Origin: Rubellimicrobium rubrum
GTDB lineage: Bacteria; Pseudomonadota; Alphaproteobacteria; Rhodobacterales; Rhodobacteraceae
Direction of reading: 5' to 3'
Assembly (NCBI RefSeq): GCF_006152115.1
Contig: NZ_VDFU01000001.1
Coordinates: forward strand, 248,001-312,000
DNA: 64,000 bases
This document shows positions 1 through 64,000 of this stretch, one piece after another. The notes under the pieces were generated by a model, which made no database searches, was not told the origin of the DNA, and worked only from the letters and a program-made list of their open reading frames with translations. How positions within the stretch are numbered: the first letter of the stretch is position 1; each line of letters opens with the position of its first letter. The position numbers were made by a program, and so were the translations under genes.

Positions 1-821
1 ACCTGCCGGTAGATGGCCGTCAGCCAGCTCTCGCCCACCACGTCGGGCCGCAGCCCGCGTCCGGTCAGGAGGACATAGGCGTCGCGGTACCAGCTCGTGG
101 TCGGGAAGTTGGTTCCCAGGATCGCCCCGGCCGTCTGCGCCTCGGCGTTCAGACCCAGGGCGACATAGGCTTCCACGAGGCGATAAAGAGCCTCGGGCGT
201 GTGGCGGGTGGTCTGGTAATCCTCGACCACGGTGCGGAAGCGGTTCACGGCCGCCGTGTAATGTCCGCCGGCGATGTAGAAGCGCCCGATCTCCATCTCC
301 TTGGAGGCGAGATGGTCAAAGGCCAGGTCGAACTTGGCCATCGCATCGGCGGCGTAGGGACTGTCCGGATAGACCTCGATCACCGTGCGCAGCGCCTGAA
401 GTGCCTGGAAGGTCAGGCCCTGGTCGCGGCCTACGTCGTCGATCTGGTCGTAATAGGACAGCGCAAGAAGATACTGGGCATAGGCCGCATCCTCCTCGGC
501 CGGGTAGAAGTCGAGGTAGCGCTGGGCGCTGGCCCGGGCATCCTCGTAGGCACCGTCGCGATGAAAGGCGAAGGCCGCCATGATGAGCCCGCGCTTGGCC
601 CATTCGGAATAGGGATACAGCCGCTCGATCTCGGTGAAATGGAAGGCGGCGTCGTCCTCGCGGCCACTTTCCAGCAGCGACTCGCCTTGGATGTAGATCT
701 GCTCCGGGGTCAGAGTATCCAGGGCACCGGACTCACGGAACCCGTCGCCACGCCCGCCACAGGCCGAGAGGGCCAACGCCATCGCAGCCCAAAGCCCTGC
801 CCGTCCCCGCCCTCTGGCCAT
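1..821 (-). CDS. bamD: outer membrane assembly lipoprotein BamD (3' end cut by window)
   Basis: BamD is the essential lipoprotein of the BAM complex that folds outer membrane beta-barrel proteins. The frame opens at ATG 821 with a lipoprotein signal peptide ending in the lipobox LSAC (Cys about residue 20). TPR-like helices follow, with motifs such as FHFTEIERLYPYSEWAKRG, YLDFYPAE and DSPYAADAM that are typical of the BamD/ComL family. The frame stays open to the window edge, so the C-terminus is missing here. An in-frame GTG lies four codons upstream; I prefer the ATG because it gives a normal signal peptide. It lies 112 bp downstream of lpxC on the same strand, the usual end of the dcw cluster in Rhodobacterales. 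Confidence 0.9.
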   Translation of the reverse strand, partial: MARGRGRAGLWAAMALALSACGGRGDGFRESGALDTLTPEQIYIQGESLLESGREDDAAFHFTEIERLYPYSEWAKRGLIMAAFAFHRDGAYEDARASAQRYLDFYPAEEDAAYAQYLLALSYYDQIDDVGRDQGLTFQALQALRTVIEVYPDSPYAADAMAKFDLAFDHLASKEMEIGRFYIAGGHYTAAVNRFRTVVEDYQTTRHTPEALYRLVEAYVALGLNAEAQTAGAILGTNFPTTSWYRDAYVLLTGRGLRPDVVGESWLTAIYRQ

Positions 822-933
822 CCCGCGCCCCACCGCAGCTTCTGATTGGAAGACCCGTCGGATCCCCGTCCCCGCTCCGATTAGCATGGTTTGTAGAGGG
901 GCAAAACGCCCATTCGCCAAGTGCCTGCCCGAG

Positions 934-1863
934 TCACGCCACGGCCAGCAGGTCGGCCAGTCCCGGCACCGCCTCGGGCAGACCCGGCAGCCGGTCGCGA
1001 ATCGCCTCGTCGCAGCGCACGAGGCGCCATCCCTCTGGTCGGGCGAAGAGCGCGCGCAGCAGTGCATTGGTGACCGCATGGCCGGCACGGACGCCGGTGT
1101 AGCGGCCCAGAATCGGGGCTCCTGCCGTATAAAGGTCGCCCACGGCATCGAGCATCTTGTGGCGCACGGCCTCGTCCGGGTGGCGCAGGCCACCCGGGGT
1201 CAGGACCCGCGCGCCGTCCACGACGACCGCGTTCAGATACGTCCCCCCAAGCGCGAGTCCGCGAGCGCGCATCGACTCCACGTCGGATTCGCGGCAGAAG
1301 GTGCGGCTGTCGCTCAACTCACGCAGGAAGGCGACGCCTGACAAGTCCAGCGCCTTCTCCTGATGGCCGATGGCGGCGTCCGTGAAGTCGATTGTGAACG
1401 AAATCGAGGGTCCCGGCGCAGGCTCCAGCCGGGCCAGCGCATTGCCATGGCGTACCTCGACCGGCGCGAGGATCTCGATGGCGAACAGCGGGTCGGCCAG
1501 CGTCGTAATTCCAGCGGCCAGGATAGCCCGGACCCAGGGCGCGGCAGAGCCGTCGAGGATCGGAACCTCTGGCCCGTCGATCTCCACGACGGCGTTGTGG
1601 ACCCCAGTGCCCGACAAGGCGGCCATGAGGTGTTCGATCGTCGATACTGTGACGCCATCCGCGTTCGCGATGCGCGTGTTCAGAGGCGAAACCTCGACGT
1701 GGTCCCACCGGGCCGGGATCAGCGGATCCGCCCCCACCACATCGGTGCGCCTGAACAGGATACCCGTGCCGGCGACAGCGTCCCGCAGGGTGACGCGGGC
1801 CAGAACCCCGGTGTGGAGCCCTGTACCCAGGATGGTCGCGGGCGTCTGGAGTGTCGTCTGCAC
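934..1863 (-). CDS. lpxC: UDP-3-O-acyl-N-acetylglucosamine deacetylase
   Basis: LpxC catalyses the zinc-dependent, committed deacetylation step of lipid A synthesis in the cytosol. The product is 309 aa if translation starts at GTG 1863, where family similarity begins (QTTLQ...GTGLHTG). An upstream GTG at 1893 would add ten residues but lies only 2 nt from a possible -10 box. Metal and active-site motifs are present: EHLMAALSG in the first half, then RHPDEAVRHKMLDAVGDL carrying the His and Asp ligands. It sits between ftsZ and bamD. A good terminator separates it from ftsZ, so it probably has its own promoter. Confidence 0.95.
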   Translation of the reverse strand: MQTTLQTPATILGTGLHTGVLARVTLRDAVAGTGILFRRTDVVGADPLIPARWDHVEVSPLNTRIANADGVTVSTIEHLMAALSGTGVHNAVVEIDGPEVPILDGSAAPWVRAILAAGITTLADPLFAIEILAPVEVRHGNALARLEPAPGPSISFTIDFTDAAIGHQEKALDLSGVAFLRELSDSRTFCRESDVESMRARGLALGGTYLNAVVVDGARVLTPGGLRHPDEAVRHKMLDAVGDLYTAGAPILGRYTGVRAGHAVTNALLRALFARPEGWRLVRCDEAIRDRLPGLPEAVPGLADLLAVA

Positions 1864-1894
1864 GGCGGTGACCTGTGATCTGCTCGGAGTCACG

Positions 1895-1922
1895 AGATAG
1901 TCACTCTGATAGGAGTCGCCAA
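1895..1922 (-). promoter_or_regulatory. possible lpxC promoter
   Basis: On the minus strand a TTGGCG box (1922-1917) is followed after 16 nt by CTATCT (1900-1895), between the ftsZ terminator and the preferred lpxC start. The match to a housekeeping promoter is only moderate. Position is the main support: the preceding terminator makes a separate promoter necessary. Confidence 0.3.
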
Positions 1923-1961
1923 TTCACGGATTCTGACTCGCTGAAACAGTGCGGCCCGCTT

Positions 1962-1996
1962 GCAAAAGAAGAAGGGCCGCCCGATCAGGGCGGCCC
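1962..1996 (-). terminator. intrinsic terminator after ftsZ
   Basis: A perfect 9-bp stem (GGGCCGCCC at 1974-1982 with GGGCGGCCC at 1988-1996) closes a 5-nt loop. On the minus strand it is followed by a T-rich run (TTCTTCTTTT). It starts about 20 nt beyond the ftsZ stop, so it should end the main dcw transcript before lpxC. Confidence 0.85.
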
Positions 1997-2016
1997 CTCC
2001 GTTTAGTAGATCGACC

Positions 2017-3702
2017 TCAGTTCGCCTGACGGCGGAGGAAGGCCGGAATGTCCGCGCGTTCCTGCTCGGCATCGGGCTGGGCGTCGTAGGCCGGCCGGGG
2101 CTGGGCGCGCTGGGCGGCCGCGGCGCCACCTTCGGCACCGGGTTGGCCAGTCATGCGGTTGATAAGGGAGTTGATCCCGAACCGGGGCTTCTCGGGGGCT
2201 GGAGCCGGGCGCTGGGCCTGCGCCCCGCGCTGGGCGTCGGCCGACTGACGCGGATCGACACTGCCCCGCGCTTCGGCGGCACGGCTGGCCATGGCTCGCA
2301 GACGGGCCAACGCCTCGGGCGTGGGAGTGCCGGGGGCGGACGCGGCCGGGCGGGCCGTCTGCTGCGGCTCTGAGGCCGGACGATAGGCCGGGGGCGGCAG
2401 ATCGTCGGCGATCTGAGGCGCGTCATAGTCGTCCGTCATATCCGCCGGGTGGTCGTAGGACTGCGCGTCGTAATGCGACTGCTCAACCAGGGGCTCTTGG
2501 TAGGTCGGCGCAGGGGCCGGAGCGACGGAGCGTGCAGGCTGCACCATCGGCCGGGAAACCGGCGTGACCTGCGACGCCGCCGGACGCATGGCAGGCTGCG
2601 AGGCGGCTGAACGCATCGCCGGCTGTTGCGGCGCAGCAGCGGAGCGGTGGGCTGGCGCGGCGGCAGCGGCCTGGACCTCGTTGCGGCCGGGCTGGCTCAT
2701 GGAGCGCCGCGGCATCGGCGCATCCATGCGGTTCGCGTTGGCGTCGATCCCGGTCGCGACGACGGACACGCGCATCTTGCCGCCCATCTCGGTGTCGAGC
2801 GTGGAGCCCACGATGATGTTGGCGTCCTCATCGACCATCTCGCGAATCTTGTTCGCGGCCTCGTCCAGTTCGAACAGGGTCATGTCGTGACCGCCGGTGA
2901 TGTTGATCAGCACGCCCTTGGCGCCCTTGAGGCTGATCTCGTCGAGGAGCGGGTTCGCGATGGCCTTCTCGGCGGCGTGGGTGGCGCGATCGGGGCCTTC
3001 GGCCTCGCCGGTGCCCATCATGGCCTTGCCCATCTCGTCCATCACGGAGCGAACGTCCGCAAAATCGAGGTTGATGAGGCCCGGCTTGACCATCAGGTCC
3101 GTCACGCCCTTCACGCCCTGGTAGAGCACATCGTCGGCCAGCGCGAAGGCCTCGGTGAAGGTGGTGTTCTCGGTGGCGAGGCGGAACAGGTTCTGGTTCG
3201 GGATGACGATCAGCGTGTCCACGACCTTCTGAAGGGCCTCGACGCCCTCCTCGGCCTGGCGCATGCGCTTGGCGCCTTCGAACTGAAAGGGCTTGGTCAC
3301 GACGCCCACGGTCAGCACGCCGAGTTCACGGGCGGCCTGCGCGATGATCGGCGCGGCGCCCGTGCCAGTGCCGCCGCCCATGCCGGCCGTGATGAAGCAC
3401 ATATGGGCCCCGGCGAGGTGGTCCACTATCTGCTGGATCGATTCCTCAGCGGCAGCAGCGCCGACAGAGGGACGCGCGCCGGCGCCCAGCCCTTCGGTGA
3501 CCTTGATGCCCATCTGGATCTTGGCGGGCGCCTGCGCGCCCTTGAGGGCCTGCGCGTCGGTGTTGGCGACGACGAACTCGACCCCATCGAGTTGTTTTTC
3601 GATCATGTTGTTCACCGCGTTGCCGCCGGCGCCGCCGACGCCGAACACGGTGATCCGGGGCTTGAGGTCCTCCTGCCCGGGCAGGGAGAGATTGAGTGCC
3701 AT
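2017..3702 (-). CDS. ftsZ: cell division GTPase FtsZ with long C-terminal linker
   Basis: FtsZ is the tubulin-like GTPase that polymerises into the cytokinetic ring. The 561-aa product has the N-terminal GTPase fold ([17 protein letters not shown] near residue 17) and the tubulin signature MGGGTGTG at 108-115. The conserved globular core ends near residue 325. A Pro/Ala/Gln-rich linker of over 200 residues follows, containing short repeats of the type MR(S/P)AASQ. It ends in the conserved tail [11 protein letters not shown], the peptide that binds FtsA and other partners. Length exceeds the roughly 380 aa of E. coli FtsZ, as is common in alphaproteobacteria. A 215-bp gap separates it from ftsA, suggesting extra promoters of its own. 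Confidence 0.98.
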
Positions 3703-3788
3703 CGCGCTGTCCGCCTGTGTGTTCGTGTTATGAGCCGCTGTCCGCGGTCCCCGCCTTATTCCGATCCGGTCCCGTCTCCGGACTTCGC

Positions 3789-3802
3789 TGACGGTGCCGT
3801 CA
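3789..3802. repeat. palindrome in the ftsZ upstream region
   Basis: TGACGG and CCGTCA form 6-bp arms around a 2-nt centre, about 90 bp upstream of the ftsZ start. One arm overlaps a TTGACG sequence on the minus strand that resembles a -35 box. It could be an operator, but no regulator can be assigned. Confidence 0.3.
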
Positions 3803-3917
3803 ACTCTACCGATGCCTCACCGCTCCGTCACGCCAAAAACACACCCTGCGCACAATCTCTAGTGGTATTATGGGAGCGGCCCACCGTTGCAGCGATGCAT
3901 CGGCAGGATTTCGCACA

Positions 3918-5252
3918 TCACCAGTTATCCTTGAACCACTTCACGGCGCGGCGGAGCGAACGGGACGATTGGCGGTCGGACGGGATCTCGAAATCCCACC
4001 ACTCGTCTTGGGGGTGAGCCGCGAACAGCGTAAGGCCCACGGCTGCCGAAAAGGCCGCACCAGTGGCTGCCTTTGGAAGGCCCTGGACCCGCAAAGGACG
4101 TCCGAGGCGGACCTTCCGGCCTAGGATGCGCGCCGCCAAGCCATCGAGGCCAGGGATCTGGCTGCCCCCGCCTGTCAGCACGATGGACTGCGATGGGAGC
4201 TGGTCGAACCCCGCGTGGTCGAGCCGCGCTCGAACCTCTTCAAGGATCTCCTCGACGCGCGGGCGCATGATGCCGATGAGCTCGGTGCGCGAGACCACGC
4301 GGCGGTCATGCTCCCAGTCGCCGGTGTCGCCGCCGATCGGGATGAGTTCGCGGTCATCCTTGCCGGTCGCGACCACGCCGCCGTAAAGCGTCTTGATCCG
4401 CTCGGCCATGGCCATGGGAATCTGCAGCCCCATGGAGATGTCGGAAGTCACGTGCTCCCCGCCCATGCGGATCGACTCGGCATAGATCATGTGCTTGCGC
4501 ATGAAGACCGACAGGCCGGTAGTCCCACCGCCCATGTCGATGCAGACCGCGCCCAGCTCCTGCTCATCCTCGACGAGGCTCGCGATGCCGGACACGTAGG
4601 CCGACGAGGCGATTCCCGCGCATTCGAGATCGCAGCGCTTGAGGCAGAGAAGGAGCGTTTCGACCGCCGGGCCGTCGACGGCCAGTAGATGAAGATCCGA
4701 CGCGAGCCGCTGCCCGACCTGCCCCCGCGGGTCGGCCAGTCCCGTCCGGTGATCGAGCGACCAGTTCACGGGCTGGGCGTGCAGCACCTCGCGCTCGGGC
4801 CCGATGGCGGGCACGTCGCAGGATCCCAGGACGCGGCCGATGTCCCAGCCATCCACGGTAGGCCCTTCCACTTCGGCTTCGCCGAAGAGGCCGTGGCTTT
4901 CGGGCCGGGCCCCCGAGAAGCAGACGATCACATGGTCCACGCGGACTTGCGCATCCTTCTGCGCGGCTTGCACCGCAGTGCGGATGGCGCGCTCGGTCTC
5001 GCCCATGCTGTCCACTTCGCCGAAGCGGACCCCGCGCGAGCGGGTGACCGCGTGACCGATGACCTTGAACTGCGATTGACCCGCCATGGGGCCCACGCCG
5101 TCCACTGCCTGCGACCGCTGCGGCCCGTCAAAGCGGAGCACGAGGCAGGCCGTCTTGGAGGTGCCGAGGTCGAGGATGGCGATGACGCCCCGCTGGAGCG
5201 CGGCCCGCCGGATGCCACGCATGAGTCGCTGGGTTTCGTAAAGGGGGCGCAT
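3918..5252 (-). CDS. ftsA: cell division protein FtsA
   Basis: FtsA is an actin-like ATPase that tethers FtsZ filaments to the inner membrane and recruits later divisome proteins. The 444-aa product shows the actin-family phosphate-1 motif AILDLGTSKTACLVLRF near residue 25, the phosphate-2 motif CIDMGGGTTGLSVF near 230 and the adenosine motif IVLTGGGSQIPGL near 360. The C-terminus (SLRRAVKWFKDNW) is a basic amphipathic helix suited to membrane targeting. The ATG overlaps the ftsQ stop by one base (TGATG), implying translational coupling. Confidence 0.97.
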   Translation of the reverse strand: MRPLYETQRLMRGIRRAALQRGVIAILDLGTSKTACLVLRFDGPQRSQAVDGVGPMAGQSQFKVIGHAVTRSRGVRFGEVDSMGETERAIRTAVQAAQKDAQVRVDHVIVCFSGARPESHGLFGEAEVEGPTVDGWDIGRVLGSCDVPAIGPEREVLHAQPVNWSLDHRTGLADPRGQVGQRLASDLHLLAVDGPAVETLLLCLKRCDLECAGIASSAYVSGIASLVEDEQELGAVCIDMGGGTTGLSVFMRKHMIYAESIRMGGEHVTSDISMGLQIPMAMAERIKTLYGGVVATGKDDRELIPIGGDTGDWEHDRRVVSRTELIGIMRPRVEEILEEVRARLDHAGFDQLPSQSIVLTGGGSQIPGLDGLAARILGRKVRLGRPLRVQGLPKAATGAAFSAAVGLTLFAAHPQDEWWDFEIPSDRQSSRSLRRAVKWFKDNW

Positions 5253-6208
5253 CAGTGATCCTCTGGAATGGGCGCGGCGGCAGTGGACGATCCGGGGCTC
5301 GCCGCCGCGGCGCGGAGCGTGGCGAGAGCGGGTGGGTTCAGGCGAAGGGTCGGGCGGTCGCCCAGCCGCAGGTCCACGACAGCAAGGTCGCGGTCGAGCA
5401 TCTCCTGCGCCTGATGGAGCGCCATGACGCGCTCGAGCGCGAGGACCGGCTCCTCGGAAGGCAGAAGGATGCGCTGGTCGTTGTCCAGCACCATGTCCCA
5501 GCGGCGCTGGCCCATGCGGACCAGGCCACGGACACGTGGCGCGACGGGCGCAGCAGCGGCGAACAGGGCCAGCGCCTCGTCTATGGCGTCCTTGGCGCCG
5601 TCACCGGCGATCAGGGGCAGGTCCGTGCGGTCCGCGCGGTCGGCGATCATGCCCGTCATCACCCCTTCGGCGTCGATCAGGCGGAGGCCATCCGCATAGC
5701 GCCAGACCGCGACCGGGACACGCTGCACGACCGCGATCTCCAACGCTCCGCCCGGCTTGACGCGCAGTTGCGCGGAACGGACGGCAGTCAGGTCGGTAAC
5801 CTTAAGCCGCAGCGCATCGAGGTCGAGGTCGAAGCTCGACACCGGCATCCGGATGCGCGCGACCTCGCGGATCGCCGCGGTCAGAGCGCGGTCGGCCCCT
5901 ACGATTTCGACGGAGGTGACCATGAACTCGGGCCGCTCCTGAACGGCGTCTTTGACGGCCTCGATCCGCGCGGACAGCGCGGCGCGGTGATCAGCCGAGG
6001 ACAGCCAGAGCGCGGAGACGAGCAGCACGAGGCCCACAGGGCCGCCGATGTGCAGCAGGCGCCGATACAATGGCGTCAGCATCAGCCGCTGGTACCGATA
6101 GGACCAGAGCGAAGGCGCGGGGTCACGACGCGTGCCCGGCACCGTTGTTGCCGGCCCCTTGACCAGCGACGGGATGGTGAGCCGCCAGAGCAGGATCAGC
6201 GTCCGCAT
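5252..6208 (-). CDS. ftsQ: cell division protein FtsQ
   Basis: FtsQ is a bitopic inner membrane protein that links early and late divisome components through the FtsQLB complex. I place the start at ATG 6208 because a GGAGGA ribosome binding site lies 6 nt upstream. This gives 318 aa and a 13-nt overlap with the ddl 3' end. The protein has a cytoplasmic N-terminus, one transmembrane helix ([15 protein letters not shown]), then a POTRA domain starting at [15 protein letters not shown], followed by the FtsQ beta domain. Sequence identity across this family is low, but position between ddl and ftsA is diagnostic. Confidence 0.93.
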
Positions 6209-7110
6209 GATGCGTCCTCCACGAGCCAACGGCACAGGTCGGGAAAGGACATCCCCATCGCCTGCGCCTGCTCGGGCGCAAGGGACGTAGGCGTCATGCC
6301 GGGTTGGGTGTTCAGTTCAAGGATGACGAGGCCGGCCTTGCCGCGCGACTCGTCCCAGCGAAAATCGGTGCGCGACAAGCCTCGGCATCCCAGGGCCTCG
6401 TGCGCCCGCACGGCAAGGTCGAGGCAAGCGTCGAAGATCTCCCGAGGGACGTCGGCGGGCACCACATGACGCGAGCCGCCGGGGGCGTACTTGGCGTCGT
6501 AGTCGTACCAGCCGTCGGTGATGATGTCGGTCACCGTGAGCGCGCGGTCGCCCAGGACGGCTGTCGTCAGTTCCCGGCCGGGGGCGAATGCCTCGACCAT
6601 GACCGTGTCGGGCATGCTGTCGGCCAGTTGCGCCGGTTGGTTCGCGCCCTTGGGCACGATGTAGACGCCCACCGAGGAGCCTTCGTTGTTGGGCTTGACT
6701 ACATAAGGCGGCTCAAGGAGGTGCCTGGCGCGCGCCTCGTTCCGGGGGGCGAGCAGGCTTTCCACGACCGGAAGCCCCGCGGCGCGGAAGGCGTCCTTGG
6801 CGCGCTGCTTGTCCATGGCCAGCGACGAGGCCAGCACGCCCGAATGGGTATAGGGAATCCTCAACCATTCCAGGAGACCCTGGACGCAACCGTCCTCGCC
6901 CCAGCGGCCATGAAGCGCGTTGAACGCGACATCCGGCTTCAGCCCGCCAAGCCGCTGTGCGAGGTCCGGCCCCGCGTCCACTTCGGTGGCGTCGTATCCT
7001 GCATCCCTGAGAGCCGCCACGCATTGGCGTCCCGACGAGAGCGACACGTCGCGCTCCGCCGATGGTCCGCCCATAAGGACGGCGACTCTGGGACCTGTCC
7101 TGCCCGACAT
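6196..7110 (-). CDS. ddl: D-alanine--D-alanine ligase
   Basis: Ddl joins two D-alanines in an ATP-dependent reaction to make the dipeptide that MurF adds to the peptidoglycan precursor. The 304-aa protein begins with the family motif [19 protein letters not shown]. It has an ATP-grasp fold with [10 protein letters not shown], the [16 protein letters not shown] loop and the metal-binding end [11 protein letters not shown]. It overlaps ftsQ by 13 nt and lies 98 bp downstream of murB on the same strand. Confidence 0.96.
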
Positions 7111-7208
7111 GCCCGCTTCTGCCCCATGTGCGGACGCTTTGGTCCGTCTTGTTTCACTTGCGACCCCGTTTCAGGGCCGCACCGCCATTACCGATGTTCT
7201 TACTCAAC

Positions 7209-8132
7209 TTATGCGGGTTCGCCAACCCGCATGATTTCCCATTCTAGCCTCACCCCCGCGTGATCGTAAACTGCTTTCCGCACATCCTCGCCGAGCAGCT
7301 CCAGCTCGGCAGCAGTCGCACCACCAGCATTGGTAAGAAAATTGGCGTGCATGGGGTTCATCACGGCTCCGCCTCGACGCGCGCCGCGCATCCCGGCATC
7401 GTCGATCAGCTTCCAGGCCTTCAACTCATGCGTGTCATCCGCCAGCCCCGTGCTGGAGAATCCTGCGGGATTGCGGAAGGTGGACCCCGCTGTCCGATCC
7501 TTGGTGGGCTGGGTCGCGTCACGCTTGCGGAGCTGCTCCTCCATGCGTGCGGCCAAGGCGGCGGGGTCGCCCGTGGGCGCTTCGAACACCGCCTCGACGA
7601 TGACAGCCCCGTCAGGAATCCGGCTGGACCGGTAGGCGAGACCCAGACCTGATGCAAGGATCACAGCCGGCGTGCCGTCTCGCAGGATCGCCGTAACCTC
7701 AACCAGCGTGTCGGCGACGTAGGTGCCGTAGCAGCCCGCGTTCATCCGCACAGCGCCGCCGACCGTGCCTGGGATGGTCCGCAGGAAGGTGAGGTCTCGC
7801 CCGGCCTCGGCCGCCTTGCGGGCGACGTGGGCATCAAGCGCCGCGGCCCCGGCCCGCACGCGCGACCCTTCGACCGAGATGCCGTTGAAGCCCCGCCCGA
7901 GCCGGATCACGGCCCCCCGAACGCCGCCGTCCCGAACGATGAGATTGGATCCGACGCCCATGGGAAAAACCGGCACCGCCGGATCCAAGGCGGCAAGGAA
8001 CGCGCTCAAGTCCTCGACGTCGGCGGGCTGCACCAGTGCGTCGGCCGGCCCTCCAACCCGAAGCCAGGTTAGATCAGCCAGCGGGCGCATCTCGGTCAGG
8101 GTGCCGCGAAGGGACGGCCAGGCGGTGGTCAT
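7209..8132 (-). CDS. murB: UDP-N-acetylenolpyruvoylglucosamine reductase
   Basis: MurB is the FAD- and NADPH-dependent reductase that forms UDP-MurNAc in the cytosol. The start at ATG 8132 overlaps the upstream DUF2484 stop by four bases (ATGA) and gives 307 aa. FAD-binding motifs are clear: [27 protein letters not shown] and [19 protein letters not shown]. The catalytic region AGSTFRNP and the end [13 protein letters not shown] place it in the type IIa class. A longer open frame extends upstream to about 8417, but it overlaps the DUF2484 gene and has no matching domain. Confidence 0.96.
7211..7232 (-). repeat. inverted repeat spanning the murB stop codon
   Basis: ATGCGGGTT (7211-7219) and AACCCGCAT (7224-7232) form a perfect 9-bp hairpin with a CGCC loop. 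It covers the last codons of murB and touches its TAA. No T-run follows on the minus strand, so it is not a standard terminator. It may stabilise or process the mRNA end. Confidence 0.45.
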
Positions 8133-8395
8133 TCCGCAGGGTTCCGGTGGGCGGGAGTGGTCCGGCGCAGGCGGCGCATCAAGAAGATCAGCGGCCAGCG
8201 CAGGACAGAGGCGCCTGCTGCCAGTGCGATCATCCCCATGACAGGCCCATGTTCCACAGTGAGCCAGCCCAGGAGGGGCACTCCGCAGGCGGTCAGGAGC
8301 GTGGCGGCCGTCCAGTGCTGGTCTCGCGAGGGGAGCATGGCCACGACGTTGGCCGTGATGAACCACAGACAGGCGAGAACAAGGGCAAAGCTCAT
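8129..8395 (-). CDS. DUF2484 family small membrane protein (copy 1)
   Basis: An 88-aa protein with three hydrophobic stretches ([46 protein letters not shown]), so a small integral membrane protein. DUF2484 proteins occur beside murB in Rhodobacterales and have no known function. The stop overlaps the murB start (ATGA) and its own start overlaps the stop of a related gene (ATGA), giving a tight three-gene unit. It aligns with the neighbouring product through a shared pattern C-x-W...LP...Q...GWL...G. A role in wall synthesis is inferred only from position. Confidence 0.75.
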
Positions 8396-8628
8396 GCCAC
8401 CCTCCCCTGCGTGACAAGCGCAGCGAGGGAGCGGCGGAATGTCAAAGGCACGGCGGCCGACGGCAGAGAAGCGGCCCAGGCGCCACGGCCCATGCCGAGC
8501 CAGCCGACGACCGGCGGCGCCGTGGGAACGAGCCCAAAGTCCGGACGCATCTGCCGATTCAAGGGCAGAAGGACCGTGCCTATCGCAACCAGCACCCAGG
8601 CACACCCGAGAACTCCCGCCGCCGTCAT
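8392..8628 (-). CDS. DUF2484-like small membrane protein (copy 2)
   Basis: A 78-aa hydrophobic protein: first helix [18 protein letters not shown], then [15 protein letters not shown]. By eye it aligns end to end with copy 1 through C-x-W, LLP, Q and GWL, suggesting tandem duplication and divergence. It starts 62 nt after the murC stop and ends inside the start of copy 1 (ATGA). Function unknown. Assignment to DUF2484 is less certain than for copy 1. Confidence 0.6.
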
Positions 8629-8690
8629 TCCGTGACCCTCCTTCTGGCGATTGCCGCGCCCGTTTCTGCCGGTGCGGTCGTTCTTCCGTC

Positions 8691-10091
8691 TCAGGCTTCG
8701 CGCAGCCGCGCGGGTAGCCCATGCGCCCAGGCGCTGATGTTACCGGCTCCCAAGCAGACCACGATGTCGCCGTCGCGGGCCTGCTCGCGCACCAAGCGGG
8801 CGAGGTCCTCCTCTCCCTGCACGGCGCGGGCGTGGCGATGGCCGTGACGGATCAGGCCCGACACGAGATCATCGCCCGAGGCACCGGGGATGGGCTGCTC
8901 GCCCGCGGCATAGACCTCGGCGATGCCGACGACGTCGGCCTCGTTGAAGCAGGTGCAGAACTCCTCGAACAGCGTATGCAGACGCGTGTAGCGATGCGGC
9001 TGGTGCACCGCGATCACCCGCCCCTTGGAGGCCTGCCGCGCTGCCTTGAGCACGGCCGCGATCTCGACCGGGTGGTGGCCGTAGTCGTCGATGATGGTGA
9101 CGCCGTTCACCTCATCGACCTTGGTGAAGCGCCTATTGACGCCCGCGAAGGCGGCGAGCGCGGTGCGGATCTCGTCCTTGCTCATGCCCAGATGCCGTGC
9201 GACTGCGATAGCCGCGAGCGCGTTCGACACGTTGTGGTCGCCCGGCATCGGCAAGGTCATGCCGTCAATTCGGTCATCCTCGGACTGGAGGATCACGTCG
9301 AACTTCGCAACTCCGTTCTCGTAGGTGGGGCGGGTCGCGCGCACGTCGGCTTGGGCGTTGAAACCAAAGGTCCGCACGCGGCGGTCAGTGACCCGCCCGA
9401 CCAGGGCCTGAACCTCCGGGTGGTCGGTGCAGCAGACCGCGAGGCCGTAGAACGGGATGTTCGACACGAAGTCGTAGAAGCCCTTCCGCAGCGCCTCGAT
9501 GGTGCCCCAGTGCTCCATGTGCTCGGGGTCGATGTTGGTCACGATGGCGATGGTGGCGGGCAGGCGGTTGAAGGTGCCGTCCGACTCATCGGCCTCGACC
9601 ACCATCCACTCCCCCTGCCCGATCCGGGCGTTGGAGTTGTAGCGGTGGATGATGCCGCCGTTCACCACGGTCGGATCGAAGTTCCCGGCATCCAGCAGCG
9701 TGGCCACCATGGTCGTCGTCGTCGTCTTGCCGTGCGTTCCGGCGATGGCGACATTGGACCGGAGGCGCATCAACTCGGCCAGCATCTCGGCGCGGCGCAC
9801 CACCGGCAGGCCCTTGCGCCGTGCCTCGTCCAGCTCGGGGTTGCCCGGCTTGATGGCCGAAGAGATGACGACCACTTCCGCGCCTTCCAGGTTCTCGGAC
9901 CTCTGGCCGATCTGGATCGTGGCCCCCAGTCTGGCAAGACGACGGGTGATATCGCTTTCACGCGAGTCAGAGCCCTGGACGGTGTAGCCCATGGTCAGCA
10001 GGACCTCGGCGATGCCCGACATGCCGATCCCGCCGATGCCGACGAAGTGGATCGGGCCCACGTCCTGGGGCAGCTTGGTCGGCCGCTGCAT
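8691..10091 (-). CDS. murC: UDP-N-acetylmuramate--L-alanine ligase
   Basis: MurC adds L-alanine to UDP-MurNAc using ATP. The start at ATG 10091 is preferred because GGAGG lies 8 nt upstream. An ATG at 10112 overlapping the murG stop (ATGA) would add seven residues. The 466-aa product has the Rossmann motif [16 protein letters not shown], the P-loop [11 protein letters not shown] and the Mur ligase motifs DESDGTF and DDYGHHPVE. It lies between murG and the DUF2484/murB group. Confidence 0.96.
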
Positions 10092-10108
10092 GGAAAATCC
10101 TCCGTCCA

Positions 10109-11212
10109 TCATGTGCGGCCCCTTTTGTTGCCTTGGGAAAGTCTCTCGACAAGGTCCGCGAGCCGTTCCGCCGCGTCAGGCCTGCCATGGTTCAGCGCCG
10201 CACGGGCCATCGCCTGCGCGCGGATCGGATCGGTAAGGATGGCCACGACGCGCTCTGCCAGCGCATCGGGCGTCAGCCGCGCCTCGGTCAAGGTCTCGGC
10301 CCCGCCTGCCGCCTCGAGACCCCGCGCGTTGGCTGTCTGGTGGTCGCCGGTCGCCGCGGCATAGGGGATCAAGACGGCGGGCCGCCCGATCACCGACAGG
10401 TCCGCGATGGTCGAGGCCCCGGCTCGCGCGATCACCAGATGGGCCTGTGCCATCCGGTCCGGGACGTCATCGAAGAAGGGGCGGATCGTGGCGTCGATTC
10501 CTTCGTCGCCGTAGAAGCGCTCGACCCGCTCGATGTCTTCCTCGCGGGCCTGCTGGCTGATGCGAAGGCGGCCACGGATCTCGGGCGGCAGCGCGGCGAG
10601 CGCCGAAGGCACCACGTCCGACAGGATGCGGGCGCCTTGGCTGCCGCCGATCACGAGGATGCCTAGTGGACCGTCACCAGGGCCATCGTAGGGCGCACCT
10701 GCCCGTTCGAGAACAGCGCGGCGGACCGGGTTCCCGACATGCAGCGCCCCGACGCCCTGGGGCAACGTCGTGGGCCAGGTGCCGCAGGCGACCAAGTCCA
10801 CGCGGGCCGCAAACAGCCGGTTCACCCGGCCCAGCACGCCGTTCTGCTCGTGGATGAGGCGTGGGATGCGAAGCGCCGTCGCGGCTGCCAGTGCCGGGAT
10901 GGACGGATAGCCTCCAAAGCCCGCCACGACCGTGGGCCGGCGGCGCAGCATCCGAAACGCGCTCGCCGCGACCCCGCCCCCCACGCGAAAGGGCACGAGG
11001 GCCTTGGCCTCCAGGCCACCACGCGCCGTCGTGGCGCTGGACACGACCTCGCGCGCGACGGCGGCCGGGAAGCCGCCGGCGTAGCGTGCCCCTCGCGTGT
11101 CGGTGGATAGTGTCACGCTCCAGCCGCGCGCGAGCATGGTTTCGGCCAGGGCCTGGGCGGGGAACATGTGCCCCCCGGTCCCGCCCGCCGCGATGACGAG
11201 ATGCCCGCTCAC
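10109..11212 (-). CDS. murG: lipid II synthase MurG (GlcNAc transferase)
   Basis: MurG transfers GlcNAc to lipid I on the inner face of the membrane, forming lipid II. The GTG start at 11212 overlaps the ftsW stop (GTGA) and gives 367 aa beginning [23 protein letters not shown], with the glycine-rich GGTGGH loop. Later motifs include [39 protein letters not shown] and the UDP-binding region [23 protein letters not shown]. It is a GT28-family, GT-B fold enzyme. Confidence 0.96.
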
Positions 11213-12372
11213 CGTTCGGGCCGCAGGATGTCGCCCATGCGGCCCTGCGGGCGCGACCGGGTTAAAGCCAGCAGCATCCCGACGGCGATGCCCCCTGCGA
11301 TCAGGGACGAGCCGCCGTAGCTGACAAAGGGCAGCGTCATGCCCTTGGCCGGCAGAAGCCGCACGGCCACGCCCATGTTGATCATGGCCTGAACCCCAAA
11401 GGAGCAGGCAAGCCCCGTCCCGGCCAGGCGGATGAACATATCGCGTTCCTTGGACAGCCGGATCAGGGAACCGACCACGATGAAGGCGTAGAGCGCGATG
11501 ATGGCGAGCACGAGCACGAGGCCATATTCCTCGGCGGCCACCGCGATGATGAAGTCGGTGTGCGCGTCGGGCAGCGACCATTTCACCGCTCCCTCGCCCA
11601 CGCCCACGCCGAAGAAGCCGCCCTCGCGGATAGCGTTCGTCGCATAGCCCAACTGGGTGCGGGGATCGATGTCAGGGCTCAGGAAGCCGTTGATGCGGCG
11701 GGCGAAGTGCTCCGAATGCTCGTAGGCGAAGGTGCCGGTGAACACCACCACACCCGCCAGCAGGGCCAGGAGCGTCATGGGCGCGCCCGCAACGAAGTAC
11801 ATGACTCCCCAGGAGAACAGCACCAGCGCCGCCTGCCCGAAGTCGGGCTGGAGCGCGAGCATGGTCACGATCAGCGCCATGAGCCCGAAAGACCAGAGCC
11901 GCCCCGGAGGGCCTTCGCGGTCCTGCGCCGCCGCCATAAGCCAGGCCGCCAGCACCACGAAGCCGGGCTTGAGGAACTCGGATGGCTGGAAGCTCGCAAA
12001 GCCCAGCGAATACCAGCGGATCGCCCCCTTGCCGAAGTCGGTGCCGAGGAAGGGCAACGCCATGAGCGCCACGAAGCTGAAGCCGAAGCCCACCACCGCC
12101 AGTCGCCGCACCTGTTTGGGGCCCAGCATCGACACCAGGAGCATGACCACCATGGCCGCGGCCCCGAACATGGCCTGACGCTCCACGTAGTGGAACGGCT
12201 GAAGGCCGTTTCGGGCCGCGAGGGGCGGCGAAGCGGCCAGCCCCAGGAGGAGCCCGATCCCGAACAGCGCCAGGATGTAGGACATCGTCCATTTGTCGAT
12301 CGTCCGCCACCAACGCGGGAGGACCGGGTCGCTGGCTCGCGCCGGGACCAGGCCATGGACCATTTCCGTCAT
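11209..12372 (-). CDS. ftsW: septal peptidoglycan polymerase FtsW
   Basis: FtsW is a SEDS-family glycosyltransferase that polymerises septal glycan together with FtsI. The 387-aa product has about ten transmembrane helices. The SEDS motifs are visible: [45 protein letters not shown] and the C-terminal [12 protein letters not shown]. The stop overlaps murG (GTGA). It is the first dcw gene after the 5-kb interruption that separates it from murD, so it needs a promoter in the 187-bp gap upstream of 12372. Confidence 0.95.
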
Positions 12373-12559
12373 GGAATACCGCCAACTGCCTCTGGATGCC
12401 CGGTATGCCCGGGTCTGGGGATAACCTTAGCGGAATCGTCACGATCACGCTAGGCGGAAAACTGCGCGGGCTTGTTTCAGGCCGAAACGGCACCGCTGCG
12501 GACGCGCTGCGACGCCGCACCCGCTTGCGATCTCAGGAGGTTTTGCGCATCTGGACAGC

Positions 12560-13789
12560 ATGGATATCGAGACTCTCATCCTTGGCGCGGGCGCGGCGGG
12601 CCTGTTCTGCGCAGGCCGCGCGGGACCCGGCGTCGTCGTGCTCGACCATGCCGCCCGTCCGGCCGAGAAGGTGCGCATCTCGGGTGGGGGGCGGTGCAAC
12701 TTCACCAACCTGGGCACCCGGCCCGAGTCCTTCCTGTCTGGGAACCGCCACTTCGCCAAGTCGGCTTTGGCGAGCTACACCGCGCAGGACTTCCTGGGGC
12801 TGGTCGAGGCGCATCGCATCCCGTGGCACGAGAAGACCCTGGGCCAGCTCTTTTGCGATCGGTCATCCAAGGACATCGTGAACCTGCTGCTGGCCGAAGC
12901 TGGAAAAGCTGAAGCAGAGATCCGGCTGGACACCGCTATTGGGGAAGTCGGTCACGACGGCAGCCGCTTCACGGTGGGGACAGGTCGCGGCACACTCCGC
13001 GCCCGCCGCCTCGTGGTCGCTACAGGTGGCAAGTCCATCCCCAAGATGGGCGCGACGGGTCTGGCCTATCGCATCGCCGAGCGGTTCGGGCTGGCCGTAA
13101 CCGACACGCGGCCCGCCCTTGTGCCCTTCACCTTTGGCGAGGGGCGCTTTGCGGAACTGGCGGGCGTGTCCGTCCCAGTGGCGGCGCGAACCTGGGGGCC
13201 GGGCTTCGCCGAGGCGATGCTCTTTACCCATCGCGGCTTGTCGGGTCCCGCGATGCTCCAGGTGTCGAGCTACTGGCGCGAGGGGGAGGAGGTGACCGTG
13301 GAGTTGGCCCCAGGGACGGACTGGGCCGCCGCGCTGCGCCAAGGGCGCAAGGCCGCGCCCAAGCAGGCACTTCGGACCTTCCTGGGCCAGCGGCTGCCTG
13401 CGCGGCTGGCCGATCACCTCGCGGCCGAGATGGAATTGTCCGGAACCCTCGCGGGGCTGTCCGAGGCGCGGATCGAAGCGCTGGCCCGCGCGCTGTCGGA
13501 CTGGCGGCTGAAGCCCACGGGCACCGAGGGCTATCGCACCGCCGAGGTGACGCTGGGCGGCGTGGACACGGCGGGCCTCGACTCCCGCACGATGGAGGCC
13601 AAAGCGGTGCCGGGCCTTCACTTCATCGGGGAATGCGTGGACGTGACCGGGTGGCTCGGTGGGTACAACTTTCAGTGGGCCTGGGCCTCGGCGGACGCGG
13701 CGGGGCGGGCGATCCGGGCGAAAGGCTGGCCCTATCGTGCGTGGCCGGGTTGCGCGAACGGCATGGCTAGGGCCGGGCGGGTGCCTTGA
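12560..13789 (+). CDS. HI0933/BaiN-family FAD-dependent flavoprotein
   Basis: A 409-aa flavoprotein of the HI0933/YhiN/BaiN family, NAD(P)/FAD-dependent oxidoreductases with poorly defined substrates. It opens with the dinucleotide-binding motif TLILGAGAAGLFCA, followed by the family signature RISGGGRCNFTN. KSIPKMGATG lies mid-protein, and the end GVDTAGLDSRTMEAK...GEWVDVTG-like (here GECVDVTGWLGGYNFQWAWASA) is the FAD-binding C-terminus. An AGGAGG lies 19 nt before the ATG; an in-frame CTG at 12551 would fit it better. The gene is divergent from ftsW and part of the insertion within the dcw cluster. Confidence 0.85.
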   Translation: MDIETLILGAGAAGLFCAGRAGPGVVVLDHAARPAEKVRISGGGRCNFTNLGTRPESFLSGNRHFAKSALASYTAQDFLGLVEAHRIPWHEKTLGQLFCDRSSKDIVNLLLAEAGKAEAEIRLDTAIGEVGHDGSRFTVGTGRGTLRARRLVVATGGKSIPKMGATGLAYRIAERFGLAVTDTRPALVPFTFGEGRFAELAGVSVPVAARTWGPGFAEAMLFTHRGLSGPAMLQVSSYWREGEEVTVELAPGTDWAAALRQGRKAAPKQALRTFLGQRLPARLADHLAAEMELSGTLAGLSEARIEALARALSDWRLKPTGTEGYRTAEVTLGGVDTAGLDSRTMEAKAVPGLHFIGECVDVTGWLGGYNFQWAWASADAAGRAIRAKGWPYRAWPGCANGMARAGRVP

Positions 13790-13861
13790 CCTCCGTGCGG
13801 GGTTGCATACCTCGCTGCCCCGATGTCCCGGACTAGTGCGGGACCAGCAAGGAATCCGACG

Positions 13862-15007
13862 TTGAGCCTGCTCTTTTCCCCGGCCAGCTTTCGCGGCCTG
13901 ACCTTCAAGAACCGTCTCGTGGTAGCGCCGATGTGCCAGTACTCCGCCAAGGGCGGGGTCGCCAACGATTACCACTTTGCCCACCTTGCCCGCTTCGCAC
14001 TGGGCGGCTTCGGCGCCGTGATCGTGGAGGCCACGGCCGTCACGCCCGAAGGGCGCATCTCCTATGCGGATCTTGGGCTCTGGACCGACGAGCAGATCGC
14101 CCCGCTCGCTCGTATCGTTGACTTCCTGCGGACGCAGGGAACGGCCTCTGGCGTTCAGCTGGCGCACGCGGGGCGCAAGGCCTCCACGCCCGTCTGGTGG
14201 CGGGGCCGCTTCGACGAGACCGAGGAGGAGAAGCCGCTCGTGGGATTCGAGGACTGGCCCGTGGTGGGGCCGAGCCCGATTCCCCAGGTCGCGGGCTCCA
14301 CGGAGTTCAAGGTGCCACGCGCCCTGACCGTCGAGGAGATGGACGATATCCGCGAGGCTTTCGTCGCCGCCGCCCAGCGGGCGCAGCAGGCGGGATTCGA
14401 CTTCGTCGAGGTCCATTCGGCCCACGGCTACCTCCTGCACCAGTTTCTGTCCCCCGTCGCCAACAGCCGCGAGGACGAGTTCGGCGGATCGCGGGAAAAC
14501 CGGATGCGCTTTCCTTTGTCGGTCGTCCGAGCGGTGCGCGAGGTCTGGCCGGCGGAGAAGCCCCTGTTCGTCCGTATCTCCGCCCAGGACGGGATCGAGG
14601 GCGGCTGGACGGTCGCGGACAGCGTAGCCTATGGAGCAGCGCTGAAGGACCTGGGGGCGGACCTCATCGACGTGTCCTCGGGCGGTTTCGCCGGGGCGCG
14701 GATTCCGGTGGGGCCCGGCTATCAGGTGCCGCTGTCCCGCGCGGTCAGGGGTGACGCAGGCGTGCCGACCATGGCCGTGGGCCTGATCACGCAGGCCCAG
14801 GACGCCGAGGCGATCATCGCGGACGGCGACGCCGACCTCGTGGCCTTGGGCCGCATGGCGCTGGACGACCCGAACTGGCCCGTCCACGCCAGGCTGGAAC
14901 TGGACAGCACCGAGGACGCCTATGCCGTCTGGCCCAAGCAGTCGGGCTTTGTCGTGCGGAACAAGGATCAGGCGCTGCGCGAGCGCGTCTACACCGAAGC
15001 GGAGTAG
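13862..15007 (+). CDS. Old Yellow Enzyme family NADH:flavin oxidoreductase (YqjM/NamA-like)
   Basis: An FMN-dependent ene-reductase of the Old Yellow Enzyme family, which reduces activated C=C bonds. I choose the TTG at 13862 because AAGGA lies 8 nt upstream and the product then begins SLLFSPASFRGLTFKNRLVV, the standard family start. ATG 13823 would add 13 unmatched residues. Motifs include VVAPMCQYSA (substrate/FMN loop of the YqjM type), VQLAHAGRKAS, VHSAHGYLLHQFLSP and the phosphate-binding end ADLVALGRMALDDPNW. Length 381 aa is normal. It follows the flavoprotein gene by 72 bp and converges with the Hsp70-like gene. Confidence 0.92.
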   Translation: MSLLFSPASFRGLTFKNRLVVAPMCQYSAKGGVANDYHFAHLARFALGGFGAVIVEATAVTPEGRISYADLGLWTDEQIAPLARIVDFLRTQGTASGVQLAHAGRKASTPVWWRGRFDETEEEKPLVGFEDWPVVGPSPIPQVAGSTEFKVPRALTVEEMDDIREAFVAAAQRAQQAGFDFVEVHSAHGYLLHQFLSPVANSREDEFGGSRENRMRFPLSVVRAVREVWPAEKPLFVRISAQDGIEGGWTVADSVAYGAALKDLGADLIDVSSGGFAGARIPVGPGYQVPLSRAVRGDAGVPTMAVGLITQAQDAEAIIADGDADLVALGRMALDDPNWPVHARLELDSTEDAYAVWPKQSGFVVRNKDQALRERVYTEAE

Positions 15008-15026
15008 ATCCCCTTGGGCGGGGCCG

Positions 15027-16253
15027 TCAGCCTCGCTCACCTGCCGCGATGGCCAGACCCTCGGCCACCGCAGTGAAGGCTGCCGTGTCCACGGGCTGCG
15101 CCTGCGGGAACAAGTCCGTCATGGCCTGCCGCACCGGGACAAGGAGGCTCGATCCGCCGACATGGACCACATGGGTGATCGCGTCCGGCGTGATCCCGGC
15201 TTTTGCGATCGCCCGCCGCGCCCCGTCGACGATGGACGAGGCGAACGGCCCGAGGTCGAGGGCCATGCGGTCGGTCGAAAGGGGTGCCTCGAGGGTCCGC
15301 TCGATCACACCCAGGTCGATCCGCCCCTCGCCGCTGTTGGCCGCGATCTTTCCGGCCTCCACCGCAAAGGCCAGGTCGAAGCCCAAGCCGGACTCGAGCA
15401 CGGAATGGAAGCGTGCCAGACGTTCGGGCCGTTCGGCCAGCCTGCGCATCTTTGCGACGGCTCGCGCCATCTCGGGCGTCTGGAGGAAGCCGATCCGCTC
15501 CCAAGTGGCAAGTTCGTGGTAGGGCGCGATGGGGACCTCGTGCATGGCCGACCCGATCTCCGCCCTGATCCGAGAGCCCAGGCCCAGAAGCGGCATGGCA
15601 TGGGCAAGGCTGAGCGTCCGGTCAGCGTCGGTGCCGCCCACGCGCACGCCTTCGTTGGCCAGCACGACGAGGCGGCCTGCCTCGGCGCGGAACACCGTGA
15701 AGTCCGATGTGCCGCCGCCGATGTCCACGACGATGCCGAGCCCGTCGATCACGCCGCAGGCCCTCGCCGCTGCTTCGGGCTCGGTCAGCCATGCGACCTC
15801 ATCGAACCCTGCAAGCCGGTAGGCTTCCTCCAGGTCCACTGCGGCCTGTGCGTCGCGTTCGGGCTCGGCATGAAAGATGACCGGACGCCCGGCGAGGACA
15901 TGGGTCAGCGGCTCACCGACCTCGGCTTCGGCGCGGGCGCGAAGGCGAGCCAGAACCTCGCCCACAAGCTCCACCAAGGTCATCCGGCGATTGAGGAGTT
16001 GGCGCTGCTCTCGCATCAGCGAAGTGCCGAGCACGCGCTTGATGGCCCGCAGGAACCGCCCCTCCCGGCCTGCGACCAACGCGTCCACGGCCTCGGTGCC
16101 GAACAGCATCCGCTTGGTCCCGAAGTCGAGGAAGATCGCGGTGGGTACAGAGGTGCGACCAGCCTCCAGTTCGATCAGGCGTGGGCGGCTCCCGTCTAGG
16201 ACTGCGGCCGAGGTGTTCGAGGTGCCGAAGTCCACGCCCAACCAACGTGCCAT
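15027..16253 (-). CDS. Hsp70-family ATPase lacking a substrate-binding domain
   Basis: A 408-aa YegD-like member of the Hsp70/actin ATPase superfamily. The start ATG 16253 has a purine-rich site (AGGGGGGCAAGG) just upstream. Visible motifs are phosphate-1 LGVDFGTSNTSAAVLDG, phosphate-2 IVVDIGGGTSDFTVF and adenosine VVHVGGSSLLVPVR. The frame ends right after the nucleotide-binding domain, so the peptide-binding and lid domains of DnaK are absent. Such stand-alone ATPases are of uncertain function. It is convergent with the Old Yellow Enzyme gene, with 19 bp between the stops. Confidence 0.85.
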   Translation of the reverse strand: MARWLGVDFGTSNTSAAVLDGSRPRLIELEAGRTSVPTAIFLDFGTKRMLFGTEAVDALVAGREGRFLRAIKRVLGTSLMREQRQLLNRRMTLVELVGEVLARLRARAEAEVGEPLTHVLAGRPVIFHAEPERDAQAAVDLEEAYRLAGFDEVAWLTEPEAAARACGVIDGLGIVVDIGGGTSDFTVFRAEAGRLVVLANEGVRVGGTDADRTLSLAHAMPLLGLGSRIRAEIGSAMHEVPIAPYHELATWERIGFLQTPEMARAVAKMRRLAERPERLARFHSVLESGLGFDLAFAVEAGKIAANSGEGRIDLGVIERTLEAPLSTDRMALDLGPFASSIVDGARRAIAKAGITPDAITHVVHVGGSSLLVPVRQAMTDLFPQAQPVDTAAFTAVAEGLAIAAGERG

Positions 16254-16324
16254 GCCTTGCCCCCCTAACCGGAAAGACGGCGCGGGTAACCCGAAGCCGG
16301 GACCAGGGTCAAGCGGTGGCTGCG

Positions 16325-17087
16325 CTAGTGGACGGCAACGCTGGCAGGCCCCGCGTCGAGCCAGGCCTGATCGCCCTGCCATTCGGGCGACCGACCGTGC
16401 CGGGTCGGCCGTGCACGGGCCAGCACCTTGGAGACCGGGTGGCCCAGCTCCTCGGCCGTGAAGGGCTTGGCCCGGACCGCCTCTCCCTCAAGGCTGCGCT
16501 GCCCAGCATGGGCTGGATGATGAGCACGGGAAGGTCCGGGCGCTCGCCGGGCATGGACCGCGCCAGGGTCGGCCCGTCGGTGACCGGCATCACCACGTCG
16601 GTCAGCAGGAGATGTCCTAGGCGGTCGGGCAGACGGCGTGGAGGCGATCCGTCCTGCCCTATAACGTAGCGATGATGGCTTGGCGCACCCGAAGTCGGTC
16701 CTCGGGCTGCCAGAACGAGAGCCAGTCGGTGCCCCGCAGTTGCTTCTCGAAGTCCTCGCCCTCCATGGCGTAAGGCCCCCTCGCGGAGAAGAACTCGAGC
16801 TTGGCGTCCAGAGTGAGCAGCTTGATGCAATCGGGCGAGCCGGACAGGATCTGCCAAGTCAACTCCTCGCTGGCGCGCTGCGCCTTGTCGGCCTCGTGCC
16901 GGTCGTGGGTGTTCTCGGTCGTGCCGTGCCAGCGCGGCATTCGGCCCAGCTCGTCCCAAAAGGGATAGGCGCGGGACCGGGTCCAGCGACAGGCGCCCCC
17001 GGCGAAATGGATGCGCGCCTCGATGTCCAGGGGTATGCCTAGCACGAACGCCGCCGCACAGCCCCCGATAAGCCTGTCGTGGTCCTA
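16325..17087 (-). pseudogene. decayed PAS hybrid sensor kinase / response regulator
   Basis: Reading on the minus strand, one frame from 17087 to 16659 gives the end of a PAS_3 domain (PLDIEARI, CRWTRSRAYPF, WHGTTENTHDRHEADKAQRA) and the start of a second PAS domain (ILSGSPDCIKLLTLD), then stops at TAG. A second frame gives the middle of a receiver domain (HLLLTDVVMPVTDGPTLARSM, RPDLPVLI). A third frame gives the receiver end (VRAKPFTAEELGHPVSKVLARA) and stops at 16325. The histidine-kinase and ATPase domains that should lie between are missing, so there is an internal deletion plus at least two frame changes. No functional product is expected. Confidence 0.75.
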
Positions 17088-17443
17088 AGGGTGAATGACT
17101 CCGGCCCAGCCCTGAGCAAAGGTGCTGCATATGGACGGCCCCCGCCAAGACGGCGAGGCCCAAGGTGAGAAGTTCGTAAGGCGTCCACCGGCCCTGCCGT
17201 TATGCAGCCGATGCAGCGGCCTCGTGCCGGGCAAGCAGACGCTTCTCCTCGGCGACCATCTGGGCGATCACATCGCGCGGCCGCGCCATCAGATTCTTGC
17301 CGTGGCCTGTGGCAGCGATCGCCAAGGCTCGGGCTTCTGGCCCTGCTGACTGCAACGTGACCGTGGTCTGGTTGTTTCCAGACTGCGGAAACAATCATAC
17401 GGGGCAAGTCAGATCACGGCACCGATCAGCGCCGTCCGGCGTT
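17088..17443. other. gene-poor stretch between kinase remnant and murD
   Basis: This 356-bp stretch holds no gene I recognise. A minus-strand frame (17200-17394, TTG start, 64 aa, ending DVIAQMVAEEKRLLARHEAAASAA) has a plausible composition but no family match and no clear ribosome binding site. It may be a relic. A short hairpin (GTCTGG 17366-17371, CCAGAC 17378-17383) lies about 60 bp past the murD stop, without a T-run. Confidence 0.4.
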
Positions 17444-18844
17444 TTAGCTTATGCGAGCGCGAACCTGCGCTACGAAGTCGTCGCCGCGCTGTTCGAAATT
17501 GTCGTACTGGTCGAAGCTCGCCGCCGCAGGGGCGAGAAGGACCGTCTCGCCTGCTTGTGCTTCGGCCACCGCCCGCCCGACTGCCCGCTCCATGGTGGTG
17601 CAGATCTCCGTTTCGATGCCGGGCAGCTGACGGGCAAATCCTGCCGCCTCGCGTCCAATCACATAGGCCTTCACGACCGAACCCAGATGCGGCACGAGCG
17701 GCCCAAGGCCGCCTTCCTTCTCCAGCCCTCCGCAAATCCAGCGGATCTTCTGGAACGCCTGCAGCGCCTTGACCGCCGAGTCCACGTTGGTCGCCTTCGA
17801 GTCGTTGACGTAGGCCACCCCGTTCGCTTCAGCAATCCGCTGGGATCGGTGGGGCAGGCCGGGATAGGACTGCATCGCCGCCTCGATGGCCTTGGGACCC
17901 AGACCCAGGGACCGCGCTACGGCCCAGGCGGCGCAGGCATTCTGGTGATTGTGCGCGCCAGGCAGGCCCTTGATGCCCCGCAGGTCCACCGAAGCGACCT
18001 GCCGCCCCTTGCGCCATTCCGCGAGGAACCCCTTGCGGGCAAAGACGGCCCAGGCCGCCCCTTCCAGCTTGGCTCCCGAGGACACCTGGATCACCCGGTC
18101 ATCCCCCGGCCCCTCGGAAAGCTGGTTCGCCAGATACCGTCCTTCATCCTCGTCCACACCGATGACGGCGCGGTCGGGTCCGCCCTCCGCAAACAGCCGC
18201 CGCTTGGCGGCGAAATAGCCCCCCAGCCCGCCATGCCGGTCCAGGTGGTCGGGGCTGAGGTTCGTGAACACCGCCAGGTCCGGGGTCAGGGCGCGGGCCA
18301 GGTCGGTCTGGTAGCTCGATAGTTCCAGCACCACCACCTCACCATCGCGGGCGGGCTCGATGTCCAGGACTCCGCGTCCGATGTTGCCGGCCAGTTGTGC
18401 GGGACGACCAGACTCGGCCAGGATGTAGTGGATGAGCGCCGATGTGGTGGATTTCCCGTTCGAGCCGGTGACGGTAACCACCTTGGGCTGATTGTCGAAG
18501 CTGTCCCAGTCCGGCGTCGCGAAGGAGCGGAAGAACAACCCGATGTCGTTGTCCACCGGCACCCCCGCCGCCCACGCCGCCGCGATGGCCGGGTGCGGCT
18601 GCGGATAGAGATGCGGGATGCCGGGGGACGTGACGAGCATCGTCACCCCGTCCCATGACCTGGACTTGGAAAGATCGCGAACCTCCAGCCCGTCGGCCTC
18701 GGCCTGGACCCGCGCAGGGACGCCGTCGTCCCAGACCACCACGGTCGCCCCGCCTTGTTGCAGCGCGCGCACTGTCGCCCGACCCGACCGGCCCAGCCCT
18801 AGCACCGCCACCTTTGTCCCCGCGACGTTCTGAACCGCGATCAT
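17444..18844 (-). CDS. murD: UDP-N-acetylmuramoyl-L-alanine--D-glutamate ligase
   Basis: MurD adds D-glutamate to UDP-MurNAc-L-Ala with ATP. ATG 18844 is chosen because AGGAG lies 9 nt upstream; the product is 466 aa and begins with a Rossmann-like [17 protein letters not shown]. The P-loop [14 protein letters not shown], the motif ELSSYQTD and [13 protein letters not shown], and the C-terminal [22 protein letters not shown] are typical. It is the last gene of the mraZ-proximal half of the dcw cluster before the inserted segment, 61 bp after the GNAT gene. Confidence 0.96.
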
Positions 18845-18905
18845 GGCACGCCTCTCCTGCTGTTGCGGCCTTATCTCTGCCTTGCTGAGAGGCCGCAAGT
18901 CGGGG

Positions 18906-19343
18906 TCAGGGGGTCAGGTCGTAGGTGACCCAAGGGGTCGCGCGGGCCAGCCGGTCATAAAGCTTGCGGGCGCGGGCGTTATCGCCGGCGGTGATCCAGC
19001 GGATCACGGACCAGCCGCGCTGTCGCCCTTCCTCGGCCACTGCGTGGATCAGTGCCTCGGCCGCGCCGGTTCCCCGCGCCCCGGGCGATACGAACAGGTC
19101 ATCGAGGAACCCACCGGTCGTGGCCGAGAGCGGACGGGCGAAGGCGCGGAAATGCGCAAGGCCCACAAGGCCGCTATCGCCTTCGGCGACAAAAGCCTCG
19201 GTCTCGTGCGCCGGGTCGTTGATCCAGGACCACACGCGGTCGCGCATGATGGGCGTCTGGGTCACGCCGTAGAACCCGGCATAACCGGCATACAGCCGGT
19301 CCCAACCCAGCCGATCCGTCGCCTCGGGACGGCGAACCCGCAT
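18906..19343 (-). CDS. GNAT family N-acetyltransferase inside the dcw cluster
   Basis: A 145-aa protein of the GNAT acyl-CoA-dependent N-acetyltransferase superfamily. Motif A is [32 protein letters not shown], which carries the acetyl-CoA loop (R-G-x-G-A). [17 protein letters not shown] corresponds to the motif B helix region. The ATG overlaps the mraY stop (TGATG), so it is co-expressed with peptidoglycan genes. The substrate cannot be read from the sequence. It is not one of the conserved dcw genes. Confidence 0.85.
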
Positions 19344-20425
19344 CAGCGCACCTTGAGTGTCGCAAGCCCGATCATCGCGAGGATGAGCGAGATGATCCAG
19401 AAGCGGATCACGATTTGCGGCTCGGCCCAGCCCTTCTTCTCGAAGTGGTGGTGGATCGGGGCCATGAGGAAGACCCGCTTGCCCGTCCGCTTGTAGACGA
19501 AGACCTGTATGATGACCGACAGCGCCTCGACCACGAACAGGCCACCAACGATGGCCAGCACGATTTCATGTTTGGTGGCCACCGCGATGGCGCCCAGCGC
19601 GCCGCCAAGCGCGAGGCTGCCGGTGTCGCCCATGAACACCGCTGCCGGGGGTGCGTTGTACCATAGGAAGCCCAAGCCCCCACCGATCAGCCCGGCGCAG
19701 AAGATCACGATCTCGCCCGAGCCGGGGACGAAGTGGACGCCCAGGTACTCGGTAAAGTCGGTCCGGCCCACGGCATAGGCGATGACCCCGAAGGTCGCCG
19801 CCGCGATCATCACCGGCATGATGGCCAAACCGTCGAGCCCGTCCGTGAGGTTCACGGCGTTGGCCGCGCCCACGATCACGATCATGGCGAAGGGAACGAA
19901 CAGGAACCCCAGATGGATCAGCGCGTCCTTGAAGAAGGGCAGCGCCAGTTCGTTCGTGAGCGCCGCCGGGTGATAGGCGGCAGCCCATATCCCGGCGATG
20001 GCCGCGACCGCGAAGCCGATCCCCAGCCGCACCCGCCCCGACACGCCGTCCACCGTCTGCTTGGTAACCTTGGCATAGTCGTCCGCGAAACCCAGCAGCG
20101 CAAAGCTGATCGTCACGAACAGCACCATCCACACGAAGGGATTGTCCCACCGCGCCCAGAGCAGCGTCGAGGTGAGCACCGCCCCCACGATAAGGAGACC
20201 GCCCATCGTCGGCGTCCCTGCCTTGACGAAGTGCCCCTGCGGGCCATCCTGGCGGATCGGCTGGCCCTTGCCCTGCTTCAGCCGCAGCCAGCCAATGAGC
20301 CGTGGCCCGAACGCGAAACCGAAGACCAGCGCCGTCAGGAAGGCTCCGCCCGCCCGGAAGGTAATGTAGCGGAACAGGTTGAAGACGTCGCCCCCGTCCG
20401 ACAGGGCGGTCAGCCAGTAGAGCAT
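19343..20425 (-). CDS. mraY: phospho-N-acetylmuramoyl-pentapeptide transferase
   Basis: MraY is an integral membrane enzyme that transfers phospho-MurNAc-pentapeptide to undecaprenyl phosphate, giving lipid I. The 360-aa product has about ten transmembrane helices. Active-site motifs are all present: [36 protein letters not shown]-like ([14 protein letters not shown]), [10 protein letters not shown] and the C-terminal loop [12 protein letters not shown]. It lies 3 nt after murF and overlaps the GNAT gene by one base. Confidence 0.97.
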
Positions 20426-20428
20426 CGG

Positions 20429-21856
20429 TCAGCCTTCCTCGTTGAACGGCGCGCCTTGCCCCATCCGCCGGATGGCGTCAACGACGAGCGAGACCCGGCT
20501 TCCCTTGGAGCCTTTCACCAGCACGATGTCGCCGGCATCCAGGAAACGGCGCAGCCCGGCCGCCAGCGCCTCGGGCGTTTGCACCCACTCGCCCCGGCGC
20601 TCGGCGGGCAGAACCTCGTGCAGGGCGCGCATCCGAGGGCCCACGCAGTGAACGAGGTGGATAGCCTCCATGGCCGGATCGGCGGCCAGCCCCGCATGGA
20701 GCGCGTCCTCGTCCGACCCGAGCTCCAGCATGTCACCCAGGATGGCGATGCGCCGGCCTTGCCGGATGCGACCCGTCCCGTCCTCCGGCTGATGCCCCGC
20801 CAGAACGGCGAGCCCCGCCGCCATCGAGGTCGGATTGGCGTTGAACGCATCATCGATCAGAGTGATCCGCCCGTCGCCCCAGGGCAGATCCTCGCGCCCG
20901 CCGCGTCCCCTGGGCGGGGTCCATGCGGCAAGCCCGTTCAACGAAAGCGCCCGGTCCGCCCCGAGCGCCTCGGCGGCGGCCAGCGCGCCCAGCGCGTTCA
21001 CCGCGAAGTGCCGTCCCTCTGTCCCGACCTTGAGAAGCAGCGCCTCGCCCCAAGCCTCCGCGCGTCCGACGGTTACCCCCTCGACCATGCGTGTGTCGAT
21101 CAGGCGGTGGTCGCTGCCTTGCGCCAGTCCGAAGGTCACGATCCGAGCGCCCGCACGGTCCGCGGCAGCGCGGAGAATGGCCAGTTGGGGCACGTCGGCC
21201 GGCAGGACCGCCACGTCGCCGGGCTCCAAGCCTTCGCAGATGGCGCCCTTTTCCTTGGCGATCCCGTCAAGACTGCCAAACGCCTCGAGATGCGCGGCCC
21301 CCACCGTCGTGATCAACGCCACATGGGGTCGCGCCTGCCGCGCCAAGGGCGCGATCTCGCCGGGGTGGTTCATGCCGATCTCAAGGACGGCATAGTCGAC
21401 GTCGACCGGCATCCGTGCGAGGGTAAGAGGTACGCCCCAGTGATTGTTGTACGACGCCTCGGCCGCATGGACGCTGCCCTGCGTCGCCAGCGCCGCGCGC
21501 AGCATCTCCTTGGTCGAGGTCTTGCCGACCGAGCCCGTCACGGCCACCACGCGGGCGCGGCTCCGGGCACGGGCTGCGCGGCCCAGATCCTCCAGAGCGG
21601 CCTGCACGTCGGATACGATCAGCAGGGGGGCGTCGCTGGCGACACCCTCGGGCCTATGGGACACAAGCGCCGCGGCCGCGCCCTTGGCCAAGGCCTGCGC
21701 CACGAAGTCGTGCCCATCCCGTGCCGCCTGCAGCGCAACGAACAGGTCGCCGGGACGGATCGTGCGGGTGTCGATGGACACGCCGTCGGCCAGCCAAGCC
21801 CGCGTCGCGGTTCCACCCGTGGCCGCAGCGGCGTCGTCCGAGGTCCAAAGGCTCAT
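20429..21856 (-). CDS. murF: UDP-N-acetylmuramoyl-tripeptide--D-alanyl-D-alanine ligase
   Basis: MurF adds the D-Ala-D-Ala dipeptide to complete the pentapeptide precursor. The 475-aa protein has the N-terminal substrate domain (VSIDTRTIRPGDLFVALQ), the P-loop VTGSVGKTSTKEML, EIGMNHPGEI and the C-terminal IDDAFNANPTSMAAGL. Its ATG overlaps the murE stop by 4 nt, so it is translationally coupled to murE. Confidence 0.96.
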   Translation of the reverse strand: MSLWTSDDAAAATGGTATRAWLADGVSIDTRTIRPGDLFVALQAARDGHDFVAQALAKGAAAALVSHRPEGVASDAPLLIVSDVQAALEDLGRAARARSRARVVAVTGSVGKTSTKEMLRAALATQGSVHAAEASYNNHWGVPLTLARMPVDVDYAVLEIGMNHPGEIAPLARQARPHVALITTVGAAHLEAFGSLDGIAKEKGAICEGLEPGDVAVLPADVPQLAILRAAADRAGARIVTFGLAQGSDHRLIDTRMVEGVTVGRAEAWGEALLLKVGTEGRHFAVNALGALAAAEALGADRALSLNGLAAWTPPRGRGGREDLPWGDGRITLIDDAFNANPTSMAAGLAVLAGHQPEDGTGRIRQGRRIAILGDMLELGSDEDALHAGLAADPAMEAIHLVHCVGPRMRALHEVLPAERRGEWVQTPEALAAGLRRFLDAGDIVLVKGSKGSRVSLVVDAIRRMGQGAPFNEEG

Positions 21857-23337
21857 GCGCGGCTCTCCAGCACGGCGACGGAGACGCTCGCCTGCTCCAC
21901 GTCGTCGAAGGGATAGATGTCGTTGCCCACGATCTGCCCGGTCTCGTGGCCTTTGCCGCAGACAAGAAGCGCGTCGCCTGGGCCCAGCGCGTCCACGCCG
22001 CGCAGGATCGCCTCGGCCCGGTCCCCCACCTCACAGACCTCGCCCCCGGCCTCGCGCACGCCGTCCAGCACAGCGGCGCGGATGCTCGCGGGGTCCTCGG
22101 TGCGCGGGTTGTCGTCGGTGACGATCACTTGGTCAGCGTTCCGCACTGCCGCCGCGCCCATCAGGGGACGCTTCGTGCGGTCCCGATCGCCCCCTGCGCC
22201 GACGATGGCCACGATTCGGCCCATCACATGCGGCCGCAGCGCCCTGAGCGCCGTTTCCACCGCGTCCGGCGTATGCGCGAAATCCACAAAGACCGACGCG
22301 CCGTTGCCCCGGCGTGCGGCAAGCTGCATCCGGCCCCGGACGGTGCGAAGCTCGGGCATCGTGCGGAACACCGCCTCGGGGTCCTCGCCGGCCCCGATGC
22401 AAAGCCCGGCCGCCACCAGGACGTTGGACGCTTGGAATCCGCCGATCAGATCGAGCCGGGCTTGCTGGACCTCGCCTTGCCAGGAGAACCGGATGTCCTG
22501 ACCCGTCGCGTCGAAGCGTTGCGCCAGGAGGCGCAGGCGCGCGCCCCCGGACTGGCCCGTCCCGATGATCTCCTGCCCTCGCGCTGTGGCGATTGTGGCG
22601 ACTGCCGCGCCCTTCGGGTCATCGAGGTTGACGACCGCGACCCCGTCCTCGGTCAGCACGGACCGGAACAGGCGCATCTTGGCTTCGAAATAGGCCTCGA
22701 AGGTCTTGTGGTAGTCGAGGTGATCCTGCGTGAAGTTCGTGAACCCCGCCGCCGCCAGCCAGACGCCATCGAGCCGCCGCTGGTCGAGCCCGTGGGACGA
22801 GGCCTCCATGGCGACGTGGGTGACCCCCTCGCGCCGAGCCTGCGCCAGGACGCGGTGAAGTGTGATGGGATCGGGCGTCGTGTGGCGGAGCGGGTAACTC
22901 CAGGCTCCTTCCACGCCGACGGTGCCGAGGTTGACCGCCTTGTGCCCCAGCGCCATCCAGATCTGGCGGGCAAAGCTCGCCACGCTGGTCTTGCCATTGG
23001 TCCCGGTCACGGCGACCACGGTTTCGGGGTGCGGACCGAACCACAGCGCGCAGACGCGGGCAAAGGTCTGGCGCGGGTCGTCGGACATGACGAGGACGGC
23101 GTCCCCGATCCTGTCGCCCGCAATCCGCGCACCCTCGGCGTCCGTCAGCACGGCTTTGGCGCCGCGCAGCACGGCGGCCTCGATAAAGGCGGCGCCATGG
23201 ATCACCGAGCCGGGCAGCGCGGCGAACAGATGGCCGGGCTCCACGGCCCGGCTGTCCACGGACAGGCCCGTCAACCGAAGGTCGCGCCCGGCCGGCGTCA
23301 TCAGGCCCAGCTCGGCCAGGGTCATCGTGTCGGCCAT
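21853..23337 (-). CDS. murE: UDP-MurNAc-L-Ala-D-Glu--meso-diaminopimelate ligase
   Basis: MurE adds the third residue of the stem peptide. The 494-aa protein has the N-terminal motif VDSRAVEPGHLFAAL, the P-loop VTGTNGKTSVASFA, MEASSHGLDQRR and the C-terminal VTDDNPRTEDP. The DNPR box indicates meso-diaminopimelate rather than lysine as substrate, as expected for a Gram-negative wall. It lies 14 bp after ftsI. Confidence 0.96.
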   Translation of the reverse strand: MADTMTLAELGLMTPAGRDLRLTGLSVDSRAVEPGHLFAALPGSVIHGAAFIEAAVLRGAKAVLTDAEGARIAGDRIGDAVLVMSDDPRQTFARVCALWFGPHPETVVAVTGTNGKTSVASFARQIWMALGHKAVNLGTVGVEGAWSYPLRHTTPDPITLHRVLAQARREGVTHVAMEASSHGLDQRRLDGVWLAAAGFTNFTQDHLDYHKTFEAYFEAKMRLFRSVLTEDGVAVVNLDDPKGAAVATIATARGQEIIGTGQSGGARLRLLAQRFDATGQDIRFSWQGEVQQARLDLIGGFQASNVLVAAGLCIGAGEDPEAVFRTMPELRTVRGRMQLAARRGNGASVFVDFAHTPDAVETALRALRPHVMGRIVAIVGAGGDRDRTKRPLMGAAAVRNADQVIVTDDNPRTEDPASIRAAVLDGVREAGGEVCEVGDRAEAILRGVDALGPGDALLVCGKGHETGQIVGNDIYPFDDVEQASVSVAVLESRA

Positions 23338-23351
23338 CCTGGCCCTCCGCG

Positions 23352-25373
23352 TCAGTTCGCGGCGTCGGTTACACCGTCCGCCGACGCGACCGCAACCGCA
23401 GGCCGGATTCCCAGAAGCGGCGCGGCGCGGCGGATGAGTTCGGCGGCCACGGGCACCGCCGTCCAGCCGGCCGTGCGGCGAGGCTCCGCCCCCGAAGTCT
23501 CCACGGGCTCGTCGAGGCTGACCACGACGACGTACCGGGGATCGCTGGCCGGGAACATGCCCGCAAAAGTCGCGATCACCTTGTCGTCGTAGTAGCCGCC
23601 CGAGGGACGGGGCTTGTCAGCCGTGCCGGTCTTGCCGCCCACCTCATAGCCCGGGACGTCGGCCAGCGACGCCGTGCCCCGCGCCACGACCTGCCTCAGC
23701 ATCTCGCGCGCTTCGGCCGACACCTCCGGGCTCATGATCCGGGGTCCGGGGGTCGGCTGGTCTTGACGCAGGAGCGTGGGCGACACCCGCGTGCCGCCGT
23801 TGGCTATGGCTGCGTATGCCGCAGCAAGGTGGAGCGGCGACGTGGACATCCCGTGCCCGTAGGAGATGGTGAGAAGGCTGATTTCGGACCACTGGCGGGG
23901 CAGCAGGGGACGGCCCGTCGGAGCCTCGGCCATTTCGATCCGCGTGGGCTCCAGAAGGCCCAGCTCGCGCAGAAACTGCTGCTGCCGCTCGGGCCCGATC
24001 ATCAGGGCAATGTGCGCGGTGCCCACGTTCGAGGACTTCACGATCACATCCGTCGCGGTGTTGGTCGCCCCATAGTGGTGGAAGTCGTTGATCCGGAACC
24101 GTCCCCAAAGCAGCGGGCCCTGGGTGTCGATCATGGTCTGCGGGTTGATGAGCCCCAGTTCCATGGCCTGAGCAACGGCAAAGATCTTGAATACCGAGCC
24201 CAGCTCGTAGACGCCTTGGATCGCCCGGTTGAACAGCGGGTTGTCGGACTGATCGCCCTTGGTGGGCACCGGTGGCCGATTGTTCGGATCGAAATCCGGA
24301 AGGGACGCCATCGCGACGATCTCGCCCGTGTGGACATCAAGGATGATGCCCGCCGCGCCTTTGGCGTTCATCAGCGTCATGCCGCCCTGAAGCACCTCCT
24401 CCATGGCCGCCTGCACCGTGAGGTCCAGGGACAGGGCAAGCGGCTGGTCCTGCTGCGCGGTGTCGCGGAGCCGGGCGTCAAAGAAGCGCTCCACGCCAGC
24501 GACGCCGATGACCTCGGCCGACTCCACGCCTTCGCGTCCGTAGCCGGCACCACCCAGGACATGGGCGGCGATCGGGCCGTTCGGGTAAAGCCGCATCTCG
24601 CGCGGGCCGAACAGGAGGCCGGGCTCGCCGATGTCATGGACGGCCTGGACCTGTTCGGGACTGATCTGGCGGCGGATCCAAAGGAACCGGCGCGGGCCGG
24701 TGAAGTCGCGGAGGAGATCCTCCTTGTCGAGGTCGGGGAATATCCGGGCCAGTTCGGTGGCGGCGTGTTCGGGGTCCACCATCTCGCGCGGCTGCGCGTA
24801 AAGCGCATCGGTGGCGAGGTTGGTGGCAAGGATGCGGCCTTCACGGTCGGTGATGTCGGCACGGGTGCTGAGGATCGGAGCCTCGATGCTGCCGGCAGCC
24901 TCGGGCTCCATGGGCTCGGAGGAGGCGAGGACGGCCATGCGCCCGCCAACCGTGAGGTAGGCCGCGGCGAAGAGCGCGCCCATTACCCAGATCCGCTTCT
25001 CGGCTCGGCTGCGGGCTCGGTCGGCGGTGTCGCGTCCCTTGGCCAATCGCGGCAGCACGAGGCGGCCCAGCGTGGCCTGCCGGGGCATCAGGGCGGCAGG
25101 GAGCGCGATCCGGGGCAGCGTGATACCGGGCAGCAGCCGGCGGGGCCATTCGGCCCGAGAGAGCGCCGTGCTGACCTGATCGGACGCGTCCGACACCCAG
25201 CGCCGACCGCGCGCCCAGTCCACCTTGGCCAGCGCATCGATGATCACGAGGGCGGCACGTCCGGCCAAGGACAAAGCGATCCGGCCAAGACCAGCCCAGT
25301 CGACTCGGGACAACGCGGCTGCTGCGTGGTCTCGCAGCGCCCGCCCCAGGGCAGCCAGTTCCCGCGTCGTCAC
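23352..25373 (-). CDS. ftsI: septal transpeptidase FtsI (PBP3) with extended N-terminus
   Basis: FtsI is the class B penicillin-binding protein that cross-links septal peptidoglycan. The GTG start at 25373 overlaps the ftsL stop (GTGA), which supports the full 673 aa, about 70-100 longer than usual. Catalytic motifs are complete: SVFK at 393-396, SSN at 447-449, KTG at 581-583. The transmembrane helix is near 129-147. The 128 residues before it are unusual: they contain three copies of an AL-x-(R/K)-(V/A)-(D/E)-W motif at about 20-27, 47-54 and 70-77, a hydrophobic patch near 36-46 and a basic stretch before the helix. A pedestal domain precedes the transpeptidase domain. Confidence 0.95.
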   Translation of the reverse strand: MTTRELAALGRALRDHAAAALSRVDWAGLGRIALSLAGRAALVIIDALAKVDWARGRRWVSDASDQVSTALSRAEWPRRLLPGITLPRIALPAALMPRQATLGRLVLPRLAKGRDTADRARSRAEKRIWVMGALFAAAYLTVGGRMAVLASSEPMEPEAAGSIEAPILSTRADITDREGRILATNLATDALYAQPREMVDPEHAATELARIFPDLDKEDLLRDFTGPRRFLWIRRQISPEQVQAVHDIGEPGLLFGPREMRLYPNGPIAAHVLGGAGYGREGVESAEVIGVAGVERFFDARLRDTAQQDQPLALSLDLTVQAAMEEVLQGGMTLMNAKGAAGIILDVHTGEIVAMASLPDFDPNNRPPVPTKGDQSDNPLFNRAIQGVYELGSVFKIFAVAQAMELGLINPQTMIDTQGPLLWGRFRINDFHHYGATNTATDVIVKSSNVGTAHIALMIGPERQQQFLRELGLLEPTRIEMAEAPTGRPLLPRQWSEISLLTISYGHGMSTSPLHLAAAYAAIANGGTRVSPTLLRQDQPTPGPRIMSPEVSAEAREMLRQVVARGTASLADVPGYEVGGKTGTADKPRPSGGYYDDKVIATFAGMFPASDPRYVVVVSLDEPVETSGAEPRRTAGWTAVPVAAELIRRAAPLLGIRPAVAVASADGVTDAAN

Positions 25374-25726
25374 AGCGGCTCCTCCGAGGAGGACCCCGGG
25401 TCCGCGGACACGATCAGCGACGAAGCGACGGCGCCCATCGCCGGAGGAATGTCCACCTGCTCCACGCCCGCGAAGGCTTCTGGCATGAGGGGCATCAGCT
25501 CGAGCCGCTGGAAGTTCAGGTCGGCCAAGTCACGCAGACGGTCGGGCCGGTTCAGGTAGGCCCACTCGGCGTTGAGCCGGTCGAGATGCGCCTGGGTGGC
25601 CGCGATCTCGGCCCTGAGGCCGCGCAGATCCCGAAGGCTCGCCTGCGTGGCATAATTCTCGCGATAGGCCCAGAAGCCCAGGCCCATTACGACCAGGGCC
25701 AAGCCCGCATAAATCAGTCCCTTCAT
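25370..25726 (-). CDS. ftsL: cell division protein FtsL
   Basis: A 118-aa bitopic protein: a short cytoplasmic tip, one helix (LIYAGLALVVMGLGFWAY), then a periplasmic coiled-coil-like region (LRDLRGLRAEIAATQAHLDRLNAEW) ending YLNRPDRLRDLA, a pattern seen in FtsL. It forms the FtsQLB complex that activates FtsWI. The sequence is poorly conserved across the family; position between rsmH and ftsI and topology make the call. The stop is inside the ftsI start (GTGA). Confidence 0.9.
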   Translation of the reverse strand: MKGLIYAGLALVVMGLGFWAYRENYATQASLRDLRGLRAEIAATQAHLDRLNAEWAYLNRPDRLRDLADLNFQRLELMPLMPEAFAGVEQVDIPPAMGAVASSLIVSADPGSSSEEPL

Positions 25727-25739
25727 TACCGCTGCTCCC

Positions 25740-26744
25740 TCATCGCCTCGGTCGTCCCCCGCCGGTTGTCCGGCTTGTGTTCAGGATCGGCATCCCGATC
25801 TCTTGTTCGCTGACCCGTCCCGCAGGCGCCGCCGTGCGACGGGCTACCCGCAGCTTCGCCGAACGAGCGCGCGGGTTCGACGCCAATTCCTCGGCGTCGG
25901 GCTCGATGGCCTTCTTGGTCACGGCCTCGAAGGCGGGCGCCTCGGCCTCGGCCAGAGGAGCGTAGCGGCTCCCCTGCCCCATGCGCCCGGCGCGGAGTTG
26001 GAGGAAACGCTTTACCATCCGATCCTCGACCGAATGGAAGCTGACCACAGCCAGCAAGCCGCCCGGCGCGAGCGCTCGCTCCGCAGCCTCCAACCCCTGG
26101 GCCAGTTCGCCATATTCGTCGTTCACGGCGATCCGCAGCGCCTGGAAGGTGCGAGTCGCCGGGTGCTTCTCCCCGGGCTTCTGCCGGGGCAGGCAGCGGG
26201 CCACGATCTCGGCCAAAGCCAAGGTCGTATCCACCGGCCGAGCCGCGACGATCGCGCGAGCGATCCGTCGCGAGGCCCTCTCCTCGCCGTAGAGGTATAG
26301 GATGTCCGCCAAGGTGCCTTCGTCGGCGCCGTTGACGATGTCGCGGGCGCTCTCGCCGCTTTGGGACATCCGCATGTCGAGAGGGGCGTCCTTCTGGAAC
26401 GAGAACCCCCTTTCGGCAATGTCGATCTGCATGGAGGAGATGCCCAGGTCGAGCACCACGCCAGCAACCTGCTCGGCGCCCGCATCGGCTGCGATGCGGT
26501 CAAGCTCCGAGAACGTTCCTTCGCGAAGAACGATGGTTCCATGAAATCCCGGCAGCCACTCCTCGGCCATGCGGTGCGCCAGGGGATCCCGATCGATCCC
26601 GATCACCTTGGCGGCCCCGGCCTCGATCAGGCCGCGCGCATAGCCCCCTGCGCCAAAGGTTCCGTCCACCCAGGTCCCGCGCACAGGCGCGCAGGCGGTC
26701 AGGAGAGGACGCAGGAGGACGGGAATGTGCGGCGCGGCGGACAT
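25740..26744 (-). CDS. rsmH: 16S rRNA (cytosine(1402)-N(4))-methyltransferase
   Basis: RsmH (MraW) methylates N4 of C1402 in 16S rRNA using S-adenosylmethionine. ATG 26744 overlaps the mraZ stop (TGATG) and gives 334 aa beginning [11 protein letters not shown]. Motifs include [17 protein letters not shown] (SAM-binding), [22 protein letters not shown] and the C-terminal [16 protein letters not shown]. Standard second gene of the dcw cluster. Confidence 0.97.
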
Positions 26745-27256
26745 CAAGCCCCCCAGACCAGCGTCATCGGGTCGAACCCTTCGGGCTGCGCGTCCAGATA
26801 GGCGCGCATCTCGGCCGCGACCTTGTCCTGGTAGGTGGCGGCGGCCCAGATCTCGAAATGGTCGCCCGCCCCGGAGAAGATCACCTCGCCCTCGGTGAGA
26901 CCGAGCTTCTGGCGCTGACGGATCGGCATGACGATGCGGCCGTCGCGGTCCACCTCCAGGCGGACGGACTGGCCGAGGATCAGGCGCTGCGACATGGTCT
27001 TGCGCAGGTTCTCCTCGGGCGTCTTGGGCTTGATCGCCATGATCTGCTGGGCGACCTCGTTGAAAGCCGCGACCGTGTAGGCCTGCAGACGGTCCTTGAG
27101 GTGTTCGCCGTAAAGGAGGTGCAGCGAAGGGTTCAGTCCGTCGGTCCAGGCGGGGTCGTTGGCCTCAAGCACGCGGCGGAAATCCGACGGGATCGACATG
27201 CGGCCCTTGCCGTCGATCCTTTGGGGATATTCGCCTGTGAAGCTAGCCGTGATCAC
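26744..27256 (-). CDS. mraZ: transcriptional regulator MraZ
   Basis: MraZ is a DNA-binding protein with two AbrB/SpoVT-like domains that represses the dcw operon in other bacteria. The 170-aa product starts at GTG 27256 and has the two domain signatures: [21 protein letters not shown] at the N-terminus and [22 protein letters not shown] in the second half. It is the first gene of the cluster. Candidate G-rich operator repeats lie directly upstream of the start. Confidence 0.95.
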
Positions 27257-27260
27257 GGAA

Positions 27261-27281
27261 CCCGCTTTGCCCTCGACCCCC
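27261..27281 (-). promoter_or_regulatory. mraZ: candidate MraZ box (GGG triplets at 9-nt spacing)
   Basis: On the minus strand GGG triplets occur at 27281-27279, 27272-27270 and 27263-27261, exactly 9 nt apart, immediately before the mraZ start. MraZ of other bacteria binds about three TGGG-type repeats at roughly helical spacing upstream of its own gene. The match is to spacing and G-content only. Confidence 0.35.
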
Positions 27282-27308
27282 CCGTAGTGCTATGGTCCGC
27301 GGGAACGC

Positions 27309-27348
27309 AAACGGCGGATCAAGGGCTGCCACACCTGATCCGCCGTTT
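27309..27348. repeat. perfect 13-bp inverted repeat upstream of mraZ
   Basis: AAACGGCGGATCA (27309-27321) and TGATCCGCCGTTT (27336-27348) are exact inverse copies with a 14-nt spacer, 53-92 bp upstream of the mraZ start. No T-run longer than three follows on either strand, so it is a weak terminator candidate at best. It could be an operator or 5' leader hairpin of the dcw transcript. Confidence 0.6.
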
Positions 27349-27925
27349 CGTCCCTTGCGGGATGGTCCGACTGCGCGCGCACCTGGGGGGATGCTGCTCG
27401 CTCGCGCGCCGGATTGTGTCGCCTGTGGCGTTCGCTGTCCTGCTCTCTCGATATCGGAAGCAACCGGAATGGATTTGCCTGTATGACTGCTTCATTTGTT
27501 CGGGGTCTTAGCGCCCCTGGTATTCCGTATCGCTTCCGACGAGGTCAGGGATGCCATGGGATTTCATGGCACTCAAGGGGAATGTTGGGCTTGACAGACC
27601 CCCTGGCGGCGAAGCCACAGGACAAGCGAGATTCACCTGTGGACGGCTCTGTGGAAAACCCTGATTTCACGCCGGGTTCGTGGCTGAGGGTCCTCAATGG
27701 CGTCGTTCCGGTCTCTGGAATCCTGCAAGCGGAGACTCGCCGGTAACGGATCATTAACCAAGAACGGTATGGGCGCAGATCAGCAACAAGCCTGCTCCGA
27801 CTGCCGCCTATCTCAGAGAAATCAACAGCCTAGCGCGCCAACCCGTGTCGTGAGGCGAGAACGAATCGAGCCCCAGACCAGAGCCTGCCCAACCCGACCT
27901 GAGAATCGACACGGCCAAGGCCGCC

Positions 27926-27945
27926 GGAGCCCTGGACAGGGCTCC
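27926..27945 (-). repeat. hairpin downstream of apbC
   Basis: GGAGCCCTG and CAGGGCTCC form a near-perfect hairpin (about 8 bp with a GGAC-type loop) 26 bp beyond the apbC stop. The absence of a T-run makes it a weak or Rho-assisted terminator candidate. Confidence 0.35.
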
Positions 27946-27970
27946 CTGGGAAATCCTGGAACACAGCCCG

Positions 27971-29074
27971 TCAGGCCATGCCGCCCTGGATGAGCCGCTG
28001 CGCAATCCCTCGCCAGGCTTCCGCCATCGACCCATCGCCCGCCGCGACCGGCACGCCCTCGTCGCCGGAGATGCGGGTCTGGAGGTCTATGGGAAGTCGC
28101 CCAAGGAATGGGATGCCGTCCTTCAGCGCCTCGGCCTCCACCCCACCATGCCCGAACACGTGGCTTTCGTGGCCGCAATTGGGACAGACGAAGGTGCTCA
28201 TGTTCTCGATCAGGCCCAGGATCGGCGTATGCAGCGTGCGGAACATGTCGATGGCTTTGCGGGCGTCGATCAGGGCCACATCCTGCGGCGTGGAGACCAC
28301 GATGGCCCCAGTCAGGTGCGTCCGCTGGCACAGCGTGAGCTGCACGTCACCTGTCCCCGGCGGCAGGTCCACGATCAGCACGTCGAGCTGCCCCCAGTTC
28401 ACCTGCGTGAGCAACTGCTGGAGCGCGCCCATCAGCATGGGACCCCGCCAGACGATCGCCTTGTCGGGATCCACCATCAGGCCGATCGACATCATGGTCA
28501 CGCCATGCGCGCGTAGCGGCTCGATGGTCTTGCCATCGGGCGAACCGGGGCGCTTGTTCACCCCCATCATGCGGGGCTGCGACGGCCCATAGATGTCTGC
28601 GTCCAAGAGGCCCACCCGACGCCCCTCACGGGCAAGCGCCACGGCCAGGTTCGAGGCGACCGTGGACTTTCCCACCCCGCCCTTGCCCGAGCCCACGGCG
28701 AGGATGCGGTCCACCCCCGTCACGCGCTGCGGACCGGCCTGCGGGGTGGGATGCCGGCCGATGGTCAGAGAGGGTGGCGCCGCCAATGGCGGGGCCGACG
28801 CTGGCGGGGCCGACGGGCGAGTCGCCGGGCCATGGGCGGTCACTACGATGGACACGCCGGTAACGCCGGGGAGCGCCCGGACCGCCACCTCGGCCGCCGC
28901 GCGGACCGGTTCCAGGGATCGCGCCTCCTCCGGGCTGGCGGCTTCGAGCACGAAACGCACCGTTCCCTCGGCGACGGCCAGGGCGCGGACGAAGCCGCTT
29001 TGGGCAAGATCGCCCCTTCCGGGAATCGCCACGCGCCCGAGCGCCGCCATCACCTCGTCCTTGGTCGGGGCCAT
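27971..29074 (-). CDS. apbC: Mrp/ApbC/NBP35-family iron-sulfur carrier ATPase
   Basis: A 367-aa P-loop ATPase that carries Fe-S clusters to target apoproteins in the cytosol. The N-terminal MIP18/DUF59-like domain (about 1-90) is followed by a Pro/Ala linker and the deviant Walker A motif GKGGVGKSTVASNLA near residue 132. The cluster-binding pair CPNCG lies near residue 295. DADIYGPSQPRMMG and DLPPGTGDVQLTL are family signatures. It is divergent from the DUF1127 gene and read toward the mraZ upstream region. Confidence 0.94.
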   Translation of the reverse strand: MAPTKDEVMAALGRVAIPGRGDLAQSGFVRALAVAEGTVRFVLEAASPEEARSLEPVRAAAEVAVRALPGVTGVSIVVTAHGPATRPSAPPASAPPLAAPPSLTIGRHPTPQAGPQRVTGVDRILAVGSGKGGVGKSTVASNLAVALAREGRRVGLLDADIYGPSQPRMMGVNKRPGSPDGKTIEPLRAHGVTMMSIGLMVDPDKAIVWRGPMLMGALQQLLTQVNWGQLDVLIVDLPPGTGDVQLTLCQRTHLTGAIVVSTPQDVALIDARKAIDMFRTLHTPILGLIENMSTFVCPNCGHESHVFGHGGVEAEALKDGIPFLGRLPIDLQTRISGDEGVPVAAGDGSMAEAWRGIAQRLIQGGMA

Positions 29075-29437
29075 CAGTCACACTCCTGTAGCATTTTTGC
29101 CGTACCCTGCCGGGTTGCTGTGAAGCGGCACCCTTGACGGGTCAAGGCGGTTTTCTTTCGCACCCCGCTCAATCGCCGTGCAATGACCCTCAATTGACGG
29201 CCTAGGCCCGGGCAGCAGGGGGACAGGACAGCCCGAGCTGTGCGGGCAGACCCCGCGCTCCGTGCTATTGCCCAGAAAAAGTCACATTTCATCATGCACT
29301 TGCTGCATAGCGGCATTGCGACGGTCCCACATTGTGCAGACGCAGCAATTAGCTATTTCTGCTCATGACAGCGCTAACGGCGCTTCCCTCCAAGGATCAG
29401 GGGATCCGGAGGATGATCGAACGAAAGAGACGATGAC
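29075..29437. other. divergent intergenic region between apbC and the DUF1127 gene
   Basis: A 363-bp region that must hold the apbC promoter (minus) and the DUF1127/small-RNA promoter (plus). In Rhodobacter sphaeroides the corresponding operon is driven by RpoH-type sigma factors; CTTG at 29300-29303 is a possible -35 core, but I cannot define a matching -10. Just before the DUF1127 start, a GGAGG-preceded ATG at 29413 opens a seven-codon frame (MIERKRR) ending at 29436. No other gene seen. Confidence 0.5.
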
Positions 29438-29659
29438 ATGGCCTACGCACACGACACCCGCCACGCCACTTCCGGTGTTTCGCTCGGGCAGCGCTTCAGC
29501 GATCTGCGCGTGGCGCTGGGCGAGCGGATCGGGCGGTATCGCCTGTACCGTGAAACGCTGGCCGAGTTGTCCACGCTCACCGATCGCGAGCTGAACGACT
29601 TGGGCCTGAGCAGCGCCGAGATCCGTGGCGTCGCGCACAAGGCGGCCTACGGCTTCTGA
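29438..29659 (+). CDS. DUF1127 small protein (CcaF1-like)
   Basis: A 73-aa basic protein ending in a DUF1127 domain: YRETLAELSTLTDRELNDLGLSSAEIRGVAHKAAYGF. DUF1127 proteins are short Arg-rich helical proteins. In Rhodobacter sphaeroides the member CcaF1, encoded directly upstream of the CcsR RNAs, binds RNA and affects RNA maturation and turnover; the same arrangement is seen here, with the first hairpin motif starting within 20 nt of the stop. The ribosome binding site is weak (AAGAGA about 8 nt upstream). A seven-codon upstream frame ends one base before the start codon. Probably stress-induced, by analogy. Confidence 0.85.
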   Translation: MAYAHDTRHATSGVSLGQRFSDLRVALGERIGRYRLYRETLAELSTLTDRELNDLGLSSAEIRGVAHKAAYGF

Positions 29660-29668
29660 GAGCATTCG

Positions 29669-29777
29669 CCAGGCCCGTTTCCTCCCTGGGTCCGGACACC
29701 TCCGCATGACAAGCCCCATCGCCCCGGGGCCTCTGCGCAGGATGCGGCGGGACCAACCTCCTCCCTGGTTCCGCCGC
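29669..29777 (+). ncRNA. CcsR/cuckoo-type small RNA 1
   Basis: Two stem-loops expose C-rich anti-Shine-Dalgarno-like loops. The first (29669-29695) is a bulged stem around TTTCCTCCCT. The second is strong: GCGGCGGGACCA (29744-29755) pairs with TGGTTCCGCCGC (29766-29777) around loop ACCTCCTCCC. CcsR (cuckoo) RNAs carry two such CCUCC-loop hairpins each. Exact 5' and 3' ends are not readable. Confidence 0.75.
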
Positions 29778-29784
29778 CGGTCTA

Positions 29785-29856
29785 CGCCGGTGCCCCTTCT
29801 CCTCCCTGGGGTCCGGTGTCTCGCGGCGGGGCCTTCCTCCTCCCTGGCTCCGCCGC
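29785..29856 (+). ncRNA. CcsR/cuckoo-type small RNA 2
   Basis: First hairpin: CGCCGG and CCCC (29785-29796) pair with GGGG and CCGGTG (29808-29818) around a loop with CTCCTCCC. Second hairpin: GCGGCGGGGCC (29823-29833) pairs with GGCTCCGCCGC (29846-29856) around loop TTCCTCCTCCCT. The second stem copies that of RNA 1, with compensating changes in the pairs near the loop. Confidence 0.8.
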
Positions 29857-29872
29857 ACGGGTTTGACGACTT

Positions 29873-29949
29873 CGCCGGTGCCCTCTCCTCCTCCCTGGGC
29901 AACGCGCGGAAATGCGGCGGGACCTCTCCTCCTCCCTGGTCCCGCCGCA
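29873..29949 (+). ncRNA. CcsR/cuckoo-type small RNA 3
   Basis: First hairpin: TGCCC (29879-29883) pairs with GGGCA (29897-29901) around a loop containing CCTCCTCCC. Second hairpin: TGCGGCGGGACC (29913-29924) pairs perfectly with GGTCCCGCCGCA (29938-29949) around loop TCTCCTCCTCCCT. Same two-hairpin plan as its neighbours. Confidence 0.8.
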
Positions 29950-29963
29950 CACTTCATCGGAAT

Positions 29964-30042
29964 GGCGGTCCTTTCCTCCTCCCTAGACAGCCCGTACCGG
30001 ACGGCGGCGACCCTCCTCCCAGAGTCGGCCGCCGTTTTTTTT
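29964..30042 (+). ncRNA. CcsR/cuckoo-type small RNA 4, ending in the array terminator
   Basis: First hairpin: GGC and GTC (29964-29970) pair with GAC and GCC (29986-29992) around a loop with CCTCCTCCC. Second hairpin: ACGGCGGCGAC (30001-30011) pairs with GTC and GCCGCCGT (30024-30035) around CCTCCTCCCAGA. The second hairpin is also the intrinsic terminator, being followed by eight T. Confidence 0.8.
30001..30042 (+). terminator. terminator of the DUF1127/small-RNA operon
   Basis: An 11-bp stem with one bulged G is followed directly by a run of eight T (30035-30042). Its loop carries the CCTCCTCCC motif, so the terminator is itself the last cuckoo hairpin. Confidence 0.9.
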
Positions 30043-30141
30043 GCGGTCACCCCCAACCAGCGTGGTCGGGCAGTGACCAACTTTCCCTTCCGACTCATCA
30101 CTCGACAGGCCATGGTCTCTGCGGGCAGCAAGGCGAGACTG

Positions 30142-31308
30142 ATGCGGGCATCTCTGGTTTCAGCGGCGCTGGTGGCAGCGCTGGTGGGCTTCGGCTCGAC
30201 CATTGCGCTCGTGCTCGCCGCGGCAGCGGCCGTGGACGCAACGCCCACGCAGACTGCGTCCTGGGTGCTCGCCGTGGCGCTGGCCAAGGCTGCGGGAAGC
30301 GCAGGCCTGTCCTTCTGGGCGCGCATGCCCGTGGTGCTGGCCTGGTCCACGCCCGGCGCGGCGCTGGTCGCGGCGACAAGCGGCCTGAGCATGGAACAGG
30401 CAGTCGGGGCCTTCGTCCTAGCCGGGCTGATGATCGCGACGCTTGGGCTAGTGCGGCCTTTGGGACGACTGGTGGCCCTGATCCCCGATGCGATCGCGGC
30501 TGGCATGCTGGCAGGCGTCCTCCTTCCGTTCTGCCTCAAGCTGGCTCCGGCGGCTGTCGAGGCACCGGCCCTGCTCGGACCCATGGTCGTGACCTTCGCG
30601 GTCGTGCGGCTTCGCAATCCGGCATGGGCCGTCTTGGCGGCGCTGGCCGTGGGTCTTGTCCTGGCCTTCGTGACCGGAGCCGCTCATGCGCCAGAGGTCG
30701 CAGGCCTGCCCGGCTTGGTGCTGGTGCGCCCGCATTTCGACGCGAACGTGGCCGTCGGCTTGGCGCTGCCGCTTGCTCTGGTCACCATGGCGTCGCAGAA
30801 CCTGCCGGGCTTTGCGACGCTGCGAGCTGCCGGATACGAGCCGCCGGTGAGCGCTGCATTGACCACGACGGGCCTGCTGTCGGCAGGCGCAGGGCTGTTC
30901 GGGGCCCATCCGATCAGCATGGCCGCGATTACGGCAGCGATTTGCCTGGGGGATGACGTGCACCCTGACCGGGCACGGCGATGGATGGTGGGGCTGGTTT
31001 ATGCGGCTGTCTGGGTCATCCTGGGCTTGGCCTCTCCGGTGGTGATCGGAGCCATCGCGGCGCTGCCACCGGCCTTGGTAGCCGGGATCGTGGGAATCGC
31101 GCTGCTGGGTCCTCTCACAGGGGCACTGGCCGGAGCCATGGGTCCGATGACGACCCGGACGCCAGCCGTGGTCACGCTGGCCGTGACGGCCTCGGGGGTG
31201 GCGGCATTCGGGATCGGCGCGGCGTTCTGGGGACTCGTGGCAGGTCTGGCCTTCCACGGAATCGACTCGGTCGCCATCAGGCGCGCTCGTCCTTCGGGCT
31301 CTCCATGA
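30142..31308 (+). CDS. BenE family transporter (benzoate/H+ symporter-like)
   Basis: A hydrophobic protein with 11-12 transmembrane helices and BenE-family sequence: start MRASLVSAALVAALVGFGSTIALVLAAA, FWARMPVVLAWSTPGAALVA, and MASQNLPGFATLRAAGYEPPVSAALTTTGLLS with GAHPISMAAITAAICLG, which are the conserved family segments. BenE proteins import benzoate or related acids with protons; the true substrate here is unknown. I prefer ATG 30142 (388 aa) because the family usually starts there; ATG 30112 is possible. It begins 100 bp after the small-RNA terminator, and its 3' end overlaps the convergent Lrp-type gene by 32 nt. Confidence 0.88.
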   Translation: MRASLVSAALVAALVGFGSTIALVLAAAAAVDATPTQTASWVLAVALAKAAGSAGLSFWARMPVVLAWSTPGAALVAATSGLSMEQAVGAFVLAGLMIATLGLVRPLGRLVALIPDAIAAGMLAGVLLPFCLKLAPAAVEAPALLGPMVVTFAVVRLRNPAWAVLAALAVGLVLAFVTGAAHAPEVAGLPGLVLVRPHFDANVAVGLALPLALVTMASQNLPGFATLRAAGYEPPVSAALTTTGLLSAGAGLFGAHPISMAAITAAICLGDDVHPDRARRWMVGLVYAAVWVILGLASPVVIGAIAALPPALVAGIVGIALLGPLTGALAGAMGPMTTRTPAVVTLAVTASGVAAFGIGAAFWGLVAGLAFHGIDSVAIRRARPSGSP

Positions 31309-31741
31309 CGATGTAGCTGGTGATCGACCGCACGGCGGGCACCGTTCCCAGCACGTCGGTATGGAAGGCCTTGTAGGCGGCAAGGTCGCGCGCCTCGACC
31401 CGCAGCAGGTACTCGAACGCACCTGCGATGTTGTGGCACTCCACCACCTCGGGGGCGGCCTGCATGGCGGCTTCGAAGGTCTTCTGGGCTGCCTTCCCGT
31501 GCTCGCTCAGCCCGACGGCGACATAGACCACATAGCCGCGCCCGACCTGATGGGGGTCAAGCACCGCCCTGAAGCCCTGGATCACGCCCCGCCGCTCCAA
31601 CTCCTGCACGCGCCGGAGCGTGGCCGAGGGCGACAGCCCGACCCGATCCGACAAGGCGAGATTCGACAGGCGCCCGTCCCGGCGCAGTTCGCGCAATATG
31701 CGTTGGTCTATGCTGTCCAGCGTGGTCATGGATTGCAGCAT
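31277..31741 (-). CDS. Lrp/AsnC family transcriptional regulator
   Basis: A 154-aa regulator with an N-terminal winged helix-turn-helix (LDSIDQRILRELRRDGRLSNLALSDRVGLSPSATLRRVQELERRGVI) and a C-terminal RAM domain (VVYVAVGLSEHG...EVVECHNIAGAFEYLLRVEARDLAAY). Lrp/AsnC proteins sense amino acids and commonly regulate a neighbouring gene. It is divergent from a LysE-type exporter gene 62 bp away, the classic layout for an amino-acid-responsive regulator and its export target. An alternative start lies four codons downstream (ATG 31729). Confidence 0.93.
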   Translation of the reverse strand: MLQSMTTLDSIDQRILRELRRDGRLSNLALSDRVGLSPSATLRRVQELERRGVIQGFRAVLDPHQVGRGYVVYVAVGLSEHGKAAQKTFEAAMQAAPEVVECHNIAGAFEYLLRVEARDLAAYKAFHTDVLGTVPAVRSITSYIVMESPKDERA

Positions 31742-31803
31742 TAGCAGCCAGACAGGCCATTTTGCAATCCGATGCCCCCTTGGGCGCTGTACGATTGCAC
31801 ATC
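31742..31803. promoter_or_regulatory. shared control region of the lrp-type and lysE-type genes
   Basis: The 62-bp gap between two divergent starts must contain both promoters and probably the Lrp-type operator. It includes the AT-richer stretch around 31741-31775 with CAGCCAGACAGGC and GCAATCC words, but no clear palindrome could be defined. Confidence 0.35.
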
Positions 31804-32406
31804 ATGACCGCAATCGACCTCCTCCCTGCCCTCGCGGGCTTCGCCTTTGTGTCCTCGATCACTCCGGGGCCGAACAACCTCATGCTGATGGCGTCGGGGG
31901 CGAACTTCGGCGTCCGCCGGTCGCTACCTCACATGCTGGGGGTCGGGATCGGCTTCACCGCGATGATCGTGGCGGTTGGCCTGGGCCTGAACGGTCTGTT
32001 CGAGGCCCTGCCCTGGACCCACACGGCGCTTGAGGTGTTTGCCGTCGTGTATCTGCTCTGGCTGGCCTGGAAGATCGGCACTGCTGCGCCGACCACGCCT
32101 GACGCGCCGCAATCGGGGCGGCCGCTCACCTTCCTGCAGGCGGCCGCATTCCAGTGGGTGAACCCCAAGGGCTGGATGATGGTCGTGTCGGCCCTGACCT
32201 TCTATGCGGCGGACCAGAGCCTTGGGACCGTGCTGCTCGTGGCTGCGGTGTTCGGCGCGATCAACCTGCCCTGCATTTCGGTCTGGACCGTGCTGGGTCA
32301 GGAGATGCGGCGCATCCTCACGTCCCCGGCGCGGATGCGGGCCTTCAACGTGACCATGGCACTTCTCTTGGTGGGAACGCTCTGGCCGATCCTGCGGGCG
32401 TTCTAG
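31804..32406 (+). CDS. LysE/RhtB family amino acid exporter
   Basis: A 200-aa inner membrane protein with six helices of the LysE superfamily. The start MTAIDLLPALAGFAFVSSITPGPNNLMLMASGANFGVRRSLPHMLGVGIGF has the family motif TPGPNN. A second signature is FQWVNPKGWMMVVSAL. These proteins export amino acids or their analogues. ATG 31804 is preferred over upstream 31762, which would add residues without matching the family. Divergent from the Lrp-type regulator that may control it. Confidence 0.92.
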   Translation: MTAIDLLPALAGFAFVSSITPGPNNLMLMASGANFGVRRSLPHMLGVGIGFTAMIVAVGLGLNGLFEALPWTHTALEVFAVVYLLWLAWKIGTAAPTTPDAPQSGRPLTFLQAAAFQWVNPKGWMMVVSALTFYAADQSLGTVLLVAAVFGAINLPCISVWTVLGQEMRRILTSPARMRAFNVTMALLLVGTLWPILRAF

Positions 32407-32427
32407 AACGCCCGGCAGGGTTGTCCG

Positions 32428-34815
32428 TCAGAACGGCACGTCATCGTCGCCGCCGTTCGGGGCAGGCACCACGAACTTCGCGACCACCTTCTTCTCGCCC
32501 GCCTTTTCAAAGGCGATGTCGAGCTTGTCACCCTCCGCACCAGTGATCCGGCCGTAGCCGAACTTCTGATGGAACACACGGTCGCCAATGGTGAAGGACG
32601 AGTCGGCCGCGACGTCGATGGTCAGGCCGCGGGTTTCCTGCGGCTCGCGCTGGGGCCGGACCTGTGAACGGGCCTGCATGCGCCGCCATCCGGGCGAGGC
32701 ATAGACATCCGCCCGCGCCGCCCGGTCGGCCAGCTGGGATTCAGAGGCAGCCTGCAGGACCGGGGACGCGCTCATCGCCATGCCCGCCGCGCCATAGCCG
32801 CCGCCGTAAAGCCCCGGCGGTGTCAGCACCTCCACGTGATCCTTGGGCAGTTCGTCGATGAAGCGGGAGGGAAGCGAAGACTGCCACTGTCCGTGAACCC
32901 GTCGGTTCCCGGCAAAGGAGATGGTCGCCAGCTGCTCGGCACGCGTGATGCCGACATAGGCTAACCGCCGCTCCTCCTCCAGGCCCTTGAGGCCGCCCTC
33001 GTCAAGGCTGCGCTGGGACGGGAAAAGTCCATCTTCCCAGCCCGGCAGGAAGACGGCCGGAAACTCCAGCCCCTTGGCGGCGTGGAGGGTCATGATCGAG
33101 ACCTTCTCCTCACCGTCCTCGCTGGCGTTGTCCATGACAAGCGCCACGTGCTCGAGGAAACCTTGGAGCGAGTCGAATTGTTCGAGCGCCTTGACCAGTT
33201 CCTTCAGGTTCTCGAGCCGACCCGATGCCTCGGGCGACTTGTCGTTCTGCCACATCGCCGTGTAGCCGGATTCATCCAGAATCATCTGGGCGAGCTCGAC
33301 ATGCGTGTCGCCTTCGCGGACGACCTGATCGTGCCAGCGCTCCATCGCTTGGACAAAGATCCGCAGCTCGTTCCCACCCTTGCCGGCAACCAGCTTGGAT
33401 TCGGCTGCGATGCGCGCCCCGTCCAGAAGACCCACTCCATTTTGACGGGCGCAAACCTGCACCGTCTGAATCGCCTTGTCGCCCAGGCCCCGTTTGGGCG
33501 TGTTCACGATCCGCTCGAAGGCGAGGTCGTCGTCGGGGGACACGGCCAGCCGAAAGTAGGCCATGGCGTCGCGGATCTCCTGCCTTTCGTAGAAGCGGGG
33601 GCCGCCGATGACGCGGTACGGGAGGCCGATGGTCAGGAACCGATCCTCGAAGCTCCGCATCTGGTGGGACGCGCGCACGAGGATCGCGATGCCGTCCAAC
33701 GGAACCGGGTCCATGCCGCGCGTGCCGCGCTGCATCGCCTCGATCTCCTCACCGATCCAGCGGGCTTCCTCCTCGCCGTCCCAGTGACCGATCAGGCGGA
33801 CTTTCTCCCCCTCGCCCAGGCTCGTCCAGAGCGTCTTGCCAAGACGCCCCTTGTTCCCTGCAATCACCGCAGAGGCAGCGGCAAGGATATGCGGAGTGGA
33901 GCGGTAGTTCTGCTCCAGCCGGATTACGGCGGCGCCCGGAAAGTCCGTCTCGAACCGCAGGATGTTGCCGACCTCGGCCCCGCGCCAGCCATAGATCGAC
34001 TGGTCATCATCGCCCACGCAGCAGACGTTTCGGTGTCCTTGCGCCAGGAGCCGCAGCCACATGTACTGCGCGATGTTGGTGTCCTGATATTCGTCCACCA
34101 GGATATAGCGGAACCAGCGCTGATACTGAGACAGCACGTCCTCATGAGTCTTGAAGATGGTGATCATATGGAGAAGCAGGTCGCCGAAATCGACGGCGTT
34201 CAGGTCGCGCAGGCGACGCTGGTAGGCGGCGTAAAGGTCCACGCCCTTGTGGTCGAAGGCCGACACGTCGGCCGCAGGAATGTTGACCGGAGTGACCGCG
34301 CGGTTCTTCCAGGCGTCGATGACATGGGCGAGCTGGCGCGCGGGCCAACGCTTTTCGTCGATGTCGCTGGCCTGGATTAGCTGCTTGAGCAGCCGGACCT
34401 GATCGTCGGTGTCAAGAATCGTGAAATTTGACCGCAGCCCCACCAGTTCGGCGTGCCGCCGGAGGAGCTTCACACAGATCGCATGAAAGGTGCCGAGCCA
34501 AGGCATCCCCTCCACCGCCTCGCCCACCATGGCACCGATGCGGTTACGCATCTCGCGAGCGGCCTTATTGGTGAAGGTGACGGCCAGAATCTCGTTCGGG
34601 CGGGCGCGGCCTGTGGTCAGCAAATGCGCGATCCGCGCCGTCAGTGCCTTGGTCTTGCCTGTTCCAGCACCGGCCAGCATCAGAACCGGCCCGTCCAGCG
34701 CCTCGACCGCCGCGCGCTGCGCGGGATTGAGGCCGTCGAGGTACGGTGCACGCGGGATCGCCCCCGCCATCGCGCGGCGGGACAAGGGCAGGTCGGGATC
34801 GGGGCTCAGGCTCAT
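32428..34815 (-). CDS. ATP-dependent DNA helicase UvrD/PcrA
   Basis: A 795-aa superfamily 1A 3'-5' helicase used in nucleotide excision repair, mismatch repair and removal of protein roadblocks. Motifs in order: Q motif LNPAQRAAVEALDGP, Walker A LAGAGTGKTKAL, Ia VTFTNKAAREM, DEYQDTN (motif II), QSIYGWRGA (III), RLEQNYRST (IV), TLHAAKGLEFPAVFL (V) and RRLAYVGITRAE (VI). The C-terminal tail has a Tudor-like RNA polymerase-interaction domain (GDRVFHQKFGYGRITGAEGDKLDIAFEKAGEKKV). ATG 34815 is chosen; the open frame continues upstream but without family similarity. Confidence 0.96.
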   Translation of the reverse strand: MSLSPDPDLPLSRRAMAGAIPRAPYLDGLNPAQRAAVEALDGPVLMLAGAGTGKTKALTARIAHLLTTGRARPNEILAVTFTNKAAREMRNRIGAMVGEAVEGMPWLGTFHAICVKLLRRHAELVGLRSNFTILDTDDQVRLLKQLIQASDIDEKRWPARQLAHVIDAWKNRAVTPVNIPAADVSAFDHKGVDLYAAYQRRLRDLNAVDFGDLLLHMITIFKTHEDVLSQYQRWFRYILVDEYQDTNIAQYMWLRLLAQGHRNVCCVGDDDQSIYGWRGAEVGNILRFETDFPGAAVIRLEQNYRSTPHILAAASAVIAGNKGRLGKTLWTSLGEGEKVRLIGHWDGEEEARWIGEEIEAMQRGTRGMDPVPLDGIAILVRASHQMRSFEDRFLTIGLPYRVIGGPRFYERQEIRDAMAYFRLAVSPDDDLAFERIVNTPKRGLGDKAIQTVQVCARQNGVGLLDGARIAAESKLVAGKGGNELRIFVQAMERWHDQVVREGDTHVELAQMILDESGYTAMWQNDKSPEASGRLENLKELVKALEQFDSLQGFLEHVALVMDNASEDGEEKVSIMTLHAAKGLEFPAVFLPGWEDGLFPSQRSLDEGGLKGLEEERRLAYVGITRAEQLATISFAGNRRVHGQWQSSLPSRFIDELPKDHVEVLTPPGLYGGGYGAAGMAMSASPVLQAASESQLADRAARADVYASPGWRRMQARSQVRPQREPQETRGLTIDVAADSSFTIGDRVFHQKFGYGRITGAEGDKLDIAFEKAGEKKVVAKFVVPAPNGGDDDVPF

Positions 34816-35038
34816 GACCGGAGACCTTAGCGTGAAGGATGGCTCGATGGAAGCTCTCGTTCGCGTTATGTTCCGTGAATGACTTGTGATGCTCGCGGGG
34901 AGGAGCGGTACCCAGGGACGCTTCCGGAAAGGGAGCATTTTACACGTTGCGGCTGCCCGACACTCCAGACCTTAACTTCGTTCTCAGACCCTCCGGTCCA
35001 AGTCGGTTCAGACCTGTCCTGCCGTCGCGGAGCTTGAA

Positions 35039-36826
35039 ATGCTGGAACGTGGGAACCTTATCGACACTGGACGGACGAACGGACGCCGGGGACTGCGGGC
35101 CGCCATCCTTGTCGCTGCCGCAGCCGCCATGACCGGAGCCGTCATCCTTCTGCCCGCCTCCCTATCCGACCGGATCATCGAAAGCGACCTGCGCAATGCC
35201 GCTCATGACTGGCGGCAGCGCGTGGTCGGACAGCTCTCCAAAGGGCCAGAAACTTTTGCCCTGTCCAGCCTGACCTTGGCCGACCGCGAGGTACTGGAAC
35301 TGATCTCCCAAACGTCCGAGATCCAGCAGATCGACTTGATCGACACCGAGGGTCGTATCTTCTGGGCCACACGGGACGAACTGATCGGACAGCACCAGAA
35401 GGTGTCGCAGGTCGGGACGGCTGCCAGCCCGGATCATGTGAACTATGCCGTCAGGTTCGTGGATCCGGACCCGGACAGCATTCCTTTCGGGGCTGTCGCC
35501 GGATCGCCCCGCGCCGTGGCCGAGATCGAAGTTCCCGTCACCGAGGCCAGGGGCGGAGTCGTGGGCTGGCTGGAGTTGCATCACGACATCACGCTGATCC
35601 GGGCCACTAGCATCCTGCGTATCCGACTTGCTCTGATCGCCGGGTCAGTCCTGGCCTTCGGGGCATTGCTGGGCGCCTTGGCCCTGCTCCGCTCCAGCCG
35701 GAACCGCACCCTCGAGGCCGATGCCCGCGCCCGGCAGCTCAAGGTCGTCATGGCCGAACAGATCCGGCTGACGCGCGAGGTTCACCTGCTTGGCCAGATC
35801 AACGAATGGCCCGGCTCGACCCGCTCGCAGGGGGAGTTGTTCCAGGCGGTGGCACGCTTCATGGAGCATGTGCTGCCTAGCTGGTCTGGAAGTCTTTACG
35901 TCCTTTCGGTGTCGGGCGACGTGCTGGACGGGGTCGTCAGCTGGAACGGCGGCACGCATCTGGGCCATTTGCGCGCGGCGGACTTTACGTTGATCTCTCA
36001 GGGACGCGCATGCGCTTCGGACGTGACCAATGCGCCCTCCTCCGAGCCCGAACTCCAGGCCGGGCGCGCGTCCCTTTGCATCCCCATTCGCGCTCAGGGC
36101 GAGACGGTCGGGCTCCTGAACCTGGCTGCGGAAGGCGAACTGGACGAGGCGACCTTGGCCACGCAGCGGCGCGTGGCGCAGGCCGGCGCGGACCAGATCA
36201 GCATGGCGATCGCGAACGCAAGGATGCGGGACGCTCTCCAGCAGCAGGCGATCCGGGACCCGTTGACCGGGCTGTTCAACCGCCGCCACCTTCTCGAAAC
36301 CGTCCGTCGCGCCCTCGACATGCGCCTGTACCGGGAGGCAAGCGTCTTGGCGATAGCCGTGGACCAGCTCGACCGTCTCAACGAGGAGCATGGCCACGAC
36401 GCCGGCGACATGATCCTGCGGGCCGTGGCCGGAGTGCTGCGACGTCATGCTGAAGGGGATGCGATCGCCGCCCGGGCCGGAGGCGCAGAGCTGACTTTGG
36501 TGCTGCCCAAAGTCGGCGAAGCCGAAGCCATGAACCAGGCCGAGCAGATCCGGAAGGAGCTGGCCGCCTTGGCCATGCGGCTTGGTCCCGTGACGCTTCA
36601 GGGAGTCGTGGTGTCGGTCGGAGTGGCGCAACTTCCTCACCATGGCATCCGTCCGGTCGAGGCGATCCGCGCGGCCAGCGATGCCTTGCATGCCGCAAGG
36701 GCGCACGGAGGCGATCGGGTGATGGCCGCTGCCTCGGGAACGGGCGAGGCCGCTGCTTGGACGATGGACCACCTGGCGGACAACACGGCGACGCTGTCCG
36801 TTGGTGCCCCGCGGCTGATCGCCTGA
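35039..36826 (+). CDS. membrane GAF-GGDEF protein with degenerate active site
   Basis: A 595-aa protein: transmembrane helix 1 (about 21-40), periplasmic region to about 190, helix 2 (about 197-217), a short coiled region, a GAF domain (about 265-395) and a GGDEF domain (about 400-560). The family start DPLTGLFNRRHLLE is intact. The catalytic signature GG(D/E)EF reads GGAEL at 481-485 and the first metal Asp of the DxDxFK motif is Ala440, so both metal ligands are missing and cyclic di-GMP synthesis is unlikely. It may act as a c-di-GMP or GTP receptor, or as a partner protein. GGAG lies 6 nt before the ATG. Confidence 0.85.
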   Translation: MLERGNLIDTGRTNGRRGLRAAILVAAAAAMTGAVILLPASLSDRIIESDLRNAAHDWRQRVVGQLSKGPETFALSSLTLADREVLELISQTSEIQQIDLIDTEGRIFWATRDELIGQHQKVSQVGTAASPDHVNYAVRFVDPDPDSIPFGAVAGSPRAVAEIEVPVTEARGGVVGWLELHHDITLIRATSILRIRLALIAGSVLAFGALLGALALLRSSRNRTLEADARARQLKVVMAEQIRLTREVHLLGQINEWPGSTRSQGELFQAVARFMEHVLPSWSGSLYVLSVSGDVLDGVVSWNGGTHLGHLRAADFTLISQGRACASDVTNAPSSEPELQAGRASLCIPIRAQGETVGLLNLAAEGELDEATLATQRRVAQAGADQISMAIANARMRDALQQQAIRDPLTGLFNRRHLLETVRRALDMRLYREASVLAIAVDQLDRLNEEHGHDAGDMILRAVAGVLRRHAEGDAIAARAGGAELTLVLPKVGEAEAMNQAEQIRKELAALAMRLGPVTLQGVVVSVGVAQLPHHGIRPVEAIRAASDALHAARAHGGDRVMAAASGTGEAAAWTMDHLADNTATLSVGAPRLIA

Positions 36827-36963
36827 TCGCCTGAGGACCGGGCGCCCCTGCCCTGGCGAAGGTCGATGCAGGCGCGCGGGTCGAAACGATCCATGTCGCT
36901 TGCCGGACCTTGCGCCGCAGCGCGGCACGCCTAAGGTGCCCACGCCTTTAGCGGAGCCCGACC

Positions 36964-39900
36964 ATGCCCGAGTTCAAGAAGATCCTGATCGCCAACCGCG
37001 GCGAGATCGCCATCCGCGTCATGCGGGCCGCCAACGAAATGGGCAAGAGAACGGTCGCGGTCTATGCGGAGGAGGACAAGCTGGGCCTCCACCGCTTCAA
37101 GGCGGATGAAGCCTACCGCATCGGCGAGGGGCTGGGGCCCGTGCAGGCCTATCTGTCGATCCCCGAGATCATTCGCGTGGCCAGAATGTCGGGCGCGGAC
37201 GCAATCCACCCGGGCTACGGCCTGCTATCCGAGAACCCAGACCTCGTGGACGCCTGCGAGGCCGAGGGCATCGTCTTCATCGGCCCGACCGCCGCGACGA
37301 TGCGGGCGCTGGGCGACAAGGCCAGCGCACGGCGCGTGGCCATCCAGGCCGGCGTTCCCGTGATCCCCGCGACCGAGGTCCTGGGCGACGACATGGCGGT
37401 GATCAAGCGCCAGGCGGCCCAGACCGGCTACCCTCTTATGCTCAAGGCGTCCTGGGGCGGCGGCGGACGTGGCATGCGCCCGATCCTCTCGGAGGAGGAG
37501 TTGGCAACCAAGGTTCTCGAAGGCCGTCGCGAGGCCGAGGCCGCCTTCGGCAACGGCGAGGGATACCTTGAAAAGATGATCCTGCGCGCCCGCCACGTGG
37601 AGGTGCAGATCCTGGGCGACAAGCAGGGCAACATCTACCACCTGTGGGAGCGGGACTGCTCGGTCCAGCGGCGCAACCAGAAGGTTGTGGAGCGGGCCCC
37701 TGCCCCATACCTGACCCAAGCTCAACGGGACGAGGTCTGCGAACTGGCCGTCCGCCTGACCCGCGCGGTAAACTACGAATGCGCGGGAACCGTCGAGTTC
37801 CTGATGGATATGGACTCGGAGAAGTTCTACTTCATCGAGGTCAACCCGCGGGTTCAGGTCGAGCACACGGTGACCGAGGAAGTCACCGGCATCGACATCG
37901 TCCGCGCGCAGATCCTGATCGAGGAAGGCAAGTCGCTGGCTGAAGCGACCGGCGTCGCACGGCAGGAGGATGTGAAGCTCGACGGCCACGCGCTCCAGTG
38001 CCGGGTCACGACCGAAGACCCGCTCAACAACTTCATCCCCGACTACGGCCGCATCCAGATGTACCGGTCCGCTACCGGTCCAGGTATCCGGCTCGACGGC
38101 GGCACGGCCTATTCGGGCGCGGTCATCACGCGCTACTACGACTCGCTCCTCACCAAGGTGACGGCGCGGGCCCCCACGCCCGAGATGGCCATCGCCCGAA
38201 TGGACCGCGCCCTGCGCGAGTTCCGCATCCGGGGCGTGTCGACGAACATCGATTTCGTCATCAACCTGCTCAAGCACCCGACCTTCCTGTCGAACCAGTA
38301 TACGACCAAGTTCATCGACACGACGTCCGAGTTGTTCCAGTTCGCCCATAGGCAGGACCGGGCGACCAAGATCCTGACCTACATCGCCGACATCACGGTG
38401 AACGGCCACCCCGAGACGGCGGGCCGCGCCAAGCCTTCCGCCGATGCCCGAAAAGCGCGGCCTCCGGTGCAGGCGCTGGGGACCTGGCAGGCCGGGACAC
38501 GGCAACTGCTGGACGAACAGGGCCCCAAAGCCGTCGCGGACTGGATGAAAGCTCAGACCCGGCTCCTGATCACCGACACCACGATGCGGGACGGGCACCA
38601 GTCGCTGCTGGCCACCCGGATGCGGTCGATCGACATGATCAACGCGGCGCCGGCTTATGCTCAGTTGATGCCGGGGCTCTTCAGCGTCGAATGCTGGGGG
38701 GGCGCCACCTTTGACGTGGCATACCGCTTCCTGCAGGAATGCCCGTGGCAGCGGCTGCGCGACATTCGCGAGCGGATGCCCAACATCCTGACGCAGATGC
38801 TGCTGCGGGCCTCGAACGGGGTGGGTTACACCAACTACCCTGACAACGTCGTTCGTGCTTTCGTGGCCCAGGCGGCCAAGTCGGGCGTGGACGTGTTCCG
38901 CGTCTTCGACTCGCTCAATTGGGTCCCGAACATGCGTGTCGCGATGGACGCCGTGGTCGAGGCCAACAAGATCTGCGAGGCGGCGATCTGCTACACGGGC
39001 GACATCCTCGACCCTGACCGCGCCAAGTACGATCTCAGGTACTATGTGGCGATGGCCAAGGAGTTGGAGGCAGCCGGAGCTCATGTCCTGGGCCTCAAGG
39101 ACATGGCCGGGCTTCTCAAGGCCCCGGCGGCGCGCGTGCTGGTCAAGGCACTCAAGGAAGAGGTCGATCTTCCGATCCATTTCCACACTCACGACACTTC
39201 GGGCGCGGCTGCGGCGACCATCTTGGCCGCATCGGATGCCGGCGTGGATGCGGTGGACGCGGCCATGGACGCCTTCTCGGGCGGGACCTCGCAGGCCTGT
39301 CTGGGATCGGTCGTGGAAGCGCTGCGTCATACGGAGCGTGACACCGGGCTCGACATCGCGGCGATCCGCCGGATCAGCAACTACTGGGAGGCCGTGCGCG
39401 GCCAGTACTGCGCGTTCGAGTCCAGCCTGCAGGCTCCCGCGTCAGAGGTCTACCTTCACGAGATGCCAGGCGGGCAGTTCACGAACCTCAAGGCGCAGGC
39501 ACGCAGCCTGGGCCTGGAGGAGCGGTGGCACGAGGTCGCCCAGGCTTATGCCGACGCCAACATGATGTTCGGTGACATCGTCAAGGTGACCCCCTCCTCC
39601 AAGGTGGTGGGGGATATGGCGCTGATGATGGTCGCCCAAGGCCTGAGTCGCGCGCAGGTGGAGGACCCGGCCGTCGAGGTGGCGTTCCCCGACTCCGTCG
39701 TGGACATGCTCAGGGGCAATCTCGGCCAGCCCCCCGGTGGCTGGCCGGAGGGCATCCAAAGAAAGGTGCTCAAAGGCGAGCCTGCTTCGACGGAACGTCC
39801 CGGCGCGCATATGCCCCCGGTGGACCTGGAGGCGATGCGCGAGAAGGTCTCCAGGGATCTCGGGATGCCGTCGCTGGATGATGAGGACCTGAACGGCTAT

Positions 39901-40407
39901 CTCATGTATCCCAAGGTGTTTTCGGACTACATGGGCCGCCACAAGACCTACGGCCCGGTCCGCGTCCTGCCGACCCGGACGTTCTTCTACGGCATGGAGC
40001 CGGGGGAGGAGATCAGCGCCGAGATCGGTCCCGGCAAGACCCTGGAGATCCGGCTTCAGGCTGTGGGCGACACGACGCCCGAAGGGGACGTCCGCGTCTT
40101 CTTCGAACTGAACGGTTTGCCGCGGACGATCCGGGTGCCTGACCGTTCCGCTGCCGCCACCGCAAGCCGCCGACCCAAGGCCGAGGCTGGGAACTCCCTC
40201 CATATCGGCGCACCGATGCCGGGCGTCGTGGCGACCGTGGCCGCGCAGGCCGGCAAGCCGGTCAAGGCTGGGGACCTTCTCCTCACCATTGAGGCCATGA
40301 AGATGGAAACCGGCATCCACGCAGACCGCGACGGCACGATCAAGGCCGTCCATGTCCAGCCTGGCGCGCAGGTCGATGCCAAGGACCTGCTGGTGGAGTT
40401 GTCATAG
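36964..40407 (+). CDS. pyc: pyruvate carboxylase
   Basis: A 1147-aa biotin enzyme that carboxylates pyruvate to oxaloacetate for anaplerosis. Domains in order: biotin carboxylase (KKILIANRGEIAIRVM at the N-terminus, SWGGGGRGMRP ATP-grasp loop, FIEVNPRVQVEHTVTEEVTG), carboxyltransferase with the metal/pyruvate site LLITDTTMRDGHQSLLATR and FHTHDTSGAA, the allosteric/linker region, and the C-terminal biotinyl domain with the lysine in EAMKMETG. A GGAG site lies 6 nt upstream. Single-chain, full-length form. Confidence 0.97.
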   Translation: MPEFKKILIANRGEIAIRVMRAANEMGKRTVAVYAEEDKLGLHRFKADEAYRIGEGLGPVQAYLSIPEIIRVARMSGADAIHPGYGLLSENPDLVDACEAEGIVFIGPTAATMRALGDKASARRVAIQAGVPVIPATEVLGDDMAVIKRQAAQTGYPLMLKASWGGGGRGMRPILSEEELATKVLEGRREAEAAFGNGEGYLEKMILRARHVEVQILGDKQGNIYHLWERDCSVQRRNQKVVERAPAPYLTQAQRDEVCELAVRLTRAVNYECAGTVEFLMDMDSEKFYFIEVNPRVQVEHTVTEEVTGIDIVRAQILIEEGKSLAEATGVARQEDVKLDGHALQCRVTTEDPLNNFIPDYGRIQMYRSATGPGIRLDGGTAYSGAVITRYYDSLLTKVTARAPTPEMAIARMDRALREFRIRGVSTNIDFVINLLKHPTFLSNQYTTKFIDTTSELFQFAHRQDRATKILTYIADITVNGHPETAGRAKPSADARKARPPVQALGTWQAGTRQLLDEQGPKAVADWMKAQTRLLITDTTMRDGHQSLLATRMRSIDMINAAPAYAQLMPGLFSVECWGGATFDVAYRFLQECPWQRLRDIRERMPNILTQMLLRASNGVGYTNYPDNVVRAFVAQAAKSGVDVFRVFDSLNWVPNMRVAMDAVVEANKICEAAICYTGDILDPDRAKYDLRYYVAMAKELEAAGAHVLGLKDMAGLLKAPAARVLVKALKEEVDLPIHFHTHDTSGAAAATILAASDAGVDAVDAAMDAFSGGTSQACLGSVVEALRHTERDTGLDIAAIRRISNYWEAVRGQYCAFESSLQAPASEVYLHEMPGGQFTNLKAQARSLGLEERWHEVAQAYADANMMFGDIVKVTPSSKVVGDMALMMVAQGLSRAQVEDPAVEVAFPDSVVDMLRGNLGQPPGGWPEGIQRKVLKGEPASTERPGAHMPPVDLEAMREKVSRDLGMPSLDDEDLNGYLMYPKVFSDYMGRHKTYGPVRVLPTRTFFYGMEPGEEISAEIGPGKTLEIRLQAVGDTTPEGDVRVFFELNGLPRTIRVPDRSAAATASRRPKAEAGNSLHIGAPMPGVVATVAAQAGKPVKAGDLLLTIEAMKMETGIHADRDGTIKAVHVQPGAQVDAKDLLVELS

Positions 40408-40813
40408 GAACAGGGCGCAGCCGACTCGGAACAGGCGGCCCCCGACACCTTCCCTGCCTCTGATCAGTAGGCGCGACTGGGCCTCCTGGCCTGGTTGACG
40501 CGTACGGCCATGACACGAACGATGATCAAGCAGCGCAAGGTCGTCCCATAGGTTCTCTTCCGGGCCTGTCCTTTGGGAGAGCAAGCGAGGGCTCCGTGGC
40601 TGCTGTGTGCCTAGGGCGGGCCATGCATCCCACTGTCCCGTGCGTGTCCGCGGCGCTGCGTACCCGTCCTCCCGTCGAGGGGGTCGGACGGGACACAACT
40701 CTGGGTGCGTCTGAGGGGACCAGGCGCTATGGCCGTAGGAACCGGCCGCTCTTAAGGTCATTGTGGCGGCAAGCGAGCCTTAACAATGACCCTGCTGGCA
40801 ATAAGGGCCTACC
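40408..40813. other. 406-bp intergenic region between pyc and terC
   Basis: No supported gene. Frames on both strands lack a family match and a good start. The only clear structure is the inverted repeat 40756-40791 just before terC. A terminator for pyc was not recognised. Confidence 0.5.
40756..40791 (+). promoter_or_regulatory. 9-bp inverted repeat in the terC leader
   Basis: GGTCATTGT (40756-40764) and ACAATGACC (40783-40791) are perfect inverse copies separated by 18 nt, ending 22 nt before the terC ATG. It may be an operator or a leader RNA hairpin. I could not match it to the manganese-sensing yybP-ykoY riboswitch that precedes some TerC-family genes. Confidence 0.45.
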
Positions 40814-41569
40814 ATGATCGAACTTCTTTATGACCCAGCCGCCTGGGCCTCGTTCCTCACGCTGTCGGTCCTGGAGATCGTGCTGGGCGTGGACAACGTC
40901 ATTTTCCTGTCCATCATCTCGGCACGCCTGCCTGAGCATCAGCGCGCCAGAGCCCGCTTCATCGGCCTGATGCTCGCGCTCGTCATGCGGGTGCTGCTGC
41001 TGCTGTCGATCGCTTGGATCATCGGCCTCACCGAACCCTTCGTCACCATCGCGGGGTTCGAGCTGAGCTGGCGTGACGTGATCCTGATCGGAGGGGGACT
41101 CTTCCTGCTCTACAAGGGGGCTACCGAGATCTTTCAGGACGTGGAAGGCAACGGCGGTCACCATGGGGCCGAGACGGTGGTCCATGCGTCCTTTGCCGCG
41201 GTCATCGCACAGATCGTGGTCTTGGACCTCGTCTTCTCTTTGGACAGTGTCATCACCGCCGTGGGGATCGCGGACCACATCCCCGTCATGGTCGCCGCGA
41301 TCGTCTTGGCAATCCTGGTGATGATGGTCGCCGCCAATCCCATCGCCAACTTCATCGAGAACCATCCCTCGACCAAGATGCTGGCGCTGGCCTTCCTCGT
41401 GATGGTCGGGATGGCCCTCGTGGCGGACGGGTTCCACTACCACTTCGAGCGCGGGTTCATTTATGCCGCGATGGTGTTTGCCGGGGCGGTGGAAGCCTTG
41501 AACCTTTGGAAGCAGAAGCGCAGCCGGCGACTCGCGGCCCAAGCCGACCGGGGAACCCCGACGGCCTGA
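40814..41569 (+). CDS. TerC family membrane protein
   Basis: A 251-aa integral membrane protein of the TerC/Alx family, with about seven helices. The family signatures carry charged residues inside helices: LEIVLGVDNVIFLSIISARLP near the N-terminus and IVVLDLVFSLDSVITAVGIADHIPVMVAAI in the middle. TerC proteins are linked to tellurite resistance and metal (often manganese) handling at the membrane, including metalation of exported proteins. An AGG lies 8 nt upstream of the ATG. Confidence 0.93.
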   Translation: MIELLYDPAAWASFLTLSVLEIVLGVDNVIFLSIISARLPEHQRARARFIGLMLALVMRVLLLLSIAWIIGLTEPFVTIAGFELSWRDVILIGGGLFLLYKGATEIFQDVEGNGGHHGAETVVHASFAAVIAQIVVLDLVFSLDSVITAVGIADHIPVMVAAIVLAILVMMVAANPIANFIENHPSTKMLALAFLVMVGMALVADGFHYHFERGFIYAAMVFAGAVEALNLWKQKRSRRLAAQADRGTPTA

Positions 41570-41645
41570 GAACCTGACGGCAAGGTCGCGTTTTTCCCTC
41601 TTGCGGCCCTGCCCACCCCTCGGTAGATACGCCCTCACGGATCGG

Positions 41646-41720
41646 GCGGGCGTAGCTCAGGGGTAGAGCATAACCTTGCCAAGGTTAGGGTCGTGAGTTC
41701 GAATCTCATCGCCCGCTCCA
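41646..41720 (+). tRNA. tRNA-Gly(GCC), copy 1
   Basis: A 75-nt cloverleaf with encoded CCA. Acceptor GCGGGCG pairs with CGCCCGC; D arm GCTC...GAGC; anticodon arm AACCTTGCCAAGGTT with anticodon GCC; T arm GTGAG TTCGAAT CTCAT; discriminator T. Copy 2 lies 123 bp downstream and is identical. Confidence 0.97.
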
Positions 41721-41735
41721 ATCCGCAAGGCAGAC

Positions 41736-41764
41736 AAGGGCGGCTTCGGCCGCCCTTTCTGTTT
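41736..41764 (+). terminator. intrinsic terminator between the tRNA-Gly copies
   Basis: AAGGGCGGC and GCCGCCCTT form a perfect 9-bp stem with a TTCG tetraloop, followed by TCTGTTTT. It terminates tRNA copy 1, so copy 2 likely has its own promoter. Confidence 0.9.
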
Positions 41765-41843
41765 TCCGAGACCGGACTTCCTCCACTTCGGTTGCCCCTT
41801 GCAGCCCCCTTTTCCCCTCTGTAAAGAGCCCGTCACGGAGCGG

Positions 41844-41918
41844 GCGGGCGTAGCTCAGGGGTAGAGCATAACCTTGCCAAGGTTAGGGTCGTGAGTTCGA
41901 ATCTCATCGCCCGCTCCA
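41844..41918 (+). tRNA. tRNA-Gly(GCC), copy 2
   Basis: Identical over all 75 nt to copy 1, including anticodon GCC and encoded CCA. The identity extends a few bases 5' (GGGCGG...). No obvious terminator follows before the convergent SMP-30 gene at 41953. Confidence 0.97.
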
Positions 41919-41952
41919 ATTTCCGGTAGATAGGTGATGCAGCGACGGCGGC

Positions 41953-42849
41953 CTATGCTGCGCCGCGCGCGTTGACGAACACCGCATAAAGCGAGGTCGT
42001 GGCAGCCAGGAACAGGCGGTTGCCCCGCGGACCACCGAAGCAAAGATTCGCCACCCGCTCGGGCACTAGGATCTTACCCAGCAGCGTGCCATCCGGGTGG
42101 AAGACCTGGACCCCATCCGCGGCCGAGCACCAGACATGGCCGCGCGCATCGATGCGCAGCCCGTCGGGCGGCCCGGGCTCCACTTGGGCGAAGACCCGCC
42201 CCTGGTCCACTTGCCCATCCCGGATCTCGAAAACCCGGAGAACGGAGGGCACCGAAGCGTCGTGGCTCGACCCGCTCTCGGCGACGTAGAGGCGCGACTC
42301 GTCGGGCGAGAAGGCCAGGCCGTTGGGCTGGACGAACCCGGCGATCATGCGCTCGGGCTCCCTACCGCCCGGAGCAAGACGATAGACGGCGTTGGTGTCC
42401 TGCTCGGGCACGGACTCGTAGCCCTCGTAGTCCGACAGAATGCCGTAGGTCGGATCGCTGAACCACACAGCCCCGTCCCGCGTCACCACCACATCGTTGG
42501 GGGAGTTGAGCCAGCGGCCACCATAACTTTCGGCCAAGGTAGTAAGCGTCCCGTCATGTTCGGTGCGGATCAGCGAACGCGTCCCGTGGGAACAGCTCAC
42601 CAGCCGCCCTTCGCGGTCGCGGGTATGACCGTTGGTATAGCCCGCGGGCGAGCGGAAGACGGAGAGGCCCGTCCCTTCGGTCCAGCGCATGATCCGGTCG
42701 TTGGGGATGTCGCTGAGATAGAGTGCCTGATGGGCAGGGAACCAGACCGGCCCCTCGGCCCAGCGCAGGCCGGTGCCCAGATGGTCGAGATGCGCCGAGG
42801 ACTGGATCAACGCGCCGAAGCGCGGGTCGTACGTTTCGTAGATGGACAT
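41953..42849 (-). CDS. SMP-30/gluconolactonase/LRE family protein
   Basis: A 298-aa six-bladed beta-propeller of the SMP-30 family, Ca/Zn-dependent sugar lactonases. Metal and active-site regions are LRWAEGPVWF (Glu), LNSPNDVVVTRDGAVWFSDPTYG (Asn/Asp), GFVQPNGLAFSPDE and PDGLRIDARGHVWCS (Asp). Likely substrate is a sugar-acid lactone, but this is not resolvable. The start ATG 42849 follows GGAGGG, which lies within the 3' arm of a perfect hairpin (42850-42875), so translation may be regulated. The manganese catalase gene lies 57 bp upstream on the same strand. Confidence 0.9.
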   Translation of the reverse strand: MSIYETYDPRFGALIQSSAHLDHLGTGLRWAEGPVWFPAHQALYLSDIPNDRIMRWTEGTGLSVFRSPAGYTNGHTRDREGRLVSCSHGTRSLIRTEHDGTLTTLAESYGGRWLNSPNDVVVTRDGAVWFSDPTYGILSDYEGYESVPEQDTNAVYRLAPGGREPERMIAGFVQPNGLAFSPDESRLYVAESGSSHDASVPSVLRVFEIRDGQVDQGRVFAQVEPGPPDGLRIDARGHVWCSAADGVQVFHPDGTLLGKILVPERVANLCFGGPRGNRLFLAATTSLYAVFVNARGAA

Positions 42850-42875
42850 GGTCCCTCCGTCGTGACGGAGGGACC
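42850..42875 (-). promoter_or_regulatory. perfect hairpin that covers the SMP-30 gene ribosome binding site
   Basis: On the minus strand GGTCCCTCCGTC and GACGGAGGGACC are exact inverse copies separated by 2 nt, and the start ATG follows at once. The Shine-Dalgarno sequence GGAGGG is in the 3' arm, paired with CCCTCC of the 5' arm. No T-run follows, so this is not an intrinsic terminator. It looks like a translational control element. Confidence 0.7.
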
Positions 42876-42906
42876 TTAGCACTGCCTTGCAAGGAGGCGA
42901 GAGGGC

Positions 42907-43848
42907 CTAGAGCGAGCCGGCGCCCTGATGAGCGGCCTTGGTCAGCCGCTGGGCGATCTCGTAGAACTCCTCAGGGGCATAATCGGGCGAAAAGGCCGAG
43001 GGCTGACCCACGAGGTCGTGGATTCGTCCGCCGTCTGGCATGCCTTCGACAACCTCAAGCTCGCCCGGGGGGTCGGTCGGCAGGGCCATCTCGCCTTCCC
43101 AGATGCCGCGGATCGACTGGTAGTCGCCGGGCGAGAAGGTGTAGAGCCGCCGGTGCGAGCCTTCGGCCAGGTACTTTTGGCATTCGGGGATCTTGTCGAG
43201 CGGGATGTTCGGAGTGGGGAGCATCTGCTCGATGCTGACGCCGGTCAGCTTTTTCAGGGCCAGGCCGTAAGCATGGGCGTGGACGCTGCCACGAACGAGG
43301 AGATAGCCACAGACCTCGCGGCCCGTGGGATCGGACAGCGTCTCGTAGACCCGCAGCTTGTGAAGCCGCGCGCCGCATTCGAGGTGGAAGTTGTGCAGGA
43401 GGTCGAACACCACGTTGCCCGTGGTCGTCACCATGTCCACGTTCCAGGACATGGAGTTCGAGTTCACCGGCACCGCGCCGCCGCCATGCGAAAAGAAGCT
43501 CGCGGCCGAGCGGATCTCTTGCATGGCCTCGAAGGGAGCCATGGAGATGTCGCCGCCATTGCCCGAGTCATCGGCCGCAGAGTCCGGGCCGTTGTTGAGC
43601 ATGGCCACGCCGTTCGAGACCAGTTCGACATGCCCCAGTTCTTCGGCGGTGATGGCGGCCACCAGCTCGTAGAAGGGCTTCAACTTGGACTTGGAGCGGA
43701 AGTTGAAGCTCTGGAACATGTAGTTGCCGAGCGTGGACATCTCGCCGTACTTGCCGCCAAGCAGCTCCTGAAGGGCGGCACCCGCGTTGGGGTCCTGCTT
43801 CTTGGGGGGAGGTAGCTCCACTTGGAGCCGGTCGACACGCAGGAACAT
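42907..43848 (-). CDS. manganese (non-haem) catalase
   Basis: A 313-aa dimanganese catalase that breaks down hydrogen peroxide. The ligand set of the family is visible: Glu36 (KYGEMSTL), Glu70 and His73 in EELGHVEL, a Glu in HLECGARLHKLRVYE, and a His in RGSVHAHAYGLAL. The C-terminal region (SPGDYQSIRGIWEGEMAL) matches the longer bacterial forms. ATG 43848 has GGAGGG 7 nt upstream; the open frame continues upstream without family similarity. It is divergent from a YciE/YciF ferritin-like gene, suggesting a shared oxidative or envelope stress region (43849-44023). Confidence 0.93.
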   Translation of the reverse strand: MFLRVDRLQVELPPPKKQDPNAGAALQELLGGKYGEMSTLGNYMFQSFNFRSKSKLKPFYELVAAITAEELGHVELVSNGVAMLNNGPDSAADDSGNGGDISMAPFEAMQEIRSAASFFSHGGGAVPVNSNSMSWNVDMVTTTGNVVFDLLHNFHLECGARLHKLRVYETLSDPTGREVCGYLLVRGSVHAHAYGLALKKLTGVSIEQMLPTPNIPLDKIPECQKYLAEGSHRRLYTFSPGDYQSIRGIWEGEMALPTDPPGELEVVEGMPDGGRIHDLVGQPSAFSPDYAPEEFYEIAQRLTKAAHQGAGSL

Positions 43849-44023
43849 AGAAGGGCCCTCCATCTGATGGCGCGGGGGCAACGGGGCGGCTTCTGGCTGG
43901 TTCCTACGAAATTTGCCTCGCGCCAAGGCATCGGCGGCAAAGCGTCTTCGGATGATGATGGGGCGGAACAGTCGAAGGGGCGCTGCGTTCGTCAGGCTCA
44001 CGATTGACCGGATGGAGATCCCG
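43849..44023. promoter_or_regulatory. divergent control region of the catalase and YciF-like genes
   Basis: A 175-bp gap between two divergent stress-type genes must hold both promoters. I could not define a confident -35/-10 pair or a regulator site by eye. Confidence 0.4.
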
Positions 44024-44527
44024 ATGCCCGCTGCAAATTTGGAAAAGCTGTTTCATGACGGACTGCGCGACGTCTACTATGCCGAGCGCAAGGCCTTGCA
44101 GGCCTTGAAGAAACATGTCCGCGCCGCCCAGCACGCCGAACTGAAGCAGGCGTTCGAACAGCACCGCGACGAAACCGAAGGCCAGATTGAACGCCTCCAG
44201 CGCGTCTTCGAGACAATCGGCAAGCGTCCGCAAGGCAAGACCTGCGCCGCCATGGACGGCCTTGCCGAGGAAGGCGAGGAGATCATGGAAGAGTACAAGG
44301 GCTCACCGGCGGCCGATGCGGGCCTGCTCGCCGCTGCGCAAGCCATCGAGCACTATGAAATCTGCCGCTACGGCACTCTGGCGTCCTGGGCCAAGCAACT
44401 GGGCAACACGGATGCCGAGGCCCTCCTGCGCGAGACCCTGGCCGAGGAGGAGAAGACCGACCAGCTCCTGACCGAGTTGGCCGAGTCCGTCATCAACGCA
44501 GCTGCCGAGGAACAGGCAGCCGCCTGA
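44024..44527 (+). CDS. ferritin-like DUF892 protein (YciE/YciF type)
   Basis: A 167-aa four-helix-bundle protein of the YciE/YciF (DUF892) family, linked to stress responses. ATG 44024 is chosen because GGAG lies 6 nt upstream and the length matches E. coli YciF (166 aa). Carboxylate and His residues suited to a dimetal site are present: GLRDVYYAERKALQALKKH, FEQHRDETEGQIERLQRVFE, AAQAIEHYEICRYGTL and LLRETLAEEEKTDQLLTEL. Its stop is followed by a strong terminator at 44561-44590. Confidence 0.9.
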   Translation: MPAANLEKLFHDGLRDVYYAERKALQALKKHVRAAQHAELKQAFEQHRDETEGQIERLQRVFETIGKRPQGKTCAAMDGLAEEGEEIMEEYKGSPAADAGLLAAAQAIEHYEICRYGTLASWAKQLGNTDAEALLRETLAEEEKTDQLLTELAESVINAAAEEQAAA

Positions 44528-44560
44528 CCCTGCCCTTTCGGGTGGCACACCGTCGATATA

Positions 44561-44590
44561 GGCTCCGGGCAGCGCTGCCCGGAGCCTTTT
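44561..44590 (+). terminator. terminator of the YciF-like gene, overlapping the lysR leader
   Basis: GGCTCCGGGCAGC and GCTGCCCGGAGCC form a fully palindromic 26-bp sequence (about 11-bp stem with GCGC loop) followed by TTTT. The lysR ATG begins 3 nt after the T-run, and the only Shine-Dalgarno-like word for lysR (GGAG, 9 nt upstream of ATG) sits in the 3' arm. Confidence 0.85.
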
Positions 44591-44593
44591 CGC

Positions 44594-45472
44594 ATGGATC
44601 GCCTCGCCTCGGACCGGATGTTCGTTGCCGTCATGGAAGGGGGCAGCTTCGCTGCCGCCGCGCAGCGCCTTGGCACCAGTTCGGGACAGGCAAGCAAGCT
44701 GGTTGCGCGGTTGGAGGCCGAACTCGGCGTCCGCCTGCTTCACCGGACTACGCGGGCGCTTCAACCAACCGAGGCGGGCCAGACCTACTACGACCGGCTC
44801 CGGCATCTTCTGGACGAGTTGGACGTTTTGGATGCCGATGTGCGGAGCACGGGCACCACTCCACGCGGTCGCGTGCGGCTCACGGCCCCCCTGACGCTCG
44901 GCACCCTTCGTCTCGGACCGCTGCTGGCAGAGTTCGCGCAAACCTATCCGGAGGTCGGGCTGGAGGTCGACTTCACCGACCGGATCGTTCGCCTGGTCGA
45001 CGAAGGGTTCGACCTCGCGGTTCGGGTAGGACGGCCAGGCGACTCCACGTTGGTGGCCCGCAAGCTGGCGGAGGCACGCATGCTGACTGTGGCGGCCCCC
45101 GCCTATCTGGCCGCACGCGGCAGGCCCAGCGTTCCTGAGGAGCTGACCCGGCATGAGTGTGTTCTCGACACGAACTTTCGCGACCCCCATCGCTGGCACT
45201 TTGCCGGCGGAGTGCAGGTCGCGGTTGCCGGACGGCTAACCTTTTCCAACGCGGCGGTCTGCCTTGCGGCGGCCGAGGCTGGATTGGGCGTGGCCTGCAT
45301 GCCGGATTTCGTGGCGCAGGAGTCCCTCCGCGCGGGCCGGGTCGAGCGTGTCCTGATGGGCCACGAGGACACGCCGCTCGGGATCTTTGCCATGATTCCA
45401 TCGGGGCGGCATCCGGCGGCCAAGGTGCGCATGCTGGTCGAGGCTCTGGTCAAAGGGCTGCGGAACGATTGA
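44594..45472 (+). CDS. LysR family transcriptional regulator
   Basis: A 292-aa LysR-type regulator: N-terminal winged helix-turn-helix (DRMFVAVMEGGSFAAAAQRLGTSSGQASKLVARLEAELGVRLLHRTTR) and a C-terminal effector domain of the PBP2 CrgA-like type (GRVRLTAPLTLGTLRLGPLLAEFAQTYPEVGLEV...DLAVRVGR). It stands upstream of and in the same direction as a DoxX gene and a VOC dioxygenase-like gene. In E. coli the LysR protein YhaJ controls the DoxX-type gene yqjF in response to quinone-like compounds; a similar role is inferred. The ribosome binding site is buried in the preceding terminator hairpin. Confidence 0.93.
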   Translation: MDRLASDRMFVAVMEGGSFAAAAQRLGTSSGQASKLVARLEAELGVRLLHRTTRALQPTEAGQTYYDRLRHLLDELDVLDADVRSTGTTPRGRVRLTAPLTLGTLRLGPLLAEFAQTYPEVGLEVDFTDRIVRLVDEGFDLAVRVGRPGDSTLVARKLAEARMLTVAAPAYLAARGRPSVPEELTRHECVLDTNFRDPHRWHFAGGVQVAVAGRLTFSNAAVCLAAAEAGLGVACMPDFVAQESLRAGRVERVLMGHEDTPLGIFAMIPSGRHPAAKVRMLVEALVKGLRND

Positions 45473-45477
45473 ACTCC

Positions 45478-45494
45478 TTCCGCATAGGGCGGAA
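45478..45494. promoter_or_regulatory. candidate operator between lysR and doxX
   Basis: TTCCGC and GCGGAA form 6-bp arms with a 5-nt centre, just after the lysR stop and about 95 bp upstream of the doxX start. Position suits a LysR-type activator site, but the T-N11-A motif is not clear. Confidence 0.35.
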
Positions 45495-45588
45495 TGTTCT
45501 TCCAGGCGGGCGGATTATCCCCGAATTGCTTATGGTGCATATCTCCAGGGCCAGCCCTGACCGGCCACCTCAGCAAGGAAGCTTCTCC

Positions 45589-46020
45589 ATGACCTCCGCC
45601 ACTTTCACCCCCGCACGTGAACAGGCTTCGCAGGTCGAACTTGCCGCACTCCTCCTGCGTGTCGCCATGGGTGTCCTGTTCGTTCTGCATGCCTGGATGA
45701 AGATCGCGATCTTCACGCCTTCAGGCACCGCCGGCTACTTCGTGTCCATCGGACTTCCGGCCGTACTCGCCTATGTCACCATCGCTGTTGAACTGCTGGG
45801 CGGCCTTGCCCTGATCGCGGGGATCGCCACCCGCTGGGTGTCGCTGCTGCTTGTGCCGATCATGATCGGGGCTGCGTATTTCGGCCATGGCGGCAACGGC
45901 TTCTTCTTCTCGAATGCCAACGGAGGCTGGGAGTACCCCGCATTCTGGACCGTCGCACTGCTGGTCCAAGCCCTTCTGGGCGACGGCGCCTATTCGCTTG
46001 GCAACCGCGTGGCCCGCTAA
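45589..46020 (+). CDS. DoxX family membrane protein (CatD/YqjF-like)
   Basis: A 143-aa four-helix membrane protein of the DoxX family: AALLLRVAMGVLFVLHAWMKI, AVLAYVTIAVELLGGLALIAGIATRWVSLLLVPIMIGAAYFGHGGNGFFF, and a last helix after EYPAFWTVALLVQALLGDG. DoxX proteins are redox-related; Bacillus CatD and E. coli YqjF respond to catechols and quinones. GGAA lies 9 nt before the ATG. The VOC dioxygenase-like gene follows after 24 bp, the same order as the Bacillus catDE operon. Confidence 0.9.
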   Translation: MTSATFTPAREQASQVELAALLLRVAMGVLFVLHAWMKIAIFTPSGTAGYFVSIGLPAVLAYVTIAVELLGGLALIAGIATRWVSLLLVPIMIGAAYFGHGGNGFFFSNANGGWEYPAFWTVALLVQALLGDGAYSLGNRVAR

Positions 46021-46044
46021 GGCCGCCTGATCGGGAGTAACCTC

Positions 46045-46860
46045 ATGTCCACCGCCTCTGCCCCCCTCGAGATCGGTCGCGTCGCGCTGACCGTGAACGA
46101 TCTTGCAGCAGTGCAGGATTTCTACCAAAGCGCGCTCGGACTTGACCGGATGGGGAGCGATCCCGGGATCGCTCTCCTGGGGGCAGGCGGCCGTCCGCTT
46201 CTCGAATTGCGCGAGGATCGCGCCGCCCGTCGCCGCTCCGTCCGCGAGGCCGGGCTGTTCCACACTGCGTTCCTCCTGCCTTCTCGTGCCGCTCTGGGCC
46301 AGTGGCTGGTCCATGCAGCGGACAGCAAGGTGCGGCTGCAGGGCGCCTCGGACCACCTCGTGAGCGAGGCCATCTATCTCGCCGATCCGGAAGGAAACGG
46401 AATCGAGGTCTATGCCGACCGCCCGCGCGACGCTTGGCCCAAGGAGAACGGCAGAATCCGGATGGCCACCGAGCCATTGGACCTTCGGGACTTGGCGCAG
46501 TCGGCCGGAGGCCGTTGGACCGGCGCGCCCGAAGGCACCGTGATCGGGCATGTGCACCTTCAGGTGGGCGGGCTGGCCGAAGCCGAAGACTTCTACCAAG
46601 GCACTTTGGGCTTTGATGTCGTGACCCATTATCTGGGCGCGAGCTTCCTGGGTTCGGGTGGCTACCACCATCATCTCGGCACGAACATCTGGAACAGCCA
46701 GGGGGCACAGCGGCGCTCGTTCCCTTCAACCGGACTGGCCGATCTGGAGATCCTGGCCGAGCCGACCGATCTCGACTCTATCCTGACCCGCACCAAGGGT
46801 CAGCGCCATCTGACGGACCCTTGGGGAACAACGGTCACGCTCACGCGAAAGGCGGCCTAA
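46045..46860 (+). CDS. VOC family ring-cleaving dioxygenase-like protein (CatE-like)
   Basis: A 271-aa protein with two vicinal-oxygen-chelate modules. The first starts EIGRVALTVNDLAAVQDFYQSALGLDRM and holds FHTAFLLPSRAALGQWL; the second starts VIGHVHLQVGGLAEAEDFYQGTLGFDVV and holds SGGYHHHLGTNIW. Metal-ligand candidates are the His in IGHVHLQV, His in GGYHHHLGTN and Glu in DLEILAE. The size and order match Bacillus CatE catechol-2,3-dioxygenase. Likely product is an extradiol dioxygenase for catechol-type compounds, but the substrate is inferred. A hydroquinone reductase pseudogene starts 2 bp later. Confidence 0.88.
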   Translation: MSTASAPLEIGRVALTVNDLAAVQDFYQSALGLDRMGSDPGIALLGAGGRPLLELREDRAARRRSVREAGLFHTAFLLPSRAALGQWLVHAADSKVRLQGASDHLVSEAIYLADPEGNGIEVYADRPRDAWPKENGRIRMATEPLDLRDLAQSAGGRWTGAPEGTVIGHVHLQVGGLAEAEDFYQGTLGFDVVTHYLGASFLGSGGYHHHLGTNIWNSQGAQRRSFPSTGLADLEILAEPTDLDSILTRTKGQRHLTDPWGTTVTLTRKAA

Positions 46861-46862
46861 GA

Positions 46863-47790
46863 TGCTGGTGATCGGAAAATGGACCGGGAACTGACAACCG
46901 GTTGAGGCCGAGATGAGAAGGGCGGCTTTGTCCTTCAGATCTCGTCCTTCCGCAATGGATGACACGAATGGCCCACCCGGTCCGGCAGGGATGGCCGGCT
47001 TTGCGGCCGAGCAGGGGCAGGATCTTCTTTAGGTGGCTGCTTCGCCCCTGAGCCTCCCGGACACTGACCGGGCACGCCGTCGAGGACTTGGGCGATGCTA
47101 TCTCTGTCTCCGTGGTGAAGCCGGAACTGAGCGATCAGGCTGGCGCTTCCGGGAAGAGGCGACCCGGTCACCGGCATGCGCTACATGCACCAGATCCACA
47201 CGGCGGTAGGTCCGCTTTTACCAGTTGGGGCACGGTGCCTTGTATGTACGACATCGCCTTGGAGCGGCGGTGTCGAACGAGTCCGCCGTCACTCTTCGAA
47301 TGCTAAAGGTGGGCTTCGGTCCCTTGGCCTCGGGCCCAGATCTTTGGGCCGAAGACCTTCAGCTCAAGATCGAGCGCTGAACGACAGGATCCATGCACGC
47401 TTCCACAGTTGTGTGTACCGGGCGGTTCTGCCGCTACCCAGGTCGCCTACGAGGACGCGTTCGACGACGTCTTTGCCCAGCTCGACGAATTGGAGGGCCA
47501 TCTTCGGCTGGACGGTAACTCCTGTTCGGGGAGCACTTGATCGAGACGGACATCCGCCTGTTCGTAACCCTGGTCCGCTTTGACGCAGCCTTGCAGGGCT
47601 TTTCAAGTACAACTAGCGCCGGATGGCGGACCATCGGGCGCTTCACCAACACCTGCTGCGCGTAATGGCCATGCTGGGTGTCCGGAAGACGCTCAGCCTC
47701 AGCCACATCAAGCGCGGTTACTACTCGATCAAGGCCCTCAATCCGACGAAGATCGTTCCGAGGGGTCCGGAGCTGCCGTGGGCACGCTGA
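46863..47790 (+). pseudogene. decayed glutathionyl-hydroquinone reductase (YqjG/omega-GST type)
   Basis: Plus-strand frames spell pieces of this family in the right order. GPPGPAGMAGFAAEQG is followed by the ruined active-site region RP*ASRTLTGHAVEDLGDAISVSVVKP, where intact genes read CPWAHRTL: the catalytic Cys codon is Arg and the Trp codon is TGA. Then come MRYMHQIHT, VAYEDAFDDVFAQLDELEGHLRL, IETDIRLFVTLVRFDAALQG, and LSLSHIKRGYYSIKALNPTKIVPRGPELP, ending at TGA 47790. Several frame changes and stops separate the pieces. The live enzymes reduce glutathionyl-hydroquinones. Its place right after the VOC gene suggests it once belonged to that operon. Confidence 0.85.
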
Positions 47791-48874
47791 CCGGGTGCGG
47801 ATGCTCTGGGTCGGGGCCGTGGGTGGATAGCGTCTGCAGTTGCGCCTCCTCGGACCCGTCAGGCCCATAGATGACGCGGTGCGTACCCCAGTAGCCTGTC
47901 ACGAAGATGATGAGCGCGGCGGCAAGGCTGGGGGGCACCGTAGCGATCCGCCGTCGGATGGCCGGCAAGAAATGCGACACCCGCTCGGGGTCGGCGGCGA
48001 TGATGACGATGGTCGCCATGATGAGCGCATGCCCTACAAGGTCTACACGGCCAAAGGGCCAGACCGCCGCCGTGAAGATCACGAATAGGGCGACGGCCGA
48101 CAGGCGGCGCACCAGGGGGGTCCAGATCAGGCCGAACCCCATGGTGAACTCGGCCACGCCAGCCATGGGAATGAACACGTCGCGCGGCAGGCCGAAGGTG
48201 AGGAAAGGACGCTCCTCCACGAGGGGGTGGAACCAGTCGGGATAAGCGAACTTCTCGAGCGAGGACCACATCAGCGCGATGGCCACGCCCCAGCGCAGCA
48301 CCTCGAAGCGGTGCCGCCGCCATTCCTCGTTGCTCGACGCCCCCAGGAGCAGGTAGCCCGACACTGCGATGCCAAGCGCGAGATAGTCGAGCAGGTGGAA
48401 GAAGTCGTAATCGCGTAGCGCCAAGACCCACAAGGCAAGGATGCCCAAAGCCGCGATCGGCTGCGTGCGACGCGAGAAGACCAGCGCCGCGATCACCAGT
48501 TGAGACCACGACACCCAGTCGTTCGGCGTCTGGAGATCAGGGGTGAGATAGACTCCTCCCACCGCAAAGATGGCCACGAAAAAGCCCGCGATGACCCAGT
48601 GCATGAAGTCGTCGGCCCTAGCCCACAGGCTGCTGAAGGCCCGGTCGAACCCTGACAGCACTCTCTCCCCCAAAGGGCGCTCCTCGGCGACGCGCGTGGC
48701 CAGGAAAAACAGCAGGACGAGCACGATACCCGTCCAGAACCATACATTGCCGAGCGTGGCGCCGAGGGGTTGGGGCGGAGCCCCGACGATGTAAGGGGCA
48801 AACCACTTCACATGCGCGGAGGCTTGGGAAGCGACAAACGACAGCCCTGCGGCAGCGAATAGGATATGTCTCAT
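47738..48874 (-). CDS. integral membrane protein with DoxX-like C-terminal half
   Basis: A 378-aa protein with a cleavable signal-like N-terminus (HILFAAAGLSFVASQASAHVKWFAPYIVG) and about eight further hydrophobic helices. The C-terminal half (VLRWGVAIALMWSSLEKFAYPDWF...GVAEFTMGFGLIWTPLVRRLSAVALFVIFTAA) resembles DoxX-type quinol-related membrane proteins. Function unknown. ATG 48874 is chosen for the signal peptide and a GAGG 5 nt upstream. Its 3' end overlaps the convergent reductase pseudogene by 53 nt, so the tail may be a recent extension into dead sequence. Confidence 0.7.
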   Translation of the reverse strand: MRHILFAAAGLSFVASQASAHVKWFAPYIVGAPPQPLGATLGNVWFWTGIVLVLLFFLATRVAEERPLGERVLSGFDRAFSSLWARADDFMHWVIAGFFVAIFAVGGVYLTPDLQTPNDWVSWSQLVIAALVFSRRTQPIAALGILALWVLALRDYDFFHLLDYLALGIAVSGYLLLGASSNEEWRRHRFEVLRWGVAIALMWSSLEKFAYPDWFHPLVEERPFLTFGLPRDVFIPMAGVAEFTMGFGLIWTPLVRRLSAVALFVIFTAAVWPFGRVDLVGHALIMATIVIIAADPERVSHFLPAIRRRIATVPPSLAAALIIFVTGYWGTHRVIYGPDGSEEAQLQTLSTHGPDPEHPHPVSVPTAAPDPSERSSSD

Positions 48875-49024
48875 GGCAACCTCGACTGCGGTCCAAGAGC
48901 TGTCGCGCGTATCCTGCGTTGGAACACGACGTTCACACCGAGGGGCACGCGACATTGGTGCCGAACCCAGTCCAGATATGGACCCGCGCCGCCGCTACGC
49001 CACGGCGACGCGGGGTCGCAGCCT

Positions 49025-51343
49025 CTAGCGGGTGGCGCTATTCGCGGGCGGCGCCTTGATCCACCAATCAAACATCCAGTCGGTCAACGTGCGGTTGGCC
49101 ACCCCATTCATGGTGATGGTCCCCGAGGCGGTCGCGATGGCCATGATCTCGAGCCGGCCGGTGGTGCTGAAGGTCTGCACCCGCTCGGCGTCTTCGAAGA
49201 GGAAGTCGCCGACCGCCAAGCCGTAGTTGGCCGTGGTTGCCCCGCTGCCCAGGATACCCGAGATCGTTGCCGCTGCCGTGCTCGTGCTGCCCAGGATAGG
49301 GCGGGGCGAGGCATAGACACGGGAGCAGACGAATTCCCAGGTGCCCGACGTCAGCGAGAAGGCCGAGTCCAGGAGGTCGTATCCGCCGCCGTTCAGGACA
49401 TAGTTGGTCTGGAGTTCGGCGTCGATCACACCCGTTGCCGTATCCGTGGAGCGGATCACCATGACCGTTCCCGTCGCGGCGTCGCGGATGATGTCGCCGG
49501 GCATGTAGCCCCACTGCTGGCGGTCGTTGATGTTGCCCAGGCGCGTGCTGGTGAAGGTGATCGTGCGTTGGTTGCGCGTGGCCCCCGTAATCTGCGCGCC
49601 GATCGCATCCGACCGATAGAAGTACGGCCGATGGCCGACCATGGAGCGGGTGAGATAGTCGTCCTGCCGCAGCACCGGCCCAGCGTAGAGCGGGCAAAGG
49701 AAATCCCGGCCCGTGAAGCGGTAGCCCGAGTTGACCGCGACCCGCGTGAGCAGCGGGTTCCCGGTGGCGAGGTTGTAGGGCTCGAACCGGACCGTCTGCG
49801 TTTGGTGGTTCAGCAACGGAACGACGAGCCCGCCCATTGTCGCATTGTGTGCGATCTTCTCGTAATCCTTGGCGTGCGCCTCCGCAGAGATGAGGGTCGT
49901 CCCTTCGAGCACGATCTGGTCCACGCGGAAGGACAGCATGGACGGAAAGCCCGCGATGTCGCCGCCGATGAAGCGGACCTGTCCCTTGGTGGGCCCCGCC
50001 AGCACGTTTGCGGGCACGACATTCATGTCGTTGTGACGGAAGTTCACCGTGCAGTTGGTGAACATCACCTCCTTCTCGTTCGAGGAACTGCCGACGATGT
50101 CGCCGATACGATGGAGCGACTCCACGTCGCAATCCTCGTAGCGAAGCCCGCCGCCGAAGAAGAGGTCGCCCAGTTCGATCAGCTTGCCCAAGAACCCCGC
50201 GAAGCCGCAGCCCGCCCAGACGCCCGAGACGGTGCCCCTCTGGCGTCCGTGCTGGTTGTTGGTCAGATGGGCGAAGCAGAACAGGAAGGTGCAGTTCTGC
50301 CCGGACACCGCGCGGGCTTGGTTGTTGCCGACCGACACCGCCCATTTCAGGTACTGCATGTCGCAGTCCCGCAGTGTCAGGAAGTCCCCATTGTTGTCGT
50401 GGTCGGCGGGGGTCTGCACCACGCCCACCTCGAAGCCGTAAATGCCCACGCGCTCGATGCGGGTCATGGACGAGCCCTGACGGCCGTACTGCGATGTGTT
50501 GGTTATGAAGCTTGGAAGCGTCACGACGGGGTAGGCCCCGGCGGGTGCGGTGCCGCAGTAGGGGTCGATGGCGATGGCCGCATGGGGCGCGAAGCGGCGA
50601 CCCGGCGTCACGCCCGAGGCGGTCAGGGCAGCGTCCCAGGTGGCCGCCTGCGTCGGCGCGAGGCCCGCCGCGCCGATCCCCTGGAAGGCCGCGAAGGCCA
50701 CGCCCACGATGCTCAGGTCCGAGATGGAGGAAAAGCGCCCGGCCGAGATGGCGAAGGTAGGGCCGTCGGTCACGGTCGAGGTGATCCGCGTCCCCATATG
50801 GTGCGGGTCGTTCGAGTAGCTGCGGCCTAATCCCCGCACGGCCACGCGCCGGAACTCGGCGCTGCCGCCCGAAATCCCGTAGCCCACCTGGATCGTGCCG
50901 CTGACGAGGCCCGCGCGGAGATCGATCAGCACCTCGCCGGTGGTGGCCTGGGTTCCTGGTGCGAGACCGTAAGCGGCGGCATTGATGGCAAGTTGCAGGG
51001 CTTGGGTGATGTCGGAGCCCTCGGCTCCGCCGAACTGCCGGACCGTGAAGGCCCCGGTCGCCGAGGGAAGGGCGTAAAGCTTGACGCCGCCGGCCGTGGT
51101 CAGGTGGTGGTTAGTGGCACTTGGGGCCGCAACCTGATAGCCGAAGTTCTGCTGGATCGTGCGGACACCGTCGCCGGCTTTCACGCGGCGCGCGCCACCC
51201 GAGTAGGACATGCTCGTATCCGCCAGCAGCGCGGCCACTATGGGAAAGGACCGGGCTGAGCGCAGTTCGGTCATTACGGCGTTGAGGCGCGCCGAGAGGT
51301 CGGCTCCGGTGAAGTTGGGCCCGGGAAGGTTGGCAAGGGTCAT
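49025..51343 (-). CDS. GTA/phage-type head-spike fibre protein, right-handed beta-helix (GhsB-like)
   Basis: A 772-aa protein. The N-terminus LPGPNFTGADLSARLNAVMTELRSARSFPIVAALLADTSMSY is a fibre-attachment type segment. FTVRQFGGAEGSDITQALQLAINAA is the usual entry into a pectate-lyase-like parallel beta-helix (VRQFGA...D-T-A-L), and repeated short strands follow (MTRIERVGIYGFEVGVVQT, FLTLRDCDMQYLKW, VMFTNCTVNFRH). The C-terminus (TLTDWMFDWWIKAPP) closes the fibre. Coupled to a spike-base gene, it matches the rcc01079/rcc01080 (ghsA/ghsB) head-spike pair of Rhodobacter capsulatus, which binds the recipient capsule. A polysaccharide-binding or -cleaving role is inferred. GAGGAG lies 6 nt before ATG. 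Confidence 0.7.
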   Translation of the reverse strand: MTLANLPGPNFTGADLSARLNAVMTELRSARSFPIVAALLADTSMSYSGGARRVKAGDGVRTIQQNFGYQVAAPSATNHHLTTAGGVKLYALPSATGAFTVRQFGGAEGSDITQALQLAINAAAYGLAPGTQATTGEVLIDLRAGLVSGTIQVGYGISGGSAEFRRVAVRGLGRSYSNDPHHMGTRITSTVTDGPTFAISAGRFSSISDLSIVGVAFAAFQGIGAAGLAPTQAATWDAALTASGVTPGRRFAPHAAIAIDPYCGTAPAGAYPVVTLPSFITNTSQYGRQGSSMTRIERVGIYGFEVGVVQTPADHDNNGDFLTLRDCDMQYLKWAVSVGNNQARAVSGQNCTFLFCFAHLTNNQHGRQRGTVSGVWAGCGFAGFLGKLIELGDLFFGGGLRYEDCDVESLHRIGDIVGSSSNEKEVMFTNCTVNFRHNDMNVVPANVLAGPTKGQVRFIGGDIAGFPSMLSFRVDQIVLEGTTLISAEAHAKDYEKIAHNATMGGLVVPLLNHQTQTVRFEPYNLATGNPLLTRVAVNSGYRFTGRDFLCPLYAGPVLRQDDYLTRSMVGHRPYFYRSDAIGAQITGATRNQRTITFTSTRLGNINDRQQWGYMPGDIIRDAATGTVMVIRSTDTATGVIDAELQTNYVLNGGGYDLLDSAFSLTSGTWEFVCSRVYASPRPILGSTSTAAATISGILGSGATTANYGLAVGDFLFEDAERVQTFSTTGRLEIMAIATASGTITMNGVANRTLTDWMFDWWIKAPPANSATR

Positions 51344-51344
51344 G

Positions 51345-51470
51345 TCAGGCTCCTCGGACGGAAGAGGTTGGCGTGATCACGGTCGTTGGAGTGATCATGA
51401 ACATCAGCCACCAGCCCGGCAGCTGGCGGATCGCGACGGGTGCGGGACCGAGGCCAAGACCCAGCATCAT
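51345..51470 (-). CDS. small protein between the spike-base and spike-fibre genes
   Basis: A 41-aa frame beginning MMLGLGLGPAPVAIRQLPGW and rich in Pro, Thr and hydrophobic residues. Its first ATG overlaps the spike-base stop (ATGA) and its TGA ends 1 nt before the fibre ATG, so the three genes form a continuous translated unit. Small glycine/leucine-start proteins are common in phage tail cassettes, but no family can be named. The alternative is an untranslated spacer. Confidence 0.45.
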   Translation of the reverse strand: MMLGLGLGPAPVAIRQLPGWWLMFMITPTTVITPTSSVRGA

Positions 51471-51724
51471 TCCCACCCGTATACGGTGGCGGTCGTCCCG
51501 GTGGCCAGCACGCGGACGGCGCGGAATGGCAGGATCTGGCCGGCGGTCACGCTGTAGTTGAGAACGTTGCCCTCGCGGTCCTCGAGAGCGAGGTTCCCGG
51601 CCGTCTGGCACCACAGGGCTCGCGGACGCGGGTTGATGAACGCGTTGTCGGATGGCGTGATCGCGACGTGGCAGTCGGCGGGGCTTTCGAGGCCGCGCTG
51701 GTGGCTTTGGAAGTTGTCGGACAT
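51467..51724 (-). CDS. head-spike base protein (RCAP_rcc01079/GhsA family)
   Basis: An 85-aa protein with the family pattern of the gene-transfer-agent spike base: GLESPADCHVAITPSDNAFINPRPRALW, then AGNLALEDREGN and the end TAGQILPFRAVRVLATGTTATVYGW. In Rhodobacter capsulatus the homologous protein anchors head spikes on RcGTA capsids and is encoded away from the main GTA cluster beside the spike fibre gene, as here. It likely starts the operon; the aldose epimerase gene ends 95 bp upstream. Confidence 0.8.
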   Translation of the reverse strand: MSDNFQSHQRGLESPADCHVAITPSDNAFINPRPRALWCQTAGNLALEDREGNVLNYSVTAGQILPFRAVRVLATGTTATVYGWE

Positions 51725-51819
51725 GGAAACCCTCCTGATCTGCCCGCAGGCTAACCGGGAGAGTTGGACGGCCGCTTAGGCCACCGCGCGTTGCGTGCGC
51801 CCGGCGACCATGGATCCCG

Positions 51820-52875
51820 TCATGCGTCGGTGCCGAAGCCAAGGATCATGCGATGCAGGTAGGTCTCGCCAGGATGAAGGAGGCTGTTCGGGAAATGCGC
51901 GTGGTTGGGGGAGCCGGGGAAGCGCTGGGTTTCAAGGGTGAAGCCCGCGAACTGGCAAAGCTGCCGGCCACGCTTGCCCATGATCGAATCGTCCAGGTAA
52001 CCGCCGGTGTAGACCTGTACGCCGGGCTGGTCGGTGAACAGCGTCATGCGCCGGCCCGAGACGGGGTCGCGGATCTCGGCGCAGTCTCGCAAGGTCTGCC
52101 CCGCGCCAGCTAGCACCCAGTTGTGGTCGTAGCCTCCCCCGGCCTCGAACACGCCGGAGCCGACCGAGCCCAGGCCAGCGAAGTCTTGGCCGATGGGCTT
52201 GGCGGAGGTGAAGTCGAAGGGGGTACCCGCGACCGAACGAATCTCTCCAGTCGCCAGAAGCTCACCGTCCACAGGGGTGTAGAAGGGCGCGGCAAGGCGC
52301 ATCTCCTGGCCCAGCACGTTGCCCGATCCCTGCCCCGCGAGGTTGAAGTAGGAATGGTGGACGACGTTGAGGGGCGTGACCCGGCTGGTCGTGGCCGTCA
52401 TGGTGATGAGGAGTTGGTTCTCGTCCGTCAGTTCGTAGGTCGCGGTGACGTCGAGGCGGCCAGGATAACCCATCTCGCCGTCCTCGGAGGTCGTGCGGAA
52501 GCTCGCGCGCCGATCCGTAGCCTCGTCCAGTGTCCAGATCTTGCGGTCGAAGCCCTCGTGACCGCCATGAAGGTGGTTCGCGCCCTCGTTGGTGTCGAGC
52601 TGAACCTCCTCGCCGTCCAGGGTGAAACGTCCGCGGCGTATGCGGTTGGCATATCGCCCACAGGTCGCGCCGAAGTAGGTCGTCGTGGCCCGGTATTCGT
52701 CGAGCGTGTCGAAGCCGAGCACGACGTCGTCAAGCCGCCCTTCACGGTCAGGGACGTGCAGCTCTGTCAGGCGCGCGCCATAGCTGATGAGCCGTGCCGT
52801 CAGGCCATGAGCGTTGGCCAGTGTGACCGCATGCACGGGCTCATGCCCGATGCGTCCGAACTCCTCGACGGCCAT
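51820..52875 (-). CDS. galM: aldose 1-epimerase (galactose mutarotase)
   Basis: A 351-aa enzyme that interconverts alpha and beta anomers of aldoses. Family motifs include LISYGARLTELHVPDREG, YFGATCGRYANRIRRGRFTLDG, NHLHGGHEGFDRKIW (His/Asn), TPLNVVHHSYFNLAGQG (catalytic His), YDHNWVLAG and QVYTGGYLD with the C-terminal Glu in FAGFTLETQRFPGSPNHAHFP. It is on the same strand as the antibiotic-monooxygenase-fold gene 54 bp upstream. Confidence 0.95.
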   Translation of the reverse strand: MAVEEFGRIGHEPVHAVTLANAHGLTARLISYGARLTELHVPDREGRLDDVVLGFDTLDEYRATTTYFGATCGRYANRIRRGRFTLDGEEVQLDTNEGANHLHGGHEGFDRKIWTLDEATDRRASFRTTSEDGEMGYPGRLDVTATYELTDENQLLITMTATTSRVTPLNVVHHSYFNLAGQGSGNVLGQEMRLAAPFYTPVDGELLATGEIRSVAGTPFDFTSAKPIGQDFAGLGSVGSGVFEAGGGYDHNWVLAGAGQTLRDCAEIRDPVSGRRMTLFTDQPGVQVYTGGYLDDSIMGKRGRQLCQFAGFTLETQRFPGSPNHAHFPNSLLHPGETYLHRMILGFGTDA

Positions 52876-52929
52876 GCGATGCCTCCTGCGCTGGGTCAGG
52901 CGCGACCTTCCGGCGGGGCCGGCGCAGTG

Positions 52930-53232
52930 TCAACCGGCCGAGGACAACGCCTCCTCGGAGTGGGTGACGTGCGGGGCCGCGGCGAAATGCGGACTGACGA
53001 GCGATCGCCATTGGGCAAAGGCGTCCGACCCGCGGAAATGAACAGTGTGATCCTCCAGCGTCTCCCAGTCGACAAGCAGTCGATAAACGCCGGGCGTCTC
53101 GGTCACGCGGTGCAGGCGCACGCCCCGGCAACCTTGAGATGCCAGAAAAAGCGGGATCGCCTGTCGCACGGCGGCCTCGAACTCGGCCTCGTGGCCGGGC
53201 GTGACGGACAACTCGGCGGTCTCAAGGATCAT
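52930..53232 (-). CDS. antibiotic biosynthesis monooxygenase (ABM) fold protein
   Basis: A 100-aa ferredoxin-like ABM-domain protein (ILETAELSVTPGHEAEFEAAVRQAIPLFLASQGCRGVRLHRVTETPGVYRLLVDWETLEDHTVHFRGSDAFAQWRSLVSPHFA). The family includes quinol monooxygenases, haem-degrading enzymes and dimeric proteins of unknown role; the substrate is unknown. It follows the leucine-degradation genes on the same strand and may be co-transcribed with them. A 25-codon frame with a TAATG overlap sits in the 66-bp gap before it. Confidence 0.85.
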   Translation of the reverse strand: MILETAELSVTPGHEAEFEAAVRQAIPLFLASQGCRGVRLHRVTETPGVYRLLVDWETLEDHTVHFRGSDAFAQWRSLVSPHFAAAPHVTHSEEALSSAG

Positions 53233-53298
53233 GCGGCATCTCCTCTCCTGGCTGGTGCCCTGCGTCGCATTCTTCGCACCAACGGTCCAGGGCCTCCA

Positions 53299-54081
53299 TT
53301 AGCCCGAGCGCCAGGGCGGGTCGCGGCGGGCAAAGAAGGCCGAGACTCCCTCCCGAGCTTCGTCGCTCTCCCAGCGTGCGACCAGCGCGGCGACCGAGCG
53401 CTCGACAGCGTCCGGCACCGGATGGCGAAGCGATCGCAGCAGCGCCTTGGTCTCGGCCACCGCACCCGGCGCACAGGCGAGCAGCAGCGCGACCTCCTCC
53501 TCCACCGCGTCGGCCAGCCGCTCGGGGGGGACAGCGCGGGCCACGAGTGACAGGGATGCTGCCTCGGACGCCGTGATGCGGCGGGCCGATAGCATGAGGC
53601 GACGGGCTGCGGGCTCGCCAATGCGGGCCAGGACGTACGGGGCGATGGTTGCGGGGATGAGGCCCAGCCGTGTCTCGGTCAGGGCGAAAACGGCCGTATC
53701 GACGGCCACCACGATATCGCAGACCGAGAGCAGCCCCACTCCGCCGCCGAAGGCAGAGCCCTGGACTTGGGCCACCAACGGTTTGGGCAGTCTGTCGAGG
53801 GCCTCCAGCATCCCTGCCAGGCGGCGGGCCTCGGTCGCCCGGCTGGGGCCATCCGCCTCGATTTGGTCGCGCATCCAGCCAAGGTCGCCACCCGCGCAAA
53901 AGGTCGGGCCGGACGATGACAGGATCAGGACCCGGATGGCAGGATCGCGCGCAGCCAGACGAGCGGCCTCGGTGATCTCGTCCATCATGCGCGCGTCGAC
54001 GGCATGATGGTGCTCCGGACGGTTCAAGGTCAGGCGCCCAACGCCCGTCGGGTCGGACTGCAAGGTGACGGTCTGGAACAT
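53299..54081 (-). CDS. enoyl-CoA hydratase/isomerase, probable methylglutaconyl-CoA hydratase
   Basis: A 260-aa crotonase-family protein with RLTLNRPEHHHAVDARMM, the oxyanion-hole region FCAGGDLGWM and GSAFGGGVGLLSVCDIVVA, and ETRLGLIPATIAPYV. As the last member of a cluster containing isovaleryl-CoA dehydrogenase, both methylcrotonyl-CoA carboxylase subunits and HMG-CoA lyase, it most likely hydrates 3-methylglutaconyl-CoA to HMG-CoA (LiuC role). The ATG overlaps the lyase stop (TGATG). Confidence 0.9.
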   Translation of the reverse strand: MFQTVTLQSDPTGVGRLTLNRPEHHHAVDARMMDEITEAARLAARDPAIRVLILSSSGPTFCAGGDLGWMRDQIEADGPSRATEARRLAGMLEALDRLPKPLVAQVQGSAFGGGVGLLSVCDIVVAVDTAVFALTETRLGLIPATIAPYVLARIGEPAARRLMLSARRITASEAASLSLVARAVPPERLADAVEEEVALLLACAPGAVAETKALLRSLRHPVPDAVERSVAALVARWESDEAREGVSAFFARRDPPWRSG

Positions 54082-54932
54082 CACGGCTCCCGAAGGGATC
54101 GGGCGAAGGTGGCGGCGCGTGCCAGGGCCACCGGGTCAAGGCCGGTGTGGTAGCCAAGCGCCACCAACCGGTCATGGAGAGCTTCGGTCGCGACGTTGCC
54201 TGCTGCACCCGGAGCAAAAGGACAACCGCCCAGACCCGCGATGGACGCATCAAAGATCCGGAGACCATGCTGGAGAGCCACCTCAACATTGTCGAGTGCG
54301 CGGCCCCCCGTGTCGTGGAAGTGCCCGGCGAGGCGGTCGGGGGAAAGCTCCTCCAGCACCGCGCGCAGCATGGCCTCCACCCGCTCGGGGGTTCCGCGCC
54401 CCAGGGTCTCTCCCAAGCTGATCTCGTCGCAGCCCATGTCGCGCAGGGCAGCGGCGACGCGGCCGACGGCCGAGGGTGCCGTCGGACCGTCGAAGGGGCA
54501 GTCCGTCACGACCGAGACATAGCCCCGCACGGGCAGGCCGTCGCCATGCGCCGCCCTTACCACCGGGGCCAGCCGATCCAGGCTTTCGGCGATCGTGCAA
54601 TTCAGGTTGGCCTTGGCAAAGCCCTCCGAGGCGGCGGTGAACACGGCGATTTCGTCGACGCGCGCCGCATGGGCGGCCTCGTAGCCTCTGAGGTTCGGGA
54701 CCAAGGCGACGAACCCGGTTCGTTCAGGGCGGCGGATCGCGGCCAGCACCGCGGCCCCGTCCTCCATCTGCGGGACGCGTCGGGGGCTCACGAAGGATGC
54801 GGCCTCGATCCGCCGGAACCCTGCGACGGCCAGAGCATCGACGAGGGCTGTCTTGTGAGGGGTCGGGATGAGCCGGGGTTCGTTTTGAAGCCCGTCGCGG
54901 GGGCCGACCTCGACGATCTCCACGTCAGTCAT
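54081..54932 (-). CDS. hydroxymethylglutaryl-CoA lyase
   Basis: A 283-aa TIM-barrel enzyme that cleaves HMG-CoA to acetyl-CoA and acetoacetate, the final step of leucine breakdown. Motifs: VEIVEVGPRDGLQNEPRLIPT at the N-terminus, ASFVSPRRVPQMED, EISLGETLGRGTPE, LAGHFHDTGGRALDN (metal His pair), and the active-site Cys in GLGGCPFAPGAAGNV. It overlaps the carboxylase alpha gene by 8 nt and the hydratase gene by 1 nt. Confidence 0.95.
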   Translation of the reverse strand: MTDVEIVEVGPRDGLQNEPRLIPTPHKTALVDALAVAGFRRIEAASFVSPRRVPQMEDGAAVLAAIRRPERTGFVALVPNLRGYEAAHAARVDEIAVFTAASEGFAKANLNCTIAESLDRLAPVVRAAHGDGLPVRGYVSVVTDCPFDGPTAPSAVGRVAAALRDMGCDEISLGETLGRGTPERVEAMLRAVLEELSPDRLAGHFHDTGGRALDNVEVALQHGLRIFDASIAGLGGCPFAPGAAGNVATEALHDRLVALGYHTGLDPVALARAATFARSLREP

Positions 54933-56862
54933 CCGCAGGCTCCAGGCGGACCAAGGGAACGCCCGCCTCGACCTGGGCGCCTTCGCTCGCGAGGACCTCG
55001 GCCACGCGGCCGTTGCGCGCGGCGGTCAGGGTATGCTCCATCTTCATGGCCTCAAGGACGATCAGGGGGGCGTCCTGAGTCACGTCTTGGCAGGGCGCGA
55101 CGAGCACCGCCCTCACAAGCCCCGGCATCGGCGACAGCGTGACCTCTGCTCCGGTCCCTGGGATTTGCCTGTCCAGCGGGTCGGGGATCTGGAACGTGAA
55201 GGTGCCCAGCACGCCCGCGAATACAGTGATCTCACCGAGTACGGCCAAGGTGTCGAAGACCGGCGATCCGTCCACGCGCCAGATGCCGGCGCTCCGGGTG
55301 GCGGTGAACGCGCGGCCGTCTACGGCAATGCTCGCCCAGTCAGGCCCGTCCACCACGAGCCCGCAGGAGACCGGGTTCCCCGACCAACGAAGTTCGATCC
55401 TTTGGGCAAGAGGCGACCAGAGATGGAAGCCGGCCAGCACCCCCTCCACCGGGCTTGCAGCTACGAGCACGGCCTGCGCCGCGACCTCGGGGGGTGGCGG
55501 GGCGGCAAGGGTGAGAGCGGACAGATCCCGCTCGATCAGGCCAGTGTCGGGGTGCCCCGCGCGGAACGCCTCGTGGCGCAGGAGAGCCGAAAGAAAAGCG
55601 AGGTTCGTTTCGCAGCCCACGACCTGGGTCCGGGCGAGAGCGGCGGCGAGTCGTTCGAGGGCGGATTGGCGCGTAGGGCCATGGGCGATGAGCTTGGCGA
55701 TCAACGGGTCGTACCAGGGGCTGATCGCGTCCCCCTCGCGTACGCCCGTCTCGACCCGGATGCCCTGAGGGAACATCAGCCGCGTCAGCCGGCCGGTGGC
55801 GGGCAGGAAACCCGCAGGCACATTCTCCGCGTAAAGGCGCGCCTCGACGGCGTGGCCGCGGATCGAAAGATCCTCCTGCCGAAGGGGAAGCGGCTCGCCG
55901 GCGGCCACGCGGAGCTGCCATTCCACGAGGTCGAGCCCGGTGATCGCCTCGGTGACGGGATGTTCGACCTGCAGGCGAGTGTTCATCTCCATGAACCAGA
56001 ACCTGTCCGGGTGCAGCCCGTCCGAGGCGTCCACGATGAACTCCACGGTGCCTGCCCCGACGTAGGCGATCGCCTCGGCGGCGCGCACCGCCGCCTGTCC
56101 CATAGCCTGCCGCATCGCCTCGGTCATTCCCGGCGCGGGAGCCTCCTCGATGACCTTCTGATGGCGGCGCTGGAGGGAGCAGTCGCGCTCGAAGAGGTGG
56201 ATGGCTCGGGTGCCGTCGCCAAAGATCTGCACCTCGACGTGACGGGGGGTCGCGACATACCTCTCGACCAGCACGGCGTCATTGCCGAAGGCGTTCTGCG
56301 CTTCGCGTCTGGCCGAAGCGAGCGCCTCGGAGAACTGCGCTGGGTCGGCCACGCGGCGCATCCCCTTGCCGCCACCGCCCGCCACGGCCTTGATCAGCAC
56401 CGGGTAGCCGATCCGCCCGGCCTCCCGCGCGAGGCGCTCGGGCGATTGGTCCCCGCCGTGATAACCGGGCACGACCGGGACGCCTGCCTGTTCCATGAGC
56501 GCCTTGGCCGCGTCCTTGAGACCCATCGCGCGGATCGCGGTGGCCCCAGGGCCGATGAAGACGAGGCCCGCCTGCGCGACGGCCTCTGCGAAATCGGGGT
56601 TCTCGGACAGGAAGCCATAGCCGGGATGGATCGCCTGCGAACCTGTCGCCCTTGCGGCGGCGAGGATGGCTGGCGAGTTCAGATAGCTGTCGAGCGCAGG
56701 CGGGGGGCCGATGCGGATGGCATGGTCGGCCATGGCGACATGACGGGCGCTCGCGTCGGCATCGGAGAAGATCGCGACCGTCTCGACCCCTAGCCGTCGG
56801 GCCGTGTCGATGATCCGGCAGGCGATCTCGCCTCGGTTGGCGATCAGGATGCGGCTGAACAT
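54925..56862 (-). CDS. methylcrotonoyl-CoA carboxylase alpha (biotin) subunit
   Basis: A 645-aa biotin carboxylase/carrier subunit. Biotin carboxylase domain: ILIANRGEIACRIIDTARRLG, AIHPGYGFLSENPDFAEAV, AGGGGKGMRRV, MEMNTRLQVEHPVTEAITG. A linker domain is followed by the C-terminal biotinyl domain with the modified lysine in EAMKMEHTLT. ATG 56862 is the family start (FSRILIANRG); an open frame continues upstream across the beta-subunit end without similarity. The cluster context selects methylcrotonyl-CoA over propionyl- or acetyl-CoA as substrate. Confidence 0.94.
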   Translation of the reverse strand: MFSRILIANRGEIACRIIDTARRLGVETVAIFSDADASARHVAMADHAIRIGPPPALDSYLNSPAILAAARATGSQAIHPGYGFLSENPDFAEAVAQAGLVFIGPGATAIRAMGLKDAAKALMEQAGVPVVPGYHGGDQSPERLAREAGRIGYPVLIKAVAGGGGKGMRRVADPAQFSEALASARREAQNAFGNDAVLVERYVATPRHVEVQIFGDGTRAIHLFERDCSLQRRHQKVIEEAPAPGMTEAMRQAMGQAAVRAAEAIAYVGAGTVEFIVDASDGLHPDRFWFMEMNTRLQVEHPVTEAITGLDLVEWQLRVAAGEPLPLRQEDLSIRGHAVEARLYAENVPAGFLPATGRLTRLMFPQGIRVETGVREGDAISPWYDPLIAKLIAHGPTRQSALERLAAALARTQVVGCETNLAFLSALLRHEAFRAGHPDTGLIERDLSALTLAAPPPPEVAAQAVLVAASPVEGVLAGFHLWSPLAQRIELRWSGNPVSCGLVVDGPDWASIAVDGRAFTATRSAGIWRVDGSPVFDTLAVLGEITVFAGVLGTFTFQIPDPLDRQIPGTGAEVTLSPMPGLVRAVLVAPCQDVTQDAPLIVLEAMKMEHTLTAARNGRVAEVLASEGAQVEAGVPLVRLEPADD

Positions 56863-56866
56863 GCGC

Positions 56867-58462
56867 TCACATCCGGAACACGCCGAACCGCGTCGGTTCA
56901 ATCGGGGCATGGAGCGCGGCATGGAGAGACAGGGCCAGCACCTCGCGGGTCTTTCGCGGGTCGATGATGCCGTCGTCCCAAAGCCGGGCGGAGGCGTAGA
57001 GGGGGTGGCTCTGGCGGTCGAACATCTCCTGCGTCGGTCGCTTGAACTCGACCTCCTCCTCCGGGGACCACTGCCCACCCGCACGTTCGATCCCCTCGCG
57101 CCGCACGGTGGCCAGCACGGTCGCGGCCTGCTCGCCTCCCATCACGGAGACGCGGGAGTTGGGCCAGGTCCACAGGAAGCGGGGCGAATAGGCCCGCCCC
57201 GCCATGCCGTAGTTGCCTGCTCCGAAGGAGCTCCCGACGATGACGGTGACTTTCGGGACGGACGTGGTGGCCACGGCCGTCACCATCTTGGCCCCATGGC
57301 GCGCGATGCCCTCGTTCTCGGTGCGGCGGCCCACCATGAAGCCAGTGATGTTCTGAAGGAAAACGAGCGGGATTTGCCGTTGGGAGCAGAGTTCGATGAA
57401 GTGCGCGCCCTTCTGCGCAGCTTCGGAGAAGAGCACGCCGTTGTTCGCGACGACGCCCACCGGCTGGCCCATGACCTCTGCGAAGCCCGTCACCAACGTT
57501 TCGCCGAAGCGGGCCTTGAACTCGTCGAGCCGCGAGCCGTCCACGATCCGGGCGATCACCTCGCGGATGTCGTAGGGCGTGCGGAGGTCGGCGGGGACGA
57601 TGCCCAGGATGTCCTCGGGATCATGGGCGGGGGCCTCGCCTGTCGGCAAGGGGCGCGCCGGACGATTGAGGCTGCGGACGGCGCGGCGGGCGAGCGCGAG
57701 GGCGTGCAGGTCATCCTCGGCCAGATAGTCCGCGACGCCCGACAGGCGGGTATGGACGTCGGCGCCGCCCAGGTCCTCAGCCGTGACGACCTCGCCGGTC
57801 GCGGCGCGCACCAGGGGCGGCCCGGCAAGGAAGATGGTCCCTTGGCCGCGGACGATGATGGACACGTCCGCCATGGCGGGAACGTAGGCCCCGCCCGCCG
57901 TGCAGGAGCCCATGACCGCGGCGATCTGGGGAATGCCCTTCGCGCTCATGCGGGATTGATTGTAGAAGATCCGTCCGAAATGATCGCGGTCGGGAAAGAC
58001 CTCGTCCTGATTGGGCAGATTCGCGCCGCCGCTGTCCACGAGATAGACGCACGGCAGGTGACACTCCTCCGCGATCTCCTGGGCGCGGAGGTGCTTCTTG
58101 ACGGTCATCGGGTAGTAGGTGCCGCCTTTCACGGTGGCGTCGTTGGCGACGACCATGACCTCGGTGCCATGGACCCGGCCGACCCCGGCGATCAGGCCGG
58201 CGCCGGGGGCGGCGTTGTCGTACATGCCATGCGCGGCCGTCGCGCCGACTTCAAGGAACGGGCTTCCGGCATCGAGAAGGTTGGCGATGCGGTCACGGGG
58301 GAGGAGCTTGCCGCGAGACGCATGACGCTGCCGCGCCGGTTCACCACCCCCTTGCGCGGCGAACTCGGCCGCTTGGCGGGCCTGTTCCAGCAGTGCCAGA
58401 TGGGCCGCACGGTTGACCTTGAAGCTGTCGGACGAGGGCTGGACCTTGGTGGTGAGGCGCAT
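56867..58462 (-). CDS. methylcrotonoyl-CoA carboxylase beta (carboxyltransferase) subunit
   Basis: A 531-aa carboxyltransferase that passes the carboxyl group from biotin to 3-methylcrotonyl-CoA. Motifs: [83 protein letters not shown] and the CoA-binding [50 protein letters not shown]. These match the MccB/LiuB subfamily. It directly abuts the acyl-CoA dehydrogenase stop (TGA ATG). Confidence 0.95.
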
Positions 58463-59620
58463 TCAGGTCCCGATCAGCTCGCGTCCGATCAGCATGCGGC
58501 GGATCTCGCTCGTGCCCGCGCCGATCTCCATGAGCTTGGCGTCCCGGAAGAGACGGCTCACGACCGAGTCGCCGAGGAACCCCGCCCCGCCCAGGGCCTG
58601 CACCGCCTGATGGGCCTGCACCATCGCTTGCTCGGAGGAGTAGAGCACGCAGGCGGCGGCGTCGGCTCGGGTCACGCGGCCCTGGTCGCAGGCGCGGGCG
58701 ACCTGGTAGGTGTAGGCACGGGCAGTGGACAGCGCGACGTGCATGTCCGCCACCTTGGCCTGCACGAGTTGGAACGACCCGATGGGCTGGCCGAACTGGT
58801 GGCGTTCGCGCACATAAGGGATCACCTCATCAAGGCAGGCCTGCATGATGCCGAGCCCGATGCCCGCCAGGACCACCCGCTCATAGTCGAGGCCCGACAT
58901 CAGGACGCGCACGCCCCAGTTCACCTCGCCCAAGACATTGGCGGCGGGAACCTCGCAATCCTTAAATCCCAGTTCTCCGGTGTTGGAGCCGCGCATGCCG
59001 AGCTTGTCGAGATGCGGACCCTGGACGAAGCCGGGGGTGCCCCGTTCCACCAGGAAGGCGGTGATGCCCTTGGAGCCCGCATCGGGGTCGGTCTTGGCAT
59101 AGACGATCACCACATCGGCCTCGGGGCCATTGGTGATCCAGTATTTCGCCCCATTGAGGACGAAGACGTCGCCACGCCGTTCGGCCCGCGTCGTCATGCC
59201 CAGGACGTCAGAGCCCGCCCCGGTTTCAGACATGGCGAGCGCGCCGACCTTGCTCCCGGCCACCAGGTCGGGAAGAAAGCGCGCCTTCTGCGCGGGCGAG
59301 CCGTTCAACGCGATCTGGTTCACGCAAAGGTTGGAATGCGCCCCGTAGGACAAGGCGACCGAGGCCGAGGCGCGGGCGATCTCCTCCACGGCGACGACAT
59401 GGGCAAGGTAGCCCAAGCCCGTGCCGCCGTACTCATCGGACACCGTGAGGCCCAAGAGGCCGAGGCTGCCCATCTCGGACCAAAGCTCGGACGGGAAGAT
59501 GTTCCGGCGGTCGATCCCGGCCGCCATGGGCCTGAGGCGTTCCTGAGCCCAGCGGTGGACAAGGTCGCGCAGCGCGGCAAGGTCGCCGTCCTGCTCGAAC
59601 TGAAGGGCGGGTGCGTTCAT
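58463..59620 (-). CDS. isovaleryl-CoA dehydrogenase
   Basis: A 385-aa FAD-dependent acyl-CoA dehydrogenase that oxidises isovaleryl-CoA to 3-methylcrotonyl-CoA. Motifs: LGLLGLTVSDEYGGTGLGYLAHVVAVEEIARASASVALSYGAHSNLCVNQI, MSETGAGSDVLGM, YWITNGPEADVVIVYAKT, MSGLDYERVVLAGIGLGIMQACLDEVIPYVRERHQFG and GGAGFLGDSVVSRLFRDAKLMEIGAGTSEIRRMLIGREL. The SYGAHSNLCVNQI and GLDYERVVLA segments are typical of the isovaleryl-CoA subgroup. It starts 4 nt after the 2-oxoacid oxidoreductase gene. Confidence 0.94.
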   Translation of the reverse strand: MNAPALQFEQDGDLAALRDLVHRWAQERLRPMAAGIDRRNIFPSELWSEMGSLGLLGLTVSDEYGGTGLGYLAHVVAVEEIARASASVALSYGAHSNLCVNQIALNGSPAQKARFLPDLVAGSKVGALAMSETGAGSDVLGMTTRAERRGDVFVLNGAKYWITNGPEADVVIVYAKTDPDAGSKGITAFLVERGTPGFVQGPHLDKLGMRGSNTGELGFKDCEVPAANVLGEVNWGVRVLMSGLDYERVVLAGIGLGIMQACLDEVIPYVRERHQFGQPIGSFQLVQAKVADMHVALSTARAYTYQVARACDQGRVTRADAAACVLYSSEQAMVQAHQAVQALGGAGFLGDSVVSRLFRDAKLMEIGAGTSEIRRMLIGRELIGT

Positions 59621-59624
59621 CTGG

Positions 59625-62600
59625 TCATTCCGCCGCCATGGCCTGCGTGGTGGTCGGCGGCTCGGCCCCGCGCTCCCATGTCGTCAGAAGCTGCGCACGG
59701 CGCTGCGCGGCGGCCTTCATCGCGGCGGCCCTGACCGGGCCGTAGCCCCGGACCTCATTGGCAAGGTCAAGAAGCGCCAAGGCCGCGGGCGCGTTGCGGT
59801 CGTCCAGCCGGGCCAGCACCCGCTCCACATCCCCTTCGTAGTCGCGCAGGAAAGCGCGTTCGGCGCGGCGTTCGCTGGTACGGCCGAAAGGGTCAAACGG
59901 TGTGCCGCGCAGACGTCGCATCTGCGCCAGAGCCCGAAGGACCGGAAGGATGCGCGGACCGAACTCCCGCTTCTCGGGCCGGCCTCCGGCGCCGGGCTTG
60001 GCAAGGCCGGGTGGCGCGAGGTTCAGGGCGATCCGGTAGTCGCCCTCGAACGCCTCATCGAGTCCCTTGCGGAAGGAGGGATCGGTCAGCAGCCGGGCGA
60101 CCTCGTATTCGTCCTTGGGGGCGAGCAGGCGGGCGTAGCCGGTGGCGACCGACCGGGCGATCCTGCGCGCGATGTCGCTGTCCGAGAGACGCCCAGCTGC
60201 CGCCTGCACGCGGCCCATCAACTCCGCGTAGCGCCGGGCCAGCCCCTTGCCTTGGTAGGCCGTCAGATGCGCCTGACGGTGCGCGACCAGCTCGCGCAGG
60301 CTCATCTCCTCCATGGCGCGTCCCGAGGGCTTGGCCTGCGGGAGCCGCGCGGGGTCATGAGCCATAACGCGGCCCCAGGCGAAGGCATCAAGGTTGGCCT
60401 GCACCGCCACTCCGTTGAGCCGGATCGCGGCCTCGATGGCGTCATGGCTGACCGGCAGCAGGCCCATCTGCCAAGCATAGCCCAACATCAGGATGTTGGA
60501 CGCGATTTCGTCCCCTGCTACGGCAAGGCCCGCCGCCGTGAAGTCGTGGACGTGAGGCGGCTCGCGCAGGTGGCTCGCGAGCATTGCCCCCACCTCCTGC
60601 GTGCGGAAGTCGAAATCGCGCTGGCGGACAAAGTAGGCCACAGGAGTCATGTGGGTGTTCACCACGCCCGCCGTCCGTTCCGGATCACAGAGCACGGCAG
60701 CCTCTTTGGAGACTGCGACCACCGCATCCGCGGCCAGCAGCACGTCCGCGCCTCCGGTGACGATGCGTGGTTCGGTCGGCGCAGCCGCGGGGGGGCCGAT
60801 CCGGATGTGACTGAGTACCGCACCGCCCTTCTGCGCCAGCCCCGCCATGTCGAGCACCATGGGGCTCAACCCTTCGATATGCGCCGCCATGCCCAGGATC
60901 GCCCCGATGGTGAGGACGCCCGTGCCACCCACACCCGCAACGGCGATGTTCCAGGGCCGGTCGATCGACGGTCGAGCGGGTTCGGGCAGGTGGCTGGTGT
61001 CGGGGCGCTCCCTGGCCGCAAGGCGGCGGGGCTGGCCACCGCGCACGGTGACGAACGAAGGACAAAATCCCTTGAGGCAGGAATAATCCTTGTTGCAGGA
61101 CGACTGATTGATGCGTCGCTTGCGGCCCATCTCGGTTTCCAGCGGCTCGACCGCGACGCAGTTCGATTGCACCGAGCAATCCCCGCAGCCCTCGCAAACC
61201 TCCGGGCTGATCCAGAGGCGCATGTCGGGGTCATCCAGGGTCCCGCGCTTGCGGCGTCGCCGCTTCTCGGCCGCGCAGGTCTGGACATAGACGATGGCGG
61301 TCACGCCCGGCACCTCGCGCAGATCGCGCATGACGTCGTCCAGCCGGTCGCGATGCTGAACCGACGTGCCGGGTGCAAGGGTTTCGGGCAGGTAGGCTTC
61401 CGGGTGATCGGACAGCAGGCGGATGTCGCGGATGCCTTCGTCGTGGAGCATCCGGGTCATCAACTCGGGCGTCAGCAGCCCATCGACCTTCTGCCCCCCG
61501 GTCATTGCCACCGCGTCGTTGTAAAGGAGCTTGTACGTGATGTTCGCGGCCGCCGCGACCGACTGCCGGATCGCGAGGTGCCCCGAATGAAAGAAGGTGC
61601 CGTCGCCCAGGTTGACGAAGCGGTGCCCTTCGTCGGTGTAGCGGGACAGCGCGGTCCAGGGGACCCCCTCCCCGCCCATCTGGGTGAAGGTCTCGGTGCT
61701 GCGGTCCATCCACTGGACCATGTAATGACAGCCGACCCCCGCCAGAGCCACCGAGCCCTCGGGCACCTTGGTCGAGGTGTTGTGAGGACAGCCCGCGCAG
61801 TAGTAGGGCGTACGGAGCACTGGGGGCTGGTGCGCGGTCATCGCCCGCTCGATCCCCTCCAGCCGCTCGACGCGCTCGAGGATCCGTGCCTTCAAGTCGT
61901 CCGGCACTCCGTTTGCCACAAGGCGGTCCACGATGGCTCGGGCCACCTCGGCGACCGTCAGCCCCGCCGACAGGTGCAAGAAGGGCCGGTCCATGTGGTC
62001 GAACTTGCCCACGATCCGGGGCCTTACGTCCGCCCGCCAGTTGAAGAGCTGCTGCTTTATCTGGTGCTCGATGATCTCGCGCCGTTCCTCGACGACCAGC
62101 ACCTCCTCGAGGCCCTTGGAGAAGTCGCGGATCCCCTCGGGTTCGAGAGGCCAAGGCATGCGGACCTTGTAGATGCGGACGCCGATGCGGTGCAACTCCC
62201 GCTCTGCCAAGCCCAACTCTTGAAGGGCCTGTCCCACATCCTCGTAGGCCTTGCCCGAGGCCACGATGCCGAAACGCGCGCCCGGCGTATCAAAGGTCAC
62301 TTCGTCGACCCGGTTGGCGCGGGCAAAAGCGCGGGCCGCGTACCCCTTGTGCTCCTGAAGGCGTTCGTCTTGGACGAGCGGGGGGTCAGGCCAGCGGATG
62401 TTGAGCCCGCCCTGCGGAACATGGAAGTCTGGCAGCACGAATTCGCGCCGTTCCTGCGCAAGGTCCACGACGGCGGTGGTTTCCACGGTTTCGGAGATGA
62501 CCTTGAAGCCGACCCAGCAGCCCGAATACCGCGACATGGCGATGCCGAGGAGGCCCAGTCCAAGGAACTCGTGCACCGAGGAGGGATACAGGACCGGCAT

Positions 62601-63098
62601 GATCGCCGAAATGAAGGCGTGGTCCGACTGATGCGGGATCGAGGACGACTTGGCCGTGTGGTCGTCCCCCGCGATGGCGAGGACGCCGCCATGCCGAGAG
62701 GTTCCGGCGGCGTTGGCGTGCTTGAACACGTCACCCGAGCGGTCCACCCCCGGCCCCTTGCCGTACCAAAGGCCAAGCACGCCGTCCTTGTTGGCCTTCC
62801 GCGACAGCGGTACCTGCTGGCTGCCCCAGACGGCAGTGGCGGCAAGGTCCTCGTTCAGTCCGGGCTGAAAGGTGATGTCCAGCGGATCGAGGAAGCGGCG
62901 CGCTGCCAGAAGTTGCTGGTCATAGCCGCCCAGGGGTGAGCCCCGGTAGCCCGAGATGAAGGTGGCGGTGCAGAGCCCTGCCGCACGGTCGCGCCGCATC
63001 TGGGCCATGGGCAGACGCACAAGCGCCTGGGTTCCTGTCAAGAAGACCCGGCCGTCCTCGGCGCGATACTTGTCATCGAGCGTGATGGCGGCGGTCAT
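59625..63098 (-). CDS. indolepyruvate ferredoxin oxidoreductase family protein (fused alpha-beta)
   Basis: A 1157-aa single-chain 2-oxoacid:ferredoxin oxidoreductase. N-terminal and central thiamine-diphosphate domains include FISGYRGSPLGGYDQQL and VGCHYMVQWMDRSTETFTQMGGEGVPW with NLGDGTFFHSGHLAIRQSVAAAANITYKLLYNDAVAMTGGQ. A cysteine-rich ferredoxin-like segment follows (CEGCGDCSVQSNC and SSCNKDYSCLKGFCPSF). The gamma-type domain starts AVAGVGGTGVLTIGAIL. The enzyme class decarboxylates aryl- or branched 2-oxoacids to acyl-CoA. Being first in an operon for leucine breakdown, it may act on 2-oxoisocaproate; this is inference. ATG 63098 has GAGG 6 nt upstream. Confidence 0.93.
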   Translation of the reverse strand: MTAAITLDDKYRAEDGRVFLTGTQALVRLPMAQMRRDRAAGLCTATFISGYRGSPLGGYDQQLLAARRFLDPLDITFQPGLNEDLAATAVWGSQQVPLSRKANKDGVLGLWYGKGPGVDRSGDVFKHANAAGTSRHGGVLAIAGDDHTAKSSSIPHQSDHAFISAIMPVLYPSSVHEFLGLGLLGIAMSRYSGCWVGFKVISETVETTAVVDLAQERREFVLPDFHVPQGGLNIRWPDPPLVQDERLQEHKGYAARAFARANRVDEVTFDTPGARFGIVASGKAYEDVGQALQELGLAERELHRIGVRIYKVRMPWPLEPEGIRDFSKGLEEVLVVEERREIIEHQIKQQLFNWRADVRPRIVGKFDHMDRPFLHLSAGLTVAEVARAIVDRLVANGVPDDLKARILERVERLEGIERAMTAHQPPVLRTPYYCAGCPHNTSTKVPEGSVALAGVGCHYMVQWMDRSTETFTQMGGEGVPWTALSRYTDEGHRFVNLGDGTFFHSGHLAIRQSVAAAANITYKLLYNDAVAMTGGQKVDGLLTPELMTRMLHDEGIRDIRLLSDHPEAYLPETLAPGTSVQHRDRLDDVMRDLREVPGVTAIVYVQTCAAEKRRRRKRGTLDDPDMRLWISPEVCEGCGDCSVQSNCVAVEPLETEMGRKRRINQSSCNKDYSCLKGFCPSFVTVRGGQPRRLAARERPDTSHLPEPARPSIDRPWNIAVAGVGGTGVLTIGAILGMAAHIEGLSPMVLDMAGLAQKGGAVLSHIRIGPPAAAPTEPRIVTGGADVLLAADAVVAVSKEAAVLCDPERTAGVVNTHMTPVAYFVRQRDFDFRTQEVGAMLASHLREPPHVHDFTAAGLAVAGDEIASNILMLGYAWQMGLLPVSHDAIEAAIRLNGVAVQANLDAFAWGRVMAHDPARLPQAKPSGRAMEEMSLRELVAHRQAHLTAYQGKGLARRYAELMGRVQAAAGRLSDSDIARRIARSVATGYARLLAPKDEYEVARLLTDPSFRKGLDEAFEGDYRIALNLAPPGLAKPGAGGRPEKREFGPRILPVLRALAQMRRLRGTPFDPFGRTSERRAERAFLRDYEGDVERVLARLDDRNAPAALALLDLANEVRGYGPVRAAAMKAAAQRRAQLLTTWERGAEPPTTTQAMAAE

Positions 63099-63359
63099 CG
63101 ACGCCTCGGGGGCGCCACGTCGCGACACCTGCGGCAACTTCGTGCCATGCGGGCCTTCCCTCCCACCCGGCGGCGGAGCCAGCCGGATCCCTCAAGGGTA
63201 AAACGCCCAAGGAATAGGCAGGTTCCTCTGGCTCCGGGATCGTGACGCCACGGCATGAGGCTTGGTGGATCTAGGGGTCCAGGCAGATCTCGGAACCCTT
63301 GATCCCGGCCAGTCGCGCAGGCATGAAGCCGGACCGGCATCGGCGACAGGAGCACGGCA

Positions 63360-64000
63360 ATGCCAACGGGTCCCGAAGTGATCGTAGTGGGCGGTGGAAT
63401 CATTGGCGCCTCCGTCGCGTGGCATCTCGTGCGGGGCGGTGCACGGGTGACCATCGTCGAGGGAGGCGAGACAGGCGGCTTGGCCACGCCCAGATCCTGG
63501 GCCTGGATCAACGCGAGTTGGGGCCACCCAGAGGACTACGTCCGCCTCCGCATGCAGTCCATGGAGGACTGGCGGCGTCTCGATGGGATCGTTCCAGGAC
63601 TGGAGGTCGACTGGTGCGGTGGGCTCGTCTGGGACCTGGCCGACGACGAGCTTCGGGCCTTTGTAGCCGAGCGGCAGGCGCAGGGCTACGACATCCGCCT
63701 CGTAGACGGGGCCGAGGCCGCCGCGTTGGAGCCCGCGCTCGCCAGGCCGCCAGCGCTCGCGGCCCACTCCCCCGCCGAAGGTGCCATCGAGCCTCTGGAA
63801 GCGACCCGGAGCATCCTGGACGATGCGGAGCGGCGTGGAGCCACCCTGGCCGTAGGCCAGCCTGTCGACCGTCTCCTGACGACTGGCGGTGATGTCGTGG
63901 GCGTGCAGCTTGCGGACGGGAGCAAGATCGGCGCGGATCGGGTGGTTCTGGCTGCCGGAACGGCGACCGTGCAATTGGCTGCGCAGGTCGGCGCCGATGT
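63360..64000 (+). CDS. FAD-dependent oxidoreductase of the DAO family (3' end cut by window)
   Basis: At least 213 aa are visible. The start ATG 63360 follows AGGAG by 7 nt. The N-terminus is a dinucleotide-binding motif VIVVGGGIIGASVAWHLVRGGARVTIVEGG, followed by ASWGHPEDYVRLRMQSMEDWRRL and, near the cut, ADRVVLAAGTAT, the second FAD contact of D-amino-acid-oxidase-like enzymes. Substrate unknown. It is divergent from the 2-oxoacid oxidoreductase gene across a 261-bp gap. Confidence 0.88.
   Translation, partial: MPTGPEVIVVGGGIIGASVAWHLVRGGARVTIVEGGETGGLATPRSWAWINASWGHPEDYVRLRMQSMEDWRRLDGIVPGLEVDWCGGLVWDLADDELRAFVAERQAQGYDIRLVDGAEAAALEPALARPPALAAHSPAEGAIEPLEATRSILDDAERRGATLAVGQPVDRLLTTGGDVVGVQLADGSKIGADRVVLAAGTATVQLAAQVGAD

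Follow-up and report, generated by a model that had tools for sequence, protein, structure and literature searches.

A probable CIN1-type operon with a DUF1127 gene

The DUF1127 gene at positions 29438–29659 of the window (the whole stretch of 64,000 nucleotides analysed here, from a genome of 4.6 Mb) and the hairpins that follow it on the same strand very probably form an operon of the CIN1 type (ccaF1-CcsR, or cuckoo RNA, operon) with anti-Shine-Dalgarno (anti-SD) action. By its sequence, the locus is a member of this already published kind, and the Rfam cut-off is its sole sequence-testable misfit. The array is well conserved and ordinary in kind, and the part of the present account that goes beyond the known family is a proposed link between its promoter and a regulator. 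In Rhodobacter sphaeroides, ccaF1 and CcsR1-4 share one precursor transcript, made from an RpoHI/RpoHII promoter and cleaved by RNase E; CcaF1 assists the cleavage and so takes part in processing its own transcript. Short DUF1127 proteins beside CcsR-like RNAs are described as frequent in alphaproteobacteria, an arrangement named the CIN1 locus (PMC10253847). The flhR mRNA is a target of CcsR1-4, which also influence the glutathione pool (PMC8307010). By analogy, the operon would be expected to be transcribed in this organism, to be induced by stress and to be processed into four RNAs that pair with ribosome binding sites.

Anatomy of the locus

The gene lies on the + strand and encodes a CcaF1-like protein of 73 amino acids (Pfam PF06568, E 1.1e-12), which agrees with the preliminary description of a DUF1127 gene directly upstream of the hairpins and on their strand. 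Its closest named relative belongs to Rubellimicrobium roseum (64% identity), and it shares 44% identity with the CcaF1-like protein of locus L138, whose 71 residues equal the length reported for CcaF1. It is one of seven DUF1127 genes in the genome. A rule by which the gene would avoid a strong SD sequence of its own was rejected: a strong SD is absent here, but an SD-like tetramer occurs in 12 of 26 relatives.

The divergent neighbour of the operon is mrp/apbC (27974–29074, − strand), coding for a P-loop Fe-S NTPase (PF10609, 1.8e-97; FeS_assembly_P), and in the sequence of L138 the same gene diverges from the CcaF1-like gene. Downstream lies a separate gene for a BenE-family benzoate transporter (30142–31308, + strand; PF03594, 3.9e-95), and a similar reading frame is also found 3′ of the array in the congener G001 (locus L032). 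In some congeners (L035, L036 and L058) another small ORF occupies this place after the array terminator; that of L035 contains a DUF1127-like stretch. Comparison of the locus with plasmids by BLASTN gave no match, and a search for an UpsM-like RNA near mraZ gave no Rfam match. At gathering cut-offs, the Rfam scan of the window returned two tRNAs and nothing else; these are two equal-scoring tRNA genes, at 41646–41717 and 41844–41915, 198 bases apart.

Frame of the hairpin array

Eight hairpins with a CCUCC(U)CC loop are packed into less than 400 nt between 29660 and 30042, at 29669–30035, in the number given by the preliminary description. In 1000 dinucleotide shuffles of 29660–30050, the mean is below two such hairpins, 999 shuffles contain between zero and five, one contains seven and none reaches eight. 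The summed hairpin energy is −180.6, against −81.7 for the best shuffled sum, and the minimum free energy of the array region has a z-score of −5.8. Elsewhere in the window, on both strands, 400-nt tiles clear of the array contain three such hairpins at most.

The preliminary description had divided the eight hairpins into four RNAs of two hairpins each. Alignment with R. roseum and the congeners G001, G002, G003 and G006 leads to a different frame of nine hairpins, with one solitary hairpin proximal to the stop codon and four pairs, the first hairpin of one pair having a degenerate loop. Hairpin 1 (29669–29695), identified by the hairpin scan and the genus alignment, carries UUUCCUCCCU in its loop, starts 10 nt 3′ of the DUF1127 stop codon and has no partner in the comparative frame. 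Between hairpins 1 and 2, which are 77 nt apart, lies the degenerate ninth hairpin (29713–29730; GCCCC-AUCGCCCC-GGGGC). Genus comparison identifies it as the first hairpin of unit 1, with the stem kept and the CCUCC loop lost; at the same position R. roseum, G001, G003 and G006 have a CCUCC hairpin. The same loop is lost and the same stem kept in the congener G002 (L034), a common loss that may be shared or selected. Model R1, a covariance model of the genus units, pairs hairpins 1 and 2 around a long insert (29664–29779, 41.6 bits), and the Rfam CcsR1 model pairs the degenerate hairpin with hairpin 2 (29698–29782, 35.9 bits). On this comparative reading, the first RNA should be counted from the degenerate hairpin, with hairpin 1 as an extra element and not the partner of hairpin 2. 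The number of four RNAs thus stands and the pairing of hairpins 1 and 2 does not, since unit 1 starts with the degenerate hairpin.

All the remaining hairpins lie on the + strand. Unit 1 is completed by hairpin 2 (29744–29777), which has a GCGGCGGGACC stem. In unit 2, the variable stem of hairpin 3 (29785–29818) is followed by the GCGGCGGGGCC stem of hairpin 4 (29823–29856); model R1 covers them at 29782–29858 with 76.5 bits, a score obtained with unit 2 in the training set. Unit 3 consists of hairpin 5 (29871–29910), with a variable stem, and hairpin 6 (29913–29949), again with the GCGGCGGGACC stem, both within a CcsR1 match at 29868–29953. In unit 4, hairpin 7 (29964–29992) has a weak stem here and a stronger one in R. 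roseum. Hairpin 8 (30001–30035), lying within an ar14 match at 29908–30040, doubles as the GC-rich stem of an intrinsic terminator, and the T8 next to it ends at about 30041. Alternation between a variable and a GCGGCGG-type stem, as previously noted, holds for hairpins 2 to 8. Against the CIN1 reading stand the weakness of hairpins 1 and 7 and the loss of one motif loop.

Covariance models and conservation in the family

The preliminary description had proposed a covariance-model search. The Rfam model CcsR1 (RF02791) matches unit 3 with 54.9 bits (E 1.2e-12; gathering score 65.3), and ar14 (RF02344) matches hairpins 6–8 with 47.5 bits (E 1.5e-7; gathering score 58.8); both matches are significant, and neither attains the gathering score. 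A stand-alone three-hairpin ar14 sRNA above that score was not found at the locus, where the match forms part of a more extended array in a 3′ UTR. At E ≤ 1e-4, CcsR1 matches 116 of 149 genomes of the family (Rhodobacteraceae) and none of 14 control genomes. Because so many genomes match yet only eight of the 149 pass the gathering score, the sub-threshold score says more about the Rfam cut-off than about the locus.

Among 80 named loci collected through the DUF1127 protein, 45 have an array behind the gene (at least two hairpins in a row, and up to 12), mostly starting 14–27 nt past the stop codon; upstream and reverse-strand controls give about 0–2 hairpins in nearly all of these 45 loci. 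Model R1, built from 12 genus units and used with a reporting threshold of E ≤ 0.01, finds 109 units in 59 loci, every one on the coding (+) strand. In L138 (genome G058), where CcsR1 scores 106 bits, the array consists of near-identical tandem units, which looks like recent duplication or concerted evolution. In L122 (Tropicimonas), CcsR-type units form two separate groups (1599–2204 and 3151–3224), which suggests two arrays close together in one genome.

Compensatory changes in the stems, claimed earlier from the copies within the array, are borne out at both scales of comparison. In the genus alignment, which was made without structure although the structure was predicted from the same sequences, 12 pairs have changed on both sides; none of 500 shuffles reaches 12, and slid controls give at most four. 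Among 104 distinct family units, all 17 modelled pairs show two-sided changes and 97% of the cells pair; covariation is 0.657 in this alignment, which was fitted to the structure, against 0.231 when shuffled, and none of 500 shuffles comes near. The loop motif is conserved as well as the stems. The earlier assignment to the CcsR/cuckoo RNAs is therefore upheld by the CcsR1 and ar14 matches, the DUF1127 gene, the divergent mrp/apbC, the U-tract terminator, the family-wide conservation and the covariation.

Proposed function and candidate targets

In the proposed mechanism, a single promoter would give rise to the 73-residue DUF1127 protein together with a 3′ UTR of CCUCC-loop hairpins closed by the intrinsic terminator. 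Cleavage of the 3′ UTR, for which Rhodobacter uses RNase E assisted by the DUF1127 protein, would then yield about four RNAs of two hairpins each. Their loops would base-pair with GGAGG(AGG) in ribosome binding sites and so reduce the translation of some mRNAs. This is comparable to NfeR1, an ar14 RNA whose redundant anti-SD loops mediate the silencing of mRNAs (PMC7143759, PMC10746234). The pattern GGGAGGAGG-N3-9-ATG occurs at 13 sites in the genome, against two for the reversed pattern. Seven of the 13 precede credible genes, coding for TRAP and ABC solute-binding proteins, a LacI regulator, a NuoK/MnhC-like subunit, a glyoxalase-superfamily protein, a cytochrome c and S-(hydroxymethyl)glutathione synthase; some of the others, before very short ORFs, are probably due to chance. 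The genes behind the seven sites are candidate targets. The last of them encodes an enzyme of C1 metabolism that depends on glutathione, which agrees with the C1 role of CcsR.

Two other readings of the hairpins have to be weighed against release of anti-SD RNAs. The array is GC-rich and repetitive, as would be a tandem repeat that contains pyrimidine motifs by chance and does not function as RNA, but the shuffle test, the two-sided covariation, the confinement of matches to one strand and the conservation across the family make such an origin extremely improbable. It is also conceivable, if very unlikely, that the hairpins act mainly in cis, either by protecting or terminating the DUF1127 mRNA or as an autoregulatory platform for the DUF1127 protein, and are not released to act in trans. 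The short distance from the stop codon to the array (no more than about 20 nt) and the terminator at the array's end would fit, as would the participation of Rhodobacter CcaF1 in processing its own transcript (PMC10253847). However, the same genome has stand-alone three-hairpin copies without a DUF1127 gene, the loop motif is conserved and not the stems alone, and in Rhodobacter CcsR1-4 are set free as separate RNAs that act on targets in trans (PMC10253847, PMC8307010). The reading as a source of trans-acting anti-SD RNAs is thus preferred.

The stand-alone copies are three three-hairpin loci without DUF1127, on contigs C5, C6 and C47 (L026, L029 and L030; around 1457–1590 in locus positions). 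All three match ar14, and one of them also matches CcsR1. Those on C6 and C47 hardly differ from each other, even in the promoter.

Promoter boxes

Upstream of the DUF1127 gene, two boxes and a putative −10 element can be recognized on the + strand. Box A (29332–29347; TTGTGCAGACGCAGCA), which includes a possible −35 element TTGTGC, has the pattern TTGTGCANNNGCAGCA, found exactly in 37 of the 45 array promoters and in one of 35 loci without an array, on a contig that ends at the gene. In most relatives box A fits TGCA-N6-GCAT, the form described for the LsrB site of nfeR1 (PMC10746234); in the window the last T is changed to A. The putative −10 element (29353–29358; CTATTT) occupies, when compared by eye, the position of a C(C/T)AT(C/G)TT conserved in relatives, and its sequence departs from this common form. 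In this genome the extended form TTGTGCANNNGCAGCA occurs exactly five times without mismatch: at the window operon, at the three stand-alone arrays and at a second DUF1127 gene without an array. Across the whole genome, exact copies precede only DUF1127 genes or cuckoo RNAs, and they stand out because, once as many as two mismatches are allowed, the pattern is found no more often than its reversed control. The second DUF1127 gene (L170; genome G000, C25:286171) has the same two promoter boxes and no hairpin array behind it.

The reverse complement of box B (29304–29318; TGCATAGCGGCATTG) is the published Brucella VtlR box CAATGCAGCCATGCA (PMC12595884) with two bases different. In most array promoters a second box, TGCATRGC[AG]GCATTG, lies 27–28 nt upstream of box A, and the VtlR box is its reverse complement up to one or two bases. 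Counting matches with no more than two mismatches, the VtlR box is present in 27 of 45 array promoters versus one of 632 control tiles. A good second box was not found at two of the three stand-alone loci, C6 and C47 (five mismatches).

A possible LsrB/VtlR-type regulator

In Brucella, three DUF1127 genes and the sRNA AbcR2 are under activation by VtlR, and in Agrobacterium a small-protein gene orthologous to the Brucella VtlR targets is activated together with sRNAs (PMC12595884, PMC7486931). The genome contains 27 LysR-type matches. For one of these proteins (L244/L269), forward comparison with solved structures gives A. tumefaciens LsrB (PDB 9HH1) as the best relative, with 238 bits against 100 bits for the next. 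Homologues at E ≤ 1e-60 occur in 145 of the 149 family genomes, one per genome; that of G058, which also carries locus L138, is 77% identical. Since the regulator is present nearly everywhere, its pattern of presence and absence is uninformative on a link with the array. LsrB has been described as restricted to Rhizobiales (PMC11975290); the present comparison suggests that LsrB-type regulators extend beyond this order. The L244 gene lies beside reading frames resembling murI and purL instead of trxB, and no cysteine is found in the translated protein, so that the thiol switch of Agrobacterium cannot be assumed. Two other LysR-type genes were rejected as LsrB candidates: L251, located beside another DUF1127 gene, is LrhA-like, and L242 is OxyR-like.

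From these sequence comparisons, control of the window operon by an LsrB/VtlR-type regulator appears plausible, with roughly an even chance of being correct. Its promoter would probably be a stress-type promoter under a LysR regulator of this type, and the same regulator would serve the three stand-alone ar14-like RNAs and the second DUF1127 gene. The boxes could instead be read by PhaR, the PHB-sensing repressor, which would couple the array to carbon storage. The phaP, phaR and phaZ-phaC promoters of this genome have TGC-rich boxes similar to boxes A and B, TGC-rich regions are recognized by Paracoccus and Rhodobacter PhaR (PMC10888616), and repression by AniA/PhaR is reported for MmgR, an sRNA of S. 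meliloti (PMC12542648). However, the extended TTGTGCANNNGCAGCA form is confined to DUF1127 or cuckoo loci, box B fits an independently published VtlR box far above the control, and it is VtlR that activates DUF1127 genes and sRNAs in relatives (PMC12595884, PMC7486931), which leaves PhaR a rather unlikely regulator of the array. On the preferred LsrB/VtlR reading, the ccaF1-CcsR operons of Rhodobacteraceae, the stand-alone cuckoo RNAs and further DUF1127 genes might form one regulon of a near-universal LysR activator, a proposal for and against which the chances are about equal.

Relation to known systems

The closest known system is CcsR1-4/CcaF1 (RSP_6037) of R. sphaeroides (RF02791), with which the locus shares a DUF1127 gene of about 70 codons, a 3′ UTR array of two-hairpin CCUCC-loop units, four in number, and a terminator; the divergent mrp gene is common to the window locus and the CcaF1-like locus L138. 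The window differs from CcsR1-4 by an extra stop-proximal hairpin, the loss of one motif loop, different stem sequences and a score below the Rfam cut-off. With ar14/NfeR1 of Sinorhizobium (RF02344) it shares repeated hairpins, variable stems and anti-SD loops, but NfeR1 is a separate sRNA that has a sigma-70 promoter to itself, whereas the array is a 3′ UTR. As in the VtlR/LsrB regulon of Brucella, Agrobacterium and Sinorhizobium, a near-identical operator precedes DUF1127 genes and anti-SD-type sRNAs and an LsrB-type regulator is present; here, however, the operator is a predicted one, and the regulator gene lies away from trxB and encodes a protein without cysteines.

The array extends the known family, most of which is missed by the Rfam cut-off (of the 116 genomes with a match, eight pass). 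Through its promoter boxes and the LsrB-type protein, the Rhodobacter CcsR system can be connected in a concrete and testable way with the VtlR/LsrB-DUF1127-sRNA circuits known from rhizobia and Brucella; the cited literature treats the two separately. If this link is true, the cysteine-free regulator of this genome would need a signal other than thiol oxidation.
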